Position numbers and translations under genes: made by a program. From assembly GCA_024663395.1 (NCBI GenBank), contig JANFAH010000017.1, positions 1,302,001-1,366,000 of the forward strand: a stretch of 64,000 bases of DNA, read 5' to 3'. The notes beneath the pieces were generated by a model. The model had not been told where the DNA came from and searched no databases. It saw nothing but the letters and a program-made list of their open reading frames with translations. The stretch's first letter is position 1. Every line of letters begins with the position of its first letter. Origin of the DNA: Pisolithus tinctorius (taxonomy: Eukaryota; Basidiomycota; Agaricomycetes; Boletales; Pisolithaceae). Below are positions 1 through 64,000 of the stretch, in pieces.

Positions 1-597
1 CGAGTAGGAGTCAAGAGCACATATGTGTATAAGGATGGTAAATACATGACTGAGTGAGAGTTATTCTTTTTTTTATATAGGTACATATATGTCTTCAACT
101 GCCTCATAAAGGCCAATCTCCGCTGTACCAGCCGCAGCGCTGTGTTATGCTGTGTTACCATGTCGTGCAAAGACTGTGCCTTGAAGAGCAGTCATCAACT
201 CACTCTGCACTTGATTTATCCCTCACTTGTTCGTTCTCCTGGAGTTTATCTCCATTGGTGTTTGGTGCAAGGTTTGGGTTTTGAGAGGAGTGGTCGAGAG
301 GCAGGGAGTGTGCTAGAGAGGATAAGAGTGAAAAGGGTTTGGTGAAACTGAGTGCATGTTTGAGGCCAAGGAAGTAGGCTGGTGCAGGTCGAGGATGTGG
401 ATAGGGGGATTGGGCTGTGAGGCCAGAAGTGGGTTTTTTGCGAGAAGGCAAAGGGTGAGAGGCTGAGTATTCGTTGGTGAGGTCAGGGCGAGAGGCTGTT
501 TTGTGAGAGGGGCAAGGGAGAAGTTGGCAAAGCTGAGGATGTCTGCACAAGGAAGAGGGGTGACTGAGGATGGTCGAAGTCTAAACCCCCCCTCAGA
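1..597. other. Unassigned flank left of the LTR-B copy
   Basis: I recognise no gene here. Short open frames exist on both strands (for example about 116 codons on the minus strand at 200-550, rich in Ser, Pro and Leu), but they overlap one another and carry no motif I know. The segment might hold the missing 3' part of a gypsy A copy, since both copies lose their integrase C-terminus on this side, but I could not match it to integrase or LTR sequence. Confidence 0.4.
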
Positions 598-1069
598 TGT
601 AGGGAACAAGTTTGAGTTCCCTAGGAGAAGCTGTCTGAGTCAAGAGTTCAAGGGATGGAGAGTTTTCTTTTCTTTTATTTTCCTTCTTTGGTTTTTTTTT
701 GCATTGTACCACTGGACTTGGTGGCGAGCAGCCGCATTGCTGACTAAGCACATGTGCTGTGTTTGCATGAGTTCAGTTTACCATACAATCCAGTACATGT
801 CACAGGCCCTCAGTAGCAGGGTGATTTTGTCTTGCAATTCAGCAAGTTTTCAAAGTTAGATTTATTACTTTGGGGAGTACCCAAAGGGCCAGAGGACTGG
901 CAAGAGCTATTGGACAGACAGAGTTAAGTTTTCCATTTGAGTTCGCATTTTTTACATTTTTACTACACTTCATTTCTCCAAAACAGGACCTCCCTTTTGG
1001 GTCAGGCACAAATCTCGCCCATCTCTGACTATTTCTATTTTTAGGTACCTTCTCTTACCTATTCCTACA
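598..1069 (+). repeat. Solo LTR, family B, copy 1
   Basis: A 472-bp block starts TGTAGGGAAC and ends TTCCTACA. It recurs at 24035-24494 and 46484-46954 with the same ends. The TG...CA termini and free-standing copies identify it as a solo LTR. The first bases can form a small stem (GGGAAC with GTTCCC). Unlike the other two copies it has no visible target duplication: CAGA precedes it and GCAT follows. It abuts, and stops, the gypsy A integrase frame, so this copy probably sits at a rearrangement breakpoint or lost a flank by deletion. Confidence 0.85.
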
Positions 1070-1918
1070 GCATGTGCCAAGCAATCAGTTCTGTGGTAGT
1101 CAGTGGTGTCACATCATTGTGGGATAGGGGTAAGAGGAAGGTAGCTTCAGTGAGGTCAAATGGGAACAGCGGTTCAACACCATGTACCATGAAGTAAGGG
1201 GATAAACCCATGGATTTCAAGATGGTGACCTGCTCGGCCCAGAACATGGAGTGCACAATGGTGTGCCAGTGGCAGTCATCGTTCTTGCAGCTCTTCATGA
1301 TAGCCTCGCAAACATCATAGTGGTGACACTCTACAATGCCATTAGCCTGAGAGTTGTAAGGAGAGATACAGATGTGATGGATATGATATTGTGCAGCTAG
1401 GGCAGCTAAGGCTTGGATGAATGCAGGACCATTGTCAGTGACAATCTTGGTGAGCAGACCCCAGTGGCATAGAATGTCCTTGAAGATGAAGGACATGAGC
1501 ATGGGAACATTTTCTGCATGCAACATGTGCCATTCGGGATATGAGGTGAATGCACAACAAGCCTGTACTATGTAGCAGTAGCCGCTGGCTTTGGGCATCA
1601 GCATCGTGTCAATGTGAGCTTTATGAAACAGGCCCCCTATCATGGGTACAGTGGGGGGGATATTAAGCTTCTCCATCTGGTGGATCTGGCATTTGTGACA
1701 AGTGCAAACATACCACTTCACATCCTTGACAAGCAGAGGCCACCAAAAGTGGAGGAGCAGGTGTGTGTGCAGACCATGAAGACACCTTTGTGTCCAAGGT
1801 CGTCATGTGCTTCTTTGATGAGATGATACTGCTTGGATTTGTCGATGACTAGCTGGTGCCATCTGTGCAGTTCCCTACACCATAGGTTACCATCTAGGAG
1901 GAAGAAGTGGCTAGCCAA
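1070..1918 (-). pseudogene. Gypsy A copy 1 integrase, C-terminally truncated
   Basis: Two minus-strand frames (1918-1718 and 1721-1065) together give the HHCC zinc-binding part (His pair in AHDDLGHKG, Cys pair in CTCHKCQIC) followed by the DDE core: Asp in AHIDTMLMP, Asp in VTDNGPAF, Glu in GIVECH. The frames shift near 1720, so one protein is not encoded. After the catalytic Glu the frame runs about 100 codons and ends in the TAG made by the LTR-B end at 1065-1067. The DNA-binding C-terminus is missing. The equivalent of copy 2 stops much earlier, at 8447. Confidence 0.75.
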
Positions 1919-1960
1919 ATTGAAGAAGGATGAGTACTGTGCATCAGTAAGGTCAGGAGG

Positions 1961-4042
1961 TCACTTGCAGGTTGCGAGGAATGCATGGATCATTTCTATT
2001 TTCGCTTCACATGCCTGAGCTTTTGCGGACTGTGGAATAGCAGGGTCATCAGGGGTATCGGAAGGGTGATTAGCATCAGCAGTCACAGAGAATGTGAGAT
2101 AGAAGGATGCAGGCAGTGGGAGGCTCGCCTGATGGCAAGTGGGTGGCAGTAGGGAATGATCTTCATGATTGGAAAGGGATGCAGGAGGCAGGTGGTCATT
2201 GACAGCCTCAGTAGAGAAAGAGTAAAAATGGTCTAGCCAATCCTCATGATTGTCATCCTTGGGCAGGTCGAGCTTCAACCATGGATGGTGGGACAAGCCA
2301 TCAGGGCTGGCATGCCTGTCCATGGGAATGTGGACAAGTTTGAACAAGAAGAGGAGGATGCCAGCGATCCAGCGATTGATTGTTGCATTAGGCTGCAGAT
2401 CTGGGTTATTTATCATGCCCTTAATATACTTCACATCTACCTCCACAGTGAAGTTAGTGAGACTGAAGATGTATATGCATACTGCGTGCAATGCATGGAA
2501 GAGACTGTACAACTCAAGCTTAGCCTGGGAGTAGTGGCTCCCTACTTCATTGAGAGTGATGGATCCAAAGCAACTAGGTACCGTTTTCCATCTTCACTGA
2601 GCTGGTAGAGGATATAGCCAACTGCGATGACCAAGGTGTCGACTGCTAGAATTACTTCACGACCACACTTGTAGTCAATTCTTTGGAGTGTGGGGGACTT
2701 TACAATTTCATCCTTGAGTTGTTGCATGGCAGTGCATTGCAGTTCATCCCATGTGAATGGTATGTCTTTCTGCATGAGCGTGACTAGTGGCCATGCGATC
2801 TTGGCGAAGTCTTTGATGAAGATGCATAGTACACCACAGACACTGAGGAAACCGCAAACCTGCATCAGGTTGTGGCACTTGGGCCAGTTGTGGATCTTCT
2901 GCACTTTGCTTTCTACAGGAATGCAACCTTCAAAGGTGCAATTGTGGCCAATGATCACAGTGGACAGAGTGGCTAGCATGAACTTCTTTGCCAAGGCAGT
3001 GGCTCCAATGTTCTGCAAATGCTGAAGGATACAGTTAATGACTATACAGTGGTTCCAGATAAATTTCCAATCCCAGGATTCTCCAGGATAGTCTCATAGG
3101 AGCTGTCTGTGCACTGATAGTGGGTGGTCTCGGATTTTACAGGGATGTCATCTATGAAGGGCAGGGTATGATGTGGGATCTCATCCTGGAGAACAAATGC
3201 AGTATCTCCCTGGTATACCTGTACTGCATTGGCATGACCTTGCAGCAGAGTAGTAAGCTGATGTGGTCCGAGGGGGGTACCAAAGGTGGTGAGGTTGTGG
3301 GAATCCATGTGGAGTGCATGCTGGTCATACCCAGAGTAGAGGTCCATCATCACATACACTGCATATCCAGCAAAGGATTCTGCAAGATGTGCTACAATGG
3401 GCAGGACAGACATGTCGCAGATGGTCACTGCATTCAGGGGCTGTAAGTCATGCACAAGGCAAAGAGACTTTCATCTTTCTTTACTATGCAGAACCAGCAA
3501 GAGCAGTAAGCCTCTGTAGAAGGTTCATACATGCCAGGACTTGATGCGATCTTTGATCATGTCTATGACTTGGGCATGTATCGCACTTGGGATAGGGATA
3601 TTGCGTTGGACCCAAGGTGTGTGTGGAATCGTAGGAATCTTTACAGGTGGGAAATAGTGTTCATCTAGTGTTCGCACTCTGTAATATCCCAAGTGAAGGC
3701 AGGCTCATGGACCGAGACAAGCCAAGTCACAAGTTTAAGTGCCTCCAGCCAAAGCCAATCTGCAGGATCAAGGTCAAGTTCCGCAGCCTGTTCAGCGTGA
3801 AGTGGATGCCTGGGTGAAGTCTGGTGGAGGGTTGGAAAGTGGTTGGAGACCAGTGAGCAGATCATCAGGCAGACTGCACATGATGCAGTATTCTTCTGCC
3901 ATTGGGGCAGGTACCATCCAAACCTCTTGGCAACTGGCTTGTAAATGAGAGTGTGAACTGTGGGATCTAGTTGATAAATGCTGTCGAAAGCAGCTATAGC
4001 AGAGGGGTTTAGTATTGTCTGAGTGGAAAGAGAGGAAAGCAA
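1961..4042 (-). pseudogene. Gypsy A copy 1 reverse transcriptase and RNase H
   Basis: Broken minus-strand frames at 4042-3665, 3455-3042, 3018-2542 and 2512-1961 align in order with the longer frames of copy 2. Visible landmarks are MHDLQPLNAV in the fingers, MMDLYSGYDQ (first catalytic Asp), the active-site box PFIDDIP (FIDD variant of YxDD), and the connection/RNase H part with ILAVDTLVIAVGYILYQ. In the family the enzyme copies retroelement RNA into DNA and removes the RNA strand. At least three interruptions separate the frames, so no active enzyme is expected. Confidence 0.75.
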
Positions 4043-4277
4043 AAGCAGGCAAGGGTATTCCAGTGGGCATGTTCTACAGTATGAGTGCCGCAGGTGAAGG
4101 GAAGTTTGTCAAGGTGAAGGCTAGTGATGAGAAATGTAGGACTAAGGAACAGATAACAGTGGCTAAATAAGAAACAGGACGTCTTAGTGGGCTCTCCTGA
4201 CTGTTTGGTGGATCATCGATACTCCAAAAACCCCATTTGACTATACTCTCTGGTGACTATGGCAGTGCTTGCCACAC

Positions 4278-5536
4278 TTACAGCGCAGGACAGCCCTCGT
4301 GCCATGGGCGCATGGGCAAAGTGTACTCGCAGCCGTCATTTGGGTCTTGGAGAGTGATCCACTGTCTGCCATCAGGATAATTGTTTGTTACTGCACTCAT
4401 AAGGCAAATGAATGGACATCCAAGGAGCATGTCAAAGTTGGCATGTTCAATTACTTGAACCTGGAGCATGACTGCTCCAGCACTGAAGTCAAGTTTCAGG
4501 TTCTCTAGTACACCTACAGTAGTGTCTTTAGACATGTTAGCAGATGTCATAGTCATGAGATGATTGCAGCACAATGGAAGCCCAATCTTTTCCCAGACAT
4601 GCCTGGGCATGGCGATGATTTCCAACCGGAATCTAGTATGCAATTGATGGTGACGTCAGTCCCAGGGACCTTGGCTTCAATGCAGTGGAGCAGCAGAGTG
4701 TGGTGAGCCACAATGGAGCTGTTGTCACCACGGATAATGCAGTCTCTGTATTCATGCACAGTTCTTTGCAGATTGTGGCCAGTCAGCTCATTCACTTGTA
4801 CTCCTTCCTCATCATTGCTATGAACTACCTCAATCTCGTTTGTGGTGACGCATTTTGCCATAGTGATGTCTCTGAACTGTTTGCAAAACTCTGGGGCTAC
4901 TGCAAATAATTCTTTGACTGGCATGGCAATGCTGGTTTCAAGTACACACTCCATGATACACTTGGGTGCAGCTTTGTCTTTGAGAGGGAATGAGTAATGG
5001 TACTGGTTTTGATTGTGAGCTGCTGGGTATGGTGTTTGTGACAGAACAATTGCCACAGGAACAGGATCCTTGCGCACAGGCATTGGAGCTGCATTAGTCA
5101 TAGGAACATATGGTTTCGTAGTGGTGGACATTGGTGCAGGTGCAGAGGGCTCGGATGCCTGGCAAGTGGCACATGAACTTTGAACACCAGGGGAAATGAT
5201 TTCCTCTTCAACAGTGGCTGTGCATTGGTTGACTCATGGAGGGTTGGCAGGACATGCCACAGGTCAAGCTGTGATTTCAACTCTGTTGAAGCAGGCTTTC
5301 TTTCCATGGGGAATGACTGCTCCCTTGTTACCTTTATCTGCTTGGTAGGTAGCCCAAGCTTGAGCAACATACACTTGGAAGTCAGGGTCAGCTAGGTCTG
5401 TGACAGGTTCATCGACATCTTGGATGGTGTTTAAGAAGGCAGAAGGCTGGATCTCCAACTGCACATCAAATTCAGGATGAGCAATGCAGAAGAGGTTAGT
5501 GGTGCCTTGCACAGAGCAGCAGGAGTCACAGTGCAC
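4278..5536 (-). pseudogene. Gypsy A copy 1 protease region and Gag-Pol linker
   Basis: Minus-strand frames 5536-5264, 5370-5098, 5131-4553 and 4643-4278 match the copy 2 protease frame. CILDSG is the aspartic protease active-site motif (Asp-Ser-Gly), but right after it the frame shifts, so DSG is followed by unrelated residues; the downstream flap and body (MPRHVWEKIGLPL, FDMLLGCPF) are in another frame. Upstream lies a poorly conserved linker with the stretch QVYVAQAWATYQADKG. The protease would mature Gag-Pol; this copy cannot do so. Confidence 0.65.
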
Positions 5537-5649
5537 CTGCTGGCCTGGTCTCTGTCAGCCATGATGCAGTCAACAGCCTCTCTCAGTGAGTTACATTCAG
5601 GGAAGCATGGGATTTGGCTCCTGTCCACCAGATAGAGACGGTTGTCTGT

Positions 5650-7845
5650 ACCTCTCATGATCTTACTGGGGCAGATATAAACTTCAACAAGTGTGCACAT
5701 CCTTGTCCAGTGGTTGGTGTCATGACCGTGCGTTCATTATAAGTCCCTACACACTCCGCACCCTACTCCGCCGGTCATTCACTCACTCCGCACCAACTCT
5801 GCCCAACTTCTGTTGGTTGCGAACCATCTCCACTCCGACTGCTGTTGGACTTGTGTTTCTCTCCTACCGGACCGAGCAGACCGTTCTCTGAGGGGTCATG
5901 TGACTACCTTCGCAGTCAGGTACTCCGCAGCGCGCTCACCACATGGTCCAGCGCCTGGACTATTTCCTTTTCTGGATGTTCTGTGTTACCCATTCGTATG
6001 TCCTCTGTCTACCCTTCATTCATCGTCCAGGAAATTTTACTTGAAAATTTATGAGTCTCCGTATGTCAGTTCCGATTCCAGTTTACTGTACCTCCATAGC
6101 AGTATAAGAGCATGTACTGTACTCTGCTGTTCTTCAGTACGAATATCAACTTAGTTCCTACTCCCTCTGATTCCGTCTTCTACCTGTCGGAGTTATCTCT
6201 GACTCTCCGTCTGTACTCTCCCTCTGAAATACGAGGGCTGAGATCGTGCAAGGGGGTAGCACACGAGCTAAACCCGACGCCCTCACTCCGCTCCACCTTT
6301 GTCTCGGCGGTCTTCGTTCCTGCCGACACTCCGCTAGTCGGAGTTCTGTCCCTGTGTGTTGGACTTGCTTCCGGACTCTCCTCTAGACCTTATTAAGCAT
6401 CGGAGTTGGTTGGAGTAGGCCCAGACTTGACAGTTGGGGTCTGCACAGAAACCACAGCTGGGTCTGTGTTGCTGCAGTGGAGGCTGCATCTGGAAGTTGT
6501 ATTCCTGTTTAACAACAGTACCAGAAGGTGGCACTTGCAGCATGTAAGCCAACGAGGGAGGTGCAGCTGGTGAGGCTGTGGTACCCATTGTTGGTACTGC
6601 ACTACAGAGAGCAGATCCTGTTAGAAGGAACTTGGCAGCTTTGACGACTTCTGCAAGCAGGTATGGGTTGTCAGGGTGGAGGTCAGTGTGGACTATGGAG
6701 AGTCAATGATGAATATGGTCTGCGATGGCCCTCAGGAAGCCATTCAGGAACATGGAATCCCATTCTGTCTCTGCAAGCTTTTTAGTTTTAATGAGCAGGG
6801 CAGAAATCTTAGCGAATTTTTGCTGGTATTCTCCGAGGTCATCCTGGTTTCACATAGGTTTGGACTGATATTCTTCAATGAGATACTGCAAATCTGCGCA
6901 GCAATAGCAGTCATCACCCTCACAGCCAGGGTACAAACCCTTAACAGTGACTACAAAGGCATTCCAGTTGTCAGCCACAGGAGTGGCTTCCAGAAGTGTT
7001 TGCCAGACCTCGGCTTCTTCGAGGTCAGTGTAGCAGATTGCAGCTCTGATCTTGCCATGGTCATCAAGAGCAGTGAGAGTACTGAGGAAGTCAATGTCTT
7101 CCAGGTAGCATGGAAGCTGTGCAGGAGAATCTCTGCTAAATTTAGGTGAGTTTTGTGTACCATAGAGTGGCATCTGAAACTGAGGATTAGCCATTGGTGG
7201 GTTAACCTGTGGTGGTGGTGCCAGATTGGTAATGGGTGGAACAGGTATTAGTTGTGGAGGCGGAGTGGTTGGTATAGTGTGCGAACAGGCTGGCAGAAGT
7301 GGTGGCAGGTTACTAATTGGCTGATGGGTGGTCTGCGACCATGTGAGTGGTCGTGGCAGTGTGGCAGATGGAACTGAGAGTCTGGGTATAGATTTGGAGG
7401 TGTCAAAGAGACAGGAAAAAGAGGGTGTCAGTGATGATGAATCAGATGATGTGACGGGTGTTAAAGGTGATGGCAGGGTTTCAGGCCTTCAGGGAGTCGA
7501 GTGGATAAAACCACTGGGAAAATCAGGGGCAGTGAGATCTAGGTGATCTGACACGACAGATATCTGATCTGCCAAAATATCAGGGGAGTGATCGCAGGTA
7601 GTACCCATGGAATGTCAGTAGGTAATTGCATGTGATCTGGTGTTATGGGTGAAACAGGGCAGAAGAGGTCAGAATCTTCTGACAGGTTGAGATTGCAAAA
7701 GTGCAGGCATAAATTTTCTAGTTTGGTGCATTCAGCAGTGCACCTGAGCAACCTTCTGGAAGCAACAGCAGAATCCCTCACAGTGGGCTCCAGTTGTAGG
7801 ATAAGTCCAAGTAGCTGGATAATACGAGCTAGATGGCTTAGATAA
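5650..7845 (-). pseudogene. Gypsy A copy 1 gag, split by LTR-C
   Basis: The minus strand encodes Gag in pieces. The N-terminal part (about 7845-7600, SRRLLRCTAEC) shifts frame near 7590. The capsid part is at 7194-6850 (AQLPCYLEDIDFLSTL, CYTDLEEAEVW). The start of the CCHC knuckle (CGFCADPN) lies just right of the LTR-C insertion, and its remainder lies left of 5717. Gag would form the particle and bind RNA through the knuckle. Besides the insertion there are several frame breaks, so it is a pseudogene. Confidence 0.7.
5718..6432 (+). repeat. Solo LTR, family C, copy 1 (GTTGG target duplication)
   Basis: This 715-bp block begins TGTCATGACC and ends CTTGACA and is flanked by perfect 5-bp duplications: GTTGG at 5713-5717 and 6433-6437. 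Copy 2 of gypsy A has the uninterrupted empty site near 12640. Related copies lie at 58764-59477 (inverted) and 60100-60834. A TATA-like box (TATAAGAG, 6103-6110) precedes a conserved stretch, as in an LTR U3/R junction. It splits the gag zinc knuckle of copy 1. Confidence 0.93.
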
Positions 7846-7895
7846 CAACAATAAAAAAGAAGGGAACAAAGTGTTTGTCCCAAGGGATTCTGGAC

Positions 7896-8446
7896 TGTTG
7901 AGACTAGAAGGTGAGACCCAGTGCTTTGTAGTGGTAGTGCTTCGTGACATGTGCGGCATGGTCCGTGGAGTAGTACTGGCAATGTGAGCAGTATACATAG
8001 TTCATGCACAGCAGAAAGTGAGACATGTGGTGTAGACAAAGTGGAAAAGAAACTTGTGGTGACCTTCCAAGTGCCAAAAGGTCCCATTCTGTACCAAAGT
8101 ACAGGGCTTTATAGTCCGGGCAAACCTGGAACCTAAGTAAGACAAGGTACAGTAAGGGAAAACTGTGCAACAGCATGTACACACAAGACAGGATGGGCCA
8201 GAACAGAGACCAAGGGTATACTACCAACAAAAAGGGAACAGTGACCATGTTAAAAGAAAGGGTCCGAAGGAAGGGGAAGTGGCTGAAGCACAGTAGCCAT
8301 GGGTATAACATTGTGTGAGAGGGAGCGAGGGCACGGGAAGGTAGTGCATGAACAACGGTGAACGTGAGAGGGGAGTGGATGTAACAGCAGTCATGGAACA
8401 GTTAATGATAGGGGCTTACATGTCCAGGGAATGGGGATTCCTTACA
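7896..8446 (-). repeat. 5' LTR of gypsy A copy 1
   Basis: On the minus strand this 551-bp block begins TGTAAGGAATCCCC and ends TCTCAACA, i.e. TG...CA. Copy 2 has the same block at 14102-14676. Its outer end abuts integrase-coding sequence of copy 2, and its inner end is followed by the Gag leader. The matching 3' LTR is absent from the window, so insertion age cannot be read from an LTR pair. Confidence 0.8.
8107..8113 (-). promoter_or_regulatory. TATA box in the gypsy A LTR
   Basis: The minus strand reads TATAAAG inside the 5' LTR, about 335 bases after its start. The same TATAAAG context (GGACTATAAAG) is kept in copy 2 near 14330. This is the expected place for the LTR core promoter, with transcription running left into gag. 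No start site can be proven from sequence. Confidence 0.5.
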
Positions 8447-8879
8447 GCACAGTACTATTTTCTGTGCACAACATGCGCCATTTGGGATATGAGGTGAGTG
8501 CACAATGAGCCTGTACTATGTAGTGGTAGCTGCCAGCTTTGGGCATCAGCATCATGTCAATGTGAGCTTTATGAAAGAGGCCCCCTATCATGGGCACAGT
8601 GGGAGGGATGTGGAGCTTCTGCATCTGGCAGATCTGGCATTCATGACAAGTGCAGACATACCACTTCACATCCTCAACAAGAAGAGGCCACCAGAAGCAG
8701 AGGAGAAGGTGTGTGTGGACCATGAAGACACCCTTGTGTCCAAGGTCATCATGTGCTTCCTTGATAAGACGATACTGCTTGGATCCATCAATGACTAGCT
8801 GGTGCTGTCCATGCAGTTCCCTATGCCATAAGTTACCATCTAGGAGGAAGAAGCAGCTAGCCAAATTAAAGAAAGGCAA
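8447..8879 (-). pseudogene. Gypsy A copy 2 integrase N-terminal half
   Basis: About 140 codons encode the zinc-binding domain (AHDDLGHKG, then CTCHECQIC) and the start of the catalytic core with its first Asp (AHIDMMLMPKAG). The frame leaves homology at 8447, the LTR border of copy 1, and ends two codons later. The second Asp and the Glu of the DDE triad are absent. Confidence 0.8.
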
Positions 8880-8889
8880 GTACTGTGCA

Positions 8890-11150
8890 TCAGTGAGGTT
8901 GGGAGGTCATGAGGAATGTGCAGATCATTTCTATCTTCGCTTCACATGCCTGAGCATTTGTGGACTGCGGAATAGCAGGGTTGTCAGGGGTATCAGAAGG
9001 GTTATTAGCATCAGCAGTCACAGAGAATGTGAGATAGAAGGATGCAGGCAGTGGGAGGCTCACCCGATGGTAAGTGGGTGGCAGTAGGGAATGGTGATAT
9101 TGACTGGAAAGTGACATAGGAGGTGGGCAGTCATTGACAACCTGTGTAGAGAAAGAGTAAAAACAGTCCAGCCAATCCTCATGGTCATCATCCTTGGGTG
9201 GGTCGAGCTCTGACCACAGATGGCAGGATAAGCCATCAGGGCCAGCATGCCTGTCTGTGGGAATGTGGATGAGTTTGAATGAGAAGAGGAGGATGCCAGT
9301 GATCCAGTGATTGATTGTTGCATTAGGCTGCAGATCTGGGTTATTTATCATGCCCTTAATATACTTTGCATCTACCCCCACAGTGAAGTTAGTGAGACTG
9401 AAGATGTATACATGTACTGCACAGAAGAGACTGTACAACTCAAGCTTGGCCTGGGAGTAGTGGCTTTCCACTTCACTGATGGTGATGGATCTGAAGCGAC
9501 TTGGGTACTGTCTGCCATCTTCGCTGAGCTGGTAGAGGATGTAGCCAACTGTGATGACCAATGTGTCAACTGCTAAAATTACTTCATGACCACACTTGTA
9601 GTCAATCCTTTGGAGTGTGGGGGACTTCATGATTTCATCCTTAAGCCATTGCATGGCAGTGCATTGTGGTTCATCCCATGTGAATGGTACGTCTTTCCAT
9701 GTGAGTGCAACTAGTGGCCACGTGATCTTGGCAAAGTCTTTGATGAAGATGCATAGCACACTGCAGACACCAAGGAAACTGCAAACCTGGGTGAGGTTGC
9801 AGCACTCGGGCCAGTTGCAGATCTTCTGCACTTTGCTTTCTTCAGGAATGCGACCTTCAAAGGTGCACTTGTGGCCAATGATCACAGCGGACGGAGTGGC
9901 TAGCATGAACTTCTTTGCTGAGATGGTGGCTCTGATGTTCTGCAAACACTGAAGGATACAGTTAATGACTATACAGTGATTCCAGATAAATTTCCAAATC
10001 CCAGGATTCTCCAGGAGAGTCTCATAGGACCTGTCTGCACGCTGATAGCAGGTGGTCTCAGATTTTATGGGATGTCATCTATGAAGGGCAGGGTATGATG
10101 TGGGATCTCATCCTGGAGAACAAATGCAGTATCTCCCTGGTATACCTGTACCACATTCACATGACCTTGCAGCAGAGTAGTAAGCTGATGTGGTCTGAGG
10201 GGGGTACTGAAGGTGGTGAGGTTGTGGGAATTGACATGGAGTGCATGCTGGTCATACCTGGAGTAGAGGTCCATCATCGCATACACTGCATATCCAGCAA
10301 AGGATCCTGCAAGATGTTCTACGAAGGGTGGAACAGACGCATCATGCATGGTCACTGCATTCAGGGGCTGTAATTCATGCACAAGGTGAAGAGACTTTCC
10401 ATCCTTTTTTACTATGCAGAACCAGCAGGAGTGGTAAGTCACTGTAGAAGGTTCATACATGCCAGACTTGATGCAATCTTTAATCATGTCTATGACTTGG
10501 GCATGTATCACATTTGGCATAGGGATATTGCATTGGACCCAAGGTGTGTGTGGAATTGTAGGGATCTTTACAGGTGGAGAATAATGTTTGTCTAGGTGTC
10601 CACACTCTGTAATGTCCCAAGTGAAGGCGGGCTCATGGACTGAAATGAGCCAAGTTATGAGTTTAAGTTCCTCTGGCCAAAGCCAATCTGCAAGATCAAG
10701 GTCAAGCTCTGCAGCCCATTCAGCAGTGAAGTGGATGCCCAGAGCAAAGTCTGGTGGATGGGTTGGAAGTGGTTGGAGACCAGCAAGTGGATCATCAGGC
10801 AGACTGCACATGATGCAGTATTCTTCTGCCATCAGGGCAGGTACTGTCCGAACCTTCTTGGCAACTGGCTTGTAAACAAGAGTGTGAACTGCAGGATCTA
10901 GTTGATACATGCTGCCAAATGCAGCTATAGTAGAGGGGTTTAGTATTGTCTGAGTGGAAGAGAGGAAAGTGAAAGCAGGCAAGGGTATTCCGGTGGGTAT
11001 GTTCCATGGTATGAGTGCTGCAGGTGAAGTGAAGGCTTGTGATGAGACTGTGGGACTGAGGAATGGATAACAGCAGCTAAACAGGAAACAGGATGTCTTA
11101 GTAGGCTCTCCCCAACCATTTGGTGGATCATCAATACTCAAAAACCCCAT
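8890..11150 (-). pseudogene. Gypsy A copy 2 reverse transcriptase and RNase H
   Basis: Two long minus-strand frames (11150-10065, 361 codons; 9945-8890, 351 codons) cover this part of Pol. The first holds KIPTIPHTPWVQCNIP, the fingers motif FCIVKKDGKSLHLVHE, YAMMDLYSRYDQ (first catalytic Asp) and the active-site box PFIDDIP at its very end. The second holds the thumb (NWPECCNLTQVCSFLGVC), connection and RNase H (VILAVDTLVITVGYILYQ). The frames are separated by about 120 bases containing stops. The type of RT is one common in Agaricomycete gypsy elements. It is inactive as found. Confidence 0.8.
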
Positions 11151-12554
11151 TCAACTATACTTTGGTGGCTATGGCAGTGCTTGCCACACTTGTGGTGCAG
11201 ACAGCCCTTGTGCCATGGGTGCATGGGCAGAGTGTACTCACAGCCATCATTCAGGTTGCAGAGAGTGATCTGCTGTCTGCCATCAGGATAATTGTTTGTT
11301 ACCACACTCATAAGGCAGATGAACAGACATCTGAGGAGCATGTCGAAGTTGGCATGTTCAATTACTTGAACCTGGAGCATGACTGGTCCAGTGCCAAAGT
11401 CAAGTTTCAGGTTCTCTAGTACACCTACAGTAGTGTCTTTAGACATGTTAGCAGACATCATAGTCATGAGATGATTGCAGCGCAATGGAAGCCCAATCTT
11501 TTCCCAGACATGCCTGGGCATGGCGATGATTTCCAAACTGGAATCTAGTATGCAATTGATGGTGACGTCAGTCCCAGGGACCTTGGCTTCAATGCAGCAG
11601 AGCGGCAGAGTGTGGTGAGCCACAATGGAGCTGTCATCACCGTGGATAATGCAGTCTCCATATTCATGCACAGTTCTTTGCAGATTGTGGCCAGTCAGCT
11701 CATTCACTTGTACTCCTTCCTTGTCATCACTACAAACTACCTCAATCTTGTTTGTGGTGATGCGTTTCGCCATGGTGATGTCTCTGAACTGTTTGCAAAA
11801 CTCTGGGGCTACTGCAAATAATTCTTTGACTGGCATGGCAATGCTGGTTTCAAGTACATGCTCCATGATATGCTTGGGCACAGCTTTGTCTTCGAGAGGG
11901 AACAAGTAATGATACTGGTTTTGATTGCGAGCTGCTGGGTATGGTGTCTGTGACAGAACAATTGCCACAGGAATGGGATCCTTGTGTGTGGGTGTCAGAG
12001 TAGGATTAGCCAGAGGGACATGGTTTTGTAGTGGTGGATGTTGGTGCAGGTGTAGAGGGCTGGGATGCCTGGAAAGTGGCATGTGAACTTTGAATGCCAG
12101 GGGAAATGATTTCCTCTTCAACAGTGGCTGCACATGGGTCGACTTGTGGAGGGTTGGCAGGATGTGCTGCAGGTTGAGCTGTGATTTCAACTCCATCAAA
12201 GTGGGCTTTCTTTCTGTGGGGAATGACTGCTCCCTTGTTACCTTTATCTGCTTGGTAGGTAGCCCAAGCTTGAGCAACATACACTTGGAAGTCAGGGTCG
12301 GCTAAGTCTGCGACAGGTTCATCAACATCTTGGATGGTGTTTAAGAAGGCAGAAGGCTGGATCTCCAACTGTATGTTGACTTTGGGATGAGCAACACAGA
12401 AAAGGTTAGCAGTGCCTTGCACAGCTGTGTTGCACAGAGCAGCAGGAGTTGCAGCGTGGGTGCTGGCCTGGTCTCTGTCAGCCATGACATGGTCAACAGC
12501 CTCTCTCAGTGAGTTACATTTTGGTGAAGCATGGGATTTGGTTTCTGTCCACAA
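11138..12554 (-). pseudogene. Gypsy A copy 2 protease and linker
   Basis: The 380-codon frame 12280-11138 holds the protease: NCILDSSLEIIAMP around the catalytic Asp, where the usual Asp-Ser-Gly reads Asp-Ser-Ser, then RHVWEKIGLPL and ANFDMLLRCLF toward the C-terminus. A second frame (12554-12006) supplies the linker between Gag and protease (QVYVAQAWATYQADKG). The two overlap in different frames, so a frame change is needed between them. Loss of the active-site Gly would probably disable the enzyme. Confidence 0.7.
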
Positions 12555-13956
12555 GATAGAGACAGTTGTCTGTTCCTCTCATGATCTTACCAGCACAGAT
12601 ATAAACTTCAACAAGCGCACACATCCTTGTCCAGTGGTTGGGGTCTGCACAGAAACCACAGCCAGGTCTGCATTGCTGCAATGGAGGCTGTGTCTGGAAG
12701 TTGTATTCCTGTTTAATGACAGTACCAGCAGGTGGTACTTGCAGCATTTAAGCTGACAAAGGAGGTGCAGCTGGGGAGGCCATGGTACCCATCATCAGTA
12801 CCACACTACAGAGAGCAGATCCCATCAGAAGGAACTTGGCAGCTTTGATGACTTCTGCGAGCAGGTATGGGTTGTCAGGGTGGAGGTCAGTGTGGACTAT
12901 GGAGAGTCGATGATGAATACAGTCTGTAATGGCCCTTGGGAAGCCATTCAGGAACATGGAATCCTGTTCCATCTCTGCAAACTTTTTAGTTTTAATGAGC
13001 AGGGCAGAAATCTTAGTGAATTTCTGCTGGTATGCTCTGAGGTCATCCTGGTTCTGCATAGGCTTGGACTGATATTCTTCAACAAGGTACTGCAAGTCTG
13101 CACAGCAGTAGTGGTCATCACCCTCACAGCCAGGGTACAAACCCTTAACAGTGACTACGAAGGCATCCCAGCTGTCGGCCACGGGAGCAGCTTCTGGAAG
13201 CATTTGCCAGACCTTGGCTTCTTCAAGGTCAGCATAGCAGATTGCAGCTCTGATCTTGCCACAGTCATCAAGAGCAGTGAGAGTACTGAGAAAGTCAATG
13301 TCTTCCAGGTAGTGCAGAAGCTGTGCAGGAGAATCTCTGCTAAATTTAGGTGAGTTTTGTGTTCTGTGGAGTGGCATCTGAAACTGAGGATTAGCCATTG
13401 GTGGGTTAACCTGTGGTGGTGGTGCCAGATTGGTAATGGGTGGAACAGGTATTGGTTGTGGGTGTGAAGTGGTTGGTATAGTGCATGAGTGGACTGGTGG
13501 AAGTGTTGGCAGGTTACTAATTGGCTGATGGGTGGTCTGCAACCTAGTGAGTGGTCATGGCAGTGTGGCAGATGGAACTGAGAGTCTGGGTATAGATTCA
13601 GAGGCATCAAAGAGATGGGAAAAAGAGGGCGTCAGTGATGATGAATCAGATGATGTGATGGGTGTTAAAGGTGATGGCAGGGTTTCAGGCCTTTGGGGAG
13701 TCAAGTGGATAAAGCCACTGGGAAAATCAGGGGCAGTGAGATCTAGGTGATCCAGCACAATGGATATCTGATCCGCTGAAATATCAGGAGAAGTGATCAT
13801 GGGTAGTACCCACAGAATGTCAGCAGGTAATTGCATGTGATCCAGTGTTACAGGTGAAACAGGGCAGAAGAGGTTGGAGTCTTCTGACAGGTTGAGATTG
13901 CGAAAATGCAGGCGTAAATTTTCTAGTTCAGTGCATTCGGCAGTGCACCTGAGCAA
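12514..13956 (-). pseudogene. Gypsy A copy 2 gag
   Basis: One minus-strand frame runs from about 13956 to 12748, interrupted by a TGA at 13555-13557 where CGA (Arg, in LPxPLTR) fits. A TAA at 12748 then separates it from the CCHC zinc knuckle (CGFCADPNHWTRMC: C-x2-C-x4-H-x4-C) encoded at 12747-12514. The capsid core (LLHYLEDIDFLSTLTAL, YCCADLQYLVEEYQSKP) is well preserved. The N-terminal third is Ser/Pro/Leu rich. The start codon is uncertain: the frame may begin upstream of 13956. Confidence 0.75.
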
Positions 13957-14101
13957 CCTTCTGGAAGGGACAGCAGAATCCCTTGCAGTGGGCTCCAGTT
14001 GTAGGAAAAGTCCAAGTAGCTGTATAATATGAGCTAGATGTCTTAGGTAACAACAATAAAAAATGAAGGGAACAAATTGTTCATCCCAAGGGATTCTGGA
14101 C

Positions 14102-14676
14102 CGTTGAGACTAGAAGGTGAGACCCAGCACTTTGTAGTGGTAGTGTTTTGTGACATGCACAGCATGGTCTGTGGAATAGTACTGGCAATGCGAGTGGTGC
14201 GAGTGGTATATGTAGTTCATGCATGGCAGTATGTGAGACATGTGGTGTAGACAAAGTGGAAAGGAAACTCATGGTGACCTTCCAAGTGCCAAAAGGTATT
14301 ATTCTGTACCTAAGTACAGTGCTTTATAGTCCGGGCAAACCCAGAACCTAAGTAAGACAGGGTACAAGTAAAGGGAAGCCGCATGACAGCACATACACAC
14401 AAGACAGGCCAGAACAGAGGCCGAGGGTATACTACAAGCGCTAAAGGAATAGAGACTGTGATAGGAGAAAGAGTCTGAGGGAAAAGAAGCAGCCAGAGCA
14501 CAGCAGCTGCAGGTATAACATTGCACAAGAGAGAACAAGGGCATGGGAAGGTAGCACGGTAGGCAGGAAGGTAGTATGTGAGCAGCAGTGAACGACAGGG
14601 GTCCAGGAATGTAATGATAGTTGTGGAATAGCCAAAGATAGGGGCCTGCATGTCCAAGGAATGTGGGTTCCTTACA
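14102..14676 (-). repeat. 5' LTR of gypsy A copy 2
   Basis: This 575-bp block is homologous to 7896-8446. On the minus strand it starts TGTAAGGAACCCAC; the inner border is placed by alignment to copy 1, where TCTCAACA ends the LTR (here TCTCAACG). The outermost 139 bases (14538-14676) are also part of the left palindrome arm and reappear inverted at 17879-18017. Confidence 0.8.
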
Positions 14677-16109
14677 ATGTGATCACATGAGAAGTGATGC
14701 ATAATTTAACTTCACTAGCAATGGGATACTAGTCTTGGCCAGCCAAAGTCATACTGTTGAGTCCTCTTGGGTACAGCAAGCAAAGCTAAGGCAGGTTGCA
14801 AAGTAGATTTTGAATGAGGAGCTGGTACAATACATGTGGGTTTATATATGTATGTAAAGTACCTGTGGAACAAACATTCAAAAACATTTAAACATCAACT
14901 GACATCCTTGTTAAGGCAAGATGAGTCATAGTGAGTTCGCTGTGCAGCAGGACTACATGTACAACCACATCTGCAGGTGCAAGGGTGAATGGGGTAAACA
15001 TAGGGAAGAGGGACTAACCGCATATATGACATCACACAGCTGTATCAGCTGATTTTGACCAAATGACCATGGTAATTACCACAAAAGCAGTTACAGAATT
15101 CATGGCAACTACCACTTCCCAATATAGACAATGCCCCCTGAGTGACAACCTCTGTCAGTGTTTGAAAAAAATTCAGATTGGAATGTTCCCACAGCAGGTT
15201 ACCCTGTCACACCTGTACTGTGGCTATACAGATGAGCATGTGACCAGTAGATGTGATGGTCACATGATGAGTGACATAAGCAGGGATGACCCTAGATCAC
15301 GTGATTTTTACGTAATTGATTACATGATGGTGATCCTGCGGAGCGTTCTGTTACGTAATTTATCACGTGATCGTGGGAAAATATGCATGTGATGTAATCA
15401 ATGTCACATGACAAGGTACAATTGTAGATCATCCAACCTATTACATAATGATCACATGTCAGTTTCTCCCCAGAACACTTGGTTATGTAATGGGTCACAT
15501 GATTGTGAGACAATAGGCATGTGACCACTCCTGCAGCATCACATGACAAGGTACGATCATAGATCATGTGACCTTTTACATAATGATCATGTGGCAATAA
15601 CTCTCCAGACCATTGGCTTATGTAATAGGTCACATGACTGTACTCATCATGTGATCTCACCTCTAGCACTCTGCATGTGACTCAATCCATATCACATGAC
15701 CAGCAATCCCACCCCTATTCGCATGCTGGGCATTTGTGGCTGTGCTAAAAATGCGAATTGTGTCCCCACCCATTCAATTCTTGACATATGGATCTGGATT
15801 TTTGTGTGTAGAATAGGCTACCATGTTGCTACACATTGTCAAAGGCACAGCTGGTCTTGTCCAGTAGTTGCTGAGATATAATGGAAATGAAAATGCCAAC
15901 AAAACATCACACCATTCAACTTACACATCCTTCACACCACATCTGAACCTCCAGGAGGGTTGAAGAAGATTCCTTCAATGCATTTCCAAAGTTTCAAGTT
16001 TATCCATGTAGAAGTGAGTGAACAGCAAGCTAAATACTGATCCCAGAAGTGTGGGAAAGCTTCAAAAAGAGAAAATAAAATAGTGGAGATTTTGAAAACA
16101 TATCAAAAA
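14538..16109 (+). repeat. Left arm of a 1,572-bp inverted repeat
   Basis: Every base x here pairs with position 32555 minus x in 16446-18017. Stretches checked at 14701, 14761, 15301, 15721 and 16021 match exactly, and translated mirror frames are identical across three long blocks, so there are no indels and probably no mismatches. The outer 139 bases are gypsy A LTR; the rest is not related to any element I recognise. Open frames in the arm (15063-15392 +, 15292-15669 -) have no motif and look incidental. Confidence 0.95.
15305..15700 (+). repeat. Three ~133-bp tandem units with TCACGTGA/TCACATGA motifs (left arm)
   Basis: Anchor segments starting GTTACGTAA (15350), GTTATGTAA (15482) and CTTATGTAA (15617) recur at 132 and 135 bases. 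Each is followed by a TCACGTGA or TCACATGA-like palindrome and a GCATGTGA-like element. Unit 1 keeps CpG (ACGTAA, CACGTG, GCGGAGCG); units 2 and 3 read TG or CA at those places. The mirror image lies in the right arm. Confidence 0.75.
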
Positions 16110-16445
16110 TGTGGATTTGCACACATCACAGTGACCCTGCCAACCCCAGACTTTGGGTGACGAATGCAGCAATATGGCCTACCATGTTGGCACCATGTGC
16201 CTGGTGAGATATCCACTTAAACATGTCAAAATTGCGAAAATGTGTGCAATGGGGTAGTGGTGTTGACCTTGCACTGGCATAAATCTCCAATTGTCTCAAT
16301 GAGTCAAGTGTACCATTTCGCATTTTTGACCATTTGCAGTGAGTATCACATCAGGCACTTGTTACTAATATCTTCCACCATGTCCCAATATCACTCACCT
16401 AAGCTCTGGTAGAGGTAGCTGCACTGTGGGATGTGCTGTGCTATG
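16110..16445. other. Unique 336-bp spacer of the palindrome
   Basis: This segment separates the two arms and has no partner elsewhere in the window. It is AT-moderate, has no long open frame of interest and no element I recognise. A unique spacer argues against a simple fold-back sequencing artefact but does not exclude it. Confidence 0.8.
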
Positions 16446-18017
16446 TTTTTGATATGTTTTCAAAATCTCCACTATTTTATTTTCTCTTTTTGAAGCTTTC
16501 CCACACTTCTGGGATCAGTATTTAGCTTGCTGTTCACTCACTTCTACATGGATAAACTTGAAACTTTGGAAATGCATTGAAGGAATCTTCTTCAACCCTC
16601 CTGGAGGTTCAGATGTGGTGTGAAGGATGTGTAAGTTGAATGGTGTGATGTTTTGTTGGCATTTTCATTTCCATTATATCTCAGCAACTACTGGACAAGA
16701 CCAGCTGTGCCTTTGACAATGTGTAGCAACATGGTAGCCTATTCTACACACAAAAATCCAGATCCATATGTCAAGAATTGAATGGGTGGGGACACAATTC
16801 GCATTTTTAGCACAGCCACAAATGCCCAGCATGCGAATAGGGGTGGGATTGCTGGTCATGTGATATGGATTGAGTCACATGCAGAGTGCTAGAGGTGAGA
16901 TCACATGATGAGTACAGTCATGTGACCTATTACATAAGCCAATGGTCTGGAGAGTTATTGCCACATGATCATTATGTAAAAGGTCACATGATCTATGATC
17001 GTACCTTGTCATGTGATGCTGCAGGAGTGGTCACATGCCTATTGTCTCACAATCATGTGACCCATTACATAACCAAGTGTTCTGGGGAGAAACTGACATG
17101 TGATCATTATGTAATAGGTTGGATGATCTACAATTGTACCTTGTCATGTGACATTGATTACATCACATGCATATTTTCCCACGATCACGTGATAAATTAC
17201 GTAACAGAACGCTCCGCAGGATCACCATCATGTAATCAATTACGTAAAAATCACGTGATCTAGGGTCATCCCTGCTTATGTCACTCATCATGTGACCATC
17301 ACATCTACTGGTCACATGCTCATCTGTATAGCCACAGTACAGGTGTGACAGGGTAACCTGCTGTGGGAACATTCCAATCTGAATTTTTTTCAAACACTGA
17401 CAGAGGTTGTCACTCAGGGGGCATTGTCTATATTGGGAAGTGGTAGTTGCCATGAATTCTGTAACTGCTTTTGTGGTAATTACCATGGTCATTTGGTCAA
17501 AATCAGCTGATACAGCTGTGTGATGTCATATATGCGGTTAGTCCCTCTTCCCTATGTTTACCCCATTCACCCTTGCACCTGCAGATGTGGTTGTACATGT
17601 AGTCCTGCTGCACAGCGAACTCACTATGACTCATCTTGCCTTAACAAGGATGTCAGTTGATGTTTAAATGTTTTTGAATGTTTGTTCCACAGGTACTTTA
17701 CATACATATATAAACCCACATGTATTGTACCAGCTCCTCATTCAAAATCTACTTTGCAACCTGCCTTAGCTTTGCTTGCTGTACCCAAGAGGACTCAACA
17801 GTATGACTTTGGCTGGCCAAGACTAGTATCCCATTGCTAGTGAAGTTAAATTATGCATCACTTCTCATGTGATCACATTGTAAGGAACCCACATTCCTTG
17901 GACATGCAGGCCCCTATCTTTGGCTATTCCACAACTATCATTACATTCCTGGACCCCTGTCGTTCACTGCTGCTCACATACTACCTTCCTGCCTACCGTG
18001 CTACCTTCCCATGCCCT
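16446..18017 (-). repeat. Right arm of the 1,572-bp inverted repeat
   Basis: Exact inverse of 14538-16109 as far as checked. It ends with 139 bases of gypsy A LTR (17879-18017), so an LTR piece flanks the palindrome on both sides in opposite orientation. An inserted element would not produce that; an inverted duplication that reached into the LTR would. Identity stops at 18017/18018. Confidence 0.95.
16855..17250 (-). repeat. Mirror copy of the ~133-bp tandem units (right arm)
   Basis: This is the inverse of 15305-15700, with the same three units in reverse order, including the CpG-keeping unit (ACGTAACAGAACG near 17198). The arms do not differ at these CpG sites. Confidence 0.75.
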
Positions 18018-18020
18018 CGT

Positions 18021-18080
18021 TAGTTGCCATGAATTCTGTAACTGCTTTTGTGGTAACTACCACATTGCTTGGTCAAAGTC
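18021..18080 (+). repeat. Third copy of an internal arm segment at the palindrome border
   Basis: TAGTTGCCATGAATTCTGTA and following bases repeat 17444-17503 in direct orientation, with small differences (GTAACTACCAC here, GTAATTACCAT there). It starts three bases after arm identity ends. This places a short, older copy of arm sequence exactly at the duplication breakpoint. Confidence 0.8.
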
Positions 18081-18152
18081 AGCAGACTCTGGTGAGTACA
18101 TGAAGGGAATGCTAACTCATACAGGGCATTAAGAGGTACAGAATACATCAAG

Positions 18153-18428
18153 ATGAAGGTTATTGCAAGAAGGATCAAGATCGCGGAGCCATTGAGGCTC
18201 ATCATACAAAGGAAGCCGCCAGAAGAAGTTTTGCAAATCAAAATGTTGAAGCACATGGTGAGGGTGGACAACCTCACACTTGAAATGTTCCACAGCCACA
18301 CAGTGTCAATAATATATATACAAAGCCCTCTGGGCACCCCTGGACACCACAGGAGGAAGTGTCTCATGTTTGACTATTTGAAGCTGGATGTAGATATTGT
18401 AGGTAGTTCGACGAGGCAGATTATATAG
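18153..18428 (+). CDS. Unrecognised open frame, 91 codons
   Basis: The frame starts ATG and encodes a basic, hydrophobic 91-residue product (KVIARRIKIAEPLRLIIQRK at the N-terminus). I see no signal peptide, membrane span or known motif. It may be an exon of a larger gene or a chance frame; upstream sequence is the palindrome border. No function is proposed. Confidence 0.2.
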   Translation: MKVIARRIKIAEPLRLIIQRKPPEEVLQIKMLKHMVRVDNLTLEMFHSHTVSIIYIQSPLGTPGHHRRKCLMFDYLKLDVDIVGSSTRQII

Positions 18429-18655
18429 GTCTGTAGTCTATGCTAGCAAATGTTTGTGGATTAAGTTTATTTCTTTTGGGGGGGGTCTATATGGGGTGGT
18501 AGATGACATGACTGTTGCGTGGTTAGAGATTGTGGGTATGGTTAGTGAGGGACGTACGAGCAATCCTCAATGATGTGGAGGATGGGCTTGACACATAGTG
18601 AAGTAGATTCACAGACTTTTCCTCTGAGTGTCCATATGGTGTCAACGATACCAAG

Positions 18656-19483
18656 TCAATAGAAGGTGTCTGTGGGGGCTGTGCCCCAGCAGGGGACTGT
18701 TTCAAAATTGAGAGATAACCAACCCCAATCATTGAGGGATTGGATTTTGGTCCTGCATGCAAAGGGTGGATGGTTTGTTTCATCGCAGGAGATGATGTGA
18801 AACCCGCATGATTTGTATTTCAGGAGTGCTTGGATGCTGCTGGTGGAGAATGAGTGCTGACGCAGGCTTGTGGTATTGATCATGGCATGGTGATGCAGAG
18901 TGAGGCTAGGGTATGCACAATACAAGGAGTCAGCAGTGAAGAAGTTCATCATGGCTGTTGAGTTGAATTGAAAGATAGGGGAGAGGGTGGAAGTGTTTCT
19001 GGACACGACAATGTCGATGAGTTTCTGACCATTCCCGAAAGTGGTGACAGTGTAGATAGTGGAAGGGGGGTAGTTCTGGACATTGATCCTTCCATTGCAG
19101 ACAATGATGTAATTATGTTTGCAGAGAAGATTGTATAGTTGGGCTTGGTTGTGACAAGGGACGTAGATGTCAAGGTCTGACAATTCCCAAGTGCAGGAGC
19201 TGGCTGGGAGCACCATCCGCAGTGCTGCAGATCCTGAGACAACTGCATTGCATACAGACAAAATGTCCTTGAGATGCTTAGTGCTTTGGAAGAAAGGGGA
19301 GCAAACGATGTCGAATTGGTGCTTGAAGTACCATCTGACGCGTTCAGCATTTGTAGTTGACATGGCAGCAAACGAGAGGAGGTCCTTCATGTCACAGTGC
19401 TCGAAGATGAGCTGTAACAGGTTGGTGTCCACAAAAAGAGGGAATTCAGAGATAGTAGGGGCGGGTGAAGTCATGTTGTGCAC
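18656..19483 (-). CDS. F-box-like plus nucleotidyltransferase-like protein
   Basis: An uninterrupted minus-strand frame of 275 codons. Residues about 12-55 (FPLFVDTNLLQLIFEHCDMK onward) resemble an F-box-like leucine-rich start. From about residue 80 the pattern VVSGSAALRMVLP followed by ELSDLDIYVP resembles the GS...DxD core of a nucleotidyltransferase fold. Proteins of this combined form are common and usually uncharacterised in Agaricomycetes. The frame reaches its stop just left of 18656 without a recognised C-terminal domain and may be shortened or spliced. It is one of very few frames here not clearly tied to a transposon, and it has no CGA-to-TGA stop. Substrate and role are unknown; the assignment is by motif only. 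Confidence 0.6.
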   Translation of the reverse strand: MHNMTSPAPTISEFPLFVDTNLLQLIFEHCDMKDLLSFAAMSTTNAERVRWYFKHQFDIVCSPFFQSTKHLKDILSVCNAVVSGSAALRMVLPASSCTWELSDLDIYVPCHNQAQLYNLLCKHNYIIVCNGRINVQNYPPSTIYTVTTFGNGQKLIDIVVSRNTSTLSPIFQFNSTAMMNFFTADSLYCAYPSLTLHHHAMINTTSLRQHSFSTSSIQALLKYKSCGFHIISCDETNHPPFACRTKIQSLNDWGWLSLNFETVPCWGTAPTDTFY

Positions 19484-19686
19484 TTCCTCGAGCTTGCGGT
19501 GATTTCCCTCTTTTATGGAGAATGAATTTAGGGGTGGGGGCTAGATTATGTGACAGACAAGGATGGCATTGCAAATTACACAGATAATCGATGATGTCAT
19601 GTTCCGATACAATTTATAGTCCAGGCTAAGAATATTGACGATGTCATGGTGGTTAGGGATTGTCTATGAGGTAATGTCTGGATTCC

Positions 19687-19867
19687 TAGGTTAGAGAAGG
19701 TTTGCTGTAGATTGTCCATGAAGCAATATGTGAGATCATCTAGGAAGTAATGTCATGGTAGATTGACTAGGTTAGAGAAGGTTCACTGTAGATTGTCCAT
19801 GAAGCAATACGTGAGATCATCTAAGAAGCAATGTCATGGTAGATTGTCTCTGAAGCAATATGTTGGT
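19687..19867 (+). repeat. 81-bp minisatellite, about 2.2 units
   Basis: TAGGTTAGAGAAGGTT recurs at 19687 and 19768 (81 bp apart) and a partial third unit follows. The units differ at CpG-type sites, for example GGTTTGCTG against GGTTCACTG and AATATGTGAG against AATACGTGAG. No coding function is apparent. Confidence 0.75.
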
Positions 19868-19897
19868 CGTCTATGAAGCAAAAAATGATGTTACGGT

Positions 19898-21017
19898 TTG
19901 AACAGTGAAAATTGTCAAGATGGAAATGGAATTTGGATTATTAATTCAGCATGCAGGTGTTGTTGGTTGGAGGAAGGCATGGGTGCAGGTTGTTTAATCT
20001 GGGAATTTGTTAGCTCTTATGGGATGTGGGTAGGGGAGTGGGCATTACAGGATAAGCACATCCAGTATGGCATCCATGTCATTCTCTGGCCAGATGTTGA
20101 TCGCCTGACCATGGTTTCCGAGTCGGATAAACAAGTAGGAGGCACGTGAACAGTGATATTGATGGTGGTAGCAGTTGAAGATGACATGGAAGTGGAAGTG
20201 GTTGACAAAGACATTGCTTTCAAAAGGAGTTGTGTTTTGGGGGAAGAGGTTGTTTTGGTGTATAATTTCAATGTCATCATTGAGCTGTCAAAAGCATACA
20301 AGCCATTGTCCACTGTATCCGGCTTGGATAGGAAGAATGCCAGAATGGTTGACATTGGTGGAGGCAGTGGAGGCAGACGTGTTGAGGTCGATGTGATGTA
20401 GATGTTACTGGTAAGGTGAGCAAGGAGTGGCTAAGAGTGAAAAAGTTAGAGCAGATGATGATGATGTAATGGGAGAGGGGGGGGTAAGAGATGACATGCT
20501 GAATGGACCGGGTTTCTAAATCGCAAGCCCAGCAATCTCTACACCACTGTCAGCATTCGGTTCAGGTTTGGGAAGACAAGGCTCCTGCAGAAGATAGATG
20601 GCTTGTAATTCAAATTGTGTTTTAGAAATAGTCCATCAGCCATTTTCATCCTTTTGACAATAGCAATTGAAATGGGTTTTGAGTAAGATGAGCACACGCT
20701 TCTCAAGGTGGGAAATGTCTAATTTTGTCATCGAGCTTTTGCTTTTCAGAATCTCCTGAGCGTCGAAAATTGAGTTGAAAAGAATGCTCTATGATGACAA
20801 TGAGTGAGGCTTCTGGGAGGCAAGTTTTAGGACATATGACACCACCACCTTTGGGCCTCTGCCAACGAACTGCATGGATAAGTCTGCGGTCATACTCATT
20901 TAGTGCTGTAGAAGCCGATGATGCTTGTTGAGTTCGGCTGAGCATTACGGGTGTGAGAGAATGTATGTAGCATGGGGTTGGAAAATTCAGAAAGCAAAAT
21001 GTTGGTGTATTGACCAA
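19898..21017 (-). pseudogene. Unrecognised coding traces
   Basis: Several minus-strand stretches look protein-like but do not join in one frame: 21017-20703 (VRWQRPKGGGVICPKTCLPE), then a basic Gln-rich stretch near 20690-20580 and short pieces toward 20000. They may be exons of one intron-containing gene or a decayed one. I recognise no family. Plus-strand frames across the same bases are probably shadows. Nothing else is evident in this stretch. Confidence 0.25.
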
Positions 21018-21332
21018 TTTTCATTGATAGAGGAAGTATGGTGATAGAACATTGGCTGTTGGGGCTGCTGTCTTTCATGAACCACATATTGGTAATGTGA
21101 CTGAGAATCCAGATGTTGACAGGTTTGTTTGTATTCAGATTGCAGAGTATTTTGCTGCAGTCGTCATAGGGGTCAGTGATACCCCAGGTTGCGCTGGGTG
21201 GGATGCGTCCAAGTGTGAATGTGTTGGCTTCACTATTTGAATATGTAGAGAGGATTTTGATCCACCTTGGGGTGTGGTAAGGGGGTCATAGCTTGCAGTT
21301 AGTCTTCGAAGGTTACCAGTATCTGATGATGC

Positions 21333-21719
21333 CTACCTTAGTAATGGCTCAGGGCATGTGGCCACATGCTCTGGGTCAAGAACCCCTGAGTCTGGAGGTG
21401 GTCCCACTGCACCAACGGTTCCAGGGGTTGCAGGTGGTGGGAGCGGAATATCGTTTGAATGTGTTTCAGGTGGTGAGCCAGCGGATTTTTGCAATCCGGA
21501 GCATACAGTTTGGTGGGCAGTTGACTGGTTGGTGGTGCAGGAAGTGCTCGTGCTGGGTAATGTGTCTGTTGATGGGGTGGAGGAATCATCATGTTCGCCA
21601 GAGGTGGGTTGTGGTTCAGAAGTTGTTGTAGTTTCAGATGGCTGCAGGGCTGTCTCTGGAATGCTGGGATCGTTGGCACAAGGTGTCATGGTTCTGAGTG
21701 ACGATGCGACTGTCTGCAT
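21333..21719 (-). CDS. Pro/Ser/Thr-rich open frame, 128 codons
   Basis: The minus-strand frame encodes a low-complexity product rich in Pro, Ser and Thr (TSGEHDDSSTPSTDTLPST). Such composition fits a disordered linker or N-terminal region of a larger protein; it may be an upstream exon of the traces at 19898-21017. No domain is visible and the overlapping frames are also open, so coding is uncertain. Confidence 0.25.
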   Translation of the reverse strand: MQTVASSLRTMTPCANDPSIPETALQPSETTTTSEPQPTSGEHDDSSTPSTDTLPSTSTSCTTNQSTAHQTVCSGLQKSAGSPPETHSNDIPLPPPATPGTVGAVGPPPDSGVLDPEHVATCPEPLLR

Positions 21720-21749
21720 TCATTTGGGTGCTGATGCTTCTTTAGTCTG

Positions 21750-22371
21750 AGATGCATTGCACTTTGGGGCCATCGCAGGGAGCAAAATCACAAAGCTATG
21801 TAGAGGCATTTGGGATGGCTTTAAGGGCCATCCTCCAAATTTCTGGGGTTGGCTGCAGTGCAGACGGCAGTCATTGGGGATGGCGGAATGACATTTGAAT
21901 TTGATAGGAGCATCAGTGCAGCAGATTGCAATGGGGGATGTACAAATGCCCTGGGGGGGGGGGACTCAAAACAGAACAAAAGCTAGCTCGTTATTACATA
22001 ATAGGAGTTCAGTACAGGGAGGCATTTGTTTTATGTAGTGTCCCCTTAGAAATACAATATCTACGTACATATTCTTGTTAAAATTGAGATATTTGAAGGT
22101 GGCAGGCGATGAACTGTAGCTTGGGTCAGATTCAGCAAGCATATTTTGTATGGGAGGAAGACATACATGCATTACATTGTGTATGTACTTGGCATGGATG
22201 CAGAGGAATGATGCCAACTTTGTAGTGAAGTTGAGGTAGAGCTAGCATCCTACATGTTGTGTTTGGGCGCCCAAGCAACTGCAAGTTCTTCAGTGGGTCT
22301 ATTAGCATGCATGCATCTTATTTCCGTTGGTCGTGATGTGGAGGACGTGACTCCTGTCAGCTGGAGGGATG
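21750..22371. other. No gene seen; contains an oligo-G tract
   Basis: A run of G (about 21952-21963) lies in the middle. Short frames exist on both strands without motifs. I see no promoter, repeat or element end that I can support. Confidence 0.5.
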
Positions 22372-22572
22372 TCAGAGTATAGGTTGTAGTAAGGAGTAAT
22401 GATGGTTATGCACTTGCACGGTACGGGCAGATTGGAGACATAAGACTTGCTTGCAAGTCAAGAAGATGCATAAGTGAGATTTGCTCGCTTGAGTACACAG
22501 CATGACAAGATCAAACTCAGTGTCGACTTTGACGAAGTCCCCTTGGGATAGTAGATCTTCATGGATTGGCAT
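22372..22572 (-). pseudogene. Short protein-like fragment, function unknown
   Basis: Sixty-six codons (GDFVKVDTEFDLVMLCTQAS, then HLCIFLTCKQVLCLQSA) have the regular alternation of a beta-rich fold. The fragment stands alone between stops; neighbouring minus-strand pieces at 22668-23500 may belong to the same spliced or broken gene. No family is assigned. Confidence 0.3.
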
Positions 22573-22667
22573 TATTGTTCCATCTTCATTTCATTCCAAA
22601 ATCTCCACAGGCCTGTTCCATTCCCATGGGGGGCCTGGCAGTCTCGGATTGTGTGCATTTTGTGCAG

Positions 22668-23500
22668 TCACATCGTGCACCGGAGGGGGGTCCCAAGGTA
22701 GAGATTCTTGGGCCTCAAGTGGTCGCTGATGACCATGATTGGGAAACATGATAAGAAAAAGAAGGGCACATAGGGACATGCAATACCTTTGTAAAAACTT
22801 TCCTCTGCATGTGGAGATGGCTGCAGAACTGAGCAGACAGAAGTGGGACTTTGAGAACTTGGCTCGCAAAGGTCACCACGAGGTTCAAACGCTCGAGCTG
22901 GTTCCACCACGCAGTGGTATTCCCAGCACTGCACAGAGACAGGCTCTGTACTGCATATGTGGCTTTCACACAATCTCTGCCAATTTCTCAGAATTGTGGT
23001 GGTCTCTGAAAATATAAAACAAACCCATTCCAGTTTCCAAAATTGCCACCACAGAATTTGTCCAGGAAACCATAGATACAGACAGATACAGGGTACAATG
23101 CACTAAAGGGTTCAGGGATGGGCAGTGTCTTGTAGACGAGCAGGTGCGACCTCCTTTGATCAGCAGAGGTAGGATCTCAAGCAATAGTTGCCCACTTGAC
23201 CATATGGCTAAGGGAGGATGGGAAGGATTGCCATTGCTGTAGGTTGTCAACGAGCATGTGGCTGTGAATAATTGCTTTCAGGTCCTCTGGCCAGAGGTCT
23301 GCGCCAAGTAAGTGACCCAGTGATGGTAGGAAAGACATTGGGGGTATGGAGAGAAAAGACTGGCACAGTCCTTGATTATAAATGCGAGACTGGTGAAGCA
23401 TGATTGGTCCTAATATAAGAGAGCTGAAATTCCTATGGTCTAGGCGCCTCAGGACAGGGATGAAGTCGATGATGACATCACCATAGTGTTTGGATGGCAT
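22668..23500 (-). pseudogene. Unrecognised broken frames downstream of the Helitron helicase
   Basis: Minus-strand frames at 23500-23177 (RRLDHRNFSSLILGPIMLHQ) and 22973-22668 are open for about 100 codons each but in different frames and without known motifs. They lie just 3' of the helicase C-terminus, so they could be a captured gene inside the Helitron, an older resident gene, or chance. Confidence 0.3.
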
Positions 23501-23509
23501 TGGGAGTAG

Positions 23510-24034
23510 GTTGTGGCTGTTGCAGCATCAAGATTTGCCAGGCGCACCAATTCATTATGCAAATCGTGCTGCAAATGACCAAGGCATCAATGGGGTGAGA
23601 ATGATCGAAAGATGGCTAAGCCTGACAAGGAACGAGCACAAGATAACATAATGTATGCATGCTGCACACCTCTTGCACTGGCTAAATCGACGATAACCTT
23701 TTCAAGTGTTGTCCCTTGAGCTTTGTAATCAGTGAAGGCCCAGCCAGGTATTACCAGGACCTGGCACTGTGTAATCTGGAATCATCCTGCATGTTCAGAA
23801 AAGTAAGAGAACATACAGTTTTGAGGGAACACAGTGACAATGTGCAGGTCTTCTCCAGGCAACAGAAGGGTGGACACAGGAACTGCCACATATACACAGT
23901 GGATAATGCATTTACCATGGACTGTAGTACAAACAATGTCATGCACAGTCCCATGTGCATCATTTACGACTTTTCTGGTGACCAACAGATTTTCCAAGAT
24001 AAGGACAGGCATGCCTGGAAACAGAGGAAGCCGT
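23510..24034 (-). pseudogene. Helitron helicase C-terminal part
   Basis: Minus-strand sequence encodes PLFPGMPVLILENLLVTRKV (24030-23970), LLLPGEDLHIVTVFPQ, and after a frame break the PIF1-like C-terminal motifs VIPGWAFTDYKAQGTTLEKV (about 23757-23698) and VDLASARGVQHAYIMLS, then an Arg-finger-like region now reading CARSL. It continues the helicase at 24499-27747 across the LTR-B. A frame shift near 23755-23790 and a TGA near 23600 show it is dead. Confidence 0.75.
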
Positions 24035-24494
24035 TGTAGGGAACGAGTTCGAGTTCCCTAGGAGAATCCGTCTTGGTCAGGAGTTTAGGGGTGGAAGGAC
24101 TTGTTTTGTTTCTTGCCTTTGTTTTTGTGTTTGTACCCCTGGACTTGGTGGCGAGCAGCTGCATTGCTGACTAAGCACGTGCGCTGTGTTCATGCGAGTT
24201 CAGTTTACCATACAGCAATCCATGTACAGGCCCTCAGTAGCAGGGTGATCTTGTCTCACATTTTGGCGAGTTTTCAAAGTTAGATTTATTACTTTGGGGA
24301 GTACCCAAAGGGCCAGGAGGACTGGCAAGAGCTATCAGACAGACAGAGTTAAGTATTCCATTTGAGTTCGCATTTTTTACATTTTTACTACACTTCTTTT
24401 TCTCAAAACAGGACCTCCCTTTTGGGTCGAGCACTAAACTTGCCCATTACTGACTATTACTATTTAGAGGGTTATCATATTACCTATTCCTACA
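24035..24494 (+). repeat. Solo LTR, family B, copy 2, inside the Helitron helicase
   Basis: A 460-bp block with ends TGTAGGGAAC and TTCCTACA. The 4-bp flanks are CCGT (left) and CTGT (right): a target duplication with one CpG-to-TpG change. Deleting the LTR and one flank rejoins the helicase frame (EYLA-R-LPLFPG), with the duplicated CpG forming the Arg codon. Compared with copy 1 it keeps CG where copy 1 has CA or TG (AACGAGTTCGAG against AACAAGTTTGAG). Confidence 0.93.
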
Positions 24495-24498
24495 CTGT

Positions 24499-27400
24499 GC
24501 AAGGTATTCCTTAGATTCTTTTGGCCGAACCAATGCTAATCAATCGTCTTCTTCGCCCGTCAGGCATTCTCCATCACAGAAATGTTTGGCATAACAGTAT
24601 TCAAACAGTTGACCAGTACTACAAGCAAAAAACTTCGCCATTTCTTCGTTCCAACGATCGTGCAGGTGCCACTCTCTGAAAACGATTGGGGCCTCAGTGA
24701 ACTGTTGGAATTCATGTTTGTCCTTTTTATGCAATTCGGTGAGTAGCCTTTGTTGGAGATAATGCAAATCGGAAGGCTGGCTGATGCTGGACATGTCTGC
24801 AGAGCCCAATCTAATGCAGGCAAGCATCTCGATGAACATAGGGTCTGTTTTTGCTCGTTCATTTTGAACGAGCTGTACAACATGTGTTAAAGACCTCCAT
24901 AGAAATGCACCAAATAGTCGCCACTGAGATTTCACTGTTTCAAATGTACACCTTGTTAAGTTATTTACCACAGCATGTGAATATAATGCAGTACCATTTA
25001 CAGGACAGAGCTGGGCCATATTGCCAGTGAAGATGACATTGACCCCACCAAAGGGCAGATCCTTTTTGGTCGGATCCCCAGCTTTGGCCAGACTAATTTG
25101 ACTTGCAATGTCAGACAGAAGCTCTGCAGAGACCATCAAAACCTCATCCAAAACTAGATATGAAACATTGCACCAAATGTCCTGCAATTCATCCATGTCC
25201 ATGTTATGCTCATTACAACCCTGCTGCTGACCTTTCCAGTCCTTGCTAAAGGAGCATGTGTTCATGAGTGTGAGTGCATGAATTGTGAAACCATCTATGA
25301 GGCAGGCCACACTACCCATTGGTGCACTCAACAGGATTTCTCAGGAACGTCCCTGTTGTGTAAACATGTCCACAATGGCTCTAATAAGGTGGCTCTTACC
25401 AGAGCCTGCAATACCCGTAATGAACATCAACATCTGTTCCAGATCGTGCTGCAACATATGCTCGATTATTATTGTGAAGGCATGTCTTTGCTCAGGATTG
25501 TCTTGCAAGGTCCACTTGGAAACCATCTCTGACACAAAACTTTGGATTTCACAGTCATTGGTTGTGTCCTCTGCAGACAGTCGCTCCCTTTGGACAGACT
25601 CTACAGAGAGAGAAGCCACATTCCCCTCCACAGTTGTATGTGGGTGTTTCCGGATCCTTGAGCTTTCATTGATATTTGACTCGTCCTCTTGTGAACATCT
25701 TTGAGGTCTCTTTCGCTTTCGCTGTGAAGTCATGTATGTATTGTGGAGTGTTATCTGATCCTCGAGATTAGCACTGACTTCCATAACCTGTCCCTCCACA
25801 GTATGGGATCGCCTGTTCGAACATTCCTGCCCACAAAGAGCACAAGACATAGAAATTATGTCCATTTCATTCTGAGGTGGCCCCACCATGCCATGCCCAC
25901 CTGAATCGTCCGAAATCAATGCTTGCATGTCAACCTCGATTGCATAGTCCAAAGCAGAATCTTGAATGAGAGCTTCCCTCAACAGCTCAACATCATATTC
26001 ATGTGGCTTCTGTACACAGAAACCTGTGGACGCATTGCCATGGGAAGTCTTTGTAGTATAATCCCCTCGCACAATGTCCCTCACGTCCTTACATTCCAAT
26101 TCAATTAGGAAATTTGAGATAATCTGAGAGGACCATTTGGAGAAATGGTAAGTGTCAAATGCCTCCATCCAACAGGAATAATTCTGAAGCAACTCGGAAG
26201 GATTCTGCCAAGGTCGGAACAAAAGTAACATCACATGACAGAAATTCTCCATGTGGTAGTCCGATTTTCGTGGTAGAGGAATAGACTCCCCTAGCAGAAC
26301 TGGCACGATGAAGGTGTTGCAAATGCAGAGTTTGTGCGTTGCAAGCTGCGGATGGGTGTCATTAACAAACCTTGCATGTAATCTATGAGAATATGCCAGG
26401 TGCTCTGTAGTTCCAAAGCAGGCTTCATCTGCGTTCCCTGTGCATTGTTTGGGTGCAGCCTCTCTGGAACTTGACAAATGCTTGACCTTCTGCATTTGCT
26501 CCAGAAACTGCCATAAACACATCCCCTCGAATGGAGGAGCTGTAGGTCGCATTAAATAATCAAGAGTGTCCAACACCACAGACAGTGAACCCCCAGTTGT
26601 ATGTGCTGTGCATGTAGAGCCATAAAGATTCCCAGGACAATTGAGGGTGCTCCCTCTTTCGCAGTCACAATCACCATCAACGTGCCACTCATGTGCAATT
26701 GCGATATCCATGAATTCGTGAAAATGTACAGTGCGGAATTCATGAGCTGTATAATAATCTCCACCACCAATCAAGTAACTCATAACTTGTTGATGTGAGA
26801 CCTCACACCTACCCATCATGGCATTAACTGTCTTCGTTAACAGATTTCATTCATGCACAGAAGACAAAGATTCGATGTCATTTGAGAATAGCTTCTGATG
26901 GCTGTCAATGGCTGTGTGGATGGCTTGAAGCCCCACATGAACCTGTAAATCGTTCTTGGTAATATAATTGCTGATGTAGTAAGTCAATGCTTTCGCTGCA
27001 ACTCTGGAGCCCACACACTTGATATCCATATTACACTGCAGAAGAAACAAGGTAATGTCATTATAGTTGTTTATATGTGGATGAAGTTGACAAAGGACAA
27101 TAGACTGCGTCTCTGGATTGATGGAGGACTGCATCCATATGGAACCATCAATTTGCATACAACAATTTTCATCCCTGGGCTCCTCTCCAGGCCGAAGATG
27201 TTTAAAACAAGTTGGTGTATGTTTGTGCCAGTTACATTCAATAGCAAGACATCGCATGAACTCCTGAAAGGCATCCATGAAAGCATCATCATCATGCTCT
27301 ACAATCTGAGGGGGGAGTTGTAAATGAGCATCACGATCAACACCTTGTCATACAGGTTTGACAGGATTTGTTTCCATGGGATCAACACTATCAGGTGTCA

Positions 27401-27747
27401 TTCCTGGCAGCTCGCATTTAATGAGATCCTCTAACCATTGGAAAAGCAGGCCTTCAAAATGTTCATTGTCCATTATCATTGACTGCAAACATTCTGGATT
27501 TGGATGGCCCTTGACCCACAGCAACATATGACAATGTAACATCCCTCTTCCCTGAGCTTCCACCATGCCATAGTACCCAGAGCATTTCCCAAACAGACCC
27601 ACCCCTTTGTTGTATTTCACAATGATATCTATAAATCCTCGAATAACAACATCAAATGCCTTAGCTGTGGCAGTGGGATGTGAAGCAACAAAGACTGCTT
27701 GTTCATAAGCACTCAACTCACGCCACTGAGTAACCTCCATTCCACCA
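24499..27747 (-). pseudogene. Helitron Rep C-terminal part and PIF1 helicase
   Basis: A single minus-strand frame, broken only by TGA codons at 27348, 26847, 25341 and 24540. Rep: RGMLHCHMLLWVKGHPNP is the HUH-type two-His motif, with upstream GLFGKCSGYYGMVEAQG. Helicase: Walker A GIAGSGKSHLI (near 25375), Walker B YLVLDEVLMVS (near 25150), motif III FGGVNVIFTGNMAQLCP. At each TGA an Arg CGA fits the context (for example GRS-x-EILLSAP). The enzyme would nick and unwind DNA for rolling-circle transposition; as found it is not translatable. Confidence 0.85.
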
Positions 27748-27750
27748 TAA

Positions 27751-27786
27751 GAGCCAGTTCGGAAACTGGAAATTCTGCAGAAGTCC
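27751..27786 (+). repeat. Harbinger left terminal inverted repeat
   Basis: Starts GAGCCAGTTCGGAAACTGG. It matches the inverse of 30992-31027 except at two places: CG here against CA there, and TG here against CA there. Both are CpG-type differences. Confidence 0.92.
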
Positions 27787-28000
27787 TTTGAATTGCAAAA
27801 CTTACACAAATAAAGAAAGTTGATTAGGACAATGATTTCAGACTCAGATTGAAGCTCTGTTTGAAAACAACCTCTCCTTGATTGCTATGGATCTCGACTA
27901 TTATGATTGTGATCTGGACCATCTTCGGCTCGCCTGGGTTTCTGTTGCATCTCTTGTAGCTCTTGCAACCCAATATACACTTGACACCCTTTCTCGCCCA

Positions 28001-29367
28001 ATGCCTCCCAAGTCCTCTGGTCCAAAAGCTTTGTGGAACCCTGCAGAAGTTGATGCGCTCATCAAATACCTTCATTGCCATCGCTTTGAAGCAGGAGACA
28101 ATGGGAACTTCAAATCTAATTTGTATACCTCTGCTGCTGCGCATATATCCGAATTCCTCACAGAAGGGCTGCCAAAAACTAGAGATATGGTGAAAAATAA
28201 GTGGGTCTCACATGTAAGCAACGTTGTCATTGTAATTGTCCAAGGATGCTGATTGCCTTGATCTTTAGATTCGGAGGATTTATCATGATATTGAGGGATA
28301 TCGCCTCAAGTCTGGGTGTCATTGGGACAACACATGTGGGGCTGGAGTACAGGGCACATTTGATGAGCAGGTATTTGATGATTGTGTGAAGGTATTTTAT
28401 CCGTCCAACATATTCATCGATGTTGAACTGATAAATATCTTCGTTCATATAGACTTTTCCCCAGATTCGTCCCTTCAAACAGTCTGGGTGGTAGTACTAC
28501 AACCTTGTGGCTGACATAATCCCTAACAGTGGTGCACATGGTACCAATGCATTTACTCCAAGTACCTCCCAGATTGCTACCAGTTCTGTGGGCAACAACA
28601 CTGAAAACCTGCCTGCACTTGATGGAGAACAACAAGAGACCAGCGCACCTCCCCCCCTGGAACCAACTGCTACCGACACCCCTGAACCTCCCCAGGGCAT
28701 CTCTGAGTGGCGCAAGTCACTACCCAGGGACGATTTTGCCCTCCCCTCATCCCCTCCACATCCCATTCTTAGGACATCTGATGTGCAGTCCAGTGCAGCA
28801 TCCCAACAGACCCAGCCCACCCCCAGCATTCCACCATCCAGTTTCGGGAGATCTGATGCACAATCCAGCATGTCCACCTCCACTTCACTATCCAGCTCCA
28901 CAAAGTGCTCCCATATGACAATGGAAGGTGACAACGAAGCAACATCTGCATTCCCTTTTGCCAACACATCTGATATTTCTGTCTCCACTCCCAACAAGCA
29001 TGTGCAACTTTCATTGGCCATGGACTCCACTAGGAGCTCCCATTCCCGCCATTCCAACAAAGTGCCTGGTGTGTCAGACCTGATGGCAGCAGGTCTTCAA
29101 GGCTCAATCAATTATCTGACATCATCAATCAACATGTTGCTGACCTCGGCTGTCGAGCAAGCTTCCACCACATGCACACGCACAATCCACTTACTTGATG
29201 GGGAAGACAAGGACTTTCCCTGGAATTTATGGGCATTTGTCCGATCTGCAATCGCCCAAAGCCTGGGCTTCGCTGATGTATATCTGACTACCCCCAACAA
29301 GGAAGATCACTTGGAGTATGTTGAGTTCAAGTACCAACTTAAGTTCAGGGTCAGTGGGAGTAAATAG
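28001..29367 (+). pseudogene. Harbinger Myb/SANT-like DNA-binding protein, spliced
   Basis: The ATG at 28001 opens a Myb/SANT-like domain: ALWNPAEVDALIKYLHCH, then GNFKSNLYTSAAAHISEFL and KTRDMVKNKWVS. After an intron the SGCHWDN pattern continues (near 28305), then PFKQSGW before the long last exon from about 28497 to 29367. That exon begins YYNLVADIIPNSGAHGTNAF, has a Ser/Thr/Pro-rich middle and ends in an acidic-hydrophobic module (DFPWNLWAFVRSAIAQ). In Harbinger elements such a protein helps the transposase enter the nucleus and bind the ends. A TAG at 28488-28490, between SGW and YYN, either marks an intron end or breaks the gene; exon limits are inferred. Confidence 0.7.
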
Positions 29368-29509
29368 TACTCGCATATGTAGCTTCCAATTATACTTTGT
29401 ATCCATTGATTGTGGCATTTCCTTATTTTTTTTTGCTTCTTAAACATTGTGCGATGAAGAAAACAGATGTATAGCAGTAATAAGAGATGTGTGACAGTAA
29501 AAAAAACTA

Positions 29510-30855
29510 CTACAAAGACATATCATCAGCGCTGCTTGCTGAACCACTGTCATCGTCCAATGATGCCATGTTGCCCTCATGAATCAGATCCTGGTAAGCA
29601 TCCCACATTTGTTGCACAATCTGATCACACAGGGCACGAGCTGCATGCAGCGCATGCACATCAGTACTGTCAGTGTCTTCAGTTTCTGCCATTGATGCGT
29701 CCAATCCTCTGCCTCTGCCCTCCTGAACCTCATGATCTTCTCCCACCACAGGACCCTCATCAGTATCATAAGTGCAGATAAAATTGTGAATTGCACATAG
29801 TGCAGCTGGAATTCAGGCTTGGATTTGTATGTTGTATTCAGGACTGAGGAGGAGGATTCAAAAATGCCACTTGATCACACCAAAAATGTGCTCAATTACA
29901 TTTCGAGTGGATGAATGGTGTAGGTTGAATAGTTCTTCCTTGTTTCTGGGCCTGCTCAGTTTAGCACAGTAATACTACACGTAGAAATGTTGCACGCACC
30001 TCAATTGTGTATGATGCCACTCAGCAAGGTGGTAGTGGATACCACAGTAGGGGACCAAGAGTTCCAGGTGGTGGGGGAAGCCGGCATCTGCAAGGAAATA
30101 CTTACCCTCAGGAATGACCAAATCTTTTGAGCATGCATCTTGGTAAATGCATGCATCTGTTGCCGAACCCTCCCATCCAGTGATGGCATATGTGAACTTG
30201 AGTTTGAAGTTGCAGGCAAATAGGCAGTTTTGCAAGATGAAGCCTTTGCAATTGCAATAAGGTGCCTGGTCATTTGCTCCCAGCACAGCATGGATATGGC
30301 TTCCATCCAGTGCACCAATCACATCCTGGAAGAACAGCCAAAACCTTGGATCCTCTCTAATTCCAGACTGAACCTCATCCACAGCAGGCATGTGAACATA
30401 CACATTGTAGAACAGCGACGAGGAAAAAATGAAAATGAATTTGCAGAAGTATCTGTATGAGCCAAACATCAGTTACAGGAGAACAATCAGTCTACTAAAT
30501 GGATGTACTGAGAAATTGTGTTGTTCGAATGCTGAAAGTGCTCGCCGATGTGCCTGATAGATAGACCAGTGATGCTCGTGTATAGGAAGATCACCAGCTG
30601 TTCTTCGAGTGAAACGAATTGAGAATTTCCATGGCCCATCTCTTGAAGATGGCCCACAAGGAGTGCGAACACATTGGCATGTATGCCAAGTTCACATTGG
30701 ATGCATTCCCAGTGACCAGTAAGAAGTTTGATGACCCAGCCTTCACCAGTAAGGGCCGAAGTATGGTATGGTTCTGGTCTCTTTCTGATCAGAGTGGCTT
30801 GTTGAGCGGTAGCACAAACGATGATGCTGACGATGAGACCCATATACTGGATCAT
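29510..30855 (-). pseudogene. PIF/Harbinger DDE transposase
   Basis: The N-terminal part (30855-30487) has a helix-turn-helix look (EEQLVIFLYTSITGLSIRHI). After an intron-like gap the DDE core follows: DVIGALDGSHIHAV (first Asp), TYAITGWEGSATDACI, GKYFLADAGFPHH (second Asp) and GIHYHLAEWH. The third acidic region lies left of 29975 (KEELFNLHHSSTRNVIEHIFGV). Two TGA codons near 29870 and 29815 fall where CGA (Arg) fits (HF-x-ILL, QA-x-IPAAL), and a frame break is present near 29975. It cuts and joins DNA at TAA targets. The stop at 29510 fits the natural end. Confidence 0.8.
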
Positions 30856-30991
30856 GCGTTGTCAGCAAAGTTCCTCGAAGCCACTATCATCAACAGCCTC
30901 ATCCATAATGACGATAAGCTGAGGCTGACATGATTCAAACTCAGAGCTGGCAACGATCCAGACAGCCAAACATACACAAACTATCAAAGAC

Positions 30992-31027
30992 GGACTTCTG
31001 CAGAATTTCTGGTTTCTGAACTGGCTC
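30992..31027 (-). repeat. Harbinger right terminal inverted repeat
   Basis: On the minus strand it starts GAGCCAGTTCAGAAACCAG. It pairs with 27751-27786 over 36 bases with mismatches only at two CpG-derived positions. TAA follows immediately on the plus strand. Confidence 0.92.
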
Positions 31028-31030
31028 TAA

Positions 31031-33255
31031 TGAGTGATGAGGAAATTGGTTGTGTCATGTGGATTCAAGGTAAGAAAGAATGCAGGGGTGCCTAGTCACT
31101 GTGTCAAAGACCGGATTTCATTGCGACGACACAACTTATATCCATCACTACCAGGCAATGACCAACATATCACATTCAGTTCCTGAAACAAATGCAATGC
31201 CCTCTTCTCACCCACAGAGTCCATGTGCACCTTAGGATTCTGTTCCAATTTCTCAGCCAACAATATTATATTTGTCTCTGCCTCCTGGACATCATTCACA
31301 AGGCTGTGTCGCCATGCAGACAGTATGCAAAACACAGTGTTCTCACTCGTGGCCCGTTTCTGCAAAATGTTCCAACATATGAAGGGGAAAGTTGCGTCCC
31401 ATGCAAAGGGGGAGTCAACCTGCTGCAGCAGATTTCTGCACTGACAATGAAATGAAATTTGTTGATCTGGACATCAAGCTGGATGGTTAAAGGCACCGAT
31501 GCCCCATGGATCCAAGTGAGGAAAGACTGCAGTCATAAAGCCTGGCATGTTCTCATTCATCATCTCAGAACCTGTCTGACTCACTAGAAATTTTTTGTGA
31601 CTCAGTGCATGAGCCAAAGCCATTGCCTTCATGGCTCACCATGAATGCTCGGAGTGATCACCATCTGTATAAGCAACCATCTCAGTAACCAGGTCAACTG
31701 CCAGTGCAGACCAGACTATTTGGTCATCAGCTCCCGCAGACTCGCTCCCATTCCAAAGGTGTGTTATCTCTATCCCTTGCAACACACCTGTATCCTCATC
31801 ACCACCCACCAGTGATGCCAAATTCTCTGCACTAAAGGTGATGCCCCTTTCGGAATATCATTCATTATTTGATATTAACCACTCAATCATACATTTCACC
31901 CTAGCCCTGCTAACAAGCACCAGGGGAAACTTTCGCAGGGCATCCACACTTGGACGAAACATGCCACCTGCAAACACGACACAGACAGCCCCATGCAGAT
32001 CACCTGGTGGTGGCGGGAGGACTTTTGACAATGCCATGGGGTCCTGAGGCAACAAAGCCACAACCCCTCTGTTGAAACACTGACTAGCTTCCTCCGGAAC
32101 ACACCCCCCTCAAATGCTTTTAGTTTGGTAATGATGAGTAATAACTGTAGCACAACAGGCTGCGACAAGCATTAACTCCAAAGAACTCGCAGACCCAATA
32201 CTATCTTGAACCTCCTGCGGCAACTCCACATGCATGTAATATTGAAAGTTAGCCATTGCGTCCTTCGGTTGCAGGGGTGTCCTCACCATCAACAGCTTGT
32301 GACATGATAAGCACATCCATACATGCACAACGTCATGTAAACAATGCATCCCATGCGGACAAAGAATGGCCCCACTGTATTTTGCTAAATTGTATGTCTG
32401 AGGAAGACATGCCAGAGGTAACCAATCATTTCTCAAAACAGAAAGCATCTCTGTAGTTGGAAACACATCTACAAGATCCCTGCAGGAAACCATCTGAGCA
32501 CACACAGCACAGTCGTCCTCTGCAAGGTGCTGTGGCGAGATGTTTTTTTGCCAATCTCGGATAATGTTGAGCTTCTCACTCATCATGACTATTGGCAGAT
32601 AACTAGATCGCACTCATCCATCCATTGTTGTGTGCTGCCATTGGGCCTGCGTCTCCCCCCACTGAATAGCCCTGACATCTGCGAGATTTCTCTCTAATGA
32701 AACCACAGGTGAAAGTGCCGGTGCAAGGCACTGTCCATGCCTTGCAGTTTTTAGCTGTCAAAACACATACAATAGAGATGGACAACTTGTGCTACACTCA
32801 TGACCATGAAGGGCATCCATGCAGACAAGATGTCGCAAATGTTGTTGCAAAAACAGGCCATGGTATTCTGCAATAGATTTAATAGCCTTCAATGTCAAGT
32901 AGGGGAACTGTTCCATGAACTCCTGGACAGAGGTTGCATGACAGACCAGCAGCAGTCCTCTAGGGTACATGGACCCTATGCTAAGATCATTGTGCTCTGT
33001 AATGCACTCCAACACATACTCACATCGCAAAAACTCGTAGCTCATAGCAACATCATCACTGACTCCAGCGATGTCTATACACAAGTGATGCACGTCACTG
33101 TCCATGACACGTAGCACAGTATGCCTGTAAGCAGTTTGCACAACGTTCTGAAATGTGACATACAAACCCCAACATTCCCAAAAACCCCCAACCCTCTCTT
33201 GCACATGACCAGAGTTAACAGTCTGGTATGATCGTAGATGACAAAGAGTTTGCAA
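31031..33255 (-). pseudogene. Helitron N-terminal region and start of Rep
   Basis: One minus-strand frame with TGA stops at 32758, near 32614, 32110, near 31857, 31636, near 31480 and 31096. It encodes an N-terminal Cys/His-bearing region (HLVCMDALHGHECSTSC, CAVCAQ, CPHGMHCLHDVVHVWMCLSC), a middle domain seen in Helitron proteins (FAWDATFPFICWNILQKRA) and the start of Rep (LPGSDGYKLCRRNEIRSL, then GTPAFFLTLNPHD). It joins the downstream frame if the Harbinger is removed. Apart from TGA codons it looks intact, so decay seems dominated by one mutation type. Confidence 0.75.
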
Positions 33256-33519
33256 ACCTGGGCCTAACAGTGTCCAGGAATAATATTCAGGAGTTTGTCA
33301 AGAGTATCAATGCATGCATTCGGTATTAGGACTTGCAGAGAAAGTCCAGCGATGTTGACTAAGCGGAGTCACATGACCACTCTGTGTGTCATGGCCGCAT
33401 GCACTCAAGTACTACATACTGATGACTCTAGTGTTGCAGGCTGTCTGCTCAAGATCATGACAATCAGATACAAAGAATGTGGTGAACAAGGTACCATATG
33501 GAAGCTACCATGACTATGA

Positions 33520-34960
33520 GCAGCAGTGACAGTGACAAGAGTGACAACAACAACACAAGCGATGGCAACAAGGACAAGGGCAACAATGGCAGTGGATGGT
33601 GCAATAGCAATGACAATGACTTCACTTAGCGCAGATCAACAGCCATACAAGATAGGGAGAGGCATTCTATGGAGACAAGGCATGAGGAGCGCAGGTTCTG
33701 GGCTCGATGGAGCAAAGGTTTGTTATGATTCCAGTATGTTTTACTTACAGCGTTTCTACACTAGGGAAAATGGGTATAGATGACAAAGAACGAAGGGCAT
33801 CCAGATGATTGCGATACAAGGAATGATGATGACAGCAACAATGATTACACTGAGTGTGGACCGACATCCAGGCAAGATTGGATGTGCCATACTATGGAGA
33901 CAAGGCATGAGGAGTGTAGGCACTGAGCTCAACAGCTCATGGGTTTGTTTTGATTTCGAGACATTTTACTTATGACTATCCTACTCTAGGGCAAACAGAC
34001 ATACACGACAAAGCATGACAGAGGTCCTCACAATCACAATTTGAGGGTCAATGATGGACTATGAATGAGTGACAGCAACAGCAAGAAGAGAAACAATGAT
34101 GACTAGACTTAGTGCAGATTGATGGCCAAGTGAGATCGGATGTGCCACTTGATGGAATTGGGGCATGAGGAATGCAGATGGAGAGCCCAATGGCTCACAG
34201 GTTTGTTTAGATTTCAAAATGTTTTACTTACATCTATGCTATTCTAGGGCTGAAAGGTACCTACGATGAAGTGTGACCACAGTGCGAGAACCTATGAAGG
34301 ATTATGAACATAAGGCACTTGGACATACCATGAAACAAGTGCAATGACTATGGTTCAATCTACAACAATGACCATTGAGGATACAAGAGCAAATGCAACA
34401 AGAGGGGGACATCAGGATCACACAGAACAAGCTCAATGGCTCAAATTTTCATTTTTACTTCAGGAAGTTGTACTCACACTGGCTGTGGCCTAGGGAAGGT
34501 AGCTGTCTATGACGAACAGCAACTGCAGTATGAAGAATGACAACAATGATGGTGTTTGACACAGATCAACAGCTGTGCGAGGCTGGAACAGCTGTTCAGT
34601 GGAGACGAAGTGTGAGGAGCGCAGGTACTGAGCCTGACAACTCAGTGGTTTGCTTTGGCTCCTGCATGTTCTACTTACATCCTTGTTGTTCTAGTGAATT
34701 CAGGCATCTACAATGAACCACAATCGCTATTCAAGAGTCCACAATGAACTGTGAACAAGGGTTGCAGGGAGGTACAGTGAATCAAGTGCAATGGCTATGG
34801 TTCGATCTACAACAGCAATTGTTGAGGATATGAGGTCTGGCAAGCGTGGATACTGAGCCTGATGGCTCTAGGGTTTGTTTTAGGTTCAGATTGTTTTACT
34901 TACAGCTACCCTACTATAGGAAAAATGGGTGTATGCAACAGAGAGTGTGAGCAATGATGC
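33520..34960 (+). repeat. Tandem array of about six ~230-bp degenerate units
   Basis: A block of the form GGAGACAAGGCATGAGGAG, then GGTTTGTTTTGATTTC and ATGTTTTACTTACA, recurs. The TTTGTT-like anchors lie near 33718, 33943, 34201, 34430, 34648 and 34872, giving periods of about 217 to 258. Units differ by many substitutions and small indels. The array lies just upstream of the Helitron coding start. No frame crosses it. Short CAA/GAC-rich simple sequence precedes it (33520-33600). Confidence 0.75.
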
Positions 34961-34965
34961 TGATA

Positions 34966-35116
34966 CAGTGGCTCAAAAAAGTGTCCTGATGTTTGGTGAT
35001 TTTGAAAGGAGTTGAGGTTTATGAGAGAGCCAATAGGAATTAGTTCAAACTCCTGCAGGACAAAAGGTAGCACTAACCGCTGCCTTGACAACAAGGGCTT
35101 GCTTATGTAATTTGGT
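34966..35116 (+). mobile_element. Truncated left end of the Tc1/mariner element
   Basis: CAGTGGCTCAAAAAAGTGTC and the next ~130 bases match the left end of the element at 36181 (with differences such as TGTCCTGATG against TGTCCCAATG), preceded by TA. Homology stops at about 35116 after AATTTGGTTG. Only the outer part of the terminal repeat remains. Confidence 0.88.
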
Positions 35117-35514
35117 TGTAAATGATTTGACTTGTTTGTGGGACAGCCCTGCCTCCCCAACAGTACTGGAGTTCTTTTGCTGAAGGTGGTGTCAACTCAT
35201 TCCCTTGTGGAATTTTGCCTGTGCAGTACTCACCATTCTCCCTATGCCTTGAGAGTGTGAGCACTTGCATTTCACCTTCCTGCACTGTTTGCAAGATGCC
35301 TCTGGCTCCCCAATGCATGCAAGGTTCACCTGGGCACATGTCTCGCAGGGTTCATTGTCCCCAGCTGCATGAGGTCCCTTTGTGGATGGACCTGGTTCAC
35401 CATCACCCTCGTCATCATTGACATTGTCAGCCAGTTCATCCTCCTCACTGGTGGCCTGTGGAATTTTTGTTGAAGTCAGTGCATGTGCTTTGAGTTGTCA
35501 AGGACATAGAACAC
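35117..35514 (-). pseudogene. Gene Z, third piece: Zn2Cys6-like cluster
   Basis: Minus-strand sequence reads EEDELADNVNDDEGDGEPGP and then a cysteine cluster at about 35348-35261: C-x2-C-x6-C-x7-C-x2-C-x6-C (CETCAQVNLAC ... CKQCRKVKCKC). This spacing matches a fungal Zn(II)2Cys6 motif, although it occurs here in a protein type I associate with repetitive Agaricomycete loci rather than classic activators. It is separated from the upstream pieces (38964-39118, 45967-46446) by the R1 and chromodomain insertions. On the left it meets a Tc1 fragment. Confidence 0.5.
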
Positions 35515-36180
35515 TGTGAGTCAAAGTGTGGAAAGCTGGTATAAACCAAACAAATCCAACACCAAAGACAAATAAGAGCAAGTGGTGGTTTGCCTCTGCA
35601 GGACCCAGAGGGCAGAGAAACCTAAAGTGGGGGAATTTCAATGGCAGGTGCTCCTGGCACAAGTCATTGATGAGTTACACAGGAGAGGATGAACAAATGC
35701 TGATTGGATGGGGGATGCTGAACAAAGTAAAGGTGTTCAGCTGAAAGGACTTCTAGGATGATGGACTTTGATAAAATGTGCTCCTGGTGCAAGTCATTGA
35801 TGAGTTATGCAGGAGTGGATGGATGACTAAGTGAGACTGCTGACTAAGAGTGGAGAAAGCTTCAGATAAATGATGGAGGCAGATAGACCCCTTTGTAGAG
35901 CCTCAACTACCAATGATACAAATGAAGACAGGTAGACTCTTCTGAATGAGCCTCAACTGTCAATGACAAGATAAGCACTGAACTGACTGCTGAGTGACTT
36001 CTGATTCACTTGTGGATTGCTTCTTGGGTAGCTAAGTACATGGGGGTTTATATACTGTGGGGGGAGCACAGCTTGTGACAAACAAGGCACAAATGCTTGG
36101 TAAGTAATGAGTAAGGACTGAGTAATCATGATGAGTAAGTGAGAAATGAAAAGTAAGCAAGCAAAGAGGATTGGTAAGTA

Positions 36181-36884
36181 CAGTGGCTCAAAAAAGTGTC
36201 CCAATGTTTGGTGATTTTGGAAAGAGTTGGGATTTACGAGAGAGCCAATGGGAATTAGTTCAAACCCCTGCAGGACGAAAGGTAGTACTAACCATTGCCT
36301 TGACAACAAGGGCTTGCTTATGTAATTTGGTTGACATGGCACCAGGGTATAACCATTTTAAAATGACATGTCATTGGGACACTTTTTTGAGCATGATCTT
36401 GTCAGTCATTATTTAGTAAATAACATAAAGATTTGACAACTTCTGAGGGATTTTTTGCTTCAACCCTGACTGATTATGTAATGTACATAATCCTGAGCCA
36501 TAAAAATGGCTTGGGTCCCACTCAGCTAACCCTACTTCACCATGAAATACATTTTTGCCTTTGCTAGAGCAAATATCCACCTTCTTTCTGAATCTGGCCT
36601 TTCTGCTCATCAAATCTCCTCCACAACTGGTCAGGGGAGCTCTACTGTGGCCAGGGTCATCAAAGAGTTCCAGCTAGATTAAGGAAAACCTCAAACTAGG
36701 ACATCCTTACTGGCCTTCTTCTCCTGGCAGAGGAGAATATTCACCAGTATGACCTCTGGAAGAGCTGAAAATGCTGTCCAGGCTGCCCATATAATGTGTG
36801 TGGCTGTTCCCTCTCCTGTCACTTCCCAAACTGTTTGCAGTGTGCTCAATTCTGCATCCCTGAAGGTGATTGTCAAGCAGGAGA
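36181..36884 (+). repeat. Left arm of the Tc1 hairpin
   Basis: It pairs with 37064-37767 with a few substitutions (for example TTACGAG against TTATGAG, GAAATACATTT against GAAATGCATTT). It contains the terminal repeat, leader and transposase N-terminal coding sequence. Confidence 0.92.
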
Positions 36885-37075
36885 TGCCACTCTTGTCTTG
36901 CAAGCATACACAACAGTGACTTGCCTTTGCTCTTAAGCACCAAAACTGGACTGTGGATGACTGCACTAGGGTCATCTGGTCAGTTGAGCCCAAGATCAAT
37001 AGTATTGGTCCAGATGGAAGGAAATTTGTGTGGAAAATGGTAGGGAAGTGTCTGCAGGATAATTCTCCTGCTTGA
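36530..37075 (+). pseudogene. Tc1/mariner transposase, 5' half only
   Basis: The plus strand encodes a helix-turn-helix (LLSESGLSAHQISSTTGQGS), TVARVIKEF, later GRAENAVQAAHI, TSQTVCSVLNSASL and, in the spacer, HQNWTVDDCTRVIWSVEPKI followed by GPDGRKFVWKM. This is the Tc1 order up to just after the first catalytic Asp. That motif, usually WSDE, reads WSVE, so the Asp is lost. At least two stops interrupt it, and the second Asp and third acidic residue are missing because the inverted arm begins. No active protein can come from it. Confidence 0.85.
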
Positions 37076-37767
37076 CTACAGCCTTCAAGGATGCAGAATT
37101 GAGCACACTGCAAACAATTTGGGAAGTGACAGGAGAGGGAACAGCCACACACATTATATGGGCAGCCTGGACAGCATTTTCAGCTCTTCCAGAGGCCATA
37201 CTGGTGAATATTCTCCTCTGCCAGGAGAAGAAGGCCAGTAAGGATGTCCTAGTTTGAGGTTTTCCTTAATCTAGCTGGAACTCTTTGATGACCCTGGCCA
37301 CAGTAGAGCTCCCCTGACCAGTTGTGGAGGAGATTTGATGAGCAGAAAGGCCAGATTCAGAAAGAAGGTGGATATTTGCTCTAGCAAAGGCAAAAATGCA
37401 TTTCATGGTGAAGTAGGGTTAGCTGAGTGGGACCCAAGCCATTTTTATGGCTCAGGATTATGTACATTACATAATCAGTCAGGGTTGAAGCAAAAAATCC
37501 CTCAGAAGTTGTCAAATCTTTATGTTATTTACTAAATAATGACTGACAAGATCATGCTCAAAAAAGTGTCCCAATGACATGTCATTTTAAAATGGTTATA
37601 CCCTGGTGCCATGTCAACCAAATTACATAAGCAAGCCCTTGTTGTCAAGGCAACGGTTAGTACTACCTTTCGTCTTGCAGGAGTTTGAACTAATTCCTAT
37701 TGGCGCTCTCATAAATCTCAACTCTTTCCAAAATCACCAAACATTGGGACACTTTTTTGAGCCACTG
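37064..37767 (-). repeat. Right arm of the Tc1 hairpin
   Basis: Inverse copy of 36181-36884. Homology begins at TCTCCTGCTTG (37064) and continues to the outer end. Its minus strand carries a second copy of the transposase start. Confidence 0.92.
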
Positions 37768-38080
37768 TATTGGCAATGAACAAGTCAAGGGTAGTCAAAA
37801 TATCACAGAATGAGTCAAATGGAGTCAGAAACCAAGTAAGTGCACTGATATCACATTAGGGGGTGGTGATGCAAGTTAGATCTCAGTGGAGACATCTCTA
37901 GATCCAAAGATGGCATGACAGATGGATGGTGTTTCCAGATAGGGAAGTATTAATTCCAGAATTGAAGGGCATGAGTCAGGCACCAAAGGGGGCCAGGGTG
38001 TTAGGGGTCTGTGGGGCAACAGGAGCATACACAATCATGTCTCCCACCCTTTCATCCTCTCAGCAAAGTTAACAAAAACT

Positions 38081-38750
38081 TCATGAATGGGGCTCTGAAG
38101 GAGGAGGAGGAGAAGGGGGGATGTCTTCTGCTGGATCTTGCAGTAAGAAGGCAAGATGCATGTCATACTTGTCATGGATGCGATCAGGGAGGCTGGAGAA
38201 CAGTAGACTATGCTGCAGCTGTCACAATGTGGGAAGAATGATGGACAAGATTGGAATAAAGACAGTGCAGAGAGCAGGGAGGAACAATCCATATGCTTCA
38301 TCAACTGGGGAGACCAAAACAACCACATAAGACCTTTCTAACCAAGTGACAGACCTGAGGTGACCAAAGAATGTCCTTCTGGAAGTCATACTGATGAGAA
38401 GAACATGCTGACCAAGCTGCATGGGATGAGATGGGGCTGACAATGACAGGATGAACCAGGGGGCTTCAGGATGGAAGCTGGTGGGAATGCCTGGCAGATA
38501 TATGTAGCCACTGTCTCTGGCAAATGAGACAAGTGAGATGATCAACAAAGAGGCAGCCATGATTGATGGACTTAGTGAAATGAGCATCTGATGGATGGAG
38601 TGCTGTAGAAATGTGTAGGGTGTGAGGATCCTCTCCAAATTTGGAAGGAAGAATTGTGGGGCTGAGCACTTTAAGTGAGTGTGAGAACAGAGTCGATATC
38701 TTTGGAAATGGTGGAGATATGATGACAACCAGAATGCCATACACAGGCAC
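38081..38750 (-). pseudogene. R-element reading frame, copy in R1
   Basis: It is homologous to the 220-codon frame of R2 (48374-49036) and to R3. It starts MPVYGI at 38750. A 1-base insertion around 38570 (shared with R3) shifts the frame; translation could resume at MAAS. A TGA at 38222-38224 stands where R3 has CAA, both explained by an ancestral CGA. Conserved stretches include FARDSGYIYLPGIPTSFHPE and SMTSRRTFFGHLRSV. No known domain, signal peptide or membrane span is evident. Function is unknown. Confidence 0.6.
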
Positions 38751-38963
38751 TAAAAACCTTTAACGCATGCTTAACTCACTTCCTCTTTTCTTTCTAGCAC
38801 TGACGACTCATTCTTGTGTGAAGGATGACTGTTAATGTCTGGCAGTCTTTCTATGCATGAGGCCTTTAGTCTTCATCTGCATGCATGGGCATTATGTGCA
38901 ACTCATCAACGACTTAGGCAGAGTCAGCTGTAACCATGTCCACAACACCTTTGGTGTGTGACA

Positions 38964-39118
38964 ATGCACCTTCTGCTTCCCTTTTCCCTTTCTCATGCTA
39001 CCAGAGCCCTCCCCTGTCAAGCATGCAGCTCCTCTTGATGGGTGCCCTTCGGTGTCTTCTGGTCCATGTTCTTGGCCCTCACCTCTTGCTGCTTGGCCCT
39101 GGGTGTGCATGGACAGTG
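38964..39118 (-). pseudogene. Gene Z, second piece
   Basis: Between R1 and the chromodomain element the minus strand reads SMHTQGQAARGEGQEHGPED and a basic GSGSMRKGKGKQK tail. Removing the chromodomain element and one CAGTG joins it in frame to the first piece (AERLAKAL then SMHTQG). The Gly/Lys-rich tail fits a linker before the zinc cluster at 35117-35514. Confidence 0.5.
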
Positions 39119-39571
39119 TGTTATGTTTCACCCCTAACTTTTCCTCTTCTGTTGTACGTTTACTTTACTTTTGATCTGTTGGACTCAGTTTCCTTTTAGA
39201 GCCGTCTTCTCTCTGATCCAATGGCTCTCTATTTCCACCACTGGCATTACTAGCTCGTTACATGCTTAGGACATGTGTCGTCATTGTTCAACCAATGGTG
39301 TAGTTACCTCTAGTACATGAGGATGCCTCATGGTCCTCCTCTTGTAGTATTTAGGTCGCCAGCTCAAGTCCTGGAGACCCAGACTTGAGCTGCTCAATCA
39401 TACGCAGCGTTCTCAGAACTTCGCCCTCAGTGTCCCTAACAAGGACCACTCTTACTGGCGTCGCCCTAAAATCCTCTGTCGTTTACAGAGGTTACTACAG
39501 CCATCTGCTTAGTAGAAACCACAGTCTGCGTTTGAGCTCTCCCTACGTCTTGACTTCGGTCGAGCATAACA
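39119..39571 (+). repeat. 5' LTR of the chromodomain element
   Basis: Starts TGTTATGTTTCACC and ends GAGCATAACA. Alignment to 45514-45966 shows no indel. Differences are at 39157, 39279, 39282, 39299, 39324, 39360, 39408, 39459, 39462, 39480, 39502, 39529, 39546 and 39565 (first base of each dinucleotide), each CG, CA or TG. A hairpin (AGCTCAAGTC with GACTTGAGCT, 39361-39391) lies at the presumed transcript start. Confidence 0.97.
39348..39354 (+). promoter_or_regulatory. TATA-like box of the chromodomain element
   Basis: TATTTAG lies 33 bases before AGACTTGAGCT (39381), the segment that pairs with the primer site. That distance fits a core promoter with transcription starting at 39381. The 3' LTR has the same box. 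Inference from position only. Confidence 0.5.
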
Positions 39572-39573
39572 AA

Positions 39574-39584
39574 AGCTCAAGTCT
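39574..39584 (+). promoter_or_regulatory. Self-priming primer-binding site
   Basis: AGCTCAAGTCT, two bases after the LTR, is the exact reverse complement of AGACTTGAGCT at 39381-39391 in the LTR. In Tf1/sushi-type elements the first ~11 transcript bases fold back to such a site and prime reverse transcription. No TGG-type tRNA site is seen next to the LTR. Confidence 0.7.
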
Positions 39585-39657
39585 ACAGCCTTTGGCCAAA
39601 ATGGTCACTGCTTAGTGCACCACCACAAACCCCCGAAACAACTGATGTTGGGCGCCG

Positions 39658-40770
39658 TTGCAACCCACTTGCGAAGAATCGTCATCTGATGAAGAACAGG
39701 AGAGCACTGTCACAGACACCTCCTCCAACGAACCCGAACAACTGGATAGAGGCTTTACCTCTGGAATCCTCTCGAACCTCTTCACCCAGTCCCTCGCTTC
39801 ACTTGGTACACTGATCCCACCTGTACCTGCCACACTTCCTACACCCCTGATCCCACCACCAAATATGATGTCTGGTTCATCATCAAAGGGAACGACTGCC
39901 GCCTCTGGAGTCAAACCCACCGAACTGAAGATTGGTGCTCCAACTGATTTTGATGGAGACCAAAAGAATGCCATGAGCTGGCTATACTCCATACAGACCT
40001 ATCTCTTGGTCAACAAAGAACTGTATGACACTGACACCAAGAAGGTGGTCTACGCCTTGTCATACATGAAGAAAGGCATCGCCCGTTCTTGGGCTGCCAC
40101 CTACCAGAAAATAGCTCTGGAAAAAACCAATCCGAGCTTTGGAACCTTCACTGATTTTGTAAAAAAATTTAAGGAATCGTTCACCTCCGCTGACACCGCT
40201 GGAACCGCAATCGCCAAACTGCGGACCCTGAAACAAAAGGATTCGGTGGAGCAGTATATCATGGATTTCCGAACCGCCGCCGCCGACTCTACCATCATGG
40301 AAGACGTCGCCTTGATTGAGTTCTTCTCACAAGGACTCAAACCTTTCATCGCGAACAGGATTCACATGATGGAAACCACTCCCACCAAGATTACTGAGTG
40401 GTACACCCAAGCACAAAAGTTTGATGCCAAGTGGAGGAAGGTGAATGAATTCTCTGTGAAGAAGGAAAAGAAAACGTTCCACCCTAGGAACAATTTTGCT
40501 GAAGAAAAAGATCCAAACGCTATGGACGTGGATGGAGTGAGACTCTCCAAAGAAGAACGAGACCGTCACATCAAAGAAGGAAGATGTTTCGGTTGTGGAA
40601 ACAAGGGACATCTCTCCCGAGAATGTCCAGACAAGTGGAAAACTCCCCAGAAGAAAGTAAAGAAAATCCGCAAAATTGTGGAGGTAGAAGAAAGCGAAGA
40701 TGAAGAAAAAGTCGCTGGTCCATCCATTGCTCTGGTGAACATTGCTAGAGCCCTTGGAAAGGATTTTTAA
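39658..40770 (+). CDS. Gag of the chromodomain element
   Basis: A 370-codon frame without internal stops. After an acidic, Ser/Thr-rich start it has a capsid-like region (GAPTDFDGDQKNAMSWLYSI, DFVKKFKESFTSADTAGTAI) and, at about residues 310-324, one CCHC knuckle, CFGCGNKGHLSREC (C-x2-C-x4-H-x4-C), then a Lys-rich tail. Gag forms the particle and binds the RNA. No ATG opens the frame: TTG at 39658 is the first codon after an upstream in-frame TGA at 39643, and the first in-frame ATG is far inside near 39865, so initiation may use a spliced, non-AUG or mutated start. The stop is TAA at 40768. The absence of stops while pol has many may reflect few CGA codons. Confidence 0.88.
   Translation: MQPTCEESSSDEEQESTVTDTSSNEPEQLDRGFTSGILSNLFTQSLASLGTLIPPVPATLPTPLIPPPNMMSGSSSKGTTAASGVKPTELKIGAPTDFDGDQKNAMSWLYSIQTYLLVNKELYDTDTKKVVYALSYMKKGIARSWAATYQKIALEKTNPSFGTFTDFVKKFKESFTSADTAGTAIAKLRTLKQKDSVEQYIMDFRTAAADSTIMEDVALIEFFSQGLKPFIANRIHMMETTPTKITEWYTQAQKFDAKWRKVNEFSVKKEKKTFHPRNNFAEEKDPNAMDVDGVRLSKEERDRHIKEGRCFGCGNKGHLSRECPDKWKTPQKKVKKIRKIVEVEESEDEEKVAGPSIALVNIARALGKDF
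40763..40770 (+). promoter_or_regulatory. Candidate -1 frameshift site between gag and pol
   Basis: Gag ends GAT TTT TAA. Pol is open in the -1 frame through this point (TTT TTA AAT GGG). A ribosome with Phe-tRNA on TTT next to the stop could slip back one base onto TTT. There is no ATG at the pol start that would give the protease. Plausible, unproven. Confidence 0.4.
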
Positions 40771-43700
40771 ATGGGAACTCTGCGTTGACGCCAGATGTTC
40801 CCCAAACTAAGGACAGTTTAGTTTCTGTTGCGCCTGTACTTGTAACGTCTACACCGGAACGTACTATGCAGATCCCCATCTCCCTTTATGCATCAGAAAC
40901 TACCCTGAAAGTCGTCAACACTACCACTCTAGTTGACTCCAGAGCGGAAATCTCTTGTATTGATTGGGGTTTTGTGCGAAAACACCGAATCCCCACTCAA
41001 TGCCTCACCAAACCCATCCTCGCTAAAAATGCTGATGGAACCCAGAACTCAAAAGGAAGAATACTGTTTTCCGCCACTCTCTATTTTAAGGTTGAAGGAC
41101 TCGTCCACCAAGCCTTTTTCCATGTCATCAACTGTGGAATGGAAAACATCATTCTGGGTCTCCCCTGGCTTCAAGAAAACAACCCGGTTGTAGACTGGAG
41201 AATGGGCACATTGTCTATCGACAAGAAAACCGATAGATCAAAAGAATTGAGACGCAACATCTTTTCCGTTGCCATCGAAGAACCAACCGTGAACCTTGTA
41301 TCCCCTGCTGAAAAGAAAGGGATAAACAAGTTCATGGACTATGAAGAACCAGAAGATGAAACCATCCGAGCGCACTTCATGATGTCGGTTGGGAAACTCA
41401 TCGAAGAAGCCAAGAAGATCAACCCCAATAATAGTCTTCTTCGAAAAATCACCACAGCTACAGAATTAGCCCAAGAAGAACACAGAAAGAAACTGAAGGC
41501 TGTCCTCCCTAAGGACTATGAAGACTTTGCCTCGGTTTTCGAGAAACCATCTGATGGGGTCTTACCCCCATTGCAACCATACAATCATGCCATAAACCTT
41601 GTAGAGGACTTTGTCCCCAAGGTGGCCAAGGCTTATCTGCTCTCTCCCTCGGAGTGAGAATCCGCTGAAAAGTTTATCGAGGAAAACCTTCGAGAAGGAA
41701 AGATCCGTCCCTCGAAGTCTCCCCAAGCTGCCCCCTTCTTCTTCATTGGGAAGAAAGATGGTTCCCTACGTCCCTGCCAAGACTACAGGTACCTGAACAA
41801 GAATACTGTGAAGGATGCATATCCCCTTCCCCTCATCTCAGACCTCGTGGACAAACTGAAAGGAGCCTCTATCTTCACAAAGATGGATGTCAGATCCAGC
41901 TACAACAATGTTCGGATTAAAGAAGGAGACCAATGGAAGGCCACTTTCATCACACACAAAGGTCTCTTTGAACCAACCGTCATGTTCTTTGGGCTGTGCA
42001 ATTCTCCCGCCACCTTCCAGCGATTCATGCATGACTCTTTCAGAGATATGATCGCTGAAGGATGGTTAGTTGTCTATATGGATGACCTACTCATCTTCTC
42101 TACCGATCCCGAAGAACACAAACAAAGAACCCGTCATGTCCTCGAAAGGATGAGAGAACTCTCTCTCCCCCTGAAACTGGAAAAATGTCACTTTGATCTG
42201 ACCAAGGTCGAGTACCTAGGGATGATCATTAAAGAAAACACCGTCACCATGGATCCCATTAAGGTCCAGGGCATTGCTGAATGGCCTGTCCCAAAAAAGG
42301 TCAAAGACATGCGATCCTTTTTAGGATTCGCAAACTTCTATAGGAGATTCGTCCCCTATTACTCTGATATCGCCCGACCCCTTATTGATCTAACCAAGAA
42401 AACGGTCACTTGGGAATGGTCGAAGAAATGCCAGACCACTTTTGAACTCCTAAAAAGGATATTCATGGCACAACCGACCCTCCGAATGCCCGACATTTCT
42501 TGGCCATTCACAATCTCTACCAATGCATCCAAGTATGCAACTGGAGGTATTCTCCTCCAGGAAGATTCAAATGGTCAATGGCAACCCTGTGCTTTCATAT
42601 CTCAGTCGTTCAACCCTGCAGAGAGAAACTACGACATCTTCGACAGAGAGTTACTAGGGGTCATCAGAGGCTTGAAGGCCTGGAGACACTACCTCCATGG
42701 ATCTCCTTTCCCTGTCAAGGTCTTCACAGACCACAAAAATCTGACATACTTCAAGTCACCTCAGAATCTAAATCGTCGCCAGGCCCGCTGGCTCCTTGAC
42801 CTCGCAGACTTCAATCTGCAGCTAGAACATGTCCCAGGAAAAGACCTGGCTGCACCCGATGCACTCTCCCGCTGACCTGACCACATCCCTGATGATGATG
42901 ATGATGACAATAAAGGAGTCACCCTCCTCCCGCAAACCTTGTTCGTCAATCTCATTGACGCAAATCTCACCCAGAAAGTCGAGTCGTCTTCCATGAAGGA
43001 CCCTGTTGTCCAGACGGCGCTTTGGGCCATCGAAAACATTGATATGCCACTTCCGTTTAAGTCTCACCTCTCTGACTGGAAGTTCGACAATGGCATACTA
43101 CTTTACAAAGATCGGGTGTACATCCCCGATGACCCTGTCCTCTGATGGACTGTTGTGTCCAACCACCATGACCACCCCTCTGCCGGACACCCTGGTGTCC
43201 TGAAGACCCGACAACTCGTTTCATCCGAATTCTGGTGGCCTGGACTTGCGTCTTTCGTCCGGAAATATGTCGAAGGCTGTGCTACATGCCAGCAAAACAA
43301 GATTAACACACACCCAACAATGCCACCCCTTACGCCTATCCCCTCCACCTCGACCCACCCCTTCCAACAGATCTCTTGCGATCTGATCACCGACCTGCCT
43401 GTTTCTAATGGCTATGATTCCCTTTTGGTCGTGGTAGACCATGGGCTTACAAAGGGAGTAATCTTAACACCAACCAAGAAAACTGCCTCTGCTGCTGATA
43501 TTGTGGCGTTGTTTTTCAAGAAAGTCTACTCCTGCTTCAGGTTGTATGACAAAATCATATCTGATTGAGGCCCTCAGTTTGCCTCCACCTTTGCAAAAGA
43601 ACTCGCTTCCCTTTTGGGATACTCCCTTGCCTTGTCAACGGCATATCACCCACAAACTGACAGAGAGACTGAATGAGTAAACCAAGAGATCGAGACCTAT

Positions 43701-44501
43701 CTCCACATCTTCTGCCAAAACGACCCCACCTCATGGGTAAACAACCTCCCCATGGCAGAATTTGCGCACAATCACCACCCACACTCTGTCACCCATCAAT
43801 CTCCATTCTATCTCATGTATGGATACGAGCCGAAACCACTTCCGTCCCTGATTGCGGAAACCCATCTTCCCGCCGCCGAGTCTAGACTCAATGAACTCCG
43901 AAAAGCTAGAGAGGAGGCCCTAGCAGCCCATGACCTAGCAAGAAAAACGATGAAAGACCGCTCATCACGACCCTTCACCCCGTTCCAGAAGGGTGATAAG
44001 GTTTGGCTAGAAGCACGCAATTTGAAATGCTCCTATGAAAATAGGAAGCTTGCACCCAAGTGAGAAGGACCCTTCACTATCTCCGACGTCCTATCTCCCA
44101 TTATGTATTGCCTCATGATTCCCTCACGATGGAAGATTCATAACGTCTTCCACACTTCTCTCCTATCGCCCTATCGTGAAAATGACGTTCACAGACCGAA
44201 CTTCCCAGCTCCTCCGCCTGACCTTATCAACAAGGAGGAAGAGTACGAGGTTGAGGCGATAGTCAACCACAAGAGGTCTGGCCACGGACACGCCTTTTTA
44301 ATCAAGTGGAAAGGCTACCCCTCTTCCAAAAACTCATGGCAGAAAGAGTCACACCTTGAACATGCGGATGATACGCTCTCTGCTTATAAAAAATGCTTCC
44401 CAAAGGACTTTCCCCCTCAGAAACAATCCACTCGATGTTCCACCCATACCATCAGAAACATTACTCTTGAAATGCCTCCTCGTTGCTACACCTACCCCTG
44501 A
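40771..44501 (+). pseudogene. Pol of the chromodomain element (PR-RT-RNase H-IN-chromodomain)
   Basis: One frame, broken only by TGA at 41655, 42873, 43143, 43566, 43674 and 44061 before the TGA at 44499. Protease: VDSRAEISCID, where the usual DSG reads DSR (GGA to AGA at a CpG). [26 protein letters not shown] (near 42080). RNase [24 protein letters not shown]. Integrase: HHDHPSAGHPG with CATCQQNK, CDLITDLP, SD-x-GPQFAS, where x is TGA and the family has Arg. Chromodomain: YEVEAIVNHKRSGHGHAFLI, WKGYPSSKNSW. It would copy and integrate the element, the chromodomain guiding it to histone marks. Confidence 0.92.
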
Positions 44502-45476
44502 GAGCCTTCTCGCCACCACACTCTGTTTGCCCATCAGCAATGACAACCCGCTAGCAATCAGATGATTGCCTCATACCGACTCTTCATCGCCGACCCTGCG
44601 GTTCTCAGCACTGTCTATCATGAAGTGGATGAGAACTCTCCACTTGACCTTGTATACCACGCCACCATCCAAGCCCTTTGGCTTGAGGAACTTTCCCACT
44701 ATGTCAATCGCCAAAACCCCCTTCTGTCCCCCGCCCGCACCATTCTAAATGAAATCGCCGTTCAGCAGGTCCCCCTTTTACTTAGACTTTTCAATGTCCT
44801 TGGAGGCGCAGACCTCATCTACAACGTCCGTCAATATCCTATGCTAATCACTCCCCCTCCTCCTGGGTCTAGAAGACCCTCGACTGCAACCTCCCCTCCG
44901 GTTTCCTCCATGTTGTCCTCCCCTCCGGCATTGTCGCCATCATCGTCCTCCCACTCTTCCCGCTCTCTCCGAAGAGCCGACAGACCTTGCACCTGCTGCT
45001 TGTCAGGCCCTAATCCTCAGCCTTGCGAGTCTCACAGTTCGCCATCTGAGGTGGACCCTGAGATGGCCTTTGGCGTCTCCCGTGCTGAACTTGACTACAC
45101 ATTAAATATCATCGAAACCCTTGCTCAGTTGCCACCAACTCCTGTGCTAAACGCAATGATGGAGTTCGATAGACCCCTTACTCCATCCGATCCACACTAT
45201 TGTCAAGCATGTTACGTCTGTCGCTGCCTTGGCCATATCCACGTCAACTGTGGACAGTATGAATGTCTCCTTTGTCACACCACTCGTCCCAGGCATACTC
45301 AGGTCCAATGCCCTTCTATACGCCCTCGTCGTCCTTTACAGGACAGGATAGCTACCCCCACCCTGGTAGATGATCATACCCTCGTTGGGAGTGAGGATAA
45401 CGACTTGTGCAGCAATGATTTTGACTTTGATGACTCTGCCATCAGCAACATGACTGGAGAACCCTATGGAGAGTAG
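44502..45476 (+). pseudogene. Extra zinc-knuckle module in frame with Pol
   Basis: From ATG 44562 a 304-codon frame runs to TAG 45474. It lies in exactly the pol frame; only TGA 44499 and TGA 44541 separate them, both possible CGA. The protein has a helical N-terminal half (PLDLVYHATIQALWLEELSH), a Pro/Ser-rich middle, and near residues 215-255 two zinc-knuckle-like motifs: CYVCRCLGHIHVNC (C-x2-C-x4-H-x4-C) and CLLC-x6-H-x4-C. It has no membrane span, so it is not envelope-like. It could be a C-terminal Pol extension or a separate accessory protein; nucleic-acid binding is likely from the knuckles. Confidence 0.75.
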
Positions 45477-45500
45477 TTGAAGTCAGGGACTTCAACACTT

Positions 45501-45510
45501 AGAGAGGGGG
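45501..45510 (+). promoter_or_regulatory. Polypurine tract
   Basis: AGAGAGGGGG lies three bases before the 3' LTR. This is the expected place and composition for the primer of plus-strand DNA synthesis. Confidence 0.75.
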
Positions 45511-45513
45511 TAA

Positions 45514-45966
45514 TGTTATGTTTCACCCCTAACTTTTCCTCTTCTGTTGTACATTTACTTTACTTTTGATCTGTTGGACTCAGTTTCCTTTTAGAGCCGT
45601 CTTCTCTCTGATCCAATGGCTCTCTATTTCCACCACTGGCATTACTAGCTCGTTACATGCTTAGGACATGTGTTGTCGTTGTTCAACCAATGGCATAGTT
45701 ACCTCTAGTACATGAGGACACCTCATGGTCCTCCTCTTGTAGTATTTAGGTCGCTGGCTCAAGTCCTGGAGACCCAGACTTGAGCTGCTCAATCATACGC
45801 AGTGTTCTCAGAACTTCGCCCTCAGTGTCCCTAACAAGGACCACTCTTACTGGCATTGCCCTAAAATCCTCTGTCATTTACAGAGGTTACTACAGCTGTC
45901 TGCTTAGTAGAAACCACAGTCTGTGTTTGAGCTCTCCCTACATCTTGACTTCGGTCGAGCGTAACA
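45514..45966 (+). repeat. 3' LTR of the chromodomain element
   Basis: 453 bp, colinear with 39119-39571. At 8 of the 14 variable sites this copy has lost a CG that the 5' LTR keeps, at 2 it keeps CG, and at 4 the copies read CA against TG. CAGTG follows at 45967. Confidence 0.97.
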
Positions 45967-46446
45967 CAGTGCCTTAGCCAATCTCTCAGCCTCCAACCAT
46001 GTTCTCTCCTCTACCCACTCCTGGTAGTCCTCAAAAAGATCATCAACATTGAATCTGTGCTGCCCTTCTGGCTGCCAGAGATCTGCTATTGCTATCACCA
46101 CTGGGATCACCTTGTTCTGCCATATTGCAGATTCCTCGGTCATGTTGCATAGGTTGGCATCGTGCACCTTTGGGATGGAGATCTTGTTCTCATCAATGTA
46201 CTTCCACCATGAGTAGATCCCAGCCTGGGGATTGGTCAGTGCATTGTGTTGCATGGGCTCTAGTGCACTTACCCAAGTCTGGTCCCAGTCCTCCACCCAC
46301 TCGTATATCACCTCTAAGCTCTCCTTGGGCCATGGCACTGTGTTGATTAGCACCCTAACATGCCTTAATGCTGCTGACAGCGAGGTGATGGCCTGGTCCC
46401 TCATGCTGCAAACCGGTTGTGCATCATGGATTGAGTAGGCTTGCAT
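45967..46446 (-). pseudogene. Gene Z, first piece (N-terminus)
   Basis: Starts MQAYSIHDAQPVCSMRDQAI at 46446 and encodes about 160 helical, acidic residues (WPKESLEVIYEWVEDWDQTW, DLFEDYQEWVEERTWLEAER). The frame enters the 3' LTR after AERLAKAL. In the rejoined order N-terminal helical region, Gly/Lys linker and Zn2Cys6-like cluster follow each other, a layout I associate with repeated, uncharacterised Agaricomycete genes. Whether it is a host gene or part of a larger transposon is open. Confidence 0.5.
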
Positions 46447-46483
46447 GGCATAGGCTGTGTATGGGCTTGGGTAGTGGATGCAG

Positions 46484-46954
46484 TGTAGGGAACAAGTTTG
46501 AGTTCCCTAGGAGAAGCTGTCTGAGTCAAGAGTTCAGGGGTGGGGAGTTTTCTTTTTGTTTTATTTCCTTCTTTTGTTTTTCATGTTTGTACCACTGGAC
46601 TTAGTGGCAAGCAGCCATGTTGCTGACTAAGCGCATGTGCTGTGTTTGCATGAGTTCAGTTTACCATACAAGCAGTTCATGTCACAGGCCCTCAGTAGTA
46701 GGGTGATTTTGTCTTGCATTTTGGCATGTTTTCAAAGTTAGAATTGTTACTTTGGGGAGTACCCAAAGGGCCAGGAGGACTGGCAAGAGCTATTAGACAG
46801 ACAGAGCTAAGTCTGCATTTCTAGTTCGCATTTTTTACATTTTACTACTTCTTCTTTTCTCAAAACAGGACCTCCCTTTTGGGTTGAGTGCAAATCTCGC
46901 CCATCACTGATGTTTACTAATTCTGGGTATAACTTCATATTACCTATTCCTACA
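46484..46954 (+). repeat. Solo LTR, family B, copy 3 (GCAG duplication)
   Basis: A 471-bp block with ends TGTAGGGAAC and TTCCTACA, flanked by identical GCAG (46480-46483 and 46955-46958). This copy sets the 4-bp target size for the family. It lies 37 bases upstream of the gene Z start codon. Confidence 0.93.
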
Positions 46955-47418
46955 GCAGATGTAACTGGGGAGTGGGAGTTTGATGAGTGGTGAGCCACCT
47001 TCTGGGCAGGTTTAAATTCCACAGGGCTATCTCATACAATGTGGAATGCCCTTCTGCACAAGGCAGAATTCTGACCTTGTGCCATCATTGTTACATAACG
47101 TCTGCTGAAATTCCACTCGTCTCTGTCACATCTTGGTTCAGTCTGACTGAGGTTGGTCAGCATTTGAAGTCTCCGGGAGGTGTAGGGAGCCATATACTCC
47201 CTGATGCTGGAACAGGAATCTGTCTCTGAATTCCACAGGCCTCTATGACAAACCCATTTTGGAATTTTTCCTGCTTGTGTTTTCATGTTTCCTCCCAACC
47301 CCTGTTGCCTTTGGAGTTTTTTACCAACCTCCCACATGTCACTCAGTCATCAAAATGCTGATCTGAAAATTCCACACTCATGCAGAGTCATCTAGGATTC
47401 AGTAGCTGTGCCACCGCT
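46955..47418. other. No gene seen
   Basis: About 460 bases with several AATTCCAC motifs, of which more lie past 55800, the far flank of R2. It is probably resident DNA into which LTR-B and R2 inserted. No frame or motif is supported. Confidence 0.5.
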
Positions 47419-49093
47419 GTGAGTCAAAGTGAGGTTCAGTGGTGGAAACCAACCAAAACCAACACAAAAGACAAAAAGAGCGAGTGGTGGTGTGCCTATG
47501 TGGTACCTAGATGGTAGAACCTTTGATTTGGGAGGGTTTTTGCAAACTACAACACTCAATGACAAGTGCAGAGGGTTGGGGGTGCTCCTGACAAAGAGGG
47601 AGCAAGAATGTGATAGATTGCGATGGGGTAGACTGCTGGCAGCCTACAGATGGGTGGATGATGACTTAATTCGACATCCTAGGCTGCACTGAGCTCAGGA
47701 AGGGCTTGGAGCAAAGTATATTGATAATAGATGATGATAAGTGAAGTAGACGATAGCTAGACCCTTAATAAAGTCTCAACTATTGAAGCTGATGAATGAT
47801 TTACTGAGAGATGATGAAATGCGAGCAAGAGGGGCTCTCTGATGTCTTCTTCTTTTAGCTATCTAAGTACAGTGATTTATATACAGTACAGGGGCATTGC
47901 CTATGGCAAACAAGGTGCAAACACTTGATAAGTGATTGGTAACTGATAAGTAAGGAATGTAAGCGATGGGTAATCATCTTGGAAAGCATTGGTAAACATT
48001 GGTAAGGATAAGTAAGCCAAAAAGCAAAGAATCAGTAAGCAAAGTCAAAAGATTGGTAAGTATTGGCAATAGGTGAGTCAAGGACAGTCAGAATGTCAGA
48101 GTATGAGTCAAGTAATGTGAGGAACTGGGAAAGCACACTGGAATCACATTAGGGGGAGGCTGTGCATGTCACATCTTGAAGAGATCTCCTTTGGGCCAAA
48201 GTGGGATGACAGAGAGGCAGCACTGATCTGATACCGATACAGTACATCCAAAAGTGGACAGGGTGAGTCAGATGTCAATAGGGGTCAAGCTTTGGGGGTC
48301 TGTGGGGTGACAGGAGCATAGGGGATCACAACTTTCCCCCCCAAACCATCCTCTCAGTGAAGCAAATAAAACTTCATGAATGAGGCTCTGATGGAAGAGA
48401 GGCTGAAGGGGGAGCATCTTCTGCTGTATCTTGCAATAAGGAGGCAAGATGTGCATCATACTCGTCATGGATGTGATCAGGGAGAGTAGAGAACAGTAGA
48501 TTATACTGTAGCTGTTGCAATTTTGGGAGAATGATGGATGAGACTGGTATGAAGATGTTGCAGGGAGCAGGGAGGAAGGATCCATATGCTTCTTGGACTG
48601 GAGAGACTGAAATGACCACATAAGACCTTTCCAAGTGAATGACAGACCTGAGGTGACCAAAGAACATCCTCCTAGAGGTCATGCTGCCAAAAAGAATGCG
48701 CTGTCCAAGCTGGATGGGCTGAGAGGGGGCAGATGAGGATGGGATGTACCAGGATGCTTCAGGATGGAAGCTGGTAGGAACTCCTGGTAGATATATGTAG
48801 CCATGGTCCCTAGCAAAGGGGACAAGCAAAATGATTGATGTGGAGGCAGCCATATCAGAAGAATTAGCGAAATGAGCAGCTTTTGGAGGGAGTGCTGTAG
48901 AAACATGTGGAGTGTGCAAATCCTTTCCAATTTTGGAAGGTAGGATCGCATGGCTGAGCACTACAAGCGAGTGTGGGAATGGTTTCAGTATCTGCAGAAA
49001 TGGCGGAGATATGTCAAAAATTGGAATGCCATACACGGGCGCTTAAGAATTTTGACCAGCACTTAACTCGCTCCCTTCTTTTTCTTTGGCATT
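47419..49093. mobile_element. R element copy 2 (R2), left part
   Basis: Starts TGTGAGTCAAAG. It is split by a LINE at 49094; the rest is 55667-55799. Rejoined length is about 1,808 bp. Flanking 4-mers are CCGC (47415-47418) and CCAC (55800-55803), a duplication with one CpG-to-CpA change. R2 is the most diverged of the three copies but keeps the longest open reading frame. Confidence 0.8.
48374..49036 (-). CDS. R-element reading frame, intact copy in R2
   Basis: 220 codons without a stop, starting MYGIPIFDISPPF. It matches the R1 and R3 frames across the whole length with no indel relative to R3 in the shared part; many differences leave the amino acid unchanged or alike. Conserved blocks: HVSTALPPKAAHF, FARDHGYIYLPGVPTSFHPE, SMTSRRMFFGHLRSV, ERSYVVISVSPVQEAYGSFL, and an acidic C-terminus (IHDEYDAHLASLLQD). 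No recognised fold, signal or transmembrane helix. It runs antisense to the TG-to-CA reading of R. Function unknown. Confidence 0.6.
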   Translation of the reverse strand: MYGIPIFDISPPFLQILKPFPHSLVVLSHAILPSKIGKDLHTPHVSTALPPKAAHFANSSDMAASTSIILLVPFARDHGYIYLPGVPTSFHPEASWYIPSSSAPSQPIQLGQRILFGSMTSRRMFFGHLRSVIHLERSYVVISVSPVQEAYGSFLPAPCNIFIPVSSIILPKLQQLQYNLLFSTLPDHIHDEYDAHLASLLQDTAEDAPPSASLPSEPHS

Positions 49094-49674
49094 TTTTTTT
49101 TTTTTTTCTGAATTAAAGTGCTTTGAGGGTGTGTCTACCCTATGCTGCACTATTCTACCTTAGTTAATGATCTAGCAGAGGCCCCCTGTGGCCTACCACA
49201 CCTTACCAGTGAGTGAATGCCCTAATGGCAGAACCTTCGGTTCCCCATTAGTCCTCCGTTCCCGCCAGCCGTTTTAGACACTCCGCTTTTTCGGTAAGGG
49301 TGGTTTAGTACTTCGGCTAGACGAGTAACTCTAACTACACTTAGTCGACTGCCATGTGGGCGTCGGTTTTGGGTTACGAGCATGTTCTTACATGTCCAGT
49401 TGGATGGGGCTGTCATGACATTATACTGCGCGGTGTGGCGAGGGAGTGGGTTGTCAGTTAACATGTGAACGGTTGGAGCGTGGGATTGGGGAGCTATCAA
49501 GGTGAGGTGGGAGGGTGTGACTGGTGGGTTTGTAGCATGTGTTTTGTGTGTGCGGGGGGGAGAGTAGGAAGGGTGGGGGTTTGGGGAATGGGTGTGGTGT
49601 GAGGGCGTTTGATGGTGTATGTGTGGTTATAGCTGGTTTCGTGTTTATTGTTGAATGTTTCCTGTGGTTTTGCA

Positions 49675-52600
49675 TTATCTTACATCATGTTCAAGTGTAT
49701 GTACCTCACCGAGTACGTGATGAAAGCGTTTGGTGGCATCTACATATTTGAGAAGGTGTGGACAGGCTTTTGGGTTGGACAGTAGGAACGACAGGGAGGT
49801 AGCGTCTCTTCCTAGGGCTCTTTGCATGACGTACCACTCCCTGTCATATCTGGGACACTGGAATAGGAAATGATGCACGCTTTCCAAACTAGTCCTCCTG
49901 CATTGGAGGCAGGTGGGGGTGTTGCTTTGTTTGAGTCGGTGTAAGTGTTTGTTGAGTGGTGCGTGGCCTGTGCAGAGGTGCATGTAGAGGCTCATTTGTT
50001 TCTTGGGCAGGGAGGCGGCTAGTTTCACGAACAAGTTTTTGGGTAGGAATGGATCGATGCTGGTTGTTTTGTCATACCGGGGGGACTTGTTCCAGATTTG
50101 GGACCATAGGGTCTCCAGTCTCGCATTGTGCAGCTGCTTGAGGGTGGCCACACTATGGGGTAGGTTTTTCCTTAGCGCTGGTGGAAGCGCTTGTGGACGG
50201 CTGGTGAAATTAGGTCCTTTTGCTGCTATTTTTGCCTCTTCATCTGTGAGTTCATTGCCTTCTACTTTCATGTGGCCTGCTATCCACCGCAGTGTGATGC
50301 TTTTCCTTGCTAAGCATTCTTTGGTGGTGATTTCTTGGATTGCCAATCTGAGGTGCGTTAGTAGATAGTGTCCTGTTTTCGCTAGTGGTTGCTCACTCGA
50401 TTTGATCACTGCCTGGTTGTCAGCTAGTATGGTGGCTGGGAACATAACTTCCTCCTTGGTTGCAAGGAGGTGCACTGCGAGCAGCATTGCTGCCACCTCC
50501 GCCTCGAACACTGTGTGTTGCGAGGCACTTCCCAAGTGGTACCGCAGCATGGTTACATGTTGGCGGTCTACGTACAAGACCACTGCCACCCCTACACCCT
50601 CCTCCATGCTTGATCCATCAGTGAAGATTAGCATGCGGTCTCTTATTCTTGCTAGGTCTTCAATTGCTTCTTTTTTGTTGGGTGCTATGACAGTTGCATG
50701 TGACAGGCGTTCCATTGGTGGGGTTGGATACAGGAGGATAGTTTCGATTTGCCTGGGATTGACGTTTAGGTCATGTGTCAGACGGTGGAGTGCTGTTCAG
50801 TGGCACTTGACGTTAGTCCTGGCTGTTTTGCTGACGTGTATGTGGAGAGGGTGTTCGCTTGGTAGTGTCGAGAGTCTGAGCGATGCTTTGTATAGCGTAT
50901 GCTGTATAAGGAGTGATGCAGGGGGGATGTGTGTGTGTGCTAGCAAGGTGTCAGTGGGGGTGGTCCTCATGGCACCCATGATTGCTATGGCTGCTGCTCT
51001 TTGAACTGAGAGGAGATGGTTAGTTATACCTTTTGACCCTCTTGTTCTGGCGTTGTGATCTCTGGTATATGTTGGCTGGATCCATACTGGTGCAGCATAC
51101 ATCATCTTCGGTACTACCACTGTTTGGTAGAGTTGCCGCATGAGCTTCATCGGTATTCCCCATGATGTCGCAGATATTCTTCTAAGCAGTAGGGCTTGTT
51201 TCATGCCCTTCGCTATTGTGTGGGCCGCCTGTGTTTTCCATCTCAATTCTTGGTTGAGAATTACGCCTAGGAACCTGTGGGTCGTCGTGGGTGTTATTGT
51301 TGCACCTCTTATTGTTAGCGGGGGTTTGGGCTTGTTTCTGTTGAGCGTGAAGTCCATTAGTGCAAATTTACTTGTCTCAAAACATGAGTTGTGTTTCTCT
51401 GACCAGTCGAAGCCTCCTTCCTCCCGTTCCATCATGTCGGATAATGTCAAGTGGGTGTCTTCGAAGTTCTTGCCAATGGCGATGAATGCCATATCATCCA
51501 CGAAGGCTAGGGTTAGTTCTTTTTTACCTTTTGCCGTTTCCACTAAGTCCACGCTGTAGATGACATATAGGATCATCAATAGGGGGTCTCCTTGTCCTAT
51601 GCCGTTCTTGATGTGGAACCAGTTTGACTCGTAGTCGTCAAAGCATAGTTTCATCTTCCTGTTTGTTAGTAAGCGCTCCATATAGTGGACTATGTCCGGG
51701 GGAAGTCGTCTTTTTCTCATATTGTGTAAGAGTTGGTCTGTGACTGCATTGGGGAATGCACCTTCTATGTCCAGGAACAGCACGGATACTACTTTTCTTT
51801 GTCTCCATGCGTGCTGTATGGTTGTCTTGAGTAGTAGTAGCGAGTCCTCTGTCGATCATCCTGGTCTGCCACCAAAGTGAGTTGCTGGGAGTAGTTGGTG
51901 CTTTTCCAGTATGTATGATGTCCGTTCTGCTACTATTGCTGATAGTAGCTTTGCCGTGGTGTTGAGTAGCGCTATTGGTCGGTAGGCTTTTGGCGTCAAG
52001 TAGTCAGGCTTGCCTGGTTTTCTGAGTATGATTGTGGTGGATTCCCTCCAGGGGTCGTAGTATGTCCGCAGGGTGAATACTGCATTGAAAGAGTGTAGTA
52101 AGTAATCGAGTAGTAGCAGAGATTTCTGAAACACGATATTGGCTACACCGTCTGGTCCTGGCACTTTGTAGGGGTTGAGGTTCTTGACAGTGCGGGTGAG
52201 CTGATCCTTTGTGATGGGGTCCCACATTGTTGCTGGTTCCGGGTAATCGTAGTTTTGCGGTACCGACAATTGGATCGGGGGTGGTGGAAATAACATCTGT
52301 GCGAACATTTTGCTTTTGTCTTCGTTGGAGCTGGCCAGGGTCTCGTTGCTGTCCTCGCTGGTCTTTTTGAGAGTCGGTATTCTGGCTTTGCTTCCATCTC
52401 CATAGGGCTTGGAGATGTATCCGTTCGCTATCCAGAGGTCGCCGTCTCCTGCTTCTTCCAACCAGTTTCTCCAGTGGTTCTTCTTTGCTTCTTGGATAGC
52501 CCTGTCATAGGCTTTTGCCTTGTCCTTACGCAGCCTGTGACTTTCGTGATTGTGAATGGCACGGAAGGCATATGAGGTTTTACTTAGCGTTTTGAGTTCT

Positions 52601-53613
52601 TTGCATAGGGCCATTAGCTCCTTTGTCCACCATCTTTTCATGTGCGGGTGTGGTCGCGATTTTGGTACTACCTTCTCTAGTGTGCTTCGTAGCGCTGCTT
52701 CGATTCCTCTTGTTTTTCTCTGGAATTCTTGCACGTTGGCTATTACTCTTGGGGGGCCGACCTTAGCGAGTTCGGTTTTGAGTGTCTTGTTGAATTCTTT
52801 CCAGTCCATGTCCTGGTAGTTGTAAGTCAGGGTCACCGTAGATGGGGTGAGGTCTGCTTCGAGGTACGTCAGGATCGGGACGTGGTCTGTATTGGGGCCT
52901 CTGTCCTCCGGTCTTGTGTCACAGCTGACCAGGTTCTCCATCGTTGACTCCATACAGAACACGTTGTCTGGGCACGTCCAGTTGCCTGTGGAGGACGACT
53001 GGAGGGTGGGTATGCCTTTGGGCAGTGCTTGTACTAGCCTGTAGTCTGCTATTAGTTCTAGTAGCTTCTGGGCGGATCCGAGAGCTCTTGTTGTGAACAG
53101 ATGGTGGTTGTGGTCCTCGTCCCATAGGGGGTGGTGTCTGTTAAAGTCACCCAACCACAGCATGTGATCGTTCACCGTTGTCCTGACCTTTTCTATGTTC
53201 GCGGTGAGGAAGGTGCTTAGGGCCTCCAGGGTCTGGTCATGTGTGCAGTCGTTGTAGATGTTGAATATTGCATAGGTGTCCTTGGCAGTTCTTAGTTGTG
53301 TTACTACGACGTCCACAGATGGGAAGGCGATCTGTTCCCAGGAATTAGTGCTTATTCTAGAATTAATTAGAGTTACCGCTCATGGTTTGGTGTTTTGTGT
53401 TAGCTTTGTTGAGGGGTATACGACCTTCCAATGGGTGTTGGCCTGTATGTTGCTGATTTGATCGATTGGTGGTTCTTGAATGGTGATTACGTCCCATTCG
53501 TCTGCTATTTGACTGTTTATTAGCGAGTGTAGTGCAGTGTGAGAAGTATTTAAGTTTTGCTGCCATATGCGTATTTTGGTTAGCGTATTGGTGCGTGTTC
53601 GGCGTTCAGGCAT
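49675..53613 (-). pseudogene. LINE ORF2: endonuclease, reverse transcriptase, RNase H
   Basis: One minus-strand frame, about 1,312 codons, interrupted only by TGA at 53380, 51856 and 50797; Arg fits each (GGRPG-x-STEDSL at 51856 is canonical). Endonuclease: IQEPPID, LGDFNRHHPLWD, TDHVPIL. RT: PGPDGVANIVFQ, FLDIEGAFPNAV, GIGQGDPL, AFVDDMAF (FVDD active site). RNase H: IFTDGSSMEEG, FEAEVAAMLLAV, LADNQAV, GNELTDEEAK. C-terminal CLQC-x9-HHFLFQC knuckle. It nicks target DNA and copies its RNA there. Start ATG 53613 overlaps the ORF1 stop. Confidence 0.92.
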
Positions 53614-55453
53614 CGATCAAGGATGGGGTGGGGTCCGGATTTATTGGCTGTAGTGTTGTCACAGGGGCAGGCTGGGTTGGTGCTGGGTCGCTGTTGGTGT
53701 GGTCATTGCGTGTTTGAAAATAGTGTGTTATGGGGCCTCCTCTACCTCCTCTTATCCTGCTGTTTTGGCCTCGCTTTGGTGGGATGGTACGGATGTTTGC
53801 TGCCTCTCCTAGGGTCATCTGCCTGAATTGGCTTGGAGCATTCGGTTGCATCATTGGGGGTCTTGTTGGTATGATTGGGTTAGCCGGTCTTGGTGGTAAT
53901 TCGACGTGTGTCCACTCTTCAGTGGTCAGGAAGTATGGCATGCAGTTCTCTGGGGTGCGATCGTCCATTGCATTGCGTCTTCTGGCTAGGTCTGGGCAGT
54001 TTCTGTCGGTGCTGGGGTGAGAGTCACTTTGGCAGTTAATGCAGTAATGTTTGGTGGAGTCACAGTCCTGCATATGATGGGTTTGTGTGCAAATGCCGCA
54101 CGTGTCTTCTGTTTGTTTGCAATCTCTGGCTAAATGCCCAATACATTGGCATTTTAAGCATCTGATCGGCTCCTTCTTGTCTTTGTGGGGGCGGAGTCTG
54201 TCGAAGCCCCAGTATAATCTGTCTCTAAGTAGTTGGTTAGCGACTTCGGGGGATGTCAGGGAGGCGAGTGCATGTGCAACTCGCTGGGTGGGGGCATGTT
54301 TAGCTGGGTCTTTTATCCATTTGATTTGAGTGATCAAGCCTTGCGGGATGTTGTTCGCACTTTCCATGTTGCAGAGGGTTTCTGGCCTTTCGGTGTCGGT
54401 TGTGATTGGGAGGAAGGGGATCATGATGTTGTATTGTCGGTCTTTGATCACGGCTTCGCCTCCTAGTCTTGTGAGGAAGGTTTCTTTGTTGGGTGCTGCC
54501 TTTATCCATGCTGCTGCTTCCTGGCTGTTGAGTTCAATCAGGATGCTGTTGTTGTGGAGTTGTGCGATCGATTTTAGTTGCATATCCGGGCTGTCTATTC
54601 TGTCCACTGATTCCAATGCCTGTTTGATGTGGTCGATAATGGTTTCCCTCGGGGTGGTGCTGTTTAAGAGGTGGTGGTTGCTGTCGGGGTCGATGAGTAT
54701 TTGTCTTTCTTTGATGGTGGTGTGGGCCTTGGCGTATTCCAGTGAGAGTTGCTTGCCTAGGGGGATCTGGTTTGGGTTGGGGGGGGTCGATGCTAGCGTG
54801 TCTCTGTATGGTGTTGGGGGAATGGCATGGTTTTGAGTCGCTATGAAGGTTTTCATGTCTTCCAGTGATTCCTTTATTGTGCCCATATCGGCTATCAGGT
54901 CCTGGACCTTGCTCTCTAGCTGGTTGGAGTCCGTGCTGTTGACTGTGCTGGTGAGGGATTCTATTTTTTCAGTGATGTGGCTACTTAGCATTTCAGCATC
55001 CTCGTTGATTTTTGCTAGGTTTTCGGAGGCTGAGAGGATTTTGGCGACTTGAGGGGATATGGCTGCAACGACAGAGGTCTCTAGTCTTTCTGATATGGCT
55101 TTAGTGATGGATTCAGCAATTTCCAATGTTGCTAGGTCTCTGACTAGGTATGCTGTTGCGTGGATGGCTGATCGTAGGGTGTTGCTTACTCCCTTCGCCT
55201 GTGAGATGTAGAAAAGGGCATGGGATATGTGTTCTGGAGTAGTCGGTTCTCCCTGTATCGTGTAGAGCTGGTCTAGGAATATTCTGGCTGATTCCAAGTC
55301 TTTTATTTCAGTGTCTGGGTCATTGACAATTTCCTCAAGGGAGAGACTGCCGCTTCTGGTGGCCTTGCTGAGGTTTGACACACATGGGGCTGGCGGGGGT
55401 CCTGGCATGGCGTGGGAACTTGACCTCGAGGACGTTCGTCCTGTCGAGGTCAT
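53606..55453 (-). CDS. LINE ORF1: nucleic-acid-binding protein with zinc knuckles
   Basis: 615 uninterrupted codons. The N-terminal half is helical and may be coiled-coil (SENLAKINEDAEMLSSHITE). Near residues 430-490 lie knuckles starting CLKCQCIGHLARDC (C-x2-C-x4-H-x4-C) then CGIC and CINC motifs; the C-terminus is Gly/Arg rich (IRGGRGGPITHYF). ORF1 proteins coat LINE RNA and help target-primed reverse transcription. It ends GAT GCC TGA, sharing ATGCCTGA with the ORF2 start. Because the frame is intact the protein could still be made. Confidence 0.9.
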   Translation of the reverse strand: MTSTGRTSSRSSSHAMPGPPPAPCVSNLSKATRSGSLSLEEIVNDPDTEIKDLESARIFLDQLYTIQGEPTTPEHISHALFYISQAKGVSNTLRSAIHATAYLVRDLATLEIAESITKAISERLETSVVAAISPQVAKILSASENLAKINEDAEMLSSHITEKIESLTSTVNSTDSNQLESKVQDLIADMGTIKESLEDMKTFIATQNHAIPPTPYRDTLASTPPNPNQIPLGKQLSLEYAKAHTTIKERQILIDPDSNHHLLNSTTPRETIIDHIKQALESVDRIDSPDMQLKSIAQLHNNSILIELNSQEAAAWIKAAPNKETFLTRLGGEAVIKDRQYNIMIPFLPITTDTERPETLCNMESANNIPQGLITQIKWIKDPAKHAPTQRVAHALASLTSPEVANQLLRDRLYWGFDRLRPHKDKKEPIRCLKCQCIGHLARDCKQTEDTCGICTQTHHMQDCDSTKHYCINCQSDSHPSTDRNCPDLARRRNAMDDRTPENCMPYFLTTEEWTHVELPPRPANPIIPTRPPMMQPNAPSQFRQMTLGEAANIRTIPPKRGQNSRIRGGRGGPITHYFQTRNDHTNSDPAPTQPAPVTTLQPINPDPTPSLIDA

Positions 55454-55666
55454 GTACTGGTGGGTTGTGTTGTGGGTTTGGGCAGGTTATGGGTGAGATT
55501 GAATGCTTAAGCTTGTTCGCTCAATCTTGAGAGGGCGCTGCTTTACGTCGCTTTGCCTGTGACGGGCTCTGCTTTCGAGGGCTGGTCTGAGAGGTCTGGA
55601 AATTTTTTCGGGGTCCCAGTCGGGGTGCCACTTGGAGCAGAGTCAAGGAGCATTTTCTTTGGCATT

Positions 55667-55799
55667 GATGACTCATTCTTGTGTGAGGGATGACTGCTGA
55701 CATTTCTGGCTGTCCTTCTTCGCATGAGAGCTATGGTCTTCATCTCCATTCATCAGCTGTATCCATGTCCATCTCACCAAACACCTTTGGTGTGTGACA
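55667..55799. mobile_element. R element copy 2 (R2), right part
   Basis: The sequence continues R2 after the LINE and its duplication: TGATGACTCATTCTTGTGTG here against TGACGACTCATTCTTGTGTG in R1. It ends TTTGGTGTGTGACA like R1. CCAC follows. Confidence 0.85.
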
Positions 55800-56565
55800 C
55801 CACTCAGCCATGTCACCAGTCATCCATGCCACTTACCTCTAAAAAACTCCAGTTTCCCCTGTTGCCCTAAATTCCACAAACTGGACTTCGTGCCAGTACA
55901 CTACACTCTGCCCTCCTGTGCCACTCAGCTCCACCTCCCACTTGTATGCATACTCTCATTCTGTTGGAAGATACCCCTTACCATTGTCCTGTCCTTACTC
56001 TTGTCTTCTACCCAGTGGACTATATCATGTGCATCTGTATTTCACTGACATCTGACATCCTTTCCTTTATTTTCTGGTCTTTTAGTTTTTCCGCCCCACC
56101 TTACTCTGACTTGTACCTACTTTCCCTGTACTATATAATTCTGCCATGAGGTCAGAAATATACCACCCACCTTTGGAGTCACTATCTGTGTGTGTTCTGC
56201 AAGTTCAAGAGCTTCTAGAGTCTAAGTGTGTAAATAGAGCCTACAGTGTCTTCAGTGTCCCCAGAGGTCTTTGTGTTTCCTGCATCCTCCAGCCCTGCAC
56301 ACCTAACCCCATATCCCTTCGCTTCAAATTCACTCCTCTTGACACATAGCAACCTCTCAGAATTTCGTATACCCATCTCCCTGTTCCTCACACATCTACA
56401 TCTGCCTGGAATTAAATTCTGCAGCTCTCGCTCGAATTTCCCCACCACTCCTAAGCCCTTTCTTGACTTCTCCTTCCACACAGCACCCCTTGGGACAATC
56501 CTAGGGAATTCTCCCTTCACCCTTCCCCTAGTTGCATGCTTCCCAGAAGTTGTGTCCCACACTGG
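55800..56565. other. No gene assigned
   Basis: About 770 bases of C/T-rich sequence. A plus-strand frame (56246-56608, 120 codons) and an overlapping minus-strand one (56215-56604) are both open, which is a sign of chance. No motif or repeat relation is seen apart from the R border on the right. Confidence 0.45.
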
Positions 56566-56797
56566 AATGCCATACACAGGTGCTAAAAACCTTTTAATGC
56601 ACACTTAACTCACTTCCTCTCTTCTCTTTAGCTTTGACAACTTGTTCTTGTGTGAAGGATGACTGCTCACATCCAGCAGTCTTTCTACACATGAGGCCTT
56701 TAGTCTTCATCTGCATGCATGGGCATTGCACACAACTCATCAACAAGTTAGGCAGAGTCAGCTGTAACCATGTCCACAACACCTTTGGTGTGTGACA
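56566..56797. repeat. R-element right-end fragment
   Basis: AATGCCATACACAGG through GTGTGTGACA matches the last ~230 bases of R1 (38733-38963), including the start codon region of the R frame on the minus strand. The rest of R is absent. It abuts a Plavaka-type coding remnant. Confidence 0.85.
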
Positions 56798-58092
56798 CCA
56801 TGTCAAGTGCTTCTACTCCAGAACCAACAAGATTGCCTTTGCCCATGGCATTGTGAAGCACCAACAATGTGAGTGTCTTTTGCAACAGATGCAACAGGCT
56901 GCACCTGACTTCATTGATAATGAACCACTTCCAAAGTGGTCACTGGAAGTTCACTACCAGATGGCACAGAGCAAAAAAAATTACACTGACATAACAAGGT
57001 TTGTATCTGCAAACAAGAATGATCCTGCAGTGAGAGTAAGTCATGATCTAATCTGCCTTTGATAACTGCTATTGATGGCTATTGACTAGGATTTTGTCAG
57101 ACACATGAAGAACCACATCCTCGGCTGCCTGCTAGGTGATATATCAGACAACAGTGAGAGCAAAGAATTTACAGTTACTCAACAAAATCACCTGATCATC
57201 ATCAAAAACTGTCTCTACAAACACAAGTTACTATGTGTGAATTATACAACATACAACCTTCACCATATGCAGGATTCAGTCAACCCCTGCACCCACCCTG
57301 ACATTATGGTCCTTTCGCATGAGGATGAAGATAACCCCCACCCCTATTGGTATGCACATATAATTGGCATCTTCCATGTTGAGATCCAGTATAACAGACC
57401 TGAGCTCAATGATTGTTCACTCAAATGCATTGACTTGCTGTGGGTGCAATGGTTCACTCATGATCAGCATTTCAAGTCAGGCTGGGCCTCTCATCATCTG
57501 CCCCACATTGGGTTCTATCCTGAAGATGATCTTGACAATGTGTTTGGATTTGTTGACCTGAACAATGTTGTTCATGCCATACATATCATTCCAGCATTTC
57601 ATTTTGGGCATACATCAAGTCTTTTTGGCACCTCAATCACTTGCCAAGAAGTAGAAAAAGATGAAGATTGGGACTGGTACTACATCAACATGTAAGATTT
57701 CCATTTATTCTGATTTCTTGCAAGCTCTCTAACACCACAATCCTCAAAGGTTTGTTGACTGAGACATGTTCATGTAGTTCTGTGGTGGTGGTGTGGGGCA
57801 CAAAATGACATGTGAGGTAACTTGCTGCCTCCTCAATGACTGGGACAAGCTGGACAATGCACTGGTAGCTCTGGAATGGGAGCATGCATTCATGCATGGT
57901 AATGAAGACTCGGATTCTGATGGTGATGATGTAGACAACCAAAAAATCATCACAGATGAAGGGGGTGAAGGTGATTCTGACACAAGCAGAACCATGCATT
58001 TCTCATCCAACAAGGGATCCATTTGTGGTGAACTGCTGAGCTTGCATACTGTCCATCAAATCAAGGAAGCCGGCAAGCAAACTCACCTGTGA
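56798..58092 (+). pseudogene. Plavaka-type (CACTA) transposase, C-terminal part
   Basis: Exons at about 56803-57036 (NKIAFAHGIVKHQQCECLLQ), 57094-57695 (FVRHMKNHILGCLLGD, INYTTY-type VNYTTYNLHH, CTHPDIMVLSHEDEDNPHPY, WYAHIIGIFHVEIQY) and 57740-58092 (CGGGVGHKM) follow the order of the C-terminal region of Plavaka transposases. The catalytic N-terminal and central parts are missing, replaced by an R fragment. A TGA and a TAG interrupt the last segment (FVD-x-DMFM-x-FCGGG). Dead remnant. Confidence 0.7.
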
Positions 58093-58763
58093 GCAGCAAA
58101 GACAAGGGCAACATACTTTAGGCATGTCTGTCAAGCACGCTTGTGGCTGGGGAGCCACTTTCCAGCAGAGGGGACGCTGTCAGCTCTGAGCCATGCTGTA
58201 GACAACTCGGAAGTCTACAGTGATCCCAATTTCAAGAACGCGTTTGAGTGTGTGCCAAACCAGTGCTCAGATAAAGCATTGGCACTTTACCTTTCATGGA
58301 AGGGATTCCAGGAGAATTGTAGCCAGAGCACGATTGACGGAATTCAAGCAGCATTCAAGATGTTGTGGGACGAGGTGTGTGTGCTCTGACCACTCATTTT
58401 ACCCCTGTACTCATTGACTAATACCCTTGATGCACTGTTCCTCCCAACAGCGAGGGCACAACATTCTGTGGGTGATGGCATCACAATGATGCACAACACC
58501 AATGGGAAGGTAACCCGGTCCTTTCAGCAGAAGTTGATGACATTGTTGCATCTATCAGGCACAAAGTTAACTCTGAAGGGGCTGAGTGAATGCACTCAGG
58601 AGCCATGAAAAAGGAGTACATGGATCGGATCCTCACCTGGTCAGAATCTGTAAGTCCCCTCGATGTTCCATTGCAGTATATTCATCTTGCGATGACAGGC
58701 TTGCAAGGGCTGCCGATGACCAAGTGCTTGAGTAACAAAGCAAAGCTAACAATCACATGGCAC

Positions 58764-59477
58764 TGTCAAGTCTGGGCCTACTCTGACCAACTCCGACGCT
58801 AAACAAGGTCTAGAGAAGGGTTCGGAAGCAAGTCCGACACAGAAGAACAGAACTCTGACTAGCAGAGTGTTGGCAGGAACGAGGACCGCCGAGACAAAGG
58901 CAGAGCAGAGTGAGGGTGTCGGGTTTAGCTCGTGCGCTACCCCCTTGCACGATCTCAGCCCTCGTATTTCAGAGGGAGAGTACAGACGGAGAGTTGGAGA
59001 TAACTCCGACAGGCAGAAGACGGAATCAGAGGGAGTAGGAACTAAGTTGATATTCGTACTGAAGAACAGCAGAGTACAGTACATGCTTTTATACTGCTAC
59101 GGAGGTACAGTAATTGGAATCGGAACTGACATATGGAGACTCATAAATTTTCAAGTAAAACCTCCTGGACGACGAATGAAGGGTAGATGGAGGACATATG
59201 AACGGGTAACACAGAACATCCAGAAAAGGAAACAGTCCAGGCGCTGGACCATGCAGTGAGTGTGCTGCAGAGTACCTGACTGTGAAGGTAGTCACATGAC
59301 CCCTCAGAGGACGGACTGCCCAGTCCGGTAGGAGAGCGACACAAGTCCGACAGCAGTCGGAGCAGAGATGGTTCGCAACCAACAGAAGTTGGGCAGAGTT
59401 GGTGCAGAGTGAGTGAATGACCAGCGGAGTAGGGCGCAGAGTGAGTAAGGGCTTAATGTGAACGCACGGTTATGACA
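58764..59477 (-). repeat. Solo LTR, family C, copy 2 (GGCAC duplication)
   Basis: 714 bp, inverse orientation of copies 1 and 3: plus-strand ends TGTCAAGTCTGGGCC and GGTTATGACA. Perfect GGCAC at 58759-58763 and 59478-59482. It interrupts the recombinase gene. Confidence 0.95.
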
Positions 59478-60099
59478 GGCACCTCGAATACTTGGCCTGT
59501 GGTGCCATTGCATTCACGCTCTGGACAAGGAAAGTGCTAGCGCTCTATCTGCGATGTTAACAACAGTTTTGACAGCGACCCACAACAGGAACTACAAACT
59601 GGTGAAATTGAAGCGCAGAGATGTCCAGCTCGATGGGACTGTCATCAATGCTGTGTTCATGAAATACCTGCGAGGCAAGGAACACACACTCACTATAAAC
59701 GAACTCAACACTTACTTTGAGATCCACTTGAGAAACCAAAAGGGATGGCAGAAAAAGCTGGACAAGGGGATGAGGGAAGCCAACTTGCGAAGTGCATCCA
59801 TCCATCTTCATCATGGCATGGCAATGCATATCTGATCTTCTTCCTACCAAAGGTAATCGCTATAAGATTTATCCACACCCTGATATGGGCAAGGCATGTG
59901 ATGCCTTCCTATGCCTTGTGTTCTGGATAAGGTGGGTGAAGCTTGTGCATCTTGACCGGCTGATGGCCAATGAGGACTTCCTGTTTCCCACTATCAGTGT
60001 AAATGGCGAGCTGCTTTCCCATGACATGGTGCAGAAGTGGATTAATGAAGCGGTAGTGGTGTCTGGGATTCCTGGTACGTTCTCGACACATTGTTACTG

Positions 60100-60834
60100 T
60101 GTCATAACCGTGCATTCATTCTAGGTCCCTACTCACTCTGCACCGTCCTCCGCCAGTCATTCACTCACTCCACACCAACTCTGCCCAACTTCTGTTGGTT
60201 ACGAGCCATCTCCGCTCTGACTGCCATCAGACTTGTGTTGCTCTCCTACCGGACTGAGCGGACCGTTCTCTGAGTGGTCATGTGACTACCTTCAGACTTC
60301 TCCCTGACAGTGTGCAGTCAGGTACTCTGCAGTGCATGCACCGCATGGTCCAGCATCTGGACTGTTTCCTTTTCTGGATGTTCTATGTTACCCATTCGTA
60401 TGTCCTCCGTATACCCTTCATTCGTTGTCTAGGAAGTTTTTACTTGAAAATTTCTGGGTCTCCATATGTCAGTTCCAGTTCCGGTTACTGTACCTCTGTA
60501 ACAGTATAAAAGCATGTATCATACTCCACTGTTCTTCAGTATGAATATCAACTTAGTTCCTACTCCTTCTGTCTCTGACTTCTGCCTGTCAGAGTTATCT
60601 CTGACCCTCCGTCTGTACTCTCCCTCTGAAATACGAGGGCTGAGATCGTGCAAGGGGGTAGCACATGAGCTAAACCTGATGCCCTCACTCCACTCTGCCT
60701 TTGTCTCAGTGGTCTTCATTCCTGCCAACACTCTGCTAGTCGGAGTTCCGTTTCCTTGTGTCAGACTTGCTTCCAAACCTTTCTCTAGACCTTATATAGT
60801 GTCAGAGTTGGTCAGAGTAGGCCCGGACTTGACA
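60100..60834 (+). repeat. Solo LTR, family C, copy 3 (TACTG duplication)
   Basis: 735 bp with ends TGTCATAACC and GGACTTGACA and perfect TACTG at 60095-60099 and 60835-60839. It lies inside the codons just after the catalytic His of the recombinase, 622 bp from copy 2. A ~20-bp insertion near 60297 explains its extra length. Confidence 0.95.
60505..60511 (+). promoter_or_regulatory. TATA box in LTR-C copy 3
   Basis: TATAAAA occurs in the context ACAGTATAAAAGCATG, conserved in copy 1 (AGTATAAGAGCATG) and in inverse in copy 2. It is the likely LTR core promoter. Confidence 0.5.
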
Positions 60835-62214
60835 TACTGTCAGGGTGGGGCGCAATACAGATTCATGTTTGCCCCACTGGGGCAGTGATGGACCCTCACA
60901 TGGGTCCAGTGGTGGGGAGGGTGGGCAGAAGGCAAGCATGTGAGTTGCCCTCTTTCCTATCTGGGTGTGCAGTAGTTGATCAGCTTGTGTCGCACTGACT
61001 TCTCTTTTGCTCCACGCCACCAATACAGTGTGATACACTAATGCACTACTTGCTTGACAAATTACACTGTTACGAAAACGACCACAGCGATGCACTGCAT
61101 CCAGTCTCACGCGAGGCCAATGGTTCATTTGCAGGTGAAGCTGCACTCGCCAGGCCAGCCTCCACCGAGGCACTCAACATGGCCCATGCATCGCTAACAG
61201 CAGACATGGCCTCGCTGCACTCGACCATGAAAGAAGTCTGCCAACAGCTCAGCGACATGAGCAACTTGGTTGCGAAGGCCCTAGCCTTGCCCTTGACATA
61301 CTTGGCTTGACCTGAAGCAGTGTCGCATCAGGTAATGCCAGCGATCAGTGAGTCCATAAATGCTATAACAATTCTACTGCACCAACTGACTAGTTGCACA
61401 CATCAGTCCACTGGTCACCTGCACAGACCATGGCCTCGGTGCATCCAGCAACCCAGTCTGTTTCTGTCCCAGCTGCCCAGTCCCACTTAAATGCATTCCC
61501 AGTCCTTTGGACTGGCACAACCTCATCATTCCCAGCAGTCCAGTCCATTTCTGTCCCAGCTGCCCATTTCCACACACCTGCCTTCGGTTTACAGCCAACT
61601 CTCACACAGTTCAGGATACCATGGGTCATCCAGCCATCAGACATTGATATCTCCATCTCGACGTCCCTCCCTTCTCATGTCGGACCACAGAGGACCAGCA
61701 CCTGCCCCTCAGTCCCTCTTCGCATCCCAAATGTGCCAGTCTTGCACGTCAATGGGACTCTGATGCCAAAATCTGACTCCTGGAGGGATGTAGTGCACCA
61801 CTGGACGGAAGGCGAGCCATGACTTGGCCTGTATGTTCCACTCAAGGACTGGCCACACCACCACCACAATGGGAAGCATGGGCAGCAGTTCAATATGAAG
61901 CACCACCAGCGAGGTGTCATTGCGATGGAATTTCTCAATGAGTAAGTCAGTTTGTTCGTGCCACTGCCTCCTGAGCTCCTCCTGGCAAACTCTGCCCTCT
62001 GAGTCTCTGATGATGTTTCCCTTCAGATTCCAAGGTGACGAGGAAGGCTTCCTCAAGGCTTATGGAAGTGCTGCCAGTCTAGGACACACAAGACTCCTCA
62101 AGGCAATCTTGGACACTTGCAAATGGCATCCCAGAGATGGGGAACGCCATTGTCACCTTGCCGACGAAGTCCATGACATTCCTTTGATGGGGCAATCCAG
62201 CAATGATCAGTAGT

Positions 62215-62532
62215 GATGCATGTCAACATCATTTTGTCTTTTTCTTCTCCTTCTTAATACTTAAACTATGTCATCATCATCATTGTCGTCTTTGCATGCT
62301 GTACATATTACTGTCATACACATCATATGGCAACTTCAATTTTCATTTTTTTGGGTCTCTCGAAGTCTGCTAGGTCACTGTGTAAGGTGACATGATCATC
62401 ATTCCAATCCCCCAAAATCACACCATCATGGGGAACATTGTCGAGCACAATCATCGACTTGTATGTAATGAAATGGGTGATGTGTGTATATGATCCCACA
62501 GAAGCTTCCAAGCTGGGGGCGACGGAGCCCGA
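62215..62532. other. No gene seen
   Basis: An AT-rich stretch with CATCATCAT simple sequence near 62270 and no supported frame. It ends at the start of R3. Confidence 0.5.
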
Positions 62533-64000
62533 TGTGAGTCAAAGTGTGGAAAGGCAGTATAAACCAACCAAACCAACACCAAAGACAAATAATGTGCGAG
62601 TGGTGGTTTGCCTCCGCGGAACCTGGAGTGCAGAGAAACCTAAATGTGTGGGGGGGACTTCGAGTAGAGGGCTCCTGGCACAAGTCGTCGACGAGTTACG
62701 CAGGAGAGGATGAATGAACACTGATTGAGAAGGGGATGCTGAACAGAGCAGGGGTGTTCAGCTGAAAGGACTTGGGAGTAATGGATTTCAATAGGATGTG
62801 CTCCTGGCGCAAGTCGATGACGAGTTACGCAGGAGTGGAAGAATGACTAAACAAGAGGTTGCTGACTAAGCACTGATGATACTGCTGATGATGAATGAAG
62901 GTAGATAGACCCTTGATGGAGCCTCAACTACCAAGGATGATGGATGGTGACAGATAGACTCTTCCGAATGAGCCTCAACTGTTGATGACGAGATATGCAC
63001 TGAACTGGCTGCTGAGTGACTTCTGAATTGCTTTTTTTTTGGTAGCTAAGTACATGGGGGTTTATATACTGTGGGGGGAGCACAGCTTGTGACAAACAAG
63101 GCACAAACACTTGGTAAGTAATGAGTAAGGACTGGGTAATCATGATGAGTAAGTGAGAAATGAAAAGGAAGCAAGCAAAGAAGATTGGTAAGTATTGGCA
63201 ATAAACGAGTCAAGGATAGTCAAAAATATCACAAAATGAGTCAAATAGAATCAGAAACTGAGTAAGCGCACTGATATCACATTAGGGGGTGGCGATGCAA
63301 GTTAGATCTTGGTGGAGACATCTCTAGATCCAAAGATGGCATGACAGATGGACGGTGTTTCCAGATAGGGAAGTATTAATTCCAGAATTGAAGGGCATGA
63401 GTCAGGCATCAAAGGGGGCTAGGGCATTGGGGGTCTGTGGGGCATTGAGAGCATACGTGATTGCGTCTCCCACCCTTCCATCCTCTCAGCGAAGTTAACA
63501 AAAACTTCATGAATGGGGCTCTGATGGAGGAGGAGGAGAAGGGGGGATGTCTTCTGCTGGATCTTGCAGTAAGAAGGCAAGATGCATGTCATACTCATCA
63601 TGAATGCAATCAGGGAGGCTGGAGGACAGTAGATTATACTGCAGCTGTTGCAATGCAGGAAGAATGATGGACGAGACTGGAATAAAGACGGTGCAGGGAG
63701 CAGGGAGGAACAATCCATATGCTTCATCAACCGGGGAGACTGAAACGACCACATAAGACCTTTCTAACTGAGTGACAGACCTGAGGCGACCAAAGAACGT
63801 CCTTCTGGAAGTCATACTGACAAGGAGAACACGCTGACCAAGCTGCATGGGACAAGACAGGGCTGACAATGATGGGATGAACCAGGGGGCTTCAGGATGG
63901 AAGCTGGTGGGAATGCCTGGCAGATATACGTAGCCACTGTCTCTGGCAAACAAGACAAGCGAGATGATCGATGAAGAGGTGGCCATGATTGATGGACTTA
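62533..64000. mobile_element. R element copy 3 (R3), cut by the window edge
   Basis: Starts TGTGAGTCAAAGTGTGG like R1 and R2 and is close to R1 throughout. It holds the empty site for the Tc1 hairpin (AAGATTGGTAAGTATTGGC near 63185) and the conserved TTTATATACTG. The right end lies beyond the window, so its flanking duplication cannot be checked (left flank CCGA). Confidence 0.85.
63507..63986 (-). CDS. R-element reading frame, partial copy in R3
   Basis: 159 codons from MATSSSIISLVLFARD to SEPHS, matching the last three quarters of the R2 frame. It shares with R1 the 1-base insertion just upstream, so the N-terminal block is out of frame unless translation starts at this Met. No internal stop. 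At the site of the R1 TGA it reads CAA. Function unknown. Confidence 0.5.
   Translation of the reverse strand: MATSSSIISLVLFARDSGYVYLPGIPTSFHPEAPWFIPSLSALSCPMQLGQRVLLVSMTSRRTFFGRLRSVTQLERSYVVVSVSPVDEAYGLFLPAPCTVFIPVSSIILPALQQLQYNLLSSSLPDCIHDEYDMHLAFLLQDPAEDIPPSPPPPSEPHS

Follow-up and report, generated by a model that had tools for sequence, protein, structure and literature searches.

The retrotransposon and its LTR pair

The window analysed here is a stretch of 64,000 nucleotides (C17:1302001–1366000) from the 92.5-Mb genome, in 221 contigs, of the ectomycorrhizal fungus Pisolithus tinctorius. Judged by its sequence features, the element at 39119–45966 is a Ty3-type chromodomain retrotransposon, with LTRs, a 5-bp target duplication, gag, the order protease, reverse transcriptase, RNase H and integrase, and a chromodomain; among the pol pieces scanned, the integrase was represented by its zinc-binding domain alone. 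The features are as follows, in window coordinates:

16446–64000, no strand: duplicated segment, extending beyond the window end; 99.85% identical to C133 over 54.8 kb, with shorter overlaps to C115, C44, C110 and C45
39114–39118, no strand: left 5-bp target site duplication (CAGTG)
39119–39571, plus strand: 5′ LTR; 15 CpG remaining, 6 CpG-type changes assigned
39658–40770, plus strand: gag (Pfam domain matches Ty3_capsid and Retrotrans_gag)
40785–41657, plus strand: pol piece, aspartyl protease (RVP_2)
41658–42875, plus strand: pol piece, reverse transcriptase and RNase H
43146–43568, plus strand: pol piece, integrase zinc-binding domain (Integrase_H2C2)
44064–44501, plus strand: pol piece, C-terminal chromodomain (PF00385)
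44544–45476, plus strand: extra open frame downstream of pol, 310 aa from stop to stop
45514–45966, plus strand: 3′ LTR; 9 CpG remaining, 12 CpG-type changes assigned
45967–45971, no strand: right 5-bp target site duplication (CAGTG)

The pol frame is interrupted by stops, and all eight stops found are TGA, the stop produced by a CpG transition; of these, the final one or two could mark a natural end of the frame. The 310-aa frame stays open although pol of the same element is broken, and the 304 aa counted from its initial start codon gave no Pfam match. The nearest relatives of gag were P. tinctorius copies (best, 84% over 96%). The final 1.5 kb upstream of the 3′ LTR (L010) aligned at approximately 84% and free of indels to four of the eight other loci compared (L019, L024, L022 and L026), while two of the remaining four aligned with 2 indels and two aligned poorly.

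Base-by-base comparison of the two 453-bp LTRs (39119–39571 and 45514–45966) gave a gap-free alignment with 18 differing bases, which fall into 14 dinucleotides that read exclusively CG, CA or TG. This agrees with the sequence-only reading, which had reported 14 variable dinucleotides of these kinds and no other difference or indel. Ten of the sites are CG in one LTR and CA or TG in the other, with CG retained in the 5′ LTR at eight and in the 3′ LTR at two; four are CA in one LTR and TG in the other, so that the hits on opposite strands proposed in that reading were correctly identified; and a further seven CG are common to both LTRs. With random single transitions on this LTR, 19.5% would be expected to be CpG-type, and 14 of 14 would arise by chance with a probability of about 1e-10. 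A Neurospora-type CpA preference was not seen in the pair, which has no changes outside CpG-type sites. Gene conversion from another insertion was considered as the source of the LTR difference and rejected: in an alignment of 18 LTRs of the family, with 35 CpG-type columns, 79 of the 387 non-CpG columns vary (gaps counted), compared with none in this pair.

Five independent insertions of the family

The genome-wide LTR survey proposed with the first reading was carried out in part. We searched the genome with the LTR, scored the best 40 of 604 candidates, and extracted 30 loci, those nearest to this LTR. Both LTRs were recovered for 11 copies, which were reduced to five independent insertions by collapsing the six duplicates described below and the pair C130/C26. 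All five agree with one another, and all belong to one LTR family chosen among the closest hits. The CpG-type sites per insertion numbered 14, 12, 11, 13 and 15, and the other differences 0, 2, 1, 0 and 2, giving pooled totals of 65 CpG-type and 5 other differing sites (65/70); these counts support the earlier description of the process as strongly CpG-directed and fast relative to background.

By class, the pooled sites comprised 41 CG/CG, 53 CG/mutant, 12 CA/TG and 5 other. Under a model in which every CpG in each LTR is hit independently, half becoming TG and half CA, the loss per CpG per LTR was 0.42 (0.35–0.49), and the five single pairs gave similar values (0.34–0.50). The per-cytosine rate at CpG was approximately 220 times that of other bases (94–677), where the intervals of this and the later rate ratio carry the uncertainty of the other (non-CpG) changes alone. 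A ten-fold ratio would predict 112 other changes in the five pairs and a ratio of 50 would predict 22 (P=1e-5), against the 5 observed.

A sixth comparison, between two copies with a common 3′ flank (L027 and L030), gave 12 CpG-type differences in the LTR and 5 in the flank, with 0 others in either; it was kept outside the pooled rates and included in the strand and context counts. Between separate insertions, the CpG-type share over the alignable internal 1.5-kb ends was 0.27–0.53, a value to be expected if the other changes predate insertion.

Decay after duplication of the segment

The LTR pair described in the sequence-only reading is real; to this we add that it sits in a segment found in six places (C17, C133, C115, C44, C110 and C45), which align over 20 to 55 kb with 99.77–99.93% identity, and that it represents one insertion copied, not six. 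The C45 and C110 copies reach a contig end. The six-fold occurrence would reflect either duplication or unresolved haplotypes. The same difference between 5′ and 3′ LTRs was present in all six copies, whose contigs may share reads and are thus not fully independent, with 14–16 CpG-type sites per pair. Other LTR substitutions were absent from five copies and amounted to three adjacent bases in the C44 copy, while the C110 and C45 pairs each had one 1-base indel. Independent insertions carrying the same LTR difference were ruled out, since the flanks of the six copies match.

Over the 54.8 kb shared by C17 and C133, a duplicate far younger than the LTR pairs, we detected 31 CpG-type and 5 other substitutions, corresponding to a rate ratio of 116 (50–357); a ratio of 220 predicts 2.6 other changes, and 5 were seen (P=0.13). 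The changes were spread over 9 of 11 bins of the segment. The same alignment contains 36 indels, 34 of them single-base, and the one-base indels are probably assembly errors. A second, poorer alignment of the two contigs covers 9.4 kb where C133 begins and contains 67 indels; it gave 2 CpG-type and 5 other substitutions. Across all six copies, 31 variable sites were CpG-type and 11 were not. In one CpG-rich stretch near the contig end (observed/expected about 1, approximately 344 CpGs), which from its open frames looks by eye like a gypsy-like element, C17 and C133 differ at 10 CpG-type sites and 1 other; the stretch may be too young for a verdict.

Single-copy control and background repeats

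As a single-copy control, we compared the DNMT1-type locus on C3 and C59, taken to be two alleles. The alignment of 3,993 bases contained 48 substitutions, of which 17 were CpG-type, with a rate ratio of 4, CpG observed/expected values of 0.99 and 0.97, and a divergence of approximately 1.2%. This control, a single and partly coding locus of 4 kb, differed from the LTR pairs (17/48 against 65/70; P=2e-11) and from the C17/C133 duplicate (P=3e-6). The question raised with the first reading, whether single-copy DNA shows the bias, is therefore answered at the one locus compared, which does not share it (17 CpG-type and 31 other).

The whole window shows a CpG deficit alongside a TG/CA excess. 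In 10 of 11 older repeat pairs in the window, the CpG-type share was 0.11–0.65, and the eleventh pair has one change only; three of these pairs gave ratios of 47, 45 and 11, below that of the LTR pairs, the pair 37767/63192 being excluded from the ratios. The older pairs probably arose as separate insertions of copies that had already diverged. One 1.5-kb flank free of internal 12-base repeats contained 0 CpG against 77 expected. A second flank, 1.5 kb past the 3′ LTR of L014, is repetitive, with 57% GC and 0 CpG against 123 expected; it abounds in repeated 12-mers, and we left it out as evidence. Other repeats in the window include an inverted repeat at 14534–18021 (1,576-bp arms, 99.94% identical, 336-bp spacer), in which the sole difference is CpG-type, PIF1-like helicase pieces at 24540–26819 on the minus strand, perhaps of a Helitron, and a non-LTR element at 49675–55453 on the minus strand with endonuclease, reverse transcriptase and RNase H matches.

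Strand and sequence context of the changes

Strand runs were not found over the six LTR comparisons: of 79 neighbouring hits, 44 were on the same strand (P=0.37), as were 10 of 26 lying within 30 bp of each other, and the strand totals were 49 TG and 42 CA. In the C17/C133 duplicate, 23 CG/TG and 8 CG/CA changes were counted, an imbalance with P=0.011. ACG was favoured in the duplicate (16/31 against a background of 24%, P=0.001) and TCG was low (5/31 against 34%, P=0.04), both P values being uncorrected. In the LTRs, A preceded 46 of 91 mutated CpGs compared with 33 of 102 (P=0.01, uncorrected), and T preceded 17 of 91 compared with 31 of 102. The preference for T before the mutated CpG that characterizes the Pucciniomycotina-type process was found neither in the duplicate nor in the LTRs. 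With ACG favoured and TCG scarce, the pattern is similar to the deamination signature of humans.

Methyltransferase, repair and TET genes

A PF00145 profile search of the genome gave three matches, of DNMT5 and DNMT1 types, from which gene pieces were read: a DNMT5-type gene on C6 and a DNMT1-type gene with a BAH domain on C3/C59. The former matched, with an E value of 1.9e-73, a PDB chain deposited as Rad8, which we take to be Cryptococcus Dnmt5. No RID-type methyltransferase was seen among the three matches of this exon-wise search, which has limited sensitivity, ung having been missed by PF03167. The DNMT1-type gene is adjoined by a DnaJ-type gene whose closest named proteins are from P. 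croceorrhizus (79%) and P. marmoratus (78%).

A missing uracil-DNA glycosylase was dropped as a candidate cause: PF03167 gave no match, yet TIGR00628 found ung pieces, so that the PF03167 result is a failure of sensitivity, and repair may still play a part. The ung pieces on C5 and C84 look allelic, and a second ung-like gene, distinct from this pair, lies at C2:4478394–4479275. Matches to HhH-GPD glycosylases were present in the genome, as were at least 150 Tet_JBP matches (150 scored of 186 candidates), some with stops.

Probable gradual deamination and alternative mechanisms

The LTR pairs of one family show a CpG-only spectrum that continued after the segment was duplicated, the bias at one single-copy locus is much weaker, and the genome holds genes of both methyltransferase types. 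We estimate at about 0.7 the probability that these patterns reflect gradual deamination of CpG 5-methylcytosine (5mC) maintained by DNMT1/DNMT5-type enzymes, rather than bouts of repeat-induced point mutation (RIP). The element would have inserted with two identical LTRs and then been methylated at CpG by the DNMT1/DNMT5-type maintenance pair; 5mC would occasionally deaminate to T, independently on either strand, to give TpG or CpA, and each LTR is estimated to have lost about half of its CpGs in this way with all else unchanged. The sites would thus be methylated, the contrast between repeats and single-copy DNA would hold genome-wide, and spontaneous deamination with poor T:G repair would act rather than an enzyme-driven hit. 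Basidiomycete 5mC is described as CpG-preferring, located for most species in TE-rich regions, and kept by DNMT1-RFD and DNMT5, according to the available text of a 2026 review (PMC13297926).

The similar ratio at two ages, the lack of strand runs, and the raised ACG with low TCG lean towards gradual deamination, short of proof. The earlier statement that deamination and a RIP-like process are indistinguishable by sequence was therefore too strong. The little-hit CpG-rich duplicated stretch also agrees with gradual deamination, or may simply be young. Several results pull the other way: the 23:8 strand imbalance in the duplicate, the lower ratios of the older repeat pairs, and the second 9.4-kb alignment of C17 and C133. 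The similar loss across the five insertions would equally result from one bout per insertion. The CpG rate excess in mammals is roughly ten-fold, and a ratio of 220 lies far above this, which counts against gradual deamination; the ratio would be unremarkable beside the rate for methylated cytosine, higher by nearly 20,000-fold, that is quoted, together with a five-fold vertebrate CpG depletion, in the accessible part of a review (PMC9624357).

An active CpG mutator restricted to repeats, driven by a methyltransferase or TET and operating in the vegetatively growing dikaryon at over 100 times the background rate, would be neither classic RIP nor plain deamination, and we consider it doubtful; passive and active CpG mutation are made testable by mutation accumulation. 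A RIP-like CpG-directed mutator, scanning duplicated DNA in the sexual phase and mutating in bouts, is also unlikely. It would account for a CpG-directed bias that repeats show and the single-copy locus does not, for the very high rate ratio, for the similar loss in five insertions, and for the strand imbalance, and Amselem et al. (2015; PMC4352252, as far as its available text goes) have proposed RIP-like mechanisms behind the CpG signatures of basidiomycetes. However, strand runs are absent, the ratio is similar at two ages, and the low TCG is the opposite of the TpCpG target described for Pucciniomycotina in the available part of PMC5381629. In addition, none of the three PF00145 matches is RID-type, at limited sensitivity, and the CpG-rich duplicated stretch is little hit, though maybe too young.

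A methyltransferase-dependent mitotic mutator aimed at CpG, like Dim2 of Zymoseptoria, appears improbable. The contrast between repeats and single-copy DNA and a ratio above the passive expectation would suit it, and there is a precedent in a dim2-proficient isolate, in which more than 95% of mutations arose in 5mC regions during mitotic growth (PMC8016269, in the portion available); however, the Zymoseptoria process hits CA and spares CG, and no sequence feature here requires an active step. Even less probable is a hastening of CpG to TpG change by oxidation of 5mC through transposon-borne TET/JBP enzymes, an analogy that would draw on the abundance of Tet_JBP matches and on the oxidized methylcytosine described on Coprinopsis transposons, retrotransposons included (available text of PMC12730594). 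Finally, although 36 indels beside 36 substitutions between C17 and C133 indicate an assembly not fully polished, an assembly slip behind the LTR difference is unlikely and an assembly or base-calling artefact at methylated CpG scarcely credible, given an identical difference in six contigs, LTRs of otherwise the same sequence, CA against TG at single sites, and the window-wide CpG deficit with TG/CA excess.

Comparison with known systems and consequences for LTR dating

CpG-biased decay of basidiomycete repeats is already published, as the available portions of three reports document (PMC4352252, PMC8063080 and PMC6980582); the new elements here are an effect size taken from LTR pairs, a control within the same genome, and what follows for the dating of LTRs. 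No title or abstract was found that used agaricomycete LTR pairs with a single-copy control as a measure, a weak absence in a search that left subscription journals mostly uncovered. The following comparisons draw on the accessible text of each report. TEs of Austropuccinia psidii (PMC8063080) share the CpG depletion, which there rises with TE age and is ascribed to 5mC deamination with poor T:G repair; that fungus is a rust, of another subphylum, and was analysed by TE age classes, whereas we used LTR pairs, a recent duplicate, a single-copy control and a measured ratio. Repeats of Tricholoma matsutake (PMC6980582), also an agaricomycete, show CpG-biased C to T change, with a masc2 homologue present and rid/dim2 lacking; that work presents the change as RIP, leaves the mechanism open, and in its accessible text gives no LTR-pair rates. 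The RIP-like TpCpG mutation of Microbotryum (PMC5381629) likewise has a CpG-containing target in basidiomycete gypsy elements, but T before CG is preferred there, whereas here TCG is low and ACG favoured. SNPs of Rhizoctonia solani AG8 (PMC4014442) show an agaricomycete CpG to TpG bias in genes and repeats alike, unlike the strong effect in repeats and the weak effect at one single-copy locus found here.

With its internal control, the comparison of LTR pairs measures by how much the CpGs of fungal repeats can outrun the rest of the genome. As stated in the available text of an earlier study (PMC5689174), an LTR burst in P. tinctorius was dated to 25–30 My by K2P at 1.05e-9 per site per year. 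Measured against the one single-copy gene region, CpG decay here is strong enough that it can make young insertions seem more than ten times too old, and should more families behave likewise, the insertion ages published for such fungi would be inflated approximately ten-fold or more. At the same rate, the K2P ages of our five pairs were 14–21 My (mean, 17.9), and the pooled non-CpG sites gave 1.2 My.
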